From Planctomycetes bacterium GWF2_41_51 (lineage in GTDB: Bacteria > Planctomycetota > Phycisphaerae > Sedimentisphaerales > UBA12454), in the NCBI GenBank assembly GCA_001825665.1, contig MHXZ01000132.1:1-48294 (forward strand): a stretch of 48,294 bases of DNA. The letters run 5' to 3'. The notes under the pieces were generated by a model. It worked only from the letters and a program-made list of their open reading frames with translations. It had not been told where the DNA came from and did no database searches. Positions within the stretch are counted from its first letter, which is position 1, and every line of letters starts with the position of its first letter. The translations under genes and the position numbers were made by a program. Of the stretch, positions 1-48,294 are shown in pieces.

Positions 1-30
1 GTTATTTTTCACATTATTCTGTTTTATCAT
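1..30 (-). CDS. Start of a leftward gene cut by the window edge (first 10 codons)
   Basis: Ten codons (MIKQNNVKNN) are visible before the window ends. The start is chosen because the ATG has a Shine-Dalgarno-like GGAGAA four bases upstream, and a near-consensus promoter with a palindrome lies just above it at 49-89. The product cannot be identified from ten residues. The palindrome has the GT-N-AC layout common for GntR-family operators, so an autoregulated GntR-type regulator is possible, but this is only inference. Confidence 0.5.
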   Translation of the reverse strand, partial: MIKQNNVKNN

Positions 31-48
31 TTTCTTCTCCGTATATCA

Positions 49-60
49 GTAGTATACTAC
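49..60. promoter_or_regulatory. Perfect 12-bp palindrome, candidate repressor operator
   Basis: GTAGTATACTAC is its own reverse complement. It sits immediately downstream of the -10 box and over the expected start of transcription, a classic repressor position. The central GT-AT-AC pattern resembles GntR-family operators. Confidence 0.5.
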
Positions 61-61
61 C

Positions 62-89
62 AGTATATTGAAATACAAAAGTAAGTCAA
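62..89 (-). promoter_or_regulatory. Sigma70-type promoter of the left-edge gene
   Basis: Read on the minus strand, TTGACT (84-89) and TATACT (62-67) are separated by 16 bases. Both hexamers are one mismatch from consensus. The expected transcription start falls near 55, inside the palindrome at 49-60, and the first ATG is at 30. Confidence 0.6.
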
Positions 90-360
90 GAAAAAAACAA
101 AATCACAGATAAACCTCTTAACCTCTTTATTGTAAAGTACATACGTTTGTTTGTATTTTATAACTTTGGTTGTAAGCGCATGGTGAATTGCATTTAAAAG
201 GAGCTTAGGATACGAGCCGAAATGGGGGCCACCTCGTGTCGAGCAATGCCCGTTTCAAATTCCTATTTTTTAGCATTTTATCGTAACTCATTTAACAACA
301 ATGAGCTACATTTCCCGACCAATTGCAAGTTGTTTCTCAAAAGCTTTGCATTTATTGCGT
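90..360. other. Intergenic stretch with no supported gene
   Basis: This AT-rich stretch lies between the left-edge promoter and the first insertion-sequence remnant. The short open frames here have no ribosome-binding site or recognisable protein. I see no RNA gene or terminator. Confidence 0.5.
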
Positions 361-1690
361 GGGATTGCACGGGATTGCATCTATTGCAGGTAACTACGCG
401 CGCAAAAGAGTAGTCTACTTGCGGATAACAGAGGTGGTGATTAAAAAACATACTGGTTGTGTTACTTAATTTTGATGTGATCTGGTGACTATTGTTTGAA
501 TCATTTTCCACTAAATCGCCTAAGTCTTGGCTTTCTTAGTGCTATATGAAAAGTCGTCCATCCCATCAGGCCCCCCCTTTTATAAAACTTCAATAGTCCG
601 CCAAGACGCTCATGGCAGACAATTTCACCTTGACCTTCGGACGGAGGATCAATAATGTTGTTATTCAAGGATTGATGCGGTCTCTCAAAATGATAATGTT
701 CTACATAATTTTTAATAATGTATCTCAGATGTGCTTCTCCAAATATCAGCATTTTATCGAGACATTCGGATTTTATGCTCCGAATGAAGCGTTCAATGAA
801 AGGACTGAAATTAGGTGCCATTGGCATTGATTTTATAGCTTCAATGCCCCCTACTTTTAGAATTTTTACAAACGTATCGGCATATAGCGGGTCTCTATCA
901 CGAATGACATATCTTTTATTTTTTAGAAACCCTGACAATGGGTCAGTCAGATTCCTGGCCATTTGTTGCATCCATGTGCCATGAGCCTGTTCTATAATGC
1001 CTGCTATCTCAACTTTTCTGGTAGCATAATCTATGGCAACAAGGACCATATAGCGAGTCAATCCCTTTAACGTATAAACTTCGTTAGTAAAAAAGTCGAT
1101 TGCTGTTAATGATTGCCAGTGTGCAGATATAAATTCTGCCCAAGTGGTTTTCTTCTGTCTGTCAGGATGTGGTTCCAATCCTTCTTTTTTCAAAATGTTT
1201 GCTATGGTAGAATGGCAATTTTGAAGCCAAGATATTTCAATACACCCTGGATGCGTATATAACCCCAACCTCGATTTTTTTTGCCATCTTAATTATTACA
1301 TTCCGCAGTTCTTCAGATATCTGTGGTCTGCCGTATTTGCGGCACTTGCTTCCATCATACTTTCGAGCAATAAGCTCTCTATGCCATCATAGGATTGTTT
1401 CTGGCGAAAATATACAACATATTTCGTCTAAAGCTTTGCGCCCAATTTTCTTAGCTAATACAGCTAATGTCTTTCGCTGCTGGTCGGAAAGAATAATTCG
1501 CTTTTTGCCGAGCTTTTCTTTTAATATAGCGTTTTCAGCCTTTAAATATTCAATCATATCCTGCTGATGTCTGTTTATCCAGCCAGCAAGCATAACTAAT
1601 AATATTGTCATTGGGCGAGTTTTCATAAAAGCCTTAAATAGAATGAAAACCAGAATTATAATAAAAATCCCGATCGAAAAAAGAGGTTTC
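361..1690 (-). mobile_element. Insertion sequence remnant, copy A
   Basis: This copy contains a broken DDE transposase (501-1626) plus its 3' flank. The 12-mer CGGGATTGCATC at 370-381 recurs at 1751-1762, at nearly the same distance (about 120-130 bp) beyond the transposase end in copy B. That suggests both belong to the element's 3' part. A second GGGATTGCA lies immediately beside it at 361-369. Terminal inverted repeats and the exact right end could not be defined; 1690 is an estimate. Confidence 0.5.
501..1626 (-). pseudogene. DDE transposase (integrase core, rve type), inactivated
   Basis: The protein reads as an HTH-containing N-terminus (from ATG 1626), then an integrase catalytic core and the family-typical C-terminal motifs HYHFERPHQSL and IVCHERLGGLLK. 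Core acidic positions are visible in TAIDFFTNE, VIRDRDPLY and FIERFIRSIKSE. Three lesions break it. An in-frame TGA at about 1392 sits where ETIL-WHREL should be continuous. One base is missing in an A8 run near 1277, before NRGWGYIRIQGVLKYLG. Another base is missing near 1215, before HSTIANILKKEG. The core downstream of the last lesion is intact. The family resembles IS481/IS3-like integrase-core transposases common in Planctomycetes; the exact IS family is uncertain. Confidence 0.8.
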
Positions 1691-1748
1691 TATAAAATAT
1701 AAGGCCTTTCCTATACAAACATTATGTTCGGATGAGTTTTTTACATAC

Positions 1749-2270
1749 TACGGGATTGCATCCTTGCGATAGACTACTTCAGGAGTTAAGTATCCCATAT
1801 ATAAGCGTGATAATATTGTGATCTATTTTGGTGTAACAAGCGTGAGAAAAGTTGTAGATTTTTGCTGAGTTAATTGGTCTTAGTGCTTTGTAAAACGTTA
1901 TCCCAGTTCATGCCGCTTCTTTGTAGAACTTCATTATGATTTTGAGAGGCCACGTCAATCGTTTTGATATGTTCTACATTATACCACAGATGTGCTTTTT
2001 CATTTAATATAAGCATTCTGTCAAACCATTTGGATTTTAGGCTTCGAATAAGAAGCTCAATAAATAAGAAAATAGGAACCATTTATAGATTTTATAGCTT
2101 TAATACCTCCTGCTTTGAGAATCTTATAAATGTATCAAATTGGCATATTGAAGTGCAGTTAAAAACGTATTAGCAAAATCTTAATGGCTTTTACGCGATA
2201 AATATTTAAATATATATCAGTGAAATCAGCTTTGCACCACACCATCCAGAATCGTTCTTTTGTTGCTCTT
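1749..2270 (-). mobile_element. Insertion sequence remnant, copy B (truncated)
   Basis: A second, more decayed copy lies in the same orientation as copy A. Its 3' flank begins with CGGGATTGCATC at 1751-1762 and is followed by the end of a transposase frame at 1870. The part beyond about 2180 is hard to align, and the left half of the transposase gene is lost, so the 2270 boundary is approximate. Confidence 0.45.
1870..2175 (-). pseudogene. Transposase fragment, second copy
   Basis: The frame ending at 1870 reads IELLIRSLKSKWFDRMLIL, which matches IERFIRSIKSECLDKMLIF of copy A. Just upstream, in a shifted frame near 2090-2150, the bases encode YKILKAGGIKAIKSI, matching FVKILKVGGIEAIKSM. This is therefore a frameshifted remnant of the catalytic core's last third, too degraded for activity. 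Confidence 0.65.
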
Positions 2271-2294
2271 TACCTTTCAGACAAATGATGACAT

Positions 2295-2317
2295 GTAAAT
2301 AAAGTGGTTTTATTTAC
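2295..2317. promoter_or_regulatory. Inverted repeat upstream of the toroid-type gene
   Basis: GTAAATAAA and TTTATTTAC form perfect 9-bp arms around a 5-base centre, 35 bases before the ATG at 2353. No T-run or gene end fits a terminator here, so an operator for the following two-gene unit is more likely. No matching regulator can be named. Confidence 0.4.
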
Positions 2318-2352
2318 TATGCATATTTCGCAAGTTTAAAGGAGTATTTAGA

Positions 2353-4644
2353 ATGAAGCACAAAATCAAAAATTCGTTGCAGCGTTCGAGTATTTTAAAA
2401 AAAATTATTTTGCTAGTACTTCTTGGATGTGCAGTTCCTGTACATGCATGGATCGGAGATCCAAGTGTTATATTGAGCCCAAGTAATCCATATCTTGCTC
2501 AAGCTGAATCCAACCGTTGGCGTTCTTACACTTATGGAGTTGATATTTTCTGGATATGCTGGGGGTATGCCGCTCCTGAAAGTACACAGCGAGGAAATTC
2601 ATCACTATATAATGCAGCTATCACTAAAGTTAATGAACTTACAAGCAATTTAGCAGCCAATCCTGAGCCTATGTGGGATGTATATGAAGCTTTGGAATGT
2701 GTTTATATATTAAATAGATACACAGGCTATAAGGCCCCTTCGCAGACAATAACAACCTGGCTGAACAGATTAGCTGCTTCTGTTGCAGAGACTTATGATT
2801 TAATGTACAGCTCAAGTTGGGAGGCCTATGCACCCAACGCCATGGCCCAAGCAGCTGCTATTCTTCAGTTAGCTTCCATTCTTTATAACAATTCTACTTA
2901 TGCCAACACAGCAGGTGCGTTGATTGATGAAATCTATGCAGACTATAAAACGGGCGGTGGCGGTCTATATTATCTCGATCAAGCAGCTTCAATTCAGATG
3001 TATTATGGATTCGAACTAGTTTTTGTCGGCAGATACTATCAACTAACACACGATTCCACGGCAGAAAATTTAATTAAGTACATGGCTGGTTACGCTAAAG
3101 ATATAATGGATAATGGAGTCATCGAAGGTTCTACGGCCGCTCACTGGAAGGATGGTTGGGCCAAAGGCGGGCCATTATACCAGTTTGAAATTTGTGCAGG
3201 TGTTGACCATGATAGTTTGGCAAGAGCAGTGGCAGCTTATCGCGAAAGCAATTTTGCAGAAATCAGGGTTTATCTTTATCCTGTAATGTATTTCTGGGAT
3301 TCTTCACTTTCTTCAGGAACAATGGCTCCGGACTTTTGCCGTTATAACTTTAATGTCAGCGGCCCTCAGCTTCGCTATGGCAGATGGCAGGTAACTATGT
3401 GCAGTGCATCACGAAGCGATACCGGGATTGGCTGTGTTAAAGTTGGTACCAGCGCGGACTCCTGGAGTGGTTATCTCGATGTCGCAAATTTGCAGATTTT
3501 AAAAAATAGCTCCAGTCCGCCTAATGCTACGGATGGCAGTTATTATGTAATGTGGCCAGGTTCGAGTACATCAATCGTCGCAGGTAATTGGATTGCAAGT
3601 GCAGGCAACTTTTATCCTCGATCATATTTCACAGGCGGAACATCCATACCAGCACAAAACCAATGGCGTACAAAGCAAGTATGGTTTGGAGACAAAGAAG
3701 GAATGAGCGGTTATATTATAACAAAGACACAGACGAGTACATCTACGGTATACGGGCCACGCGGATATATAAATACAAGCCATTCACCTTCTTTGAATGG
3801 GACATCTTTTACAGCCGGTGAGTTAAGCTATAAGGTATTCGGTCCTGATATCGCATCTTTGACGACTTCAGGCGGGGGCAGCAATGACGTTTGGGTCAAT
3901 CTGACCGGAGTTTCTTCCCGCTCTTACCCGTCAGGAGACGATTATGGTTATGGGTTATCATGCAGAAATGGGACACCTTATAATATAATCTACATTTCTC
4001 AAGGTAATGGTCTGCTTGCTTTTACTGTGGACCGTCCAATTGAATGTGATATTACGCTTGTATATAATGATACAGGTTCGACACAAACATTCAGCTCAGT
4101 TAGTCCTTCAGGCAAAACTATATATCGTTCAGGAACTAATGGAGTTTACTCCTGTCAAAACGGTACCGGTACTTCTCTAACAGTTGCCAACAATGAATTG
4201 GTCGCAATGTTCCACAGTTCATCTTTAATAGGTATTCATTTTGCAATGTGTAAAAATGGTAATCAGTATTTGCACAATGACAGCAGTTCTGCCGGCGGCA
4301 GAGTTACTACTTATTACTACCATTCTGACTATGATAGTGAAAAATGGGACATTCAGCCAATGCTTGACGGCACATACCGGCTTAGGAATTTACGCGGCGG
4401 AGGAAACTTGTACATGGCAACAACAGGTACCGGCTCATACGCACCAATTATTACCGCTGTCAATGACGAAAGCAGTGTCCTTCAGAAATGGGCTTTTGTA
4501 AGCAGCGGCAGCGATTACAGGTTTAAAACTTTTTCAGCGAACATGTATGTCAATGATGAAAGCAACATTGTTCTTGACGATTTGTACCTATATGATGATC
4601 GTCCAACATGGAATAGTCAAATCTGGACTCTTACAAGGCAATAA
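2353..4644 (+). CDS. Secreted toroid-type putative polysaccharide lyase/glycosidase with ricin-type domain
   Basis: This 763-residue protein has a signal peptide (hydrophobic stretch 15-30, likely cleavage after VHA-32) and AAGGAG upstream of the ATG. Residues about 33-330 are helix-rich with paired aromatic motifs (CWGYAAPES, YEALECVYIL, YAPNAMAQAAAILQLASILY). These look like an (alpha/alpha) toroid; residues 330-625 look like beta-strands. That two-part layout is typical of several polysaccharide lyase families, but I recognise no known family. Residues about 630-763 form a ricin-type beta-trefoil with QxW-like motifs (SEKWDI, LQKWAF, SQIWTL). The catalytic region is paralogous to the gene at 22065-25352. 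Conserved candidates for function include the AHWKDGW and CRYNFNVSGPQ segments. It probably acts on an extracellular polymer and forms a two-gene unit with the next gene. Confidence 0.75.
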   Translation: MKHKIKNSLQRSSILKKIILLVLLGCAVPVHAWIGDPSVILSPSNPYLAQAESNRWRSYTYGVDIFWICWGYAAPESTQRGNSSLYNAAITKVNELTSNLAANPEPMWDVYEALECVYILNRYTGYKAPSQTITTWLNRLAASVAETYDLMYSSSWEAYAPNAMAQAAAILQLASILYNNSTYANTAGALIDEIYADYKTGGGGLYYLDQAASIQMYYGFELVFVGRYYQLTHDSTAENLIKYMAGYAKDIMDNGVIEGSTAAHWKDGWAKGGPLYQFEICAGVDHDSLARAVAAYRESNFAEIRVYLYPVMYFWDSSLSSGTMAPDFCRYNFNVSGPQLRYGRWQVTMCSASRSDTGIGCVKVGTSADSWSGYLDVANLQILKNSSSPPNATDGSYYVMWPGSSTSIVAGNWIASAGNFYPRSYFTGGTSIPAQNQWRTKQVWFGDKEGMSGYIITKTQTSTSTVYGPRGYINTSHSPSLNGTSFTAGELSYKVFGPDIASLTTSGGGSNDVWVNLTGVSSRSYPSGDDYGYGLSCRNGTPYNIIYISQGNGLLAFTVDRPIECDITLVYNDTGSTQTFSSVSPSGKTIYRSGTNGVYSCQNGTGTSLTVANNELVAMFHSSSLIGIHFAMCKNGNQYLHNDSSSAGGRVTTYYYHSDYDSEKWDIQPMLDGTYRLRNLRGGGNLYMATTGTGSYAPIITAVNDESSVLQKWAFVSSGSDYRFKTFSANMYVNDESNIVLDDLYLYDDRPTWNSQIWTLTRQ

Positions 4645-4654
4645 AAAATCTCGT

Positions 4655-4683
4655 AGCGTCCCGGTCTTTAGAATCGAGACGCT
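4655..4683 (+). other. Intergenic hairpin between the two plus-strand genes
   Basis: AGCGTC (4655-4660) pairs with GACGCT (4678-4683) around a 17-base loop. TCTCG (4649-4653) could instead pair with CGAGA (4675-4679), so the two stems exclude each other. There is no T-run, so this is more likely an mRNA structure or weak attenuator than a full terminator. Confidence 0.35.
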
Positions 4684-4725
4684 TAATTACTAATATTTCA
4701 AAGTATATTTATTGGAGAGATAGCT

Positions 4726-6291
4726 ATGTTTAAAAAATTAATAATTAGTATGATAGCATTATTATTGTGTGCCAATGCTTTCGGAGCATACGAACGTGCG
4801 TTATGGAGCCCAGGAGATGCCCCGACTAATCACACAACAACACCTTTTTTGCAGGATAGTACTGAAGTTCGCATACACGATGTTGATTCTGACACATGGC
4901 GGTATAATATGGGCCCTGCCATCATCGGCCATAGTGGAACCATGCACTGTATATGGAAATCAACACCGGGTGATGAAACATCCACTAATGCAGTAACCAG
5001 ATACTCATATTCAACCAATGACGGTTTTACCTGGTCAACTCCGCAAATTATCGCAAACGACAGCGGTCCCGGTTGGTATGGCCACGGTACTTTATTTGTA
5101 GTCAGCAATATTGTGTACGCTTTGCTTCCTCATGAATACTCCGATTCTTATGATACAGAATTATGGAGATTAAACGGAAGTACATGGTCATTAATCGGCA
5201 AAATACGTGATGATTTCTATCCACAGGAAAATCCCAAATTAATGCCTAACGGTAACTGGATATGCGGCGGTTTCGAAAGACAAGGTACTACAACATACAG
5301 CGCGGTAATAATCAGTCAAGGCAGCAATATAACAAGCACCTGGACATTAAAAAGAATAGATGCCTATCAAAGCAGAGGTTTTGAGACATCAACGTGGATC
5401 GATGGTGCTGAAGTTACTGCTTGCACAAGACAATGGAAAAAAGATGCAGCAGGCGTTTTAAGAATGGGCAGCCTTGTGAGTATAGACTCAGGAAATTCAT
5501 GGAACCCGGGCTATATAATCAATTATCCAGCAAGTAATTTCCCATTTGTTGATGCTCATGTATATGCCGATCATGTATCCAATGGCGAGAGATACCTTGT
5601 TTACAATATGCCGGTGAGCGGTGTTTATAATAATCGAAGAGTCCTGGCAATTGCTTTTGCTGAACCCGGCTCACGAGTGCTTAGCAGTATTTATAAACTT
5701 CGCGACCATGGCGATACAGAGCCGCATTATCCGGGCATAGCAAAAGACCCCGGCTGGATGCAAGCTAATGGGTGTGAGTATAACGGTAACATTTACATTG
5801 TTTATGTGCGGGCAAAAGAAGATGTAGATATGACAATTATACCTGTTGACGACGGCGGCGGTTCGCCTATTTCCGGTGAGCATTATTTGAGATGCAACAA
5901 TGGCAACCAGTACTTACACAATGACGGCAGCACATCCGGCTCAGAAGTGACGACCTATTATTACAGGCCTGATTGGGCCAGCGAAAAATGGAACATCGAA
6001 CACGTTGCCGGTGATGTTTACAGGTTAAAAAGTTTGCGCGGTACCAATCTTTATCTTACTGCGACAGGATCCGGCGCAATGTCGCCAATAGTTGCACAAA
6101 CCTATAATCCAAGTTCTGATTATCAGAAATGGGAATTCGTTCACATGGGCGGCAATGATTACAGGCTGAAAATTGTTTTGGCAAATCAATATATGAATGA
6201 TCAAAGCAACGAAGTTCTTGACGATTTGTTCCTATATCATGACAGACCAACATGGACCAGCCAGATTTGGACGTTAGAAGAAGTGCAATAA
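4726..6291 (+). CDS. Secreted sialidase-fold (BNR/Asp-box) protein with ricin-type domain
   Basis: This protein of 521 residues has a clear signal peptide (MFKKLIISMIALLLCANAFG). Residues about 20-385 form a beta-propeller with Asp-box motifs such as STNDGFTWS and SIDSGNSWN, as in the sialidase/BNR superfamily. I see no FRIP motif, so a true GH33 sialidase is not supported. Residues about 390-521 are a ricin-type trefoil (SEKWNI, YQKWEF, SQIWTL) closely related to that of the preceding gene. The propeller is very similar to the N-terminal part of the protein at 44680-47256, where the trefoil is replaced by LamG and dockerin-like modules. It follows the preceding gene by 81 bases and is closed by the terminator at 6306-6347. 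Confidence 0.75.
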   Translation: MFKKLIISMIALLLCANAFGAYERALWSPGDAPTNHTTTPFLQDSTEVRIHDVDSDTWRYNMGPAIIGHSGTMHCIWKSTPGDETSTNAVTRYSYSTNDGFTWSTPQIIANDSGPGWYGHGTLFVVSNIVYALLPHEYSDSYDTELWRLNGSTWSLIGKIRDDFYPQENPKLMPNGNWICGGFERQGTTTYSAVIISQGSNITSTWTLKRIDAYQSRGFETSTWIDGAEVTACTRQWKKDAAGVLRMGSLVSIDSGNSWNPGYIINYPASNFPFVDAHVYADHVSNGERYLVYNMPVSGVYNNRRVLAIAFAEPGSRVLSSIYKLRDHGDTEPHYPGIAKDPGWMQANGCEYNGNIYIVYVRAKEDVDMTIIPVDDGGGSPISGEHYLRCNNGNQYLHNDGSTSGSEVTTYYYRPDWASEKWNIEHVAGDVYRLKSLRGTNLYLTATGSGAMSPIVAQTYNPSSDYQKWEFVHMGGNDYRLKIVLANQYMNDQSNEVLDDLFLYHDRPTWTSQIWTLEEVQ

Positions 6292-6305
6292 GTAAACTAA
6301 GAAAC

Positions 6306-6347
6306 AAGGCATCCTGATTTTAATGTTGGGATGCCTTATTTTTTTCA
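6306..6347 (+). terminator. Rho-independent terminator
   Basis: AAGGCATCC pairs with GGATGCCTT around a 14-base loop and is followed by a T-run. It closes the plus-strand unit ending at 6291 and lies just beyond the end of the converging minus-strand operon (stop at 6359). Confidence 0.85.
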
Positions 6348-6358
6348 GATAAAAATCC

Positions 6359-8389
6359 CTAAGAATAACTAATTTCTATCATTTGATGACATTGAAGCTT
6401 TGGAAGAACAAATTCTACACAATCCGCCTTTTGGGAAAATTCAAGTTTACTACTTTCAGGAACACATATAACACTCTTTATCTTTTCCGGAATTGATAAA
6501 GAAACTTTCAAATCGTAAAGCGGAAGCAAATCATCAATAACTTCCACGCTTATTGCTTTGCCGGCAACTGTTCCACCGGAAAGATTCATTGAGCCGCCGC
6601 GACTAATCGTATTTGCATAAAGTAAATGCAGAACATAACGGCTTTGTTCTTTCTGTTTCATTAAGGTAACTCTGCCAATCGAAGGCAGGTTAATTTTCAC
6701 TGTCGACTCATTCAACAATAAATTCAGTGCGTTAATTATATACTCTTTATAAGCAACGGCGCCAAAATCACGATAAATTGAAAAGACAGGATGGGCCAAA
6801 TACATAATATTACCATTGTAAACACCGCAATCAAAACCCGATGATTCTGGTTTTGGCGGAGTATGCTGATGACTGCAAAAATGTTCAAAAGTTCTGTTAA
6901 AGTATGGGTCATAAACTTGCCCGAGCGATTTGCCTTTTTCCGCTTTTATTCTCTGACTTGGCAAATACATCACGAGCGGTGAATTTACAAACGATGGACG
7001 AATTTCTTTAGTTGGCAAAATATAATCAGGCTGATAAGGACTCGGCCCTTCATAACTTGCACCGATATCAAACAAAAATATGCTTCCATCGACATTGAGG
7101 CCACTTGTTCCTGTTAAAAATAATTTGCCGCCATTTAAAAGATATTCATCAAGCTTGAGTTTGAGATTATCATTAATAGAAATATTATCCGGCAACACTA
7201 ATAATTTATACTTTGAAAAATCAATTTCTTCGTCAATCACATCGAACAGGAAATGCCCTTCAAGCAGGATTCTTGCTGCACCTGTATCCGGAGCGTCATC
7301 ATGAGTTGCCCTTTGGCGAACGTTATGAACTGCTGAGCTTGAAAGTAATCCAATATCAGCAATGTTTTCAACATTATGGCACCAAGGCTCTTTAGCCTTG
7401 ACCGATTCATAAGCTGATCCAATTATTTTATAGGTGCTGATATCCATTTCGCCAGTCGGATGCAATTGGTCGCCTACGCTGCATTTGGCACCATATGCAA
7501 GCATCGCCGCACATTCATATTTTAACGCATTTGGATATTTGTATCCGCCGAATTCTCCCCATGTTGTATGAAACTTGCCAGTCATCCCCAAAAAGTCGAA
7601 AGGAAGATTCATACAGTATTTTGCCGATACGGGAAAATGATCATAGCCCCAGCCGCCAGTAGGAAGTGATTCCAATTCAAGATGGCTGAAATATTTCAGA
7701 AGCTGGCGATTGCCTCTTTGGATATGTCCGCTGTTGTGGAAAACAGGCATATTGCCCCGAGCATCTTTAGAGGCAGCGGTTGTTTCTTTGTAATAACGCT
7801 CAATGGCAATTTCTGCACACTTTAGCCTATCGGCTTCAACAGCAACATTCAATCCCCTGTCTTTCATTATCGCCATGCACCACTTGCAGCAACATTGTCC
7901 CTGGGCAATGATATCTAAAAATATGCCATCGGCATCAGGAAACAGCCTCACAACTTCTATTATTTGTTCACATAGATAATTAAGATATGGGCTATTAAAG
8001 CACATTAAATGAAAGCCGGGATTCGTAACTTCCGCAGACCAACCAGCATATTGGCCATTAACCTTGATTTCACGCCATTCGGGATGTTCATGTGATGCGA
8101 AATTATCTACGCCTGCTGACAAATAAATTGGAACATTAACATCAATTTCTTTTGCAGCTTCGTATTGTGCATCAAGCAGATTAAAATTAAGATGCGGATG
8201 CTGACTACCAATTTGAGTTGGGTGATAACTCCAGCCGTGATGGCATTTAGAAAAACAAGTAATCGAATTAACATTACCGATTTTTAAAGCCTGCTGGAAT
8301 TTTTGTTTGTCAAACTTTGAACCGATATTGTCGATAGCCTCTGAAGTATGAAAATCAAGGTGTATTTGTCTAAATCTTAGTTTATGCAT
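6359..8389 (-). CDS. GHL6/GH42M-type glycosidase, possible alpha-L-fucosidase, cytoplasmic
   Basis: From the ATG at 8389 the protein has 676 residues and no signal peptide. This start has AAGG seven bases upstream. An earlier ATG at 8407 would overlap the preceding gene but has a poorer site. The N-terminal 350 residues look like a TIM-barrel of the GHL6 type, with DGIFLDII followed by a cysteine cluster (QCCCKWCM). Residues about 365-480 resemble the beta-galactosidase trimerisation domain (GH42M: NIADIGLLSSSAV, KYKLLVLPDN, GGKLFLTG). As I recall, alpha-L-fucosidases of GH151 share this architecture, and the GH95 gene in the same operon makes fucose release plausible, but the substrate is inference. 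It is the last gene of the operon. Confidence 0.7.
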   Translation of the reverse strand: MHKLRFRQIHLDFHTSEAIDNIGSKFDKQKFQQALKIGNVNSITCFSKCHHGWSYHPTQIGSQHPHLNFNLLDAQYEAAKEIDVNVPIYLSAGVDNFASHEHPEWREIKVNGQYAGWSAEVTNPGFHLMCFNSPYLNYLCEQIIEVVRLFPDADGIFLDIIAQGQCCCKWCMAIMKDRGLNVAVEADRLKCAEIAIERYYKETTAASKDARGNMPVFHNSGHIQRGNRQLLKYFSHLELESLPTGGWGYDHFPVSAKYCMNLPFDFLGMTGKFHTTWGEFGGYKYPNALKYECAAMLAYGAKCSVGDQLHPTGEMDISTYKIIGSAYESVKAKEPWCHNVENIADIGLLSSSAVHNVRQRATHDDAPDTGAARILLEGHFLFDVIDEEIDFSKYKLLVLPDNISINDNLKLKLDEYLLNGGKLFLTGTSGLNVDGSIFLFDIGASYEGPSPYQPDYILPTKEIRPSFVNSPLVMYLPSQRIKAEKGKSLGQVYDPYFNRTFEHFCSHQHTPPKPESSGFDCGVYNGNIMYLAHPVFSIYRDFGAVAYKEYIINALNLLLNESTVKINLPSIGRVTLMKQKEQSRYVLHLLYANTISRGGSMNLSGGTVAGKAISVEVIDDLLPLYDLKVSLSIPEKIKSVICVPESSKLEFSQKADCVEFVLPKLQCHQMIEISYS

Positions 8390-8403
8390 GGAGTTACCTT
8401 TTA

Positions 8404-9192
8404 TCATTTAGTAATCATCATCTTATTACTGTCGGAGTACTTAGACGGCAGCATTTTAAACTTTCTGCGAAAATGCTGACTGAACCTTGAAGGATCCTGA
8501 TAGCCAACAGCTTTTGCTATTCTATTTATCGGCCAATTGTTATTTTTTATCAACTGTGCAGCCCTTGTCATTCTCAAATGCTGAATATACTCTATAAAAC
8601 TCATTCCATAGGCATTTTTAAAAAGCCTTACCAAATGGCACGGACTAACTTTGGCAATATTTCGTGCGACATATTGTAATCTTATTGTATCATTCAGATT
8701 TAAAGCAATATACGAAACCGCTTTATCGAGGGGTGCACCATTTAAGTTCGCCCCCCTATCGCAATTGGTGATTCGATGCTGGATGCCAGCAAAATATATC
8801 TCCACAGATATTCGAGCTTCTTCAATTTTCCCCTCGCAGATATTATCGACTATGTTCCTATGCCCTTCACATAATATATCCAAATCCGGCCAATAATCCT
8901 GCAAAGTTTTATTAAAAATAATGTGCTGCTTTTGGAAAGTTGTTTCCCAAATTTCAAGCAATTCAGGAATTTGAGCAAATTGGATTATATTCTTATGCAA
9001 TCCTAATTCTGATAGAGCAAAATTTTCATAATCATATTTTCTGGCGAGCTGCAACATTGAATCAAATGCCATAAGAATCAGCGTCGGATCTGTTCCTAAA
9101 GACACTCTTTGGGCGGCTTTACTTGCAGCAAAACCTTCTATCACACTCAAAAGTTCACTTATACTTTTAGCTGAGTTGATTAATGAAAGCAT
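8404..9192 (-). CDS. Hybrid regulator: FCD-like sensor domain fused to AraC-type DNA-binding domain
   Basis: The protein has 262 residues. Residues about 10-140 are all-helical and match the FCD (FadR C-terminal) ligand domain of GntR regulators: FALSELGLHKNI, then EGHRNIVDNICEGKIEEAR. Of the usual metal ligands, H66 and H111 are kept, the Asp is Glu62, and the last His position appears to be Tyr133. The N-terminal winged helix of a GntR protein is absent. Residues about 153-250 instead form a typical AraC/XylS double helix-turn-helix (LQYVARNIAKVSPCHLVRLF; INRIAKAVGYQDPSRFSQHF). It probably senses a sugar acid or carboxylate and activates nearby genes. The start has no strong ribosome site but lies 12 bases after the previous gene's stop, suggesting translational coupling. 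Confidence 0.8.
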   Translation of the reverse strand: MLSLINSAKSISELLSVIEGFAASKAAQRVSLGTDPTLILMAFDSMLQLARKYDYENFALSELGLHKNIIQFAQIPELLEIWETTFQKQHIIFNKTLQDYWPDLDILCEGHRNIVDNICEGKIEEARISVEIYFAGIQHRITNCDRGANLNGAPLDKAVSYIALNLNDTIRLQYVARNIAKVSPCHLVRLFKNAYGMSFIEYIQHLRMTRAAQLIKNNNWPINRIAKAVGYQDPSRFSQHFRRKFKMLPSKYSDSNKMMITK

Positions 9193-9204
9193 TTTTCAAA
9201 ATCA

Positions 9205-10329
9205 TTATTCTAAACCACATACTTTTTTCAGTTTTTCAACAAAATACAAAAAATTCTTATAACTCACATCGTGCGGCAGACCATGATCAAACCAGGGAAC
9301 ATAGCCACCCTTTGCTATTGCCTTGCCAAGTTTTTCGATTTCTCTATCAATAGCATCCGGCCCATGGGCTAATGCTTTTTTGTCAACGCCGCCAAACATC
9401 AACATCCTGGGGTATTTATCTCTGTAAACGGCGACATCCATACCACATTGAACTTCCATAGGAACAACACCATCTATCCCAGCCTCAAGCCAAATTGGAA
9501 TGACCTCATCTATGTAGCCATCACTGTCAAGAATGATGAAAGGCACACCAACTTCACGGAGTTTCTTAACCATAATCTTATATCGAGGCAGCATAAACTG
9601 TCTCATTTGAGGAGCGCCGAGTAAGGTTGATGTTTTATAGCCTATATCTTCCCACAGACAAATCACATCCGGGACAAAATTGGCAAATAACACTTCGACA
9701 CTTTTACAAAACAGTTCTACCACTGTGTCCATCATATCTTCAATCATGGCAGGATCATCATAGAATGCATAAGATAAAGGCTCAACACCCATCATATCTC
9801 TAAGAGAACCATAAAGACTTCCTGCTGCACCAAGAAAAATCACAAGTGGTAAATCGCGGTCGAGCCATTGTTTTTTCTGGTTTTCCCAATCCTGGCCAAT
9901 TCTGTTATCATCCCATTTTAGAAGTTTTTTATATTCTTGCCAATCGCTCCGGCTGGTAACGGGGAATTTTTCAAAATGAGGCATCGACAGATACGCATCT
10001 TTCTTAAACTCGGTACATATAATGCCATACTTGTTGACATAAGTCTCAGATGTATCAGTTTCCTTTAGAACCTTTCTTTCAAATTCAGGATAAGTAAATA
10101 ATTTAGCGTCAGGTATAGCCCACAAGTGCCTTTCAAGCCCCAAATAATCAATTAATCCGGGAATATTGCCTATGAATTCTTTTGGCATGCCTTCTGAAGC
10201 CCAACGCTGGAAAGTGCTTCTCCATATACCGCCAAGAGTAGCAAGCGTGCGCCCGGGCGATTCAAAACGCATAACGGAATAGAACAAGTCACGTTTATTC
10301 ATTTGCTTTATATTTTTTGTGCTTTGCAT
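9205..10329 (-). CDS. Uroporphyrinogen decarboxylase-like (URO-D superfamily) protein
   Basis: From the ATG at 10329 (AAGGA ten bases upstream) the product is 374 residues. An earlier in-frame start at 10392 would overlap GH95 and has no supporting site. The protein is a URO-D/MtaA superfamily TIM barrel: MNKRDLFYSVMRFESPGRTL at the start, FLGAAGSLYGSLRDMMG, VICLWEDIGYKTSTLL and the C-terminal KGGYVPWFDHGLPHDVS. Where corrinoid methyltransferases carry a His-x-Cys-Gly zinc motif, this protein has LDSDGYID, so a zinc-thiol methyltransferase role is not supported. Heme synthesis is also unlikely in a glycosidase operon. The role is unknown; it is probably a cytoplasmic enzyme in sugar catabolism. 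It starts 19 bases after GH95. Confidence 0.75.
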   Translation of the reverse strand: MQSTKNIKQMNKRDLFYSVMRFESPGRTLATLGGIWRSTFQRWASEGMPKEFIGNIPGLIDYLGLERHLWAIPDAKLFTYPEFERKVLKETDTSETYVNKYGIICTEFKKDAYLSMPHFEKFPVTSRSDWQEYKKLLKWDDNRIGQDWENQKKQWLDRDLPLVIFLGAAGSLYGSLRDMMGVEPLSYAFYDDPAMIEDMMDTVVELFCKSVEVLFANFVPDVICLWEDIGYKTSTLLGAPQMRQFMLPRYKIMVKKLREVGVPFIILDSDGYIDEVIPIWLEAGIDGVVPMEVQCGMDVAVYRDKYPRMLMFGGVDKKALAHGPDAIDREIEKLGKAIAKGGYVPWFDHGLPHDVSYKNFLYFVEKLKKVCGLE

Positions 10330-10348
10330 CTTTAAATTTTCCTTATAA

Positions 10349-12718
10349 TTAAATTGATTTGACAAGCTTATAGGTTTTACCCGCGAGGCCATTCCACATA
10401 ATTATTTTATGTTCCGATGCGAAAATCTGTCCATCTGAACTTACAGTCACAGGCATTTGCTCCCAAGGATTAAGAACTTTCAATGGGCCATTACATTCGG
10501 GAGTAACTTTTATATACTTAACTTCGCTGCCATCGTGTTCGGCCTCTACAAGAACCGCTCCCGGTACCCGTAAATCCTTAAAACTTGCTTTTCTTCCTTT
10601 GGCTACCGCAGGAAAACAACGAATAACATCATCCGCGGTTCTTTGAACAAGCATCTCCTGTATGGCAGCGCCTGCACCAAAAAGAGCTTCAATCTGGAAT
10701 ATGGGGCCGGCATCTGAACATTCATCATAGAGACTATTGGGGTCATCGCCATCAATGTGAATTTTACTAATACTGCTAAGCAGACCTTTAAACATATATC
10801 TGTCATAGAGGTGCAAAAGGCAATTTTCGGCAATTTCTGACATTCCAAGATTTGCAGCGATACAAGCCTGGTACGACCAAGACCAGCCGCAAAAACCTTG
10901 CTGCCCATATCTGCGATGAAACTCCAGAAAAGATCTTTTTGCGAACTCAAATTCCTTTGTATCACTGTGCAAACCCAACAACTTAGCAGGAAAAATCGCC
11001 ATCAATCTGCTCGGATGTCTATGTGATTGAGGAATCCAGCCTGCACGTTTGCCATCATGGAAAAAAGCTTCTTCGTAATCTATTAGGAAACCATCAAGCG
11101 ACGGTAAAGAAGGAAGATTTGCTTTAATATCCTTACATTTTTCTATCAATTCATCTTTTTGCTCGAGAATATCTGCCGCTTTACAGACATAATCAAATAG
11201 TGCCGTTATAGAAGCAATATCAATTGCAGAATTACGACCAAATAACTGATAGTATTCACCGTCATCTTCAAACCAATATTGCTCTGGGGAATGTGTCAAT
11301 TCAATATTATATTGGCCGCGGGAATCCTTAATCAATATATCAATGTACAATTGAGCGCAACCGCGAAGGAACGGATAAACTTTTTCACTTAATAATTTTT
11401 TGTCCTGTGTATATAGATATTGCCACCATACATGCTGAGATGTCCATGCAGTTACTGAAGTTTCTAATGCTAATGGAATGCCGGCTATCGGCCTTCCTGA
11501 CCAATCTGCATTAAAAGGAACCGCCAAACCATCTGATTCAAAATTATCACGAGCATATTTTTTGAGAATGTCTTTCCAATCATCAGTCAATTTTTTTACC
11601 AAGGCTGCCTGTAATTCAGGATGATTAGCTTTGCAGGGCATCCATTGGCATTCCTGAACGTTCGTATTAAAATGATAATCCGCATGCCATGGAGATATCT
11701 CATCCTGTACCCATATACCCTGAAGATTTGGCGAAGATTTATCAGCTCTTGTAGAACTTGCCATTGCATAAAGAGCCATTGTCCATAATTTTTCGATGCT
11801 TTTACATTCATGGCTAATGGTTGACTTGCTCCAGAAATTATCCCACCACCGATAATGGTTTTGTTTAATCGTCTCAATGCCAACTTTTTGAACACGGTCC
11901 ATTAACTTATCAGCTTGCGTTTCAAACAAATCAACCTTCGATTCATAAGAAGAGATAGCTCCTATGAGAATGCAGACCTTTCCAAGTTCTCCACCAAATT
12001 TTACATATCCATTAATGCCGAAGTCATTTGCTGAAATATCAGATTTGCCGCCAACCACTTTAACGCACACGGCATAAGCAACATTTTCTGGCAGCAAATG
12101 CCGCATAATTCCTAAATTTTTAGAACATCCAACAGAGTAAGATGGGGGATCGATATATTCGCTGTTAAATCTCTTATATGATATATCTATAACCTGCGTC
12201 GTCTGACTATCAAGCTCAGCAATAAGAACATTTTCACCATCTGGAATAAAAAAATCAGCTTGAAGAGGTTTATACTCAATCGCCCAATTTGCTGCGCGCG
12301 GAGTTGGTTCTACATTTACTAAAATTTCCGCTTTTTCAAAAGACAATTGCTGCTTAAATGATACAGGCTGAACCTTATTCATTAAATTCAATTCAAGCTG
12401 TCCGCATGATATTTGCTGCTGACCATATCTATAAGGATTGTTTTTGTTAAGCTCCCAACCTTTTTTTCGAAAGCTGATATCACCTTCCATTGCCATTTTG
12501 CGAACTTCAGGATATGTGCGTTTCCAATAGGTACCATCTTTGTCAGGATGTCGAAGATCGTTTACATCATGCTTGGAAAAACCTATTTTTAAAGAATCAG
12601 GAGTCCCCCAAACAATTGCACCCAGGTCTCCATTGCCTAAGATATGGCCTTCTGTCCAATGAAGCGCAGGAGAATGTAAAGTGTGAACTTTAACGGGAGG
12701 ATTGACCGATTTGGTCAT
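10349..12718 (-). CDS. GH95-family glycosidase (alpha-L-fucosidase / alpha-L-galactosidase type)
   Basis: The 789-residue length is usual for GH95. The N-terminal beta-sandwich has the family start (ALHWTEGHILGNGDLGAIVW). The helical barrel holds NLQGIW (331-336) and DYHFNTNVQ, with N351 and N353 matching the paired catalytic Asn residues of characterised GH95 enzymes. HSPEQYW carries E479 at the likely general-acid position. There is no signal peptide, so it acts on imported oligosaccharides. GGAG lies nine bases before the ATG. It is the third gene of the operon, 24 bases after the upstream secreted protein. GH95 members act on alpha-1,2-L-fucose or L-galactose; which one applies here is not decided by sequence. 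Confidence 0.88.
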   Translation of the reverse strand: MTKSVNPPVKVHTLHSPALHWTEGHILGNGDLGAIVWGTPDSLKIGFSKHDVNDLRHPDKDGTYWKRTYPEVRKMAMEGDISFRKKGWELNKNNPYRYGQQQISCGQLELNLMNKVQPVSFKQQLSFEKAEILVNVEPTPRAANWAIEYKPLQADFFIPDGENVLIAELDSQTTQVIDISYKRFNSEYIDPPSYSVGCSKNLGIMRHLLPENVAYAVCVKVVGGKSDISANDFGINGYVKFGGELGKVCILIGAISSYESKVDLFETQADKLMDRVQKVGIETIKQNHYRWWDNFWSKSTISHECKSIEKLWTMALYAMASSTRADKSSPNLQGIWVQDEISPWHADYHFNTNVQECQWMPCKANHPELQAALVKKLTDDWKDILKKYARDNFESDGLAVPFNADWSGRPIAGIPLALETSVTAWTSQHVWWQYLYTQDKKLLSEKVYPFLRGCAQLYIDILIKDSRGQYNIELTHSPEQYWFEDDGEYYQLFGRNSAIDIASITALFDYVCKAADILEQKDELIEKCKDIKANLPSLPSLDGFLIDYEEAFFHDGKRAGWIPQSHRHPSRLMAIFPAKLLGLHSDTKEFEFAKRSFLEFHRRYGQQGFCGWSWSYQACIAANLGMSEIAENCLLHLYDRYMFKGLLSSISKIHIDGDDPNSLYDECSDAGPIFQIEALFGAGAAIQEMLVQRTADDVIRCFPAVAKGRKASFKDLRVPGAVLVEAEHDGSEVKYIKVTPECNGPLKVLNPWEQMPVTVSSDGQIFASEHKIIMWNGLAGKTYKLVKSI

Positions 12719-12742
12719 GTTTTATAGCTCCAGAAACTTAAA

Positions 12743-15676
12743 TCAGTTCTTGTTCAAATAAAAACCTTCGGGAAAATTACCCGCTCGGTCAAAAGCTTTC
12801 AATAAAACTTCATCCATCATTAATTGACGTGCTTTAATAATAAGCCCAGCTTGCAAAGAGTTTTCAGCTTTTTCGAGTAACATCAAAGCTTCTTTATTAC
12901 TATCGACATCAATTTGCAATATTTTAATTCCTTCTGCAATCTGTTTTTTAATATCAACTAAATCAGTTTCATCAATAGAAGTTTTAATACCTGATACTCT
13001 GCCGCTGACAATTTTAAAAACCATCAATTCATAAGGCTCAAGTGAGATATTATTAACATCTAATTCCTGTTTCTTTACTACGGCATTAACTTTTAGATCA
13101 TTACCAATCAGTTTAACAGATATAGGCAGATGGCATCTATTTACAATATATCCATATTCCGAACCAACCCATAAAGCAACCGGATCAGAACCTCCAATAT
13201 TCTTATAATCAGTTTTTGGCAAAGCTTTGTACTGCCTGATAAATTCACGAAACATCTCAGGCTGGCCCTGTGTATAACCAAGTCCGCCATCAAACATAAT
13301 GTCCTGCGGCCCGGCAGCCAAAGCCTCGCAATATCGACTAAGATAATGTCTGCCGGCAGGTACCACAATCGCGCAAACGCGGACTTTTTCTTTTTTTGTG
13401 ACTTCCTTTAAATTGAACCATTTAAGCGGAATGTCCGCTTCCATATATTCATTATAATGTCCTATCGCATTAAGCTCTCCGCTAACCTGATTTGGTAATA
13501 ACGTCAATTTCGGTGAGTATTTTGGCATTATATTAAGAGGGTCATATTCACGACGACCAAATGGATATCTTCTGGAATCGATAAAAACCAGGCCTTCAAT
13601 ATTGGAAAAAGCATCAGGATACATAACGCCATAAATGTCCGGGGTTTCGAAGAAATTAATATATAATTTCAGATCACTTCGCACGAGACGTACATCCCCT
13701 ACTAATCTTTTGTAAAATCTTGCAAGCGAAATACTTCTCCACCGCTGCCATGAAGACCATTGATTATTTTTCAGCCATTCATATCTTTTTGCAAATCTAT
13801 CTTCTCCCTGGAATTCAGGGACTTGAGTCTTAAGTTCTTTTTCATATTTTTTTATACTGTAATCATCAAAGCCTGATGTATAGCCATTAAAAAATATCCA
13901 GCCGCTCATCTGCCAATCCATCCAGCGAAGCGATACTCCCTTCAAAGCGGTCGAATCAGCACATGTTCGAGCAACTTCAACAACGAGTTTACTTGCCCAT
14001 TCCTGCACAGCAGGATGCAAAGGATTCAACAACTGCTGGCCTTTGGTGTCTCTGGTGTAAATATCCTGACCATTTGCCAAATCCTTAATTGATTCCTGCA
14101 AACCCCTCGGTGAAGGCTGTAATTCAGGAACATACGACAGACCATTCTTTTCTGCTGTCAAAAGCATTATCCTCATCGGTGGGCTTGTGTAATTCTCTAT
14201 GGCAGCTTGGCCCCTTTTTCTATTTCCATCTAGAACATCAGAAGCCCAGGTTGCCTGACCATATACTGTCGCAGTATCCCATATCGTATCGACACCCACA
14301 TGCCTGCACCATTTAGCATATTTATCAGCAGCATTCACCGTTTCAGTAAGGCTATTATCTTTAGCTCCATAATAAATCATCCAACGCATAGGCTCTTCGT
14401 AATAAAAACCCATTGAACGAGTAGTTTCGCTTAACTTAAATTCATCAAGCTCACCTTCTAATTCATATATTCTTATCCTGGATACCGTTGCCCGAAGCCC
14501 TTTTTGCCATGTCAAGAAAAACAGCATAAAATCATTTTGACGTGGAACAATATGCATAGCATAGGTCTGCATTTTATTCGATAAAGGATATTCTCCGCCG
14601 CAAACAATGCCACCATCTATAGGATGAGGCAAATCTTCTGTAAATTCATATTGGTCAAAAAAGCTTACTGTGAATGTTCTTAAATTGTCATCCGGATAAT
14701 CAATTTCCAGCCTGTACCATGACCCAGGTTTTTTAATATTGATATTGTACGCAAACCAGCTTGGATTAGCTCTGTTGATATATAAACCGGAATCGCCGGA
14801 TTCTATATATTCCCCTGCGATACTGCTTTGTTTACGTATCCCATCTGGAGATTGCAACTCTGGCAGGATTTCCCGACAATCAATCTCTTCGGTTAGTATC
14901 CATTTAGCTTCTTTTTCTGACATCAACGGTTTATTATCCGTGTCAATACCATAAACAGTTAAAGGTGCTGCAGCGTACTTATCATTAACTTTAAACAAAA
15001 CTTCGGCTTTGCCCTCAAAGTCGATGGGAATCGAAATCTTTTTTTCAAACCAATTGCCTTTACTCTTAACATTTATCACTTCTATGATTTTAATTTTGCC
15101 TTCGATGTTACATAAAACGTCAAGTCTGTAATTTTCAACATTTAGTGGTTCGGCTGTAATCTTAACTTTTAACACATCACCTTTTTTCCAATAAGCCTGA
15201 TGATTTTCAAATTTTACTATAACCCTGCTTTTTGGATTTTCGGTTCTAACAATCTTAACTGATTTTACCCACGCAATTCCGGGGTGCCAATCTCTAAAAA
15301 TCTTAAGTTTGTTAACACCTTGATTAAATTTTACATTGCACACCTTGTAAAAATCTTTTTCATTACCTAACTTTGTATTTTTTACCGGCGTTTCAATAAC
15401 CAATGCATCATTTATATAATATTTTTGTTCCCAATCCGGAGCTTTAGTTTCGATCCATAATTCATAAATCCCCTCCTGCACAGCTTCAAATTCCCACTCA
15501 ACCCATCCATTGCCACGTATAAATCCTTTTTCTTTTATTCCTGCCAAGTCATTATCAGTTAATTCTAATTTGTCGATATCAGAAAGGCCGAGATTAATCA
15601 CCGAATCAGTCGCGGCAAGAACCTGAATAGATAAAATTGAAAAAATTAAAATTAAAATCCTTGCAGAAATGGTCAT
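12743..15676 (-). CDS. Large secreted protein with TIM-barrel-like core, unassigned glycosidase candidate
   Basis: A 977-residue protein with a signal peptide (hydrophobic 6-20, VLAA). Residues about 25-145 look like a jelly-roll carbohydrate-binding module (GNGWVEWEFEAVQEGIYELW). About 150-245 is an Ig-like strand region. About 265-405 and 410-870 match the central part of the 1682-residue protein at 16995-22043. The core has alternating strand/helix character and conserved stretches LNPLHPAVQEWASKLV, KGVSLRWMDW and FDDYSIKKYEKEL. The C-terminus is a helical region (about 905-965). I cannot name a CAZy family. Its ATG overlaps the lacI stop by four bases (ATGA) with GGAGAAG inside the lacI end, so it is translationally coupled to the regulator. 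Confidence 0.7.
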   Translation of the reverse strand: MTISARILILIFSILSIQVLAATDSVINLGLSDIDKLELTDNDLAGIKEKGFIRGNGWVEWEFEAVQEGIYELWIETKAPDWEQKYYINDALVIETPVKNTKLGNEKDFYKVCNVKFNQGVNKLKIFRDWHPGIAWVKSVKIVRTENPKSRVIVKFENHQAYWKKGDVLKVKITAEPLNVENYRLDVLCNIEGKIKIIEVINVKSKGNWFEKKISIPIDFEGKAEVLFKVNDKYAAAPLTVYGIDTDNKPLMSEKEAKWILTEEIDCREILPELQSPDGIRKQSSIAGEYIESGDSGLYINRANPSWFAYNINIKKPGSWYRLEIDYPDDNLRTFTVSFFDQYEFTEDLPHPIDGGIVCGGEYPLSNKMQTYAMHIVPRQNDFMLFFLTWQKGLRATVSRIRIYELEGELDEFKLSETTRSMGFYYEEPMRWMIYYGAKDNSLTETVNAADKYAKWCRHVGVDTIWDTATVYGQATWASDVLDGNRKRGQAAIENYTSPPMRIMLLTAEKNGLSYVPELQPSPRGLQESIKDLANGQDIYTRDTKGQQLLNPLHPAVQEWASKLVVEVARTCADSTALKGVSLRWMDWQMSGWIFFNGYTSGFDDYSIKKYEKELKTQVPEFQGEDRFAKRYEWLKNNQWSSWQRWRSISLARFYKRLVGDVRLVRSDLKLYINFFETPDIYGVMYPDAFSNIEGLVFIDSRRYPFGRREYDPLNIMPKYSPKLTLLPNQVSGELNAIGHYNEYMEADIPLKWFNLKEVTKKEKVRVCAIVVPAGRHYLSRYCEALAAGPQDIMFDGGLGYTQGQPEMFREFIRQYKALPKTDYKNIGGSDPVALWVGSEYGYIVNRCHLPISVKLIGNDLKVNAVVKKQELDVNNISLEPYELMVFKIVSGRVSGIKTSIDETDLVDIKKQIAEGIKILQIDVDSNKEALMLLEKAENSLQAGLIIKARQLMMDEVLLKAFDRAGNFPEGFYLNKN

Positions 15677-16716
15677 TTTTTAACTTCTCCCAATGTAGCC
15701 CCGTTGACAAAATGAGTATCGACCGATTTCATCGGTTCAAGAACCTCTTTGCCTAAAGTTAATGATTTTAACATATTCATAGCTTCTGTAACCATCGATT
15801 TGAAATCCTGCTCAACTGTGGCCAGTTTAGGATAATTTTGCTGAGCAATCCATGCTGAACCCCAGCTGACTACACTTAAATCCTCTGGAATTTTCATTCC
15901 AAGTTCGGTCGCTGCAAACACAACTGCTCTTGCAATCAAAATACCATGACAAATTACAGCAGTAGGCCTTTCCTGTGCTGTCAAGATGCTGCGTGCCCAT
16001 TTAATACTTTCTTCGGATTGAACACTGCCATAATCCAATACATCATGACCAAAAATACGAATCCACGAATCATGATTAATATCAACAATGCCTGAACGAA
16101 CAGCATTTTGAAAACCGCCCATTGCTTTTCGATGAAGCAAGTATCGCTGGGGACCACCGGCATAAGCAATCCTTCTATGTCCTAAAGCAACCAATCTGTT
16201 TATAGCATCAACAATGCCGGCTTCTGCATTAGTTATCACGCAATATCTCGAAGGTTCATCGATAGATACACAGGGATAATTATTCCATTCTTCCAATTGG
16301 CTTCGCAGTTTATCGCCAACATCTCCTACGATAATCGATCCATCAACGAGACTTGAAGTCATTTGCTGAGGAAGTATCTCATCTTCTCCCTCGCGATGAA
16401 TATCGACCATATATTGTGTGCTATTCTCATTGCAGGCTTCAACAAAACAAGCGAGAATCGGGGCATTAAAGTCCATCGACAGCGCCGCCTGAGCATTTCT
16501 TCCGTTTAATATGCATCCAATTCTGTCTGTCTTCATCGAACGCAAAATCTGTCCGGCTGCATGAGGATGATAGTTTAATTCCTTGGCGATTCGCCTGATT
16601 TCGTCAGCTTTTTCAGTGCTTATTTGAGAAGAACCGCTCATCGCCATAGATACAGCAGCGCGCGAAACGCCTGCTCTTTTTGCAACATCCACGGAAGTAA
16701 CTCGTTTCACAGCCAT
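15673..16716 (-). CDS. LacI-family transcriptional repressor
   Basis: The 347-residue length is normal for the family. The N-terminal helix-turn-helix reads TSVDVAKRAGVSRAAVSMAM, followed by the hinge region HPHAAGQILRSMKTDRIG. The rest is the periplasmic-binding-protein-like sugar sensor (GHRRIAYAGGPQRYLL, PTAVICHGILIARAV, PEDLSVVSWGSAW, LATVEQDF). AAGGTGG precedes the ATG by four bases. It heads the six-gene operon and faces the divergent gene at 16995. Both promoters carry a shared near-palindrome (16738-16753 and 16908-16923) at the expected transcription start, suggesting it represses itself, its operon and the large secreted protein until a sugar ligand appears. Confidence 0.92.
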   Translation of the reverse strand: MAVKRVTSVDVAKRAGVSRAAVSMAMSGSSQISTEKADEIRRIAKELNYHPHAAGQILRSMKTDRIGCILNGRNAQAALSMDFNAPILACFVEACNENSTQYMVDIHREGEDEILPQQMTSSLVDGSIIVGDVGDKLRSQLEEWNNYPCVSIDEPSRYCVITNAEAGIVDAINRLVALGHRRIAYAGGPQRYLLHRKAMGGFQNAVRSGIVDINHDSWIRIFGHDVLDYGSVQSEESIKWARSILTAQERPTAVICHGILIARAVVFAATELGMKIPEDLSVVSWGSAWIAQQNYPKLATVEQDFKSMVTEAMNMLKSLTLGKEVLEPMKSVDTHFVNGATLGEVKK

Positions 16717-16737
16717 AATTCCACCTTACCGAATCTA

Positions 16738-16753
16738 ATTTACACGTATAAGT
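16738..16753. promoter_or_regulatory. Candidate LacI operator O1
   Basis: ATTTACACGTATAAGT is a near-palindrome centred on ACGT and shares its core with the site at 16908-16923. It overlaps the -10 end of the lacI promoter, consistent with autorepression. LacI-family operators are typically 14-20 bp palindromes with a central CG. Confidence 0.65.
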
Positions 16754-16780
16754 TTAACATATATAGAATCTGCAAGTCAA
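16751..16780 (-). promoter_or_regulatory. Promoter of the lacI operon
   Basis: On the minus strand TTGACT (16775-16780) and TAAACT (16751-16756) are 18 bases apart; TTAAAC one base over gives a 17-base spacer. The candidate operator overlaps the downstream edge of the -10 box. Confidence 0.55.
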
Positions 16781-16878
16781 GCCATTTCATTCCGCACAAT
16801 AAACATCTCTTTATGTATTGCGACATAACATATTACAATCTAAATACTTATAAAAAAATAAAATAAATCGTAAATTTC

Positions 16879-16906
16879 TTGCACTTATAAACAAATATGT
16901 TAAAAT
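16879..16906 (+). promoter_or_regulatory. Promoter of the 1682-residue secreted protein
   Basis: TTGCAC (16879-16884) and TAAAAT (16901-16906) are 16 bases apart. The operator at 16908-16923 covers the expected start of transcription, leaving a leader of about 80 bases before the ATG at 16995. Confidence 0.55.
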
Positions 16907-16907
16907 C

Positions 16908-16923
16908 ACTTACACGTGTTAGT
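16908..16923. promoter_or_regulatory. Candidate LacI operator O2
   Basis: ACTTACACGTGTTAGT is palindromic except for one T/T pair, with a perfect ACACGTGT core. It lies immediately after the -10 box of the rightward promoter, the mirror image of O1 at the divergent promoter. Confidence 0.7.
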
Positions 16924-16994
16924 AATCTGTTTTTATATTTATGTTTTTATTTTGATTATGAAACAATGTTAGAATATTAGAGAGAAAAGAAAAC

Positions 16995-19900
16995 ATGAAA
17001 TCAGCTTATATCACATCAATATTGATAGGAGTATTCACCATGGCAACCTTCGCCGGCAACGATAACCAGATTTACGACATCGGCACCAATTATTTCAAGA
17101 TAAAAATAATCGTCAATTCAACACATTTAGAACAACAATTCGGTCCGAGATTTGATAATACAGCTTATGTAGATAGTGTCTGGGTCAATGGCAAATCATT
17201 TTTAAGAGAGAAAACAGGCCTAACAGATGAATTCGGAATTAATGGGATTGGTGTACTAAATTATGATCAGGCTAAGCCTCAGGAAACTTTCATTAAAATC
17301 GGCGTTGGCGAATTGACTAAACTCAAAGATGAAAATTATCGATTTAGCCTTAAATATCCCGTAGTGAAAAAATGGCCGATAGAAGTCACCAACAATGACA
17401 CTTCATTAACAATTATCCAAAAAAGCACACTTGTCAATGGCTATGCATATCAATACAAAAAAACATATACAATAGATCCTTGTAATAATCTTCTAACCAT
17501 TAGTTATGAATTACAAAATATCGGCAGCAAAAAATTTGAGTTCGGCCAATACAACCATAACTGGTTTAATTTCAATACTGACATATCAAACACTTATTCA
17601 ATGGACTTGGGATTTAAATTTGCAATTGAAAACTTCAATAAAAAAGGATATTTCACATATGATAATGGCAAACTTTTCCCAACATCAATCATTAATACTC
17701 CTGTTTATGTAAGCAGTGATATGTCTTCACCTGCTTTAGCAAACAAAATGATTCTGAATTGCAGTTTGACTGGTCAGCAAGTTACTATTACAGGCGATTT
17801 TGATGTCGAGAGAACCTTATTTTATGCTCAACAAGATGCTATCTGCCCGGAGGTTTTTGTTAGACGCGAATTAGGGCCTGAGCAAATTACAAACTGGACT
17901 AGACAATATGAATTTAAAAGTGATTTACCAATTACCATACACCGTCAGGGCTGGGAATGGACTGATCAGGAGATGTTAGATGTTGTAACTGACCTTGATG
18001 ACATGAATTCCCAGAATTTTATAACATTTATCAGTAATCCAGATAATATTGAAAAAAGAAAATTGCAATGGGGCGGCAATAATAAAATCGGTTGGGCTGA
18101 ATACAAATTTATGATACCTGCAAACGGCTGGTTTGAACTATTAACGCACAGCCGTCATGGATCTTTACCAGAACACGATGTTTTTATAGATAATGAATGC
18201 ATTATCCGCCTCGGGGCAAATGATAGCGATAAGGTTGACGAGAAATTTTATAAAGAAGATAACGTCTATCTTACCAAAGGAGAGCATACAATAAGATTCA
18301 GAAGGCTGAATCATCCAGGCAGACTGCCGGACACTTGGAAATTAGTTCAGGCAACAGGTAATCCCGCTGGCTCTATTTTTAGTAAAATTTCAAGCAGAGA
18401 TATCATCAGAGTTGGCGAGCCAATAACAATAGATATTTTAGCAGGTACTTCGGCGCCTGTGGAATATTCTTTTACAGCAGTCAATCGACTTACTAATGAA
18501 TCTGAACTACTTGGTATAATCAATACACCCGCTGCCGATAAACCCTCGAACTATAAAATTTCTCATACAACAAAACTTGAAGGTCCTTTCCATATTACAG
18601 TCAAAGCAAATGGCAAGGAATTGCCTTTATATTATGGAATGTATATTTCAATTGATACAAAGTCTAAATCTCAATCAACAAATATTCATAATAAAGAACT
18701 TATTCATAATATTGACTGTATCAAACAAACTGATATGGGAAAGCAACTGGAAATAAGTAAAAATTACTGGGAAGCTTATGGAAAAACCAGAATTGTAACT
18801 ACCGAATCTGGGACATATCGTGAAGGAGGAGATAATCTTGACGCAAATATTCCTGTTGCTCCCGGCCTTACTGAAAAATTCAAGAGTGGTTTTTCTTATG
18901 CTATCGATGTACACGAAACACAAACACCTTATTTGCTTGAAGTTGATATCCCTGACGATGATCGAAGAACATCAAACGTAATAATTCTTGAAGATGCCCA
19001 AACATCTAAAAGTCTCGAATATCCTGCAGCTCAACTTGGCAGCGGCTATGAAACGGGCGACTGGTTCCGTCTATCAAACAAAATGTATACACATCGCGTT
19101 TTATTCTGGCCAAGTCAACTTAAACTCAGGGCTGCAATTGTAAGTATGAATCCGGGTATGCGGCCTGCGGCAGCGGCAATTCGCGTTTATAAACTTGACA
19201 TTGTACCGATGCTAAAAAAACCATCCACAAATAATAGGCAAATCGCTGTCTGGATGGAAGAAAGAGGTCGGCATACCGCATACTTTCGAGTGTTCGATTC
19301 CAAATGGGATACTCTTGAAAAGGATTATATCGGAATACAGAGATTTTGCCAGATGTGCATTTACAGCGGCATAAATACAATAAATACCACGGATGTTATT
19401 TACCAGCAAACAATGTATCCCAGCAATGAACTCGAAGGTTATTTTACATACAGAGCCCACCCCCTTGTACGTTTGACCGCGTTGATGTGCGAAAAGTATA
19501 ATATGAAATATGTACCTGAGCTTCATCTAACCGGCACACCCTGGTTCGATAATAAGGTAATGCCTAAATTGGCAAAATCAGAAGAACATTTCAATGATAT
19601 GCTATTAATAGACAGGTTAGGCAATATAGCCCAGGGAGGAGTCAATGCCCCACGATATAATGCTCTGCATCCGGCAATCCAGGAAAAATTTAAAAATATA
19701 GTCGGAGAATTAGCCGACCTTTTAAATGACAGCCCGGCTTTTGAAGGAGTGTCCTGCCGTTTAATGTCATGGGTTTGGCCTTCATGGAATGCGTTGCCCG
19801 GCCTTTCTTGGGGCTATGGCGACTGGACCATAAAGCAATTCGAAAAAGATACCGGCTATACTGTGCCGCAATTTAAAAGCGACACCAAATATCAGGACAG

Positions 19901-22043
19901 GTTTGAGTACCTTACATCTGAAAAAATGTTAGACAAATGGCTGCATTGGCGAGCACAGGAAATTACTGCTTATCTTACGAAACTAAGAGATCGTATCAAT
20001 GCCGCAAGAACAGACACTAAATTATTTTTGCCATATTACGAAGAACCCTCCAATGGAATGGATGCTGTTTATGGCTCCGTTCTAAAAACCCCGAAAGGGG
20101 CTTTATACGAAGCAGGTATAGACCTGAACATTATCAATAACGAAGAATGCATTCTCTTGTACCCATCTGCAATATATGGGCGCAGAAATTCCACTCCAAC
20201 TTCAGACCAGGCTGTTCATGACACATTATTTAATATCGAGCACAAAAATCTAACTACCGGCCAAGGCCGAGGCTTTGCATTTGGCAATGCGTATTTTGAA
20301 CATCACGAAGCGGTACCTATTCATAAATTGGGACTAGAAAATCTTGAGCCGGGCAAATATTGTGGTGCTGCTGAAGCGGTCGGCAGAAATATGCTGGAAA
20401 AATTCAGTCTTGTTTTAGCTGACCAGGATACAACTTTTATGCGAATCGGCGGCTTAGGTTATACATTTGGACAATCTGAATACTACAACGAATGGTTTTC
20501 TGTTTACAAAGAACTGCCAAACGAGCATTTTTCTCAAGTTAAAGATGCATTAGACCCTGTCGCGGTATGGCAACTTTCGACAAATGACCGCATGTACTTT
20601 TATGCAGTAAACAGAGAATCTTATAATGTGGAAATTACAATAAAGCTGGAGAGATGTAAATCCATTACACCTTTAGGCAGCAGCCCTGATGCAAAAGTTA
20701 ATAAAGAGACTGTGACACTGCAATTGAAACCTTATCAATTAGTCGCCTATTACACTGCTCACCAAGTCAATATTACCAACGTTGAAACTGTTGTGCCTGA
20801 AAATGAAATAAAAAAACTTAAAAATTTATTAATTGAATGTCATCGCATAGCAAAAACATTAAAAGACTCTTCAATCTCATCTGAGCTCAAAGATAAATTC
20901 AATAAAAATATAAAGATAGCTCAAGAACATTACAAAAAAAGGTGGTTCTCAAATACAAGAGCCGCCCTGTCAAATACTAAGATGATTGAAGTTTATGAAC
21001 AGCTCGCAGATTACCCTCAAGGTCTTTACGAGAGGCGCTCCCCTTTAAATATTTTAAGACCCAAAGCAATTGGAAGATACCTGCCGGAAATCCCGCCAAT
21101 ATCGGAACCCATTGAAATTCTTAATAAATATAGCGGCAATAATAATTTGAAACTCGTTGACTCGAGTGATTATTACAGCGAATGGGCCGGAACAAAATTA
21201 TTAACAACATCCTCCGAACAAATAATGCTGAACTTAGAGATTCCGTTTAAAGGAAAATACAATTTATCAATTGGCTACATCAAGAAAGATCTTTCTTCGA
21301 CTATCGTGAGCATAAACGTAACCAATCACCAAAATAAAATAAAGCCAAAGAAAATAAACCAGCCGGAGAAGGCTATTTTTCCAAATTTAATATTAAAGTC
21401 GGGTCAAACAAACATTTCGATTCAGTGTAATGAAAGTTTTGCGATTTACGGCCTTTTAATTGAACCGGTATATACTCCTATTGATGATAAATGTTGGGCT
21501 ACCATAGGCCCCTTCACAGGAAAAGCTCTTTCTGGTTTCCAAATTAAAGAATTAAAAGCGGAAATGCTGCGGCAAGACCCGCCTTTATCTGAGATAGATT
21601 TTGACGCTTCTTATAAAGGTGAAGATGACAAAAATATCAGTTGGCAATTTGAGAACATATTAAAACCGCCTTTTAAGTCACCAAGCCCATTGCCGCAAGT
21701 TCATTTCCTTAACAGAGCAGGTATAAACAAAGGTGGTATCTGCTATGGCGTTACTTTCATAGATTCTCCTGACGAACGTGAAGCTCAAATACTTATCGCC
21801 AGCGACTGGTGGGCAAATGCGTATCTAAATGATGAAACGCTAAAATCAAACAGAGTCAGGGACCGAGTTGATATTGATGGATCTGAATTTACCGGTTGGA
21901 CTCCATTGCCTGCAACAGTGCAATTACATAAAGGATTGAATAAACTTGTCATTCAAAATCATGGCGGGCGCAGCAGCAACTGGTATTCAGTATTAATAAC
22001 TAATCCTGGCGATTTGAAATTTTTCGCAAGGCGCAATAGATAA
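16995..22043 (+). CDS. Very large secreted multidomain protein: mutarotase-like, binding and TIM-barrel-like domains
   Basis: A 1682-residue protein with a signal peptide (to about residue 20). Residues about 24-310 have the strand-rich pattern of a galactose-mutarotase-like beta-sandwich (YDIGTNYFKIKIIV, LTISYELQNIG, FEFGQYNHNWFNF). About 340-455 resemble a sugar-binding beta-sandwich with GHGSLPEHDVFIDNE-like content. About 570-1250 match the 977-residue protein of the divergent operon, including YNALHPAIQEKF, FEGVSCRLMSW and YGDWTIKQFEKDTG. About 1280-1370 is helical and may form a coiled coil. About 1400-1680 is another beta-rich region ending in a NPCBM/PA14-like segment. No CAZy family can be assigned. 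The ribosome site (AGAGAG) is weak. The gene sits alone under a probable LacI-controlled promoter. Confidence 0.7.
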   Translation: MKSAYITSILIGVFTMATFAGNDNQIYDIGTNYFKIKIIVNSTHLEQQFGPRFDNTAYVDSVWVNGKSFLREKTGLTDEFGINGIGVLNYDQAKPQETFIKIGVGELTKLKDENYRFSLKYPVVKKWPIEVTNNDTSLTIIQKSTLVNGYAYQYKKTYTIDPCNNLLTISYELQNIGSKKFEFGQYNHNWFNFNTDISNTYSMDLGFKFAIENFNKKGYFTYDNGKLFPTSIINTPVYVSSDMSSPALANKMILNCSLTGQQVTITGDFDVERTLFYAQQDAICPEVFVRRELGPEQITNWTRQYEFKSDLPITIHRQGWEWTDQEMLDVVTDLDDMNSQNFITFISNPDNIEKRKLQWGGNNKIGWAEYKFMIPANGWFELLTHSRHGSLPEHDVFIDNECIIRLGANDSDKVDEKFYKEDNVYLTKGEHTIRFRRLNHPGRLPDTWKLVQATGNPAGSIFSKISSRDIIRVGEPITIDILAGTSAPVEYSFTAVNRLTNESELLGIINTPAADKPSNYKISHTTKLEGPFHITVKANGKELPLYYGMYISIDTKSKSQSTNIHNKELIHNIDCIKQTDMGKQLEISKNYWEAYGKTRIVTTESGTYREGGDNLDANIPVAPGLTEKFKSGFSYAIDVHETQTPYLLEVDIPDDDRRTSNVIILEDAQTSKSLEYPAAQLGSGYETGDWFRLSNKMYTHRVLFWPSQLKLRAAIVSMNPGMRPAAAAIRVYKLDIVPMLKKPSTNNRQIAVWMEERGRHTAYFRVFDSKWDTLEKDYIGIQRFCQMCIYSGINTINTTDVIYQQTMYPSNELEGYFTYRAHPLVRLTALMCEKYNMKYVPELHLTGTPWFDNKVMPKLAKSEEHFNDMLLIDRLGNIAQGGVNAPRYNALHPAIQEKFKNIVGELADLLNDSPAFEGVSCRLMSWVWPSWNALPGLSWGYGDWTIKQFEKDTGYTVPQFKSDTKYQDRFEYLTSEKMLDKWLHWRAQEITAYLTKLRDRINAARTDTKLFLPYYEEPSNGMDAVYGSVLKTPKGALYEAGIDLNIINNEECILLYPSAIYGRRNSTPTSDQAVHDTLFNIEHKNLTTGQGRGFAFGNAYFEHHEAVPIHKLGLENLEPGKYCGAAEAVGRNMLEKFSLVLADQDTTFMRIGGLGYTFGQSEYYNEWFSVYKELPNEHFSQVKDALDPVAVWQLSTNDRMYFYAVNRESYNVEITIKLERCKSITPLGSSPDAKVNKETVTLQLKPYQLVAYYTAHQVNITNVETVVPENEIKKLKNLLIECHRIAKTLKDSSISSELKDKFNKNIKIAQEHYKKRWFSNTRAALSNTKMIEVYEQLADYPQGLYERRSPLNILRPKAIGRYLPEIPPISEPIEILNKYSGNNNLKLVDSSDYYSEWAGTKLLTTSSEQIMLNLEIPFKGKYNLSIGYIKKDLSSTIVSINVTNHQNKIKPKKINQPEKAIFPNLILKSGQTNISIQCNESFAIYGLLIEPVYTPIDDKCWATIGPFTGKALSGFQIKELKAEMLRQDPPLSEIDFDASYKGEDDKNISWQFENILKPPFKSPSPLPQVHFLNRAGINKGGICYGVTFIDSPDEREAQILIASDWWANAYLNDETLKSNRVRDRVDIDGSEFTGWTPLPATVQLHKGLNKLVIQNHGGRSSNWYSVLITNPGDLKFFARRNR

Positions 22044-22064
22044 TACAACAGGAATATACAAATT

Positions 22065-25000
22065 CTAATCTAAATACAATTCATTAGTATTCCATCTCCA
22101 GGATTTGGAAAACAATGAAAAGTCCACCATATCCACATTTCCCTGCCCATCTAAATTCTGTGGGGATGGATTTGTATCAAGCCATTTTTCTGTAAATTCA
22201 AACAAGTCGTCTAAATCAACATCGCCATCTTCATCAAAGTCAGCTTCTGGCGAAACATAACATGATTTCGGATCCGACCATTGAGTTTCAAATAGACTTT
22301 GTGTTGATCGCAATTTCACGCGATAGGTAAACTTATCGCCCGGCAGGATAGAGTTGAATGCAAAAGCAGGTTCATCTATCCAGCCGCTGTCTATACCGTT
22401 CTCGGTTTGACTTTCAAAATAATATTGTACTTGTGATCCTGAAGCAGCTGTCATGGAAACAATTTCTTCTCCCCCAATCATTTCATCAAGGTTCCAATGC
22501 GCGACAAGCCCGGTTGAGCTTACTATGCCTTTTGCTGCAAGTGTGGCTATCTCTGCATCGCTTAGTGAACGATTATATATTCTTACATCATCAATAAGTC
22601 CGTTAAAATAATCAGCATTATTATATGTTCCAATCTTTACATTATGGCCGGTTGCTGTATTTATTGCCGCTGGACTGGCAATCAATGTTTTTTTAACGCC
22701 ATCTACATAATAATTTATATGAGTAGTGTAAGGTGTTGCTACGCTTGGAAGCACAACCGCTACATGATGCCATTGATTATCACGTACATCAGCTATACCA
22801 GCTGAATAGCCTACTGCTCCGACTTTTATGCAGGGACCGCCCTTCTGACTTACAAGTCCGTAGCTAGCTTGTATTATAAATCTCCAATCGTTTCCTGTTG
22901 CAGGGTCTCCCCATGAAAGGATTGTTCCTGCCTGACTGGTTTTAACCCAGGCTGAGCAAGTTCTGGAGGTTTTAGCTGCTACACCATAATAATCAGGAAT
23001 ATCTATATAATCATCAATGCCATCAAACTGAGCGCTGCCTTGGATCGCACTGTCAGCTATTTGTACGATTGTGCCGTTTGTTAAAAAACCATGATTACTT
23101 CCAGCAGAATCCTCAACTTCGCTTCCGCTTGTAGAAATATGCGGAGGCACATGCCACAAAGCAGGATCCGGGCTTGGTATGAGGAAGCCTGTAAAAGCTG
23201 ATTTTTCCTCTGTATAAACTGATTCATTCTGATTAGAAGATGTATCACGCACTTTGACTCTGTAAGTATATGATGTTTCGGGATTGAGTCCTGTATCTTC
23301 GTATATTCCAGAACTTTGCCAGCCGCTATCGTGCCCTCCCGGCGTCAAACAATTAAAATAATATTCAACATTAGATTGATTATCAACTGCCTCTGCCTGC
23401 ATACTGATAGTTGTATTTTCAATTGCATGAGGCTGCACCACCCATCCTGAACCTATAAATTGAGGTGGTTGAGCATCCCCTGCGAGCAGACTAACAATAA
23501 CGACAGTTTCTCTTGGTGAAATAATTATAGGATTCACAGTTCCCTGCTCGGCTGCATATTCCCCATTATTCAGAGAACGGTATATTTGAGTACTTACAGT
23601 GTTGACATTAGTAAGCACCTGACTTGTTGAAGCATTATTATAGGCCATGACTATATCTGCTTTGCCGCTGCGTGTAATCCTAACTGCAACCACATCGTTA
23701 TTAGATTGATTGATATATTCCACGAGATACGGAGATGCACCATAGGCACATGACAGACCATAACTATAATTATCACCTGATACGTAGGCCCCCTTAAGTC
23801 CGGTTAAATTTACCCATACACTGCTGCCCGAGCTTGTAACTGAACCAACATTAGAACCATAAATAGCATAATTAAGAGATCCTGCTGTAAAATTTAAGCT
23901 GTTGGAAGGCGAGGGACTTGTATTAACTTTTATATAGCCTCTTGGTCCATAAAACGAGCTTGTGGCTGCTGTAGCTTTTGCCATTATCCAGCCGCTAAGG
24001 CCATCTTTGTCTCCAAACCATATTTGAGCAACAGACCATTTATCAGCAACAGGAGGAGTAAGTTCACCATAAAAATGTTTTCTTGGACTGAAAGCATCCG
24101 CACCAACTACCCAGGTTCCTTGAACAATTGATGATTTCTTTTGAAGGCTTTCAGGCCATGTGACAAAAAGTGTACCGTCTGTACTATTAGCAGTACTGGA
24201 ACTTGATTTGAGAATAGGGATATTTGCAGTTTCCATATATCCATTCCATACATTGTATGTAGTCGATGCAACTGATGCTCCGATACCTGTTTCACAACGC
24301 GGCATTGTCGGCATCATTATCTGAAAATTATTTTTCCTAATCTGCGGCCCGCCAATATTATAATTGTAACGGCACAAATCAGAACCAAGGCTTCCAGTTG
24401 GTATGGTGTTATCATAAAAATACATTGGAGTATATGCATAGAATCGAAAGTCTCGTGCCATGCCGCCGCTGATACGAGATGCCGCAACAGCCCTTGCTAC
24501 AGGATCTTTCGAAAGCCCGGCACTTATGTCAAAAGGACTTATTGGGCCGCCGATTGACCAATATCTTTTCCAGTGAGGCGCAGTAGATGATTCTCCATAG
24601 CCGTTTCTTAGCATATCATGACAATAGCCTGCCATGTGTATAATCAAATCATGTGCAACAAAATCATGAGTAAGCATATAATAGCGGCCAATGAAAGTCA
24701 GTTCAAAAGCATGGTAAAGAGCCGACGGAGATGAGTTATCAACATAATTCAATGCGCCGCTGCTGAGCTTGAAATTTTGATACATATCCTCAATCAAATC
24801 CTGTGCAACAATCGCATAATGCTGTTTGTCAGAATATAACATAGATGCTAACTTTAAGGTAGCCGCATATTGTGACATTGCGTTTGGCGCATATTGCTCC
24901 CAGGTAACACCTTCAGTCATATCTTCATATGCCCAGTCAATATAATATTCCAAACGACCAAGCCAGTTAGTAATATCAGAAATGCTCGCAGTGTAACCCG

Positions 25001-25352
25001 GATATCTGCTTAACATATAAACGCATTCAAGGGCTTCATAAGTTCTCCATATCCTTTCATTCGCCGCAATAGCATCATTAATAAGTGTATTAAGTTGAGT
25101 TTTCGCCGTGTTCAGATATGTACTATTGCCGCGATAAAGACTTTCAGGCGCAGCATATCCCCAACAGGTCCAGAAAGCGATATCTTTATCACCAGCCTCT
25201 TTTTTGGCCCTTGCTAAATAAGGGTTATCTGCCGACATAATCGTGTTCGGATCGCCCAGCCATGCATTTGCACTATTAGAGAATATATTAATTGCCCATA
25301 GCGCCAGTAAAAGATGCATTGGTGCGAACGGGCTTTTTTTACATAAAATCAT
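22065..25352 (-). CDS. Secreted toroid-type putative lyase/glycosidase with fn3-like, LamG and dockerin-like modules
   Basis: A 1095-residue protein with AAGGAG before the ATG and a signal peptide to about residue 30 (SANA). Residues 31-640 are a clear paralogue of the gene at 2353-4644 (CWGYAAPES, YEALECVYML, YAPNAMSQYAATLKLASMLY, CRYNYNIGGPQIR). The C-terminus differs. An fn3-like segment (about 655-735) is followed by a LamG/concanavalin-like domain (about 760-960: CSAWVKTSQAGTILSWGD, NQWHHVAVVL, DDVRIYNRSLSDAEI). A second fn3-like segment precedes two dockerin-like calcium repeats (DFDEDGDVDLDDLFEF and NLDGQGNVDMVDFSLF). The LamG DNA is nearly identical to that at 46290-46830. It probably degrades a glycan at the cell surface or in a complex. 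Confidence 0.75.
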   Translation of the reverse strand: MILCKKSPFAPMHLLLALWAINIFSNSANAWLGDPNTIMSADNPYLARAKKEAGDKDIAFWTCWGYAAPESLYRGNSTYLNTAKTQLNTLINDAIAANERIWRTYEALECVYMLSRYPGYTASISDITNWLGRLEYYIDWAYEDMTEGVTWEQYAPNAMSQYAATLKLASMLYSDKQHYAIVAQDLIEDMYQNFKLSSGALNYVDNSSPSALYHAFELTFIGRYYMLTHDFVAHDLIIHMAGYCHDMLRNGYGESSTAPHWKRYWSIGGPISPFDISAGLSKDPVARAVAASRISGGMARDFRFYAYTPMYFYDNTIPTGSLGSDLCRYNYNIGGPQIRKNNFQIMMPTMPRCETGIGASVASTTYNVWNGYMETANIPILKSSSSTANSTDGTLFVTWPESLQKKSSIVQGTWVVGADAFSPRKHFYGELTPPVADKWSVAQIWFGDKDGLSGWIMAKATAATSSFYGPRGYIKVNTSPSPSNSLNFTAGSLNYAIYGSNVGSVTSSGSSVWVNLTGLKGAYVSGDNYSYGLSCAYGASPYLVEYINQSNNDVVAVRITRSGKADIVMAYNNASTSQVLTNVNTVSTQIYRSLNNGEYAAEQGTVNPIIISPRETVVIVSLLAGDAQPPQFIGSGWVVQPHAIENTTISMQAEAVDNQSNVEYYFNCLTPGGHDSGWQSSGIYEDTGLNPETSYTYRVKVRDTSSNQNESVYTEEKSAFTGFLIPSPDPALWHVPPHISTSGSEVEDSAGSNHGFLTNGTIVQIADSAIQGSAQFDGIDDYIDIPDYYGVAAKTSRTCSAWVKTSQAGTILSWGDPATGNDWRFIIQASYGLVSQKGGPCIKVGAVGYSAGIADVRDNQWHHVAVVLPSVATPYTTHINYYVDGVKKTLIASPAAINTATGHNVKIGTYNNADYFNGLIDDVRIYNRSLSDAEIATLAAKGIVSSTGLVAHWNLDEMIGGEEIVSMTAASGSQVQYYFESQTENGIDSGWIDEPAFAFNSILPGDKFTYRVKLRSTQSLFETQWSDPKSCYVSPEADFDEDGDVDLDDLFEFTEKWLDTNPSPQNLDGQGNVDMVDFSLFSKSWRWNTNELYLD

Positions 25353-25397
25353 TCATCACACTCCTTGGGAAGTTTTAAAACAAAACAGTTCTATTAA

Positions 25398-25428
25398 ATT
25401 ATACAATATTTTGGGCTGTTTTTAGCAA
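25398..25428 (-). promoter_or_regulatory. Possible promoter of the second toroid-type gene
   Basis: A consensus TATAAT (minus strand, 25398-25403) lies 40 bases before the ATG region. The best -35 partner is TTGCTA (25423-25428), with a long 19-base spacer, so this call is weak. The divergent 25353-25586 stretch is very AT-rich and otherwise holds no feature I can support. Confidence 0.35.
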
Positions 25429-25586
25429 AAGAAATCAAAACATAAGTCTTTTTTTTCATATCACTATGCCATTTTTAAAATATCCATTTAAATTCAATTT
25501 TCAAGATAACATTCGTTGTATTTTTTCTTTTTTGTCATAAAATTATTAATATTAGAAACAGAAAACACTTTTTGGAGCAAATAAAT

Positions 25587-27473
25587 ATGTTCAGCAAATC
25601 TATTACAGTAAGTTCAAAAATTAATCATATTATGTTATTAATCATTTTATACTCAACCGCTGGAAATGCATTTCAGCTTCCAGAAACATTTGAACCATTA
25701 CCACCATCACCATCATTAAACAAGACATTGATAAAACCAGATCCAATGGCTATTACCATTTGCCTTGATGATCCTCGCCTCAATGAATATGCGACAGCAA
25801 GACCAAAGAATCTTGATGAGATTTATGAACCTGTCATCGTAACCAGGCCGCCAACGAATGCTTATTCAGGCTTAATTCAAATGTCAGATGGAGAAATAAG
25901 GCATTATGCTTTCGGACGCAATGATGATACGCCTGATATTGGTTACATCAGTTCTAAAGACAATGGAATTACCTGGCAGGAAAAATCCTGTCACTGGTGG
26001 CAAAAGGGAATGGATTTCCAAAGTCCCAAATCCGGAGAATATATTCGTTTCCACTCAGAAAGAGTTACAGGTGAGGGCCAATATTGCATTCGTACTTCAG
26101 GAGGACTTGACAGCGGATGCAGCATAAAAAAACTCTTTCCTGTTTTTATGCAGGCTTGCAGGTCAATATATATACCCCAAAAACATAGGATCCTAATGGC
26201 ATGTTCGAGAGATGGTAAAGACCCAAATGCACGCGGTACAATTGCTTTCCGCTCCGATGACGATGGTCTCACTTGGCAGCATAGCGACTGGATCAATGTT
26301 CCTGATTTTTCTATTTCAGGAATTCACAAATCTTCTCGATGGCAGCAGCACGGCCTTGAACCCACAATGCTTCAACTTAAAGATGGCAGAATCTGGATGA
26401 TTCTTAGAACTTCTCATGATAACTTTTTTGAAACATTCAGCAAAGATTTTGGCAAAACATGGGAAAAACCAACCGAGTCAAGATTCTTTGGTACTAATAC
26501 AATGCCCCATTTCTTAAGGTTAAAGGATGGCAAGATTCTGTTTTTCTGGTGCAATTCAACACCCTTGCCGGAAATACCTCAATTCAGAAGCGAAGATAAA
26601 AATGGCTTTGTATTTACAAACCGAGATGTCCTGCACGTTGCAATCTCTGATGATGAAGGTAAAACATTTAAAGGCTTTAGAGAACTTTTGCTAAATGCAC
26701 GGCGTAATGATGGTGATTACGCAATTACTGGCGGAATCGACCGAAGCGTACATCAATCACAAGCTATACAGATTACAGATGACAAAGTACTGATTTCGAT
26801 AGGTCAACATCCTATCCATCGAGTCATGGTAATTTTTGATGTCGATTGGATAGGTGAAACAGAAAGAAACTGTACTTTCACAGATGGACTGAAAAGCTTG
26901 TGCGTGCATAAATACCTAAAAGGCGTTAAAGGTCATCGCTCATTCAACAGAACATCAGGAGCCGGCTTAATTGCCAGTCCAGATCAACCCGACAAACGGG
27001 TATTGCAAATAAAGAAGCCAAAAAATTCCGAGCTTATTGTTGAAAATGATGGTGCAACATGGAATTTTCCTGCTGCGATTTCAGGCGAACTTGAAATTCG
27101 AATCTATCTGACCAAGGAATTCAAAGGTTCACGTTTAAGCATGATTGATCGCTGGTTCAATCCCGTGGATTTGACAGCATACAAATATGCGATGTTCAAT
27201 TTGGATATAACTTCAGACGGAAGCATTAATGCCGAAAATTTACTTGTCAAAGAGCAATGGCACAACTTAAAACTTGTTTGGAAGAACACAAACGATTCTG
27301 ATACCGCACAGTGCCGGCTTTATATCGACGGCAAACAAATTAACCAAATGCTGAAACTCAATCGTAAAACAATTAACGGTATCAGTTATTTACATATAAT
27401 ATCTACTGCACCTGACGGCGTTTACGATGATTCAGGTATGCTGATTGAATCAATAAACGCCAAAATTGAATAA
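25587..27473 (+). CDS. Secreted sialidase-fold protein with four Asp-boxes and a C-terminal LamG-like domain
   Basis: From the ATG at 25587 (GGAG nine bases upstream) the protein has 628 residues; an upstream in-frame TTG would place the ribosome site inside the gene. A signal peptide ends near AGNAFQ. Residues about 80-430 form a propeller with four Asp-boxes: SKDNGITWQE, SDDDGLTWQH, SKDFGKTWEK and SDDEGKTFKG. The region after residue 440 is a beta-sandwich (QWHNLKLVW, CRLYIDGKQI) like LamG/concanavalin domains. The propeller differs from the Asp-box proteins at 4726 and 44680. It may be an exo-sialidase or an enzyme on another acidic or neutral sugar; no FRIP motif was seen. It converges with the minus-strand operon ending at 27497. 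Confidence 0.75.
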   Translation: MFSKSITVSSKINHIMLLIILYSTAGNAFQLPETFEPLPPSPSLNKTLIKPDPMAITICLDDPRLNEYATARPKNLDEIYEPVIVTRPPTNAYSGLIQMSDGEIRHYAFGRNDDTPDIGYISSKDNGITWQEKSCHWWQKGMDFQSPKSGEYIRFHSERVTGEGQYCIRTSGGLDSGCSIKKLFPVFMQACRSIYIPQKHRILMACSRDGKDPNARGTIAFRSDDDGLTWQHSDWINVPDFSISGIHKSSRWQQHGLEPTMLQLKDGRIWMILRTSHDNFFETFSKDFGKTWEKPTESRFFGTNTMPHFLRLKDGKILFFWCNSTPLPEIPQFRSEDKNGFVFTNRDVLHVAISDDEGKTFKGFRELLLNARRNDGDYAITGGIDRSVHQSQAIQITDDKVLISIGQHPIHRVMVIFDVDWIGETERNCTFTDGLKSLCVHKYLKGVKGHRSFNRTSGAGLIASPDQPDKRVLQIKKPKNSELIVENDGATWNFPAAISGELEIRIYLTKEFKGSRLSMIDRWFNPVDLTAYKYAMFNLDITSDGSINAENLLVKEQWHNLKLVWKNTNDSDTAQCRLYIDGKQINQMLKLNRKTINGISYLHIISTAPDGVYDDSGMLIESINAKIE

Positions 27474-27496
27474 CTTACAAAAAAGAAAATGATTTT

Positions 27497-28555
27497 TCAC
27501 CTTTTGCTAAGTTCTTCATATACTTGGTTATAATACAGTGCATTTTCAATTGGTGTATTTGAAGGAATATGATTGCCCACGGCCATAAAGAAACCGGGGC
27601 AATTTTTGCCAATTGAAATGCACCTTTCAACTTCATTTCTTATTTCTTTCTTTGTTCCATCAAGCAGGATTCGAGTATCAGCATTCCCCACAAAAGAATG
27701 AGTTTTACCATATTTTTCAGCGATATATTTCATATCTGTTGTCGGTTCTAAAACAAAGCCATGAATTCCCGTGGAAGCGATATCATCTATGAATTGAGTA
27801 TAGTTACCATCTGATGTATAGATAACTTTTTTGCCGCTATCAATCAAAGGAGCAAATAATTTTTTATAATTCGGAAAAATGTATGTTCTATACCATTCGG
27901 GCGATGTGAAAGGTCCGCTCGTCCAGACAATATCATCATGAATCATTGCTACGGGAACATTACTTTGTGCAAGAGCATCAAAATACTGGCTTATCCAGGA
28001 ACAATATCTATTTGTTAAATCCCCAAATTTGACTGGGTCAGTACCCATAGCCATTAGCATCATATCCCAACCGAATATTTCGATTAAGCCAGATACACAC
28101 GTTACGTAAATACCTGTCATATTCACTGCATCAGGAAATTTCTGACAGAGCTGCTCATAGTGTTCCTCGAAATCGCGTGCTGCAATAATTATATCAATTT
28201 TGCCGTAAGCTTGCCATGGATCGAAATTCAGCACATCTTGCGGATCTTTAAAAGGACAAAATACCTCATTGTTATAATCTGTTCCTTCCGCAGCATATTC
28301 AGCATGTCCCATGCTTGTTCTTATTTTGCCGAATATCTGAGTATTTATAAGTATAGACCATATAAAATCATAATTCCATGCCTTCATAAAAGCGGCACTT
28401 GCTTTTATTTTAATATTCTCAGTACTTTGAGAATCAACTTTTATTCCTGTTACAGCATTAATCAACGGCCAATGAGTTTCCACTGAATATTCTGTCCGTG
28501 GAATTCTTTTTGTTTTTTCGAGATTTAATGCAGCAATACCATCTTGGTACGACAT
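27497..28555 (-). CDS. Second uroporphyrinogen decarboxylase-like protein
   Basis: A 352-residue URO-D superfamily barrel with GAGG seven bases before the ATG. Typical segments are VSGLIEIFGWDMMLMAMG, PVAMIHDDIVWTSGPF, YRTYIFPNYKKLFAPL and the C-terminal PGFFMAVGNHIPSNTP. As in the paralogue at 9205-10329, the zinc-motif position of corrinoid methyltransferases reads YTSDGNYT. The heme-pathway enzyme is excluded in practice by context: it is the last gene of a sugar operon, 28 bases after its neighbour. It is cytoplasmic, with an unknown reaction. Confidence 0.75.
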   Translation of the reverse strand: MSYQDGIAALNLEKTKRIPRTEYSVETHWPLINAVTGIKVDSQSTENIKIKASAAFMKAWNYDFIWSILINTQIFGKIRTSMGHAEYAAEGTDYNNEVFCPFKDPQDVLNFDPWQAYGKIDIIIAARDFEEHYEQLCQKFPDAVNMTGIYVTCVSGLIEIFGWDMMLMAMGTDPVKFGDLTNRYCSWISQYFDALAQSNVPVAMIHDDIVWTSGPFTSPEWYRTYIFPNYKKLFAPLIDSGKKVIYTSDGNYTQFIDDIASTGIHGFVLEPTTDMKYIAEKYGKTHSFVGNADTRILLDGTKKEIRNEVERCISIGKNCPGFFMAVGNHIPSNTPIENALYYNQVYEELSKR

Positions 28556-28583
28556 TTTCAGACCTCAATGCAAATCAATGATT

Positions 28584-30302
28584 TCAATTTTCAGCTTTCT
28601 GCGATTTCATGACTACCCTGCGAAAATGATTGATTGAAGCATCAAGCCCTGGAGGTGGTGGATCACTGGGCCAGCTCCAAGAAACAGGCCTGTACAAAGA
28701 TGCACATTGCTCTGACATTTTGGGCAATTTTTTATAGTCAGTCCATGCATTATCATATTTTTCAATTAAATTATTCAGCTTCGCACAATTCCACTGATTA
28801 TTCTTTTCAGAGCAATATCCTTCGGCAAGTATCTGCCAGCCAAAAGAAATGGCAGTAAAAAGCCTGAGACCATATTCAATTGAAATCCTCAAATAATCAT
28901 CCAATTTTGAATCTGATATAGTCATCTGATTGTACAAATTCTGAATTTGCTTCCAAATTTTAACAGATTCTTCTTTTTCTTTAATAACCTCACCAAATAA
29001 ATCATTTTCATAAAGATTTTCGAAAACAGGTTTGAGATGCCCTGCTCCCCCAAGATTATCATGCGGTATCAAACCGCTTAGAACATCATCGCGCATCCAA
29101 AGGTTTGTTGGAAGCTTTATGCCGTTCAATTGTTTATTATATTCTGCACAATATTGTCCTTTAAGTATCGCATCCAAAGAAAGAAGGCAAATTTTTCTGA
29201 ATATTTCCGTGTCTTTCAAAGAAAGCTTCAAAATATTTTCGCAATAATCGTTGAAATATTCCAACTCTGTCCGATTCGGTTCATTGACATACTTAGCCAG
29301 GACGTAACAAGCCAAGTCGGGCCATAAATCATTTTTGATATATGGGCCATACCAGCCGCCGCCTCGGGACCAATTATATATACCTTTTATAAGTGGATGA
29401 CCGATTACATCTTTAAGCCCTTTAGGTTCTGCAACCTCTGTGAAACCATTAATCACACCATATACCGCATAATTTGGAAATGCTCCCTTTCCCTCATACT
29501 CGCGTTGTGATTGTACTTCAATAATCTGTTGGTGCTTGCCCTGGGTAAGGCAGGGATTAAATTTCATATTACGCCAGAAATCATATGACGTATGCTTTAT
29601 TGAAAATACAAGTTTTTCATGAGGCTCTATTTGATTCGTCACATCAAGGTAATAATCGAGGTTAGAATGGAAACGATCATGAAAAACATCCCACGTCCTG
29701 AATATCAAATTTTTATTATTTTTTTTACATATAACGTCTCTCAAAAATTTCAGAAGTTTTACATATGATTTTTTTTCTTTACTCAAACCATCTGTAGCGT
29801 TTTTAGCCCATTCGATAGGACTATTTCCAACATGATAAGGTGTATCCATAAGATAAGTTTCGCCTACCCTGACAATAAAGCCGTCTATCTCGGGATAAAC
29901 AGAGCAAATCTCATCAAATAATACCTCGTGAAGTTTGAGAGTGAGTTCCTTTTCGATTGTGATTTTCCCACTATCATCATCACAAATATCATCACGGAAT
30001 GTTGATACGATACTCCTGGGTAAAACAAACAGGTCAATGTGATAAAATACTTCCAATCCTGCAGCTTTGGCATTTTGTATTTGTATATTTACTTTAGCTT
30101 TTAAATTTTCGTACCAACTCTTTTCTTCATCGGATGCCGGAAACGCCCCATTACCTATTTTTGCAAATGTGGCCAAACAATTAATGTGTTTAAAAACCTG
30201 CCCGTTAAAACCATAGGCTTTCAATTTGCCCGGAGACGAAAAGCTTGTCTCAAATGGCTTTTCACCCGGATTATTATGAATCATGTCTAATATAAATCTC
30301 AT
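28584..30302 (-). CDS. Unassigned cytoplasmic protein, possible TIM-barrel glycosidase
   Basis: The start is placed at 30302, whose ATG overlaps the symporter stop (ATGA); a TTG at 30323 is the alternative. The 572-residue protein has no signal peptide. The first 330 residues look like an (alpha/beta) barrel: MRFILDMIHNNPGEKPF, LEVFYHIDLFVLPRS, EIDGFIVRVGETYLMD, NLIFRTWDVFHD and LVFSIKHTSYDFWR. The rest is helical. The tryptophan- and glycine-rich YNWSRGGGWYGPY lies in between. The fold recalls alpha-glucuronidase-like GH67/GH115 enzymes, but I cannot assign it. Its place between the symporter and a UroD-like gene suggests work on imported saccharides. E and D residues in FIVRVGETY and RTWDVFHD are catalytic candidates by inference only. 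Confidence 0.65.
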   Translation of the reverse strand: MRFILDMIHNNPGEKPFETSFSSPGKLKAYGFNGQVFKHINCLATFAKIGNGAFPASDEEKSWYENLKAKVNIQIQNAKAAGLEVFYHIDLFVLPRSIVSTFRDDICDDDSGKITIEKELTLKLHEVLFDEICSVYPEIDGFIVRVGETYLMDTPYHVGNSPIEWAKNATDGLSKEKKSYVKLLKFLRDVICKKNNKNLIFRTWDVFHDRFHSNLDYYLDVTNQIEPHEKLVFSIKHTSYDFWRNMKFNPCLTQGKHQQIIEVQSQREYEGKGAFPNYAVYGVINGFTEVAEPKGLKDVIGHPLIKGIYNWSRGGGWYGPYIKNDLWPDLACYVLAKYVNEPNRTELEYFNDYCENILKLSLKDTEIFRKICLLSLDAILKGQYCAEYNKQLNGIKLPTNLWMRDDVLSGLIPHDNLGGAGHLKPVFENLYENDLFGEVIKEKEESVKIWKQIQNLYNQMTISDSKLDDYLRISIEYGLRLFTAISFGWQILAEGYCSEKNNQWNCAKLNNLIEKYDNAWTDYKKLPKMSEQCASLYRPVSWSWPSDPPPPGLDASINHFRRVVMKSQKAEN

Positions 30303-32326
30303 ATTTTTATTTCTTTTTGACAAACTTCAGACTGTTTTATTTCTTCACACTTATCGTCTTTAAAATGAGCTACTGTTCCATCATCCTCGTGATCTCTTTT
30401 CATAGTGGATAATCTCTTCAACATCGAAAAGAGATTTGAAATCCCACCAATAGCAAACCATATCGTAACTAAAAAAGCAATAGCAACGTATATTTTTAAA
30501 TATGTCTCCCAATAATTCAACCATGCCTGGGCTGACGAACCTCTAATCTTTGCAATGATACATCCTGCCACAAAGATAACAAACCAAAGAATGCTCCAGA
30601 AAATACTACTATAAAATATAATTTTGTCACCGAAACTAAACTCGCTAGTCATGCCGAGGCGTGAAACAATTAAATTAAACACACCTTTTTTGGAACTTTT
30701 TTCAGGTGAAAAATTCTTTTCGTGATCGGATTTGATAGCATATTCCCCCCTGTGCAGCATCCTCTCTAAATTAAATGTTTTATTCTGAATTAAGGAAACC
30801 ACTATATACAAAGTCGCTGAACAAAACATCGATATTGCATAGAGATACTGCCCGTTAACTGGAAATTTATTACCAAATAAATTTTCCCATAAAGAGGTAT
30901 TGCTTAGTACAAAACCTCCAAGACCAATAGAAGTGCCAACAATCATAGCTGAAAAAGCTCCTGCGGTTGTTCCTTTTTTCCAATAAAGTCCGCCTATGAT
31001 CGCAGGTCCTGCCCCGCCAAGAAAAATAACACCTGTCATCGCCCAATACATGTAAATCGGCATTGACATAGGATATATCAAACTAAAAATAAAAACAAAT
31101 ATCGCAACACCAACGATGGATAGACGCAGATATCTGATATGCTCACCCGGTTTAAAAGGTTTTCTTCTAAGCGGCATAACAATATCTTGTAAAAAAATGC
31201 TTCCCCAAGAATGCATATATGTATCATAATTACTAACACATGCTGCCAGCAATACCGCGCACAAAGCCCCCTTTAGACCTGTTGGAAGCAATTTCCCTAA
31301 AATTGTTGGCACCAACATTTGATTACGTGTATTTTCGTCTCCAATTTTCCCAAGGACATTGTTTATCTGCACAGATATTTCACTAAAATCAACATGCCTT
31401 AATGCAATAAGAGCAGCTATTGGAATTAGAATATTGACCGCATCCTGAGGTATTTGTCTCCATGGTGCAAGAACTTTCGCCATCTTTGCTTCATGTGGAT
31501 TTTTGGCTGAAGTATTATATTGTCCGCTTCCCTGCCAGGCGGTATAAGAATAAAAAATTCCTATCACCATAATCGCAAAATACCAAAAATCAAAGTTGCC
31601 ATGTTTTTTTGTATCGAATGGGTCTATCAGCGACTCGCCAGGTGGGGATGCTTGTAAAACTTCTGTCACCTGTGTCCAGTTAAAATTGATAACAATAAAA
31701 AATATAATCAATATCATTACGATATTTACAAATAAACCCTGAACATAGTCAGTAGTTATAATAGTAATCTGCCCGCCGCTAAGAGCAAAATAAAGCGAAA
31801 CTATAATGAGAAAAAGCATAATAATAGAAAATGATGGTATCGTAACGCCGTAAACCTGAAAATACTCAGGCATTCCACAAAAATATACAAATACCTTAGA
31901 CCCAACAAGAGGGAAAATTCCAAAATTTAATATCCCGGAAATAAAACATAATATCCCTGCAAACCTTCGAAAACTTTTACTATATCGCATTTCAAAATAT
32001 TGGCCAAGAGTCATAGCTCTTGTCTCTCGAAATCGGTAGATAACATAACCAGTTGTTGCAATCACCATAAAAACAGGTATTACCATCATACGCCACCACG
32101 TCGTTGTTAAACCTGCTTCCGTAACCATCTCCCAAGTAGCGACAAAAGACACTACTCCCATCGCAGCCATGCCCTCAGAAACCGACAACAAATATCTTCC
32201 CGCGCAACGATTTGCGGTCAGGAAATCAGCAACACTTAGCATAAAACGTTTAGTGCCTAAAGCAACTGAAACCATAAAAACAAAGCAGGCAACAACAATG
32301 CCCCAATCAAGTATATCCATATTCAT
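30299..32326 (-). CDS. Sodium:solute symporter (SSS family)
   Basis: A 675-residue membrane protein with about 13-14 hydrophobic helices. The family region GAGPAIIGGLYWKKGTTAGAF is present, as are GGQITIITTDYVQGLF and a long charged cytoplasmic C-terminal tail. AGGA lies eight bases before the ATG. It starts 10 bases after the GH36-like gene and overlaps the next gene, so it is the transporter of this operon. SSS proteins near glycosidases usually import monosaccharides, uronic acids or small oligosaccharides with Na+. It is the only transporter seen in the window. The tail after residue 630 is longer than in typical sugar symporters. Confidence 0.88.
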   Translation of the reverse strand: MNMDILDWGIVVACFVFMVSVALGTKRFMLSVADFLTANRCAGRYLLSVSEGMAAMGVVSFVATWEMVTEAGLTTTWWRMMVIPVFMVIATTGYVIYRFRETRAMTLGQYFEMRYSKSFRRFAGILCFISGILNFGIFPLVGSKVFVYFCGMPEYFQVYGVTIPSFSIIMLFLIIVSLYFALSGGQITIITTDYVQGLFVNIVMILIIFFIVINFNWTQVTEVLQASPPGESLIDPFDTKKHGNFDFWYFAIMVIGIFYSYTAWQGSGQYNTSAKNPHEAKMAKVLAPWRQIPQDAVNILIPIAALIALRHVDFSEISVQINNVLGKIGDENTRNQMLVPTILGKLLPTGLKGALCAVLLAACVSNYDTYMHSWGSIFLQDIVMPLRRKPFKPGEHIRYLRLSIVGVAIFVFIFSLIYPMSMPIYMYWAMTGVIFLGGAGPAIIGGLYWKKGTTAGAFSAMIVGTSIGLGGFVLSNTSLWENLFGNKFPVNGQYLYAISMFCSATLYIVVSLIQNKTFNLERMLHRGEYAIKSDHEKNFSPEKSSKKGVFNLIVSRLGMTSEFSFGDKIIFYSSIFWSILWFVIFVAGCIIAKIRGSSAQAWLNYWETYLKIYVAIAFLVTIWFAIGGISNLFSMLKRLSTMKRDHEDDGTVAHFKDDKCEEIKQSEVCQKEIKI

Positions 32327-32336
32327 AAAACAAATC

Positions 32337-34127
32337 CTATTCGGTCTTTAAATTCTCTCTGAGAACTTCATAATACTTAGAATCCGCAACTCTATATTGG
32401 CTGAACGCATCATCTCGTATATATATTACATTTCCGACATGCACTCCTGCATCAAATTCCTTTGCTGATTGCAGGTATCCTTTCAAGTTTTCCGTGAATA
32501 TATGAAAATCATACGCAACCGGACAACCTGGTGCTGAATGCCTAAGCATTAATCCGCGATTTCGGTGTTCCATATAATTTGAAGTCCAGACGTCATATGT
32601 TCTATTAACATCAATATATTCAGCTAGTCGAAAATTACCCGCTCCCCCGATATGAATGGAATCGCTTTTGTGTTTTCTCATTTCTTCATAGAACAATCTG
32701 GTAATATTATAAAAATATCGTTCCTCGCCTCTCCAATCAGGATTCATAGCATGCATTTCAGGTCTTATCTTATCTGCAAGAAAATCTGTTTTAACGCCGT
32801 CAATGTCGTAACAACCTTTATCTCCTGAAAACAATTTATAAAATAACGGCTTTAGATATTCTTCCTGAGTCGCAGGATTAGAATAATCTCTTAATCGTTT
32901 GCCGTGTTTATTAGGCTTGCCTTCATTGAAAAGATGCTCTTTAATCACTGCCGCAGGATCTTCTATTTCAGCCCAGTTCCACCATACCACAACTTTGAAT
33001 CCATCTTTATGCAAATCGTCAACCAATTTTCTAAAATTGGGAAATCTTGCTTTATGTGGTTCCCATTGCCCTCTCGCTTTTGCCCAGCCATCATCAAGAA
33101 TAATTGTTTTCAAAGGCAATTTTTCTTTTTTTATAATTGAAACAGCTTTTCTAACCAGATTTTCATCAACCTGCTCGGCACATGTTTTCATTTGAGCAGA
33201 ATTAGCTTGTTCCTGCAATTCAGCCGGAACCTCTATCTTGCTTTGGTAAGTTTGATCTATCCATGTGCAATACGTGTGGTTCTTCCACCAGGCATATCTT
33301 ACCTTTTTCTTTGGATCTGGTATCAGATTATGTTTTATGAGCATAGAAGAATATTCATCTAATGTCTCATAGACCGTTTGATTTTTGCGCACAAAAAGTC
33401 TATATCTTGGAGAGGCATATTCTTTGCCTGCTTTTAAAAACATTCCATTGGGATAATTGCCATAATCTATATACCATGATTTAATACCATTCTTTTCAAC
33501 ATCAATATACATGCCGAACGAATCAGGCATATCAAATGCACCAAAGAATACATTGATATCGCATTTGGTAAAAATAAACATTGCTGGATGCGGCGCAAAT
33601 TGCCAATCCCCCGAAAACGTATCCGTTTTGAAACTGCCGCCAAGTGTAAATTCCGGCCAGGTTTTTTCTGCATAATGGCGGTTACGGAAATTAATAAGAT
33701 AATAACAATTTAATAAGGACTGCTGAGGAAATATTTCAAATTTGTTTAATTGGCAGTCTTTTCCGGAAACGAATCTACAGCTAAAATCTATGGAATCATC
33801 GCTATTGGCCTTTATCTTTATAACGTAGTTGTTTAACCCCTCACAATTATAAATTAACTCACACTCTTTTTCATTTAGCCATTCTACTTTGCGAAAATTG
33901 TGACAAACATTCTTTCCATCAATACAAGGACGGAACATATCTAATGTTTCTGCAATAAGTATTCTTGTATTATCGCCGCGATCTAATACCGTCAACTTCT
34001 TAGTTTGTTCGTCAATATTCAGTTGTATTAAATCTGTGTTAATGTTGATATCCTTAAACCTCGGCTTTAAGCTTAAATTGTACGCTATTAAAAAGAAGCC
34101 ACAAGACCCTTGTGCTTGTGGCTCCAT
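32337..34127 (-). CDS. GH36-like alpha-galactosidase (clan GH-D), cytoplasmic; start uncertain
   Basis: About 596 residues. The N-terminal beta-sandwich (to about 260) is followed by a barrel with ILDDGW (343-348), FKVVVWWNWAEIEDP and DIDGVKTDFLADK. D448 in the KTD motif is the expected nucleophile, comparable to KxD in GH36/GH31. There is no signal peptide. The only ATG that keeps the whole domain is at 34127, but its first codons fall inside a terminator-like hairpin (34086-34123) and it lacks a ribosome site. Translation may therefore begin at a non-ATG codon just downstream, where AAGG appears near 34050. It probably releases alpha-linked galactose or a related sugar. It lies 10 bases upstream of the symporter gene. 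Confidence 0.75.
   Translation of the reverse strand: MEPQAQGSCGFFLIAYNLSLKPRFKDININTDLIQLNIDEQTKKLTVLDRGDNTRILIAETLDMFRPCIDGKNVCHNFRKVEWLNEKECELIYNCEGLNNYVIKIKANSDDSIDFSCRFVSGKDCQLNKFEIFPQQSLLNCYYLINFRNRHYAEKTWPEFTLGGSFKTDTFSGDWQFAPHPAMFIFTKCDINVFFGAFDMPDSFGMYIDVEKNGIKSWYIDYGNYPNGMFLKAGKEYASPRYRLFVRKNQTVYETLDEYSSMLIKHNLIPDPKKKVRYAWWKNHTYCTWIDQTYQSKIEVPAELQEQANSAQMKTCAEQVDENLVRKAVSIIKKEKLPLKTIILDDGWAKARGQWEPHKARFPNFRKLVDDLHKDGFKVVVWWNWAEIEDPAAVIKEHLFNEGKPNKHGKRLRDYSNPATQEEYLKPLFYKLFSGDKGCYDIDGVKTDFLADKIRPEMHAMNPDWRGEERYFYNITRLFYEEMRKHKSDSIHIGGAGNFRLAEYIDVNRTYDVWTSNYMEHRNRGLMLRHSAPGCPVAYDFHIFTENLKGYLQSAKEFDAGVHVGNVIYIRDDAFSQYRVADSKYYEVLRENLKTE
34086..34123 (-). terminator. Rho-independent terminator or attenuator after the PEP-CTERM gene
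   Basis: On the minus strand AGCCACAAG pairs perfectly with CTTGTGGCT around a nine-base loop and is followed by TTCTTTTTAAT. It closes the upstream PEP-CTERM gene (stop at 34158) but overlaps the apparent start of the GH36-like gene, so it may let only part of transcription continue. Confidence 0.75.
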
Positions 34128-34157
34128 AGTTCAAACATTTTTAAATTAAATCGAGCC

Positions 34158-35009
34158 TTATTTTTTACGGCGCACTAATATCAATGAACCAATACCAAAT
34201 AAAGCCATCGTTGCTGGTTCTGGAATAGCTGTAACAGTAATGTCATCAACCGCCATTGTATAGTTGGCAGGCTGACTATTTAGGGAACCATAGAACGTTA
34301 TCCCGGCCCAGCTTAATGTAGTGATATCGATAATCCCTGTTGAAACAACCTGTACCTGATCCGGATTGGCATAACTCTTATCCGCTAAATTTCCGCCGGT
34401 ATGCCACATCGTCAATGTAACATTGCCGCCGGCAATTGCCTGTTCAATCCTCAGATTGAGAGTTAACCAAAGCGGCGCATTGTCTGTGTTGACACTCGCT
34501 ACATCAACTAAGGTGGTCATACTTTCGCTTCCGCCAACTGTTCCAGTTGTCCATGCAGTCGTACTACCGGACCGCTTGTAAGACGACGCTTTCTGATTAC
34601 GGCCGCCTGTCTGCCTGTCAGCTTTGATACCATAGCCGTTCATTGTGCCATCACTAAGCCACACATAAGCGGAATTGTAGTATGGTGTCATATAGACATC
34701 ATAAGACAAGTCGATTGCCGTAACGCCTGTTAGATTTTGGCCATGCAGTTTTCCGGCAGGCCCCCATGCTGCATTAGATGCTCCCGAATCAAGACGCTCA
34801 TAAACTGTGTTGCCTGCACTTTGAGAAACCATCACACGCTGAGCGTCACGAATCCACCAACCGTTTGTGGCAGCGCCAGTACCACTAAGAGTGCCAGGAG
34901 TTGTTCCTTCCGTTGAAATTGCCCAGCCCTCCTCAAAATCTTCAACAAACACCGCAAAGGCCGCCGGCGTCATTGCAAGGACTAACAATAATAATACTAC
35001 TTTCTTCAT
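34158..35009 (-). CDS. PEP-CTERM-sorted protein with one beta-sandwich (NGWWIRDA) domain
   Basis: A 283-residue protein with GGAGGAA before the ATG, a signal peptide (to about AAFA) and a full PEP-CTERM tail: IPEPATMALFGIGSLILVRR. This means export followed by exosortase-type anchoring or processing. The body (about 22-262) is one copy of a beta-sandwich module seen six times in this window, with NGWWIRDAQ, YVWLSDGTMNGYGIK, LTMWHTGGNLADKSYANPD and WAGITFYGSL. The module looks like a carbohydrate-binding domain, but its ligand is unknown. It follows the pseudopilin gene and precedes a terminator. Confidence 0.82.
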   Translation of the reverse strand: MKKVVLLLLVLAMTPAAFAVFVEDFEEGWAISTEGTTPGTLSGTGAATNGWWIRDAQRVMVSQSAGNTVYERLDSGASNAAWGPAGKLHGQNLTGVTAIDLSYDVYMTPYYNSAYVWLSDGTMNGYGIKADRQTGGRNQKASSYKRSGSTTAWTTGTVGGSESMTTLVDVASVNTDNAPLWLTLNLRIEQAIAGGNVTLTMWHTGGNLADKSYANPDQVQVVSTGIIDITTLSWAGITFYGSLNSQPANYTMAVDDITVTAIPEPATMALFGIGSLILVRRKK

Positions 35010-35089
35010 TTTACTTCCTCCAAAAAAAAGGTTAATAAAAACAATAAATCATAAAAAACTCGTTCCATTTAAACTTCTAATTGTCAAAA

Positions 35090-35935
35090 TCATAGTCCAT
35101 CTAGAAGATAAAAAGATTTTCCAGCCGTATTAGTATAACTGGGCATATTCCAGAAGTTCCATGTCAATGAACCACGTGCGTTGCTGTAAGAGGTAGGCAC
35201 ACCAGCGGCTATAGCTCTGCGATAATATTCAACAAAACCTATCACACTGACATGTCCATCAAGATAAAGGGTTGGGGCTTTTTCATGCGGCAAATCAACG
35301 GTTACCTGCATGCCCGCTAGGTCGTAACAGGCATACTTATTGGCCATTATTTTTCCATGTCTCCATTCGCACATGGCCAAAGTTGCATCGGATGCACGGG
35401 CAACTGACGTCTTATGTCTGTCGAGATTACCTATTCTCTTTTCGGCAGCCTTATATTCAGGATCTCCTGCAAAGGTGCCCGAAGCTGTCATACCCCTATA
35501 AACACCGCCAAAGTTATAGTAACTGGTATCGAAAAGTTTAAAGTCGCCGCTACTGTCCTTGTCATCTTTGATTTTTTTGCGAGCCATATCAGACGGACAC
35601 AACAGATAATCGGCCACACCCTTTTTTGGGCTGTATGCAGGATCAAGCAATCCAAACCCTACAGGGTAATCTCCATTTTGTTGTTTGCAAATATTACCCA
35701 CCCAGTTATGCCCATTCTGACCCCTTGGCTTAAACTTATCTGGCGGCACCCTATCTTTATTACTGTTGGCATAAGCCATGACAGCAATACCGATGCTATG
35801 CATGTGTGCCTTACATACCGTAAGCTGGCCTTGCTCACGCGCTTTTTGAAGCGCCGGCATTAGAACAGCAAGCAGTAAAGCAATTATGGAAATCACCACT
35901 AACAATTCTACAAGAGTAAACGCTTTTCTTTTCAT
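35090..35935 (-). CDS. Prepilin-like protein (type II secretion / type IV pilin N-terminus, planctomycete type)
   Basis: A 281-residue protein. The N-terminus MKRKAFTLVELLVVISIIAL is a prepilin cleavage/methylation motif with Glu at position 5 after the Phe cleavage site and one hydrophobic helix. The body is the globular domain common in Planctomycetes, ending with DLPHEKAPTLYLDGHV, close to their H-x9-DG motif (here eight residues between H and DG). AGGA precedes the ATG. It is probably exported and assembled into a pseudopilus or fibre by a system encoded elsewhere. Its position between two proteins with the same binding module suggests a shared surface role. Confidence 0.85.
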   Translation of the reverse strand: MKRKAFTLVELLVVISIIALLLAVLMPALQKAREQGQLTVCKAHMHSIGIAVMAYANSNKDRVPPDKFKPRGQNGHNWVGNICKQQNGDYPVGFGLLDPAYSPKKGVADYLLCPSDMARKKIKDDKDSSGDFKLFDTSYYNFGGVYRGMTASGTFAGDPEYKAAEKRIGNLDRHKTSVARASDATLAMCEWRHGKIMANKYACYDLAGMQVTVDLPHEKAPTLYLDGHVSVIGFVEYYRRAIAAGVPTSYSNARGSLTWNFWNMPSYTNTAGKSFYLLDGL

Positions 35936-36010
35936 AGTACAATCCTATTTAACGGACAAAAAACTTTAATATGGAGGCGGCGACATTGCCGCTCTATAAA
36001 AATTATTTAA

Positions 36011-38650
36011 TTATTCGGTCCAAAGCCATTGTTCTGCAAGAACCTTCAGATCCAAGATATCTACAGCATGATCAAAATTTATATCTGCTGCATCATACTG
36101 CGGAATTTGAACTTTGAGACTGATATCATCTAGCCACCAATATTCATCCGAATCCTCCACATCGTGACCGGCACTTGTAAATCCAATATATGTCAAATCG
36201 GAAATATCAATAACTGTTGGAGCTTCCGGGAACTGCCCGCCATAACCATCATCTATTTTGACCATAGCAGGTTCAGTATTGGTGGTATCAAGTATATTGC
36301 TCCCTTCATACCACATCTTCATTGATACTGGCCGCAATCCCATCTCATTTTCAACCAATGGCTGTTCCAGCCTTAAATGGAATGTCATAAAGTCTATATT
36401 GTGCAATGAAGATGTTACTGTGTCATCGTAGTCGAGACCAAATGGAGGTTCACAAGGATCGTTATTCTTTTTAAGCCATGCAGCGGCTTGACCAAATGGT
36501 GTAGAATTACCAGCAAATTTAACTATACCAGCCTTGTTATAATTTAGTCTATATACTTGAACACCGTAACCGTTCTGATTTTCATCTGACAGCCAAACAA
36601 AACCACGTGTTGGCCAGCCTTGCTGACCCATCTTAAAGCTCACTTCTGCCCATTCAACACCATCGAGACTTACGCCATGAGCTTTGCCGGCAGTATGTTC
36701 TGATGAAACATTAGCTGGGGGCTGCTGAAAGAGATAATCATTTTCTTCACCATTTTGTGTTATGGTAAACATGTGAGCATTATGTATAGTCCAGCCATTA
36801 GTCTGAGCAAATGGACCTCCAATTGTACCATTAGAGTCATTAACCCAACCGGTTTCGAAATCATCAATTTGCGTTACCGTGTTTGGGTCATTGCCAGTCG
36901 AGAAGGAATCCGCCCTGACCTTAAGATTGTCAACCATCATCACCAAAACACCTCCTGCAGGAGGAATATTTAGTGAACCGTAAAATGTCATACCGACATG
37001 ATTAATTGTTGATATGTCAATGATCGATTGAGTAGCGAAAACATTACCGCTTCCGTTTTCGACCACTACCATTTCAGGGTTGGCATAGCTGGTGTCAGCC
37101 TCGTTTCCGCCGGTATGCCACAGCGTCATTATTATCGGCTGCCCCGGACCATCCTGTTCGAGTCTCATATGAACTCTGACCCAGATGGGGCTTTGGAGCT
37201 CGGTCGAGCCGGATATTTGCACAAAACCATTAGGACCTTCGGTATCAACTCCTTCAAGAGGCCAACTATTAGTCCAATTTGGCTCACCTTCACCCCAGTT
37301 ACGGCCGCTTCCAGCAAGTTTGACAAACCGCGCCATTACAGACCTGTTGCCTATTCTACGCGTACATTTTATACCGTACCCGTTATATTTGCCATCACTT
37401 AGCCAAATACAAGGATGATTTTGGAAGTCTGTCATATAAACATCGAAACTTAATTCAACCGCACTGGCAGCGTTAAAGGTAGCTCCCAGACCTTTACCGC
37501 CCGGCGCAACTGTAAAATTAGCCCTCGCTGGCGGGACAGTTCCGATACGTTCAAAGACTGTCCCATGATCGCCACCGAAATTATTAGCCCGATATATTTG
37601 AGCATCCTTTATCCACCAGCCGTTAGTGAACGGAAGCGTCATAGAACCCGGGACGAGCAGATCGTTATATTCATTATTTGTGAATGTGTCAAAATTTTCA
37701 ATAAATACATCTTTTAATAGATTATTTGCTTTAATCTCGACATCATCAACAAACATAACAGGACTTGCAACGCCATAGAATGTCATTCCAACGTGTGTAA
37801 TTTTTTCAATATTAATAACATCAGCAGAAAATATACTGCCTGTTCCATCATCAATAACTACGTTGTCAGGATTTTCATAGCTGCTATCCGGTAGATTACC
37901 GCCAGTATGCCACAGAGTCATAGTAATCGGCTGGCCCGGTGCGGACTGTTCGAGTCTTAGACGCAGAGTAACCCAGTCTTCTGATACCCCTGAAACTGCA
38001 ACATAACCTGCGGGATCGGTGCTGCTATCTACTTCGGGGCCTTCGCCATCTCTGTTGAACCAATTGGAAGTATCCGTATCGCCCCATGGCTGATTACAGT
38101 CAGAATACTTGAATATTCTGGCCATTACAGGTCTGCCGCCAATTTTACGGGTACATTTAATTCCATATCCATTACGATTGGGATCAGACAGCCAAATATA
38201 TGGATGGTTATCAAAATCACTCATTGAAATCTTCACTGACAATTCTGCTGCTGTAGAATATGTCAAATCGTCGCTGAGAGATTTGCCGGCCGGAACCCAT
38301 GATACATTAGTTACCATACTGCCTGCGATTGGATCATAAACAGTATTGCTGCTCTGGTCTGTAACCTTGAATCTCCAGGCATCGCGAATCCACCAGCCAT
38401 TTGTAAGTGCGCCATCGCCCTGCAATGTACCTGGATATGTTCCACCTGTAGCGTTAGCCCAGCCATTTTCAAAATCTTCCGTTAAAAGGACGACCAAAGG
38501 TTCGGCTCCCGCAGTGTCTCCTAAATAATGGTCAGCGAATTTCGCGTAATCTTTAAAATCTACACGACCGCTTCCATCAATATCTGCGACATTACTTGCG
38601 CATACAAAAGCCGATGACAACAATAATAAAACAACACTCAACTTCTTCAT
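36011..38650 (-). CDS. Secreted triple-repeat binding protein with one dockerin-like motif at each end
   Basis: Start at 38650 is fixed by GGAGGAA four bases upstream and by the signal peptide MKKLSVVLLLLSSAFVCAS; the frame opens 75 bases earlier without support. The 879-residue protein has one calcium-loop repeat right after the signal peptide (DIDGSGRVDFKDYAKFADHY, 23-42). Three beta-sandwich modules follow (about 57-307, 315-581, 594-848). A second calcium-loop repeat lies at the very end (DINFDHAVDILDLKVLAEQW, 856-875). Modules 1 and 2 are close; module 3 is nearer to the first module of the protein at 40256. No catalytic domain is visible. It may be a binding or adaptor protein on the surface. 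It follows the GntR-type gene by 40 bases. Confidence 0.78.
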   Translation of the reverse strand: MKKLSVVLLLLSSAFVCASNVADIDGSGRVDFKDYAKFADHYLGDTAGAEPLVVLLTEDFENGWANATGGTYPGTLQGDGALTNGWWIRDAWRFKVTDQSSNTVYDPIAGSMVTNVSWVPAGKSLSDDLTYSTAAELSVKISMSDFDNHPYIWLSDPNRNGYGIKCTRKIGGRPVMARIFKYSDCNQPWGDTDTSNWFNRDGEGPEVDSSTDPAGYVAVSGVSEDWVTLRLRLEQSAPGQPITMTLWHTGGNLPDSSYENPDNVVIDDGTGSIFSADVINIEKITHVGMTFYGVASPVMFVDDVEIKANNLLKDVFIENFDTFTNNEYNDLLVPGSMTLPFTNGWWIKDAQIYRANNFGGDHGTVFERIGTVPPARANFTVAPGGKGLGATFNAASAVELSFDVYMTDFQNHPCIWLSDGKYNGYGIKCTRRIGNRSVMARFVKLAGSGRNWGEGEPNWTNSWPLEGVDTEGPNGFVQISGSTELQSPIWVRVHMRLEQDGPGQPIIMTLWHTGGNEADTSYANPEMVVVENGSGNVFATQSIIDISTINHVGMTFYGSLNIPPAGGVLVMMVDNLKVRADSFSTGNDPNTVTQIDDFETGWVNDSNGTIGGPFAQTNGWTIHNAHMFTITQNGEENDYLFQQPPANVSSEHTAGKAHGVSLDGVEWAEVSFKMGQQGWPTRGFVWLSDENQNGYGVQVYRLNYNKAGIVKFAGNSTPFGQAAAWLKKNNDPCEPPFGLDYDDTVTSSLHNIDFMTFHLRLEQPLVENEMGLRPVSMKMWYEGSNILDTTNTEPAMVKIDDGYGGQFPEAPTVIDISDLTYIGFTSAGHDVEDSDEYWWLDDISLKVQIPQYDAADINFDHAVDILDLKVLAEQWLWTE

Positions 38651-38690
38651 AACATTCCTCCGTATAAACTTGAATTTATCAAAAAATACT

Positions 38691-39845
38691 TTATTTTTTA
38701 CGGTTTGCACCACAAGTGTCTCCAATTACCAGTTTTGCAGGCAGCAAAATATGTTTTTTCATCGATTCAGCTTCATTTGCAAACAGAAGCTTTACTGCTT
38801 CACAACCAATTTGATGAACAGATCTTTCAATGTGCGTTATATGATCAATGCTTGGATTATTAAAAGTATCACTGCCGACAACAGCTATGTCATCTGGAGC
38901 GTTTAAACCCGCATCCTCAAGACCCTGCAGAATTCCACATGTCATCGAAAAGTGCGAGGTAGCTACTGCAGTAAAAGCTCTGGGATTTGCTGTCAGCATC
39001 CTTTTAATAATGCTTCGTGTTGGTTTCAAACTGTCAAAAACAGGCAATCTAACAAGCAGTGATTCATCAAATGGTATATTATAATCAACTAATGCACGTT
39101 TATAACCGACAACTGCACTTTGAGCTTCCATTGACAAATTATCATCGCTGACATAACATATTTTTTGATGACCAAGCATAATCAAATGTTCTGTCGCGAG
39201 ATAACCCATTTGCACTTTATTAGTCATTACTGTGGGAAGGCCTAAGTTTGGAAAATACTTGTCCAGCATAACCACTCGGACGCCCTCAGCCTGTAAATTC
39301 TTAAGCGTGAGATCAAACTTATCAGCAAGCTCCTGTCTCTTTTCCTGGCTCAATGAAATGTCGGGCAGGCAAGGAAGAACAAGAAGACCGCCTATTCCAC
39401 GATTAGCCAGCCTGCCAATTGCATCGAGCTCTCTTTCCTTATCAAGCAAGCTATTGCAAACAATTACTTCATGACCTGATCTTAGAGCTTCTTCCTCAAC
39501 ACCCTTTAAAATTCTTGCGTGATAAGCTATTTCAATATCCGGAACAACCAAGCCAACAACTTTTGTCTGCAAACTTTTCTCTGCGCCTACATGAAAAACA
39601 TTATTAACAAAAGTACCGCGTCTTTCATGCCGAATCAGATACCCCTCTTCTTCAAGATTATCTATAGCTCTGCGAATGGTTGACCGTGCAACTTTTAAGA
39701 CTTCCGAAAGTTCTCGTTCAGGAGGTAACTGCTGACCATGCTTCATCTGAGCGATGGTTTTTTTAAGGTGCTTAACGACTTGAACATGAACAAGCTCAGG
39801 GCCTTTAGCCTCAAAATAAGTTTTTCCTGCGATTTCTACTTCCAT
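38691..39845 (-). CDS. GntR-type winged helix fused to LacI-type sugar-binding domain (AraR-like architecture)
   Basis: From ATG 39845 (GAGG eight bases upstream) the protein has 384 residues; an upstream ATG at 39893 lacks a ribosome site. Residues about 20-85 form a GntR winged helix: QQLPPERELSEVLKVARSTI and RRAIDNLEEEGYLIRHERRG. Residues about 95-384 are a LacI/periplasmic-binding-protein sensor (VVGLVVPDIEIAYHARIL, MLGHQKICYVSDD, PDDIAVVGSDTF, THIERSVHQIGCEAVKLL). It heads the 12-kb minus-strand operon and faces the plus-strand GH39-like operon. It therefore probably controls both in response to a sugar. Confidence 0.88.
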   Translation of the reverse strand: MEVEIAGKTYFEAKGPELVHVQVVKHLKKTIAQMKHGQQLPPERELSEVLKVARSTIRRAIDNLEEEGYLIRHERRGTFVNNVFHVGAEKSLQTKVVGLVVPDIEIAYHARILKGVEEEALRSGHEVIVCNSLLDKERELDAIGRLANRGIGGLLVLPCLPDISLSQEKRQELADKFDLTLKNLQAEGVRVVMLDKYFPNLGLPTVMTNKVQMGYLATEHLIMLGHQKICYVSDDNLSMEAQSAVVGYKRALVDYNIPFDESLLVRLPVFDSLKPTRSIIKRMLTANPRAFTAVATSHFSMTCGILQGLEDAGLNAPDDIAVVGSDTFNNPSIDHITHIERSVHQIGCEAVKLLFANEAESMKKHILLPAKLVIGDTCGANRKK

Positions 39846-39882
39846 AAACTCGACCTCAAATAATGTAGTTACAGTCAACAAG

Positions 39883-39899
39883 AACCACAACAAACCACA
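39883..39899. promoter_or_regulatory. Direct repeat AACCACA, candidate operator at the GntR-type gene
   Basis: AACCACA occurs at 39883-39889 and 39893-39899, exactly ten bases (one helical turn) apart, just downstream of the -10 box of the leftward promoter. A related CACAACC lies at 39910-39916. The spacing suggests binding on one face of DNA, but no regulator is proven. Confidence 0.35.
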
Positions 39900-39927
39900 T
39901 AGTACCAGTCACAACCAAAAAAGTCAA
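39899..39927 (-). promoter_or_regulatory. Promoter of the GntR-type regulator operon
   Basis: On the minus strand TTGACT (39922-39927) and TACTAT (39899-39904) have an ideal 17-base spacer. The ATG follows about 55 bases downstream. Confidence 0.6.
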
Positions 39928-39929
39928 AT

Positions 39930-40089
39930 ATTTTTTTTACTTGTTAACATTTTTTTTAATATTTTCTTATTACCAACATATTAAAGATTAACACCGTCTT
40001 CATTTTAGACAAATATCTACATTGGTTAGTTATTCCATTTTCTATATTTCATAAAATCGCGTCTTTTAGGGCTGTGAACCAAATTTAGA
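39930..40089. other. AT-rich divergent intergenic region
   Basis: This stretch between the leftward and rightward promoters contains several A/T tracts but no open frame, RNA structure or repeat that I can support. Confidence 0.5.
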
Positions 40090-40118
40090 TTGACATTTTG
40101 ATTTTAAACTGATATGGT
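40090..40118 (+). promoter_or_regulatory. Promoter of the GH39-like operon
   Basis: A consensus TTGACA (40090-40095) is followed after 17 bases by TATGGT (40113-40118). The leader to the ATG at 40256 would be about 130 bases. Within it, 40175-40200 is a near-palindrome of AGTAA-TTTTT / AAAAA-TTACT type that could be an operator or an mRNA hairpin. Confidence 0.5.
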
Positions 40119-40255
40119 AACATTATGAATGGTCAACACAAAAAGACCTATATTAACTGAAAAATTAATAAAAAAGTAAATTTTTTATATAAAAATTACT
40201 AACAAGAAGACCAATGGCACCAGACAAGACCAACAGGTTTGTTTTTGGAAGATAA

Positions 40256-43200
40256 ATGAAGCTTAATAAGACATATCTGGATACGCTGATAACATCTTTA
40301 CTCCTTTGTTACATGAGTTTCGGTGGCACATTTCAGGAAAACTTTGAATCCAGTTGGCCCAATAATTGGACCGTCCGAGATTTACATTTATATAGTGTAC
40401 AACAAGGCCCTTTTCCCGCTCAAGTCTATGACGGTTATGGAGAATACAGTTCAAATACTACAAAATTCCTCAAAATGCCGATTTCTGGAGCTGCAAAATA
40501 TCATACAGCTGGTACCGCACATGGAATAAATTTTGGTGAAATTACTGCTCTTAAATTGATCGCAAAACTATCTATATCAGGATACGGCGCTTATGGAATG
40601 GTTTGGCTTAGCGACAGCAATCAAAATGGCTATGGTTTTACATATCGCCATGAGAATTACCAGCGAGTTGCTGCGGTTAAATTCTCCGGCTCAACAACCT
40701 CCTTCGGAGGCCAGCCGGGATGGGGGTACTGGGAGGGTGAAGATTGGGCAAACAACTTTACTGTGGGCAAACAATGTACAGATTTTATAACATTTCACAT
40801 TATCCTAAGACAGCAGGCTCCAGGTCAGCCTGTGGAAATGACACTTTGGCAGACAGACAGCTTTTATTATGACACAAATGAATCTTATCCTTTGCAGGTC
40901 AAAATTGATGACGGTACTGGCACTATTTTCAGACCGGGAATAATCAATATCAAGGATTTAACTCATGTGGGTTTTACAAATTATGCTTACGATGGAAAAA
41001 CTGTCCGCCTTGATGATATCATTGTTACAACAGATGGCATTCCTTCAGAACCAAATGGAGTTATAACAGTTAACTGCGCACAGCCCGTAAGTAAATCCGG
41101 TAAAAATGATATGGATGTGATACGCGAGGCATTTAGCACATTTGAGCCTACGGCAGATTCTCTTAAATGGATAGAGCCTCTTGGATATGACACTTGGCGG
41201 TTAATGAACGTCAGGCAAGGCAGTTCAGGGCAACCCGGCTGTAGATTAGTGAATGGCACGTTTGTAGCCAGCGACAGACTCGACAACCATCTGGCGATTT
41301 GCAAAAAGAATAATATAAGGCCTCATATATTTGTTGGCTATGCACCACCTGATCATCTGCCGAGCAATGCTGGAACATGGACAAGTGCTGACTGGAACAG
41401 CTATCGTGCTTATTGCTATGGATATGTCGATTACGTCTTGAACAAATTTGACCTTTACTATGGCGACAACAACAATGAATTAGGTTTCCCTGCCGCGGAT
41501 TTTGAAGTTGAAAATGAACAGGACGCTGTAACCACCGCATGGTACATCGAAGGAACACACGAACAAGGTAGTTCTGAAGTATTTTACGCTTTGTTAGAAA
41601 TATATAAATGCTGGGCTAATGCCATAGATCAATTTGAAATGAATAATCCAGGAAAACGTGTAAGGGTCGGAGGAAATGGCAGCGCTGGATATACCCACAA
41701 CCCCGCAAACGGTGATTTCAACTGGACAAATCAGCTTGCTATCGAATGCGGCCAGCAAAATTTAAGACTTAATTTTGTGTCATGGCACAGTTACGAAGGA
41801 ATTTACCTCGGTAGAAACCATCCCATTTCGTTTATTGTATCAATGAATTATCTCATGGCTTTGCTTAGGAATACCTTGAATGCTCAAGGTTTGACTAATA
41901 CAGAAATATGGATAACAGAATGGGGTGGAAGTGCCTACAGTGAATACAAAAATTCTGATGAAATAGGCGCAGCGCAGGCGGCTGCTTTCCTGGCCGATTT
42001 TGTAAATAGCGGAGGCAGTGATGGTGTATATTTGCTTGCTGAAGATATTTTAGGCAGTGAATGGGTAACACAAGCTCCTCTTTCCTATGCTTCGCAATAT
42101 CCTAAAGCGCCGTATAATGTTCTCAAAATGTTTACTATGATGCCGGGCAGTCGAGTTATGTGCGATTCTTCCGACGCAACTCCTAACCTTCGAGGTGCTA
42201 TAGGATCAACAGATGGGAACAGTATTGGTGTCATTGCATTTAATTATGCACACAGTGGAACGGATAGAGTTGACGAATCAAATACCGAATCTGTGCAGCT
42301 CAAAATAAATTATCTTCCCTTTAATACTAATCAAGCAATGGTCCGGCGTTACTTAGTAGATGCCAATCACAGTAATGTTTATACCATGTTCATAGAAAAA
42401 TCTTTGCAGCCTTTATTCGAACAAACTTTGCTGACTAAAACAGAAGAATACACGATATCTGTTTCTGATAGTTCCTTGACTTTGCCTGTTTGCAGTATGG
42501 CTCCTTCAGCAGTTTCTCTATGGATTATCACGCCAGATGATACGAATGCACCGGAACCGGACATCGCATGGGAAGTTGAGCCTTTTGCGACGGGCGATAC
42601 CTCGATAGCTATGACGGCCTCTCCTTTGACAGATGATTTTTATGATGTTGAATATTATTTCACCTGCACAAGTGGCGGCGGGCATAATAGTGGATGGCAA
42701 AGCGATCGATTCTATGAAGATACTAATCTTTCCCCGGATACTCAATACACTTATACTGTACAAGCCAGAGATACCTCGTTAAATCACAATTTAACAACAG
42801 CTTCAACTTCTAAATCTGCAGCAACAAGCAATTTAAAAGTATCATTGTGGCCTAACCCATCAGAATGGAAAATTGAGCCATATCTGATTACTTCAACACT
42901 GTATCCTGACATTGCAGGCGGCCACGACGGTTCATCATCAGGTTCCCCTGTTTTTGTGCAAAACGGCAGAATTAACGGCGCTGTACAATTCAATAGCACA
43001 ACCGATTATATTCAAATGACCGGCTATAAAGGCATAACAGGAAAAAATTATAGATCCTGCACAGCATGGATTAAAACTGGTTCAGCAGGACCGATCCTGT
43101 CCTGGGGAAATGCTAGCACCGGACAAAACTGGACTTTTCTCGTTCAAGACACTCACGGCGTATACCTTGGTGGAATCGCGGTTGAAGTAGGCAGCGGTTG

Positions 43201-44659
43201 GGTAGCGGGTAATACAGATATTCGTGATAATCAGTGGCATCATGTCGCCGCAGTTTTGATGGATAATCTGACACCCTACACTACCGAAATAAACCTTTAT
43301 GTTGATGGAGTGCTTGAAGCTAAAACTATGTACCCTGTTGCGATAAATACTGCTTCAGGCACAGATGTATTAATGACGGCTTTTAATGCTTCCAGGTTTA
43401 ATGGCACGCTCGACGATGTGCGTATTTATGACAGGATACTTACCGGTTCCGAAATTTTGAGTATGGCATCACTCAGCACTGCTCCAACAAACGGCCTTGT
43501 GACACATTGGACTCTCGATACGGCAGAAACTACATACAGCGATACCATCGTTATGGAAGCTAAGCCTTCATCTCTGCCAATGTTCCTGGAAGATTTTGAA
43601 ACTTTTGCAAATGGCACTTTTGGCAATCTGGGGTTTGGCTCATATACTAACGAATGGGTAGGACGCTCCTGGAACACACATAAAATTATAAATGCAAATG
43701 GAAGCAGTGTTCTCGACTTATGCACAACATCTTCGAATATCAACTGGCATATTGGTGGAAGGAAACATAATATTCGCCCGCACGCAAGATCGATTGAATT
43801 AAGTTTTAAAATGGCTAATTCCGGCAATGGTGCTGAAGGTTATGTATGCCTTACAAATGGGGATTTTAATGGCTATGGAATCTATGTCCAGCGTTCAACC
43901 GATCTCTATGCGGCCGTTATAAAATATTCTGGAAATATTTCCAGCTTTGATAAAATTGCGAATTGGAATGATAGTTACGGAGAAAATCGAAGTAATAAAG
44001 TGCAAGTAGGCAACACCAGTGAAGGTTTTGCATCATTTCATTTAAAGATAGAGCAGCCTGTTAAAGGCGGACCCATTACGCTGACTCTCTGGCATACAGA
44101 TAGCGATAGACTCGATAGTTCATACAGTAGTCCTGACCAGGTTAAGATTGACAATGGCAGCGGAGCCATTTTCAACACAGGATTATTTAATATTGAAAAA
44201 CTGGAATATGTCGCTCTGACCGCCACTGATGGCGGCAACTATGTCAGAGTTGATGATATCGCTGTAATTGATTGTGATGCCTGGGCTTCAGCAGAGGATG
44301 TAGAGTATTACTTTGATAGCCTTACACCCGATGGACAAGACAGTGGCTGGCAAAATGATTTCAGTTATACTGATTCAGGCCTTCCGGTTGCTGCACTTTG
44401 TACTTACAAAGTAAAAATGCGAGACCCTGCAACTCTTCAGGAAACAATCGCGTCAAATCCTAAATCCGCATTCATACCTTGTCGTATGGATTTCGATGGA
44501 AACAATAAAGTCGATTTCTACGATTTGGAAATTATGATTCTTGATTGGCTTAGCCAGGGCAGCGAAAAGACAGATTTCATAGATGACGACATAGTAAATT
44601 CACTGGAACTTTCTGAATTTGCTAAATATTGGATGTGGGACGCAACAACATTGCCATAA
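40256..44659 (+). CDS. Secreted multimodular GH39-like (clan GH-A) glycosidase with binding, LamG and dockerin-like modules
   Basis: A 1467-residue protein with a signal peptide to about residue 23. The first NGWWIRDA-type beta-sandwich spans about 26-260 (VWLSDSNQNGYGF, MTLWQTDSFYYDTNESYP). A clan GH-A barrel occupies about 265-620: FEVENEQD gives N420-E421 as acid/base and IWITEWGG gives E555 as nucleophile. A beta-region to about 760 follows. Then come an fn3-like segment (770-860), LamG (865-1070), a second beta-sandwich module (1108-1340), another fn3-like segment and a dockerin-like pair with a weak second repeat (DFDGNNKVDFYDL; FIDDDIVNSLELSEF). GH39 enzymes act on xylosides, iduronides or arabinosides; the substrate here is unknown. 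It is the first gene of a three-gene operon. Confidence 0.82.
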   Translation: MKLNKTYLDTLITSLLLCYMSFGGTFQENFESSWPNNWTVRDLHLYSVQQGPFPAQVYDGYGEYSSNTTKFLKMPISGAAKYHTAGTAHGINFGEITALKLIAKLSISGYGAYGMVWLSDSNQNGYGFTYRHENYQRVAAVKFSGSTTSFGGQPGWGYWEGEDWANNFTVGKQCTDFITFHIILRQQAPGQPVEMTLWQTDSFYYDTNESYPLQVKIDDGTGTIFRPGIINIKDLTHVGFTNYAYDGKTVRLDDIIVTTDGIPSEPNGVITVNCAQPVSKSGKNDMDVIREAFSTFEPTADSLKWIEPLGYDTWRLMNVRQGSSGQPGCRLVNGTFVASDRLDNHLAICKKNNIRPHIFVGYAPPDHLPSNAGTWTSADWNSYRAYCYGYVDYVLNKFDLYYGDNNNELGFPAADFEVENEQDAVTTAWYIEGTHEQGSSEVFYALLEIYKCWANAIDQFEMNNPGKRVRVGGNGSAGYTHNPANGDFNWTNQLAIECGQQNLRLNFVSWHSYEGIYLGRNHPISFIVSMNYLMALLRNTLNAQGLTNTEIWITEWGGSAYSEYKNSDEIGAAQAAAFLADFVNSGGSDGVYLLAEDILGSEWVTQAPLSYASQYPKAPYNVLKMFTMMPGSRVMCDSSDATPNLRGAIGSTDGNSIGVIAFNYAHSGTDRVDESNTESVQLKINYLPFNTNQAMVRRYLVDANHSNVYTMFIEKSLQPLFEQTLLTKTEEYTISVSDSSLTLPVCSMAPSAVSLWIITPDDTNAPEPDIAWEVEPFATGDTSIAMTASPLTDDFYDVEYYFTCTSGGGHNSGWQSDRFYEDTNLSPDTQYTYTVQARDTSLNHNLTTASTSKSAATSNLKVSLWPNPSEWKIEPYLITSTLYPDIAGGHDGSSSGSPVFVQNGRINGAVQFNSTTDYIQMTGYKGITGKNYRSCTAWIKTGSAGPILSWGNASTGQNWTFLVQDTHGVYLGGIAVEVGSGWVAGNTDIRDNQWHHVAAVLMDNLTPYTTEINLYVDGVLEAKTMYPVAINTASGTDVLMTAFNASRFNGTLDDVRIYDRILTGSEILSMASLSTAPTNGLVTHWTLDTAETTYSDTIVMEAKPSSLPMFLEDFETFANGTFGNLGFGSYTNEWVGRSWNTHKIINANGSSVLDLCTTSSNINWHIGGRKHNIRPHARSIELSFKMANSGNGAEGYVCLTNGDFNGYGIYVQRSTDLYAAVIKYSGNISSFDKIANWNDSYGENRSNKVQVGNTSEGFASFHLKIEQPVKGGPITLTLWHTDSDRLDSSYSSPDQVKIDNGSGAIFNTGLFNIEKLEYVALTATDGGNYVRVDDIAVIDCDAWASAEDVEYYFDSLTPDGQDSGWQNDFSYTDSGLPVAALCTYKVKMRDPATLQETIASNPKSAFIPCRMDFDGNNKVDFYDLEIMILDWLSQGSEKTDFIDDDIVNSLELSEFAKYWMWDATTLP

Positions 44660-44679
44660 TTAAACGATACAGGAACAAT

Positions 44680-47256
44680 ATGAATATTACGAGCACCAAT
44701 ATAATAAAGTTAAGCATTTTAGTTTTATGCTTAACCACAACATCTTATGCTGCATACGAACTTGCTTTATGGAGCGGAGGAGATGCACCTGCAAATCATA
44801 CTGCCACGGCATTTCTGCCCAATAGTATCGAAGTACGCATACATGACGTTGATTCTGACACATGGCGATATAATATGGGTCCTGCAATTATCGGCCATAA
44901 CGGCACTATGCATTGTATATGGAAATCAACACCCGGTGATGAAACTTCAAACAATGCCGTAACAAGATATTCTTTTTCAACGAATAATGGCTTAACATGG
45001 TCAATTCCTGCCATCATTGCACAGGATGCTTCCGGTGCATCTAAATATGGCCATGGAACTTTGTTCATTCAGAATAATTGTGTATACGCATTTATTCCCA
45101 GGGAAGTGGGTATGCAGTATGCAGAAACAGAACTGTTCCAGTTGAATGGAGTTGCATGGTCTCGTATCGGTTTGATCTGCCAAAATTTTTATCCGCAGGA
45201 AAATCCTAAATTAATGCCAAACGGCAACTGGATATGTGGCGGTTTCGAAATGCAAAGCGGCACAACATACAGCGCCGTGATAATCAGCCAGGCAAGCAAT
45301 ATATCAAACTCCTGGACGCTAAGAAGAGTAGAAGCTTACCTGCACAGAGGTTTTGAAACATCAACATGGATTGACGGAACTGAAGTCACCGCATGCACAA
45401 GGCAATGGAAAAAAGGCTTAGATGGAGTTTTGAGAATGGGCAGCCTTGTCAGTACAGATTCAGGAAATTCATGGAATCCCGGTTACATAATCAATTATCC
45501 CGCAAGTAATTTCCCATTTGTTGACGCTCATATCTATGCTGACCATATGTCCAACGGCAAAAGATATATCGTTTATAATATGCCGGTGAATGGCGTTTAT
45601 AACAATCGAAAAGTTCTGGCAATAGCATTTGCTGAATCCGGCTCAAGAGTGCTTAGCAGCATTTATAAAATTCGTGACCATGGCGACACAGAGCCGCATT
45701 ATACCGGTATAGCAAAAGACCCAGGCTGGATGCAGGCCAACGGCTGTGAGTATAATGGCAATATTTATATAGCTTATGTTCGAGCAAAAGAAGATGTTGA
45801 ACTTACAATTTTCCCGCTCCAAAGCGCTGAAGATATCGTCCCTCCCCTGCCTAATCCTATATCATTTTCAATCTTGCCGCATGCCGCAGGTATGAATTCT
45901 ATTTCTATGACTGCTGAAACAGCAATTGACGGCAGCGGTGTTGAATATTATTTTGAATGTACCGCTGGAGGAGGCCATGATAGCTCATGGCAAGACAGTT
46001 CTGTGTATGAGGATAGTGGATTGATACCGGACACTCAATATACATACCGTGTAAAAGCTCGCGATAAAAGCGCCGCCCAAAACGAAACAGCATTCAGCAG
46101 TCCTGCTTCTGCGACAACCGACAGCAATAACATTTTCCCCGACCCGGCTCAGTGGCTAGTACCGCCGCATATATCTTCTATGGGCACTACTACGATAGAT
46201 AGTGCCAATGGACATGACGGTACTCTTGAAAACGGAGCTGTTATAAATGAAACTACAGGTGAGATTGATGGCAGCGCTCAATTAGATGGTATCAACGACC
46301 ATATAAATATCCCCGATTACAATGGCATTTTAGCAAAAGGCGCAAGAACATGTTCAGCATGGGTCAAAACCAGTCAGGCAGGTACAATTCTTTCCTGGGG
46401 AGACCCTATAACAGGAAACAACTGGAGATTTACAATACAAGATAGCTTCGGTCTTGTCGGCCAGAAAGGCGGCCCATGCATAAAAGTTGGAGCAGCAGGT
46501 TATTCAGCTGGTATAGCTGATGTACGCGATAATAACTGGCACCATGTAGCAGCAGTTCTTCCCAGCGTATTAACACCTTATACTACTCATATAAATTATT
46601 ATGTCGATGGCATAAAAAAAACGTTGATTGCCAGTCCGGCGGCAATAAATACCGCATCCGGCCATAATGTAAAGATTGGAACATATAATAATGCTGATTA
46701 TTTTAACGGACTCATCGATGACATAAGAATATATAATCGTTCACTCAGTGATGCGGAGATAGTCACACTTGCAGCCAAAGGCGCTGTAAGTTCAACCGGA
46801 CTTGTTGCGCATTGGATGTTGGACAATAGTATCAATGGGATTACAATTGTTTCAATGAACGCTGTTGGGGGCACACCTTATACTTCTGAAATCGAATATT
46901 ATTTTGAAAGTCTTGCAGAAAATGGTCCAGATAGCGGGTGGCAGATAAGTCCTTATTTCGAAATTAGAGATGTTCTGCCGTGTGACAAATTTACATATCG
47001 CGTGAGAATGAGATTTTTACCTGGCAATTATACAACCCAATGGTCCATTCCAAAATCTGATTACGTTCCGTGCGATTCTGATTTTGATAAAGATGACGAT
47101 GTTGATGAAATGGATTTGATGTATTTTACTGACAGTTGGTTAAGCTCAGACCTTATTCCACAAAATTTAGACCAGCAAGGCAATATTGACTTTCTCGACT
47201 TTGCACTGTTTTCAGAAGTCTGGCTTTGGAACACAGACGACCTGTTCCTTGATTAA
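44680..47256 (+). CDS. Secreted sialidase-fold protein with fn3-like, LamG and dockerin-like modules
   Basis: The ATG at 44680 has AGGA five bases upstream and gives a signal peptide (to about TSYAA); the frame opens earlier inside the previous gene. The product has 858 residues. Residues about 20-390 are an Asp-box propeller highly similar to the protein at 4726-6291 (STNNGLTWS, STDSGNSWN, HDVDSDTWRYNMGPAIIGH). An fn3-like segment follows (about 400-480), then LamG (about 500-700) nearly identical to that of the 22065-25352 protein, then a second fn3-like segment. A dockerin-like pair ends the protein (DFDKDDDVDEMDLMYF and NLDQQGNIDFLDFALF). It starts 20 bases after the GH39-like gene. The propeller is probably enzymatic, but its linkage is unknown. 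Confidence 0.8.
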   Translation: MNITSTNIIKLSILVLCLTTTSYAAYELALWSGGDAPANHTATAFLPNSIEVRIHDVDSDTWRYNMGPAIIGHNGTMHCIWKSTPGDETSNNAVTRYSFSTNNGLTWSIPAIIAQDASGASKYGHGTLFIQNNCVYAFIPREVGMQYAETELFQLNGVAWSRIGLICQNFYPQENPKLMPNGNWICGGFEMQSGTTYSAVIISQASNISNSWTLRRVEAYLHRGFETSTWIDGTEVTACTRQWKKGLDGVLRMGSLVSTDSGNSWNPGYIINYPASNFPFVDAHIYADHMSNGKRYIVYNMPVNGVYNNRKVLAIAFAESGSRVLSSIYKIRDHGDTEPHYTGIAKDPGWMQANGCEYNGNIYIAYVRAKEDVELTIFPLQSAEDIVPPLPNPISFSILPHAAGMNSISMTAETAIDGSGVEYYFECTAGGGHDSSWQDSSVYEDSGLIPDTQYTYRVKARDKSAAQNETAFSSPASATTDSNNIFPDPAQWLVPPHISSMGTTTIDSANGHDGTLENGAVINETTGEIDGSAQLDGINDHINIPDYNGILAKGARTCSAWVKTSQAGTILSWGDPITGNNWRFTIQDSFGLVGQKGGPCIKVGAAGYSAGIADVRDNNWHHVAAVLPSVLTPYTTHINYYVDGIKKTLIASPAAINTASGHNVKIGTYNNADYFNGLIDDIRIYNRSLSDAEIVTLAAKGAVSSTGLVAHWMLDNSINGITIVSMNAVGGTPYTSEIEYYFESLAENGPDSGWQISPYFEIRDVLPCDKFTYRVRMRFLPGNYTTQWSIPKSDYVPCDSDFDKDDDVDEMDLMYFTDSWLSSDLIPQNLDQQGNIDFLDFALFSEVWLWNTDDLFLD

Positions 47257-47277
47257 ATGAATTAATCGGATTACAAG

Positions 47278-48039
47278 ATGAATAAACAGCAGCTTGCCGT
47301 GCAAATCCACACGATAAGAGACTATCTTGGCTCTTCAAAAGAGATTGAAAAATCGTTGCAAAAAATAAAAGCAATCGGATTTAACACCATTGAATTGTTT
47401 CCTTACGATTTTAATTACAGGGATATCCGCAAAATATTAGATGACACCGAACTTACCTGCTGCTCAATGCTGGCAGCCGGCGACCAGATTTTATCAGAAC
47501 CAGAAAAAGTCCTGGAAAACATTAAAATAATTGGAGCAGAGTATTTGATTTTTCCTTATCCTAGGAATATTGATTTAAGCAGCGAACAAAATGTTATCGA
47601 ATTCGCAAAAAAACTTAATAAAACAGGTGAGTTCTTCAAAAATAACAACGTACAATTCGCTTATCACAATCATAGCATTGAGTTTCAGAAAATTAATTCA
47701 AACACTATATTTGATATGATTTATTCCAACTGCAATCCTGATTTCTTAAAAGCAGAAATTGACTGCTATTGGGTCCATTACGGTGGAGGAAACATTCTGG
47801 AAGTATGCGAAAAGCTCACAAACCGAATGCCGCTTATACATCTTAAGGACTATGCCGTGGATAATGAAGGCAAACCCGTTTTTGCAGAGGTTGGTAAAGG
47901 CAATTTGAATTTCTGCCAAATAATTAAAGCGGCCTCAAAAGTCGGATGTAAATGGTTTATTGTTGAACAGGACCAATGTTACTGCAATCCCTTTGATGCT
48001 CTTAAATACAGTTATAATTATATTTTAGAATTAAAATGA
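47278..48039 (+). CDS. Sugar phosphate isomerase/epimerase family protein (xylose isomerase-like TIM barrel)
   Basis: This 253-residue cytoplasmic protein belongs to the AP-endonuclease-2/xylose-isomerase-like barrel family. Likely metal and active-site segments are IELFPYDF, FAYHNHSIEF, LKAEIDCYWVHYGG, LIHLKDYA, AEVGKGNLNF and VEQDQC. The length is slightly short but complete. It starts 21 bases after the preceding gene with only a weak ribosome site (CGGA) and ends the operon. Members isomerise, epimerise or dehydrate sugars and inositols; the substrate is probably a sugar released by the upstream enzymes. Confidence 0.85.
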   Translation: MNKQQLAVQIHTIRDYLGSSKEIEKSLQKIKAIGFNTIELFPYDFNYRDIRKILDDTELTCCSMLAAGDQILSEPEKVLENIKIIGAEYLIFPYPRNIDLSSEQNVIEFAKKLNKTGEFFKNNNVQFAYHNHSIEFQKINSNTIFDMIYSNCNPDFLKAEIDCYWVHYGGGNILEVCEKLTNRMPLIHLKDYAVDNEGKPVFAEVGKGNLNFCQIIKAASKVGCKWFIVEQDQCYCNPFDALKYSYNYILELK

Positions 48040-48133
48040 TTTCCCATGAGTTGCATTTGGACCCTAAACTGACGCCAAATGAATATTTTGATAGTAGATA
48101 AAAGAAAATCCTCATTTTGAAGTTAAAAACAAA
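48040..48133. other. Intergenic stretch after the operon, nothing recognised
   Basis: No hairpin with a T-run, open frame or repeat was found between the isomerase-like gene and the tRNA-like fragment. Confidence 0.5.
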
Positions 48134-48158
48134 TGGAGCCAACAAGATTCGAACTTGC
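48134..48158 (-). other. tRNA 3'-end fragment (T-arm plus acceptor strand), possible attachment site
   Basis: Read on the minus strand, GCAAG-TTCGAAT-CTTGT forms a T-arm with the canonical loop. It is followed by TGGCTCC and a discriminator A, as at the 3' end of a tRNA. The matching 5' acceptor strand (GGAGCCA) is absent in the next 130 bases, and no normal anticodon arm is visible. It is therefore not a working tRNA. Such 3' fragments are often left by elements that integrate into tRNA genes. Confidence 0.5.
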
Positions 48159-48294
48159 GATTTCTTAAATGCCAACTCTCCCTTTTAAAACCTTTATAAA
48201 CTATAGGGTATCTCTAAAAATTAGTATTTTTATGTGCATTTCAATGCACTTACGATTATTTTAGCTCTTTGGCATTCAAATATATTATTCCATC
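48159..48294. other. Right-edge AT-rich stretch with no supported gene
   Basis: I found no coding frame or RNA gene. The region to the window end is AT-rich, with weak short inverted repeats (for example GTGCATTTCAATGCAC around 48234-48249). Confidence 0.4.

Follow-up and report, generated by a model that had tools for sequence, protein, structure and literature searches.

FCD sensor domains joined to AraC-type DNA-binding domains: a regulator family of Planctomycetota and Verrucomicrobiota and its divergent member in a glycosidase operon

Related Regulators

FCD domains ordinarily follow a GntR winged helix, and the metal-ligand set Asp-His-His-His (D/H/H/H) is common among them, although not universal. 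DgoR from E. coli, a member of the GntR/FadR subfamily (PDB accession 7C7E), shares with the proteins described here an FCD domain with a metal and arginine pocket but differs in its N-terminal winged helix, its action as a repressor, and the lack of an AraC domain. The metal of DgoR is held by only three residues, D146, H150, and H195, which together with R102 and R224 affect the binding of D-galactonate (PMC7674646). The sialic acid regulator NanR from the same subfamily shows the same FCD fold, and its sialic-acid-type regulon is comparable to the BNR_2 and DHDPS gene context of the FCD-AraC homologues, but NanR carries a winged-helix DNA-binding domain and has another operator. Regulators of the AraC/XylS type, such as AraC, AdpA, and MarA, share the C-terminal double helix-turn-helix (HTH) and the N-terminal sensor. 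Most AraC proteins activate, and their sites on DNA are directional; to our knowledge, their usual sensor domains are not FCD. In the main text of a survey of transcription-factor companion domains, FCD does not appear (PMC5882156).

Domain Architecture

The window, which is the whole stretch of 48,294 nucleotides that was analyzed, encodes a regulator (the window copy) (Table 1) that consists of an FCD domain and an AraC-type double HTH and in which the GntR winged helix is missing. Pfam places FCD (PF07729) at residues 11 to 127, with 33.4 bits against a cut-off of 24.3, and HTH_18 at residues 179 to 253, with 79.3 bits, and gives no match to a GntR HTH in this protein. The window copy thereby combines the FCD profile with the C-terminal double HTH typical of AraC/XylS regulators and lacks the N-terminal winged helix before the FCD domain that characterizes the GntR/FadR subfamily. 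The start codon ATG at position 9192 is preceded by an in-frame TGA with one codon between them, as read from the open reading frame (ORF), and the upstream gene ends at position 9205, leaving a gap of 12 bp. The winged helix is therefore truly absent and not lost through misannotation.

The AlphaFold2 (AF2) model of the window copy, built with an input of 20 aligned sequences, reaches a pLDDT of 92 and a pTM of 0.85. In a comparison with the PDB, residues 1 to 150 resemble the FCD domains of PdhR (Z 20.2), DhdR (Z 19.7), DgoR (Z 16.8), and NanR (Z 16.3), and residues 152 to 262 resemble the AraC DNA-binding domains of AdpA (Z 17.0) and AraT (Z 16.8), with both halves aligned to their counterparts over nearly their whole lengths. 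Among the chains listed, none spans both halves as FCD plus AraC. The original prediction had described this pairing and the missing winged helix and had proposed a profile search and a structure prediction as checks; both bear it out, and the N-terminal half does not fall to another helical fold.

Table 1. Coordinates of the fusion regulator, its domains, and its operon in the window
Feature	Coordinates	Strand	Evidence or remark
FCD-AraC fusion regulator (window copy), 262 aa	8404..9192	-	ORF; Pfam FCD and HTH_18; AF2/PDB folds
FCD sensor domain, aa 1-145	8758..9192	-	Pfam, AF2/PDB fold, alignments
AraC-type double HTH DNA-binding domain, aa 152-262	8407..8739	-	Pfam HTH_18, AF2/PDB fold
GHL6 / Glyco_hydro_42M hydrolase-like protein, overlaps regulator by 4 bp	6359..8407	-	
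URO-D superfamily protein, 12 bp upstream of regulator	9205..10392	-	
GH95-type glycoside hydrolase	10349..12718	-	
GHL10-like hydrolase (below Pfam cut-off), same operon layout	12743..15676	-	
LacI-family regulator, first gene of co-directional run	15673..16716	-	
Probable operon promoter region	16717..16994	.	Weak motif match, 10.3 bits at 16785, empirical p 0.09

Distribution and Phylogeny

Surveying the domain pair in other genomes, as had been suggested, yields the same fusion at ∼30 homologous loci in Planctomycetota and Verrucomicrobiota, so that the fusion in the window is neither a chance event nor an assembly error; it is real and sparse in these two phyla. A search of the phylum with the single protein gives three full-length homologues in Planctomycetota, and a single-sequence scan of GTDB contigs with the window protein gives no match. 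The alignment-based scan of GTDB contigs finds 22 loci, 21 of them with FCD-AraC architecture and all from Planctomycetota or Verrucomicrobiota, using patterns derived from planctomycete members, so that members in other phyla may be missed. Model searches place the fusion in at least 10 of 392 Planctomycetota genomes, at least 5 of 289 Verrucomicrobiota genomes, and at least 2 of 298 genomes of the class of the window; within the window copy's own family, it is present in 1 of 13 genomes. The best 30 FCD loci of Bacillota carry no AraC domain in the same frame, the plasmids searched contain no match covering 80% of the query, and among the further genes of the window's own genome that were found to match AraC or FCD, none is such a fusion. 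A literature search, with domain databases such as InterPro outside its scope, retrieved no published description of an FCD-AraC fusion; the pair is thus not well documented in the literature searched, and the family is, as far as checked, previously undescribed.

With FCD and AraC in one frame and similarity over the full length, the window copy belongs to this PVC FCD-AraC family, scoring 355 bits against a family model that includes the window sequence itself and sharing 30 to 38% identity with other members. A second, more distant clade (L137, L138, L139, and L144), counted apart from the main clade, shares the domain pair and the ligand set with it and has no DHDPS neighbors. In one genome (G069; L018/L047/L103), the FCD-AraC ORF is interrupted by an in-frame TGA at the codon of the invariant Trp82, whereas the frame is open in the sister genome G048; this TGA is either a nonsense mutation or a sequence error.

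Gene Neighborhood

At 22 of the 29 main-clade homologue loci, a gene of the DHDPS family (PF00701) is situated upstream in divergent orientation, no farther than 7 kb away; the same is true of a BNR_2 gene at 26, and at least one of the two is found in this arrangement at all 29, which include some closely related genomes and are not independent events. An SBF-type transporter gene is also present at 15 of these loci. Within 1.5 kb, DHDPS and/or BNR_2 genes occur at 24 of 29 main-clade loci, compared to 1 of 57 FCD-less AraC ORFs. With no more than 5 to 9 DHDPS genes in each of the genomes checked, chance proximity to the FCD-AraC gene is unlikely. Both BNR_2 and DHDPS are broad families; the adjoining lyases mostly retain the GxTGE and Lys motif and comprise at least two sequence types, and none of the three lyases examined reaches a specific NCBIfam cut-off. 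Elsewhere in the window's own genome, an ordinary GntR-FCD regulator has a DHDPS gene and an ORF that by eye is YhcH/NanQ-like in its vicinity (G000:C125, ∼48 to 62 kb; L014 and L146), forming a conventional sugar-acid cluster.

The window copy is the fifth of six co-directional genes, in the order LacI, GHL10-like, GH95, URO-D, FCD-AraC, and GHL6, in which neighboring genes overlap or lie no more than 24 bp apart, in agreement with the glycosidase operon that had been proposed. The divergent DHDPS or BNR_2 partner present at all main-clade homologue loci is absent here: no DHDPS gene is found within 7 kb, and a BNR_2 gene (4726-6291, + strand) lies on the downstream side.

Candidate Operator

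A motif resembling CGATTTCGCATA is located upstream of the homologue regulators, nearly always in one orientation. Most Verrucomicrobiota show two copies 111 to 113 bp apart, at ∼22 and ∼134 bp upstream of the start codon. The dyad GATT-N3-CATA is present in 10 of the 19 representatives, compared to a maximum of 4 in 20 shuffles. A matrix built from Verrucomicrobiota only scores 9.3 to 16.3 in all 10 Planctomycetota promoters tested, with per-locus empirical p values of 0 to 0.02, against a 95% quantile of 5.5 in a control of 65 upstream regions. The 14-mer GCGAATTCACATAG is found once each in four of six planctomycete genomes (the four measuring 6.9 to 7.8 Mb), every time at the FCD-AraC promoter, and is absent from the genome of the window copy. 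The 12-mer YGATTTSGCATA gives 16 matches in eight genomes, 10 of which lie at the FCD-AraC promoter according to their coordinates, with 1 match for the reversed control. As the patterns were taken from these promoters, their presence there is by construction, and the informative parts are the scarcity elsewhere and the cross-phylum hold-out.

These CGATTTCGCATA-type sites are candidate operators that the FCD-AraC protein may bind. A role of the motif as a promoter element for the regulator's own gene is less likely, because the second copy, ∼110 bp upstream, adjoins the divergent gene. In an operator scan of the window, no match near the operon beats chance, the best one there being that listed in Table 1.

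Effector Pocket and Divergence of the Window Copy

At the four metal-ligand positions, the window copy contains E62, H66, H111, and Y133, exactly as first described, compared to D, H, H, and H in the alignment of all 28 main-clade homologues and all 4 members of the second clade. Position 15 is Arg in 27 of the 28 main-clade homologues, with one gap, and Leu in the window copy; 27 of the 28 likewise have Arg at position 140, which the window copy retains as R140. W82 is also kept, and Q138 replaces an otherwise invariant Trp. DgoR is the closest FCD protein in the PDB by profile, and in our reading of the profile alignment, R15 corresponds to DgoR R102 and R140 to DgoR R224. As judged from the alignment, the remodeled pocket is specific to the window copy among the main-clade members compared, and the original prediction is right that the ligand chemistry may be altered, with L15 present in addition to E62 and Y133. 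In the tree, the window copy joins the planctomycete branch, its exact place being unsure, with an end branch of 2.6, the longest in the main clade. It retains 17 of the 24 conserved columns in the FCD domain, compared to 19 of 25 to 23 of 23 in the other members tested, and has lost 6 of 33 conserved columns of the DNA-binding domain.

One tentative reading, to which we give slightly less than an even chance, is a switch of ligand: E62, H66, and H111, with or without Y133, would still hold a metal, and the pocket would read an intermediate of the GH95/URO-D/GHL6 operon. This refines the best explanation for the window copy and is not an exclusive rival to it. The substitutions gather in the pocket and the last helix (positions 127, 130, 133, 136, and 138), the operon context is new, and the three-ligand precedent of DgoR (PMC7674646) implies that a missing fourth ligand need not abolish metal binding.

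We regard it as unlikely that the window copy is decaying or ligand-independent, with the FCD domain as a dimerization scaffold only and a constitutive AraC half. The long branch, the lost FCD (7 of 24) and DNA-binding columns, the loss of the partner locus, and the presence in 1 of only 13 genomes of its taxonomic family would fit such decay, but the frame is intact over 262 codons and tightly packed in the operon, the AF2 model is confident, and H66, H111, R140, and W82 are kept. That the protein is an ordinary AraC regulator whose helical N terminus is unrelated to FCD and resembles it by chance would suit the modest FCD score of the window copy but is rejected as extremely improbable, given that this score exceeds the Pfam cut-off, that Z values of 16 to 20 to many FCD structures span 125 to 145 residues, and that the homologues reach 3e-16 against FCD at best and conserve the D/H/H/H ligands.

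Proposed Mechanism

The joint explanation that we favor, with somewhat better than even confidence, is an FCD-sensing AraC-type regulator of adjacent sugar- or 2-oxo-acid genes, with the window member re-deployed and its pocket remodeled. The family probably consists of locally acting FCD-sensing AraC-type regulators of 2-oxo- and sugar-acid catabolism. Each member would act as a one-component regulator: the FCD effector domain at its N terminus takes the place of the usual AraC sensor and controls the C-terminal double HTH. We infer that the family pocket holds a metal on D62, H66, H111, and H133 and a carboxylate on R15 and R140; its ligand is probably a sugar acid or 2-oxo acid. When occupied, the pocket would control how the AraC domain acts at the directional CGATTTCGCATA-type sites, which lie in the divergent promoter separating the regulator from the cluster of DHDPS lyase, SBF transporter, and BNR_2. 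Activation is the more likely direction by analogy, because most AraC proteins activate.

The sugar-acid ligand proposed at the outset thus gains support for the family, through the adjoining DHDPS-type lyases and the conserved D/H/H/H together with the DgoR-like R15 and R140. No such support extends to the window copy, which has lost R15, D62, H133, and the lyase neighborhood. Since the window copy lacks the DHDPS neighbor, a clear operator, and these three pocket residues, the mechanism proposed for the family may not apply to it. In our best reading, it is a fast-evolving member that lost its partner locus and was re-deployed in a glycosidase operon, and it probably helps regulate this LacI-headed operon. 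A more specific version, which may or may not hold and which we rate just under the halfway mark, treats these regulators as a distinct family: AraC-type activators driven by an FCD sensor that recognizes sugar acids and depends on metal, with an operator of their own that spans both phyla. In this version, the window copy would have evolved either a different ligand or a mode that needs no metal.

The family illustrates the transfer of a GntR-type effector domain onto an AraC DNA-binding domain, retained in two phyla. Little is known of polysaccharide regulation in these bacteria, and the family offers a sensor, an operator, and a target cluster that can be put to the test; the window copy would be a natural case of pocket remodeling after a change of gene context. 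Elsewhere in the window, inspection by eye indicates a protein ending in a PEP-CTERM-like sorting signal (34158-35009, - strand) and an integrase/transposase-like ORF near the contig edge (501-1268, - strand).
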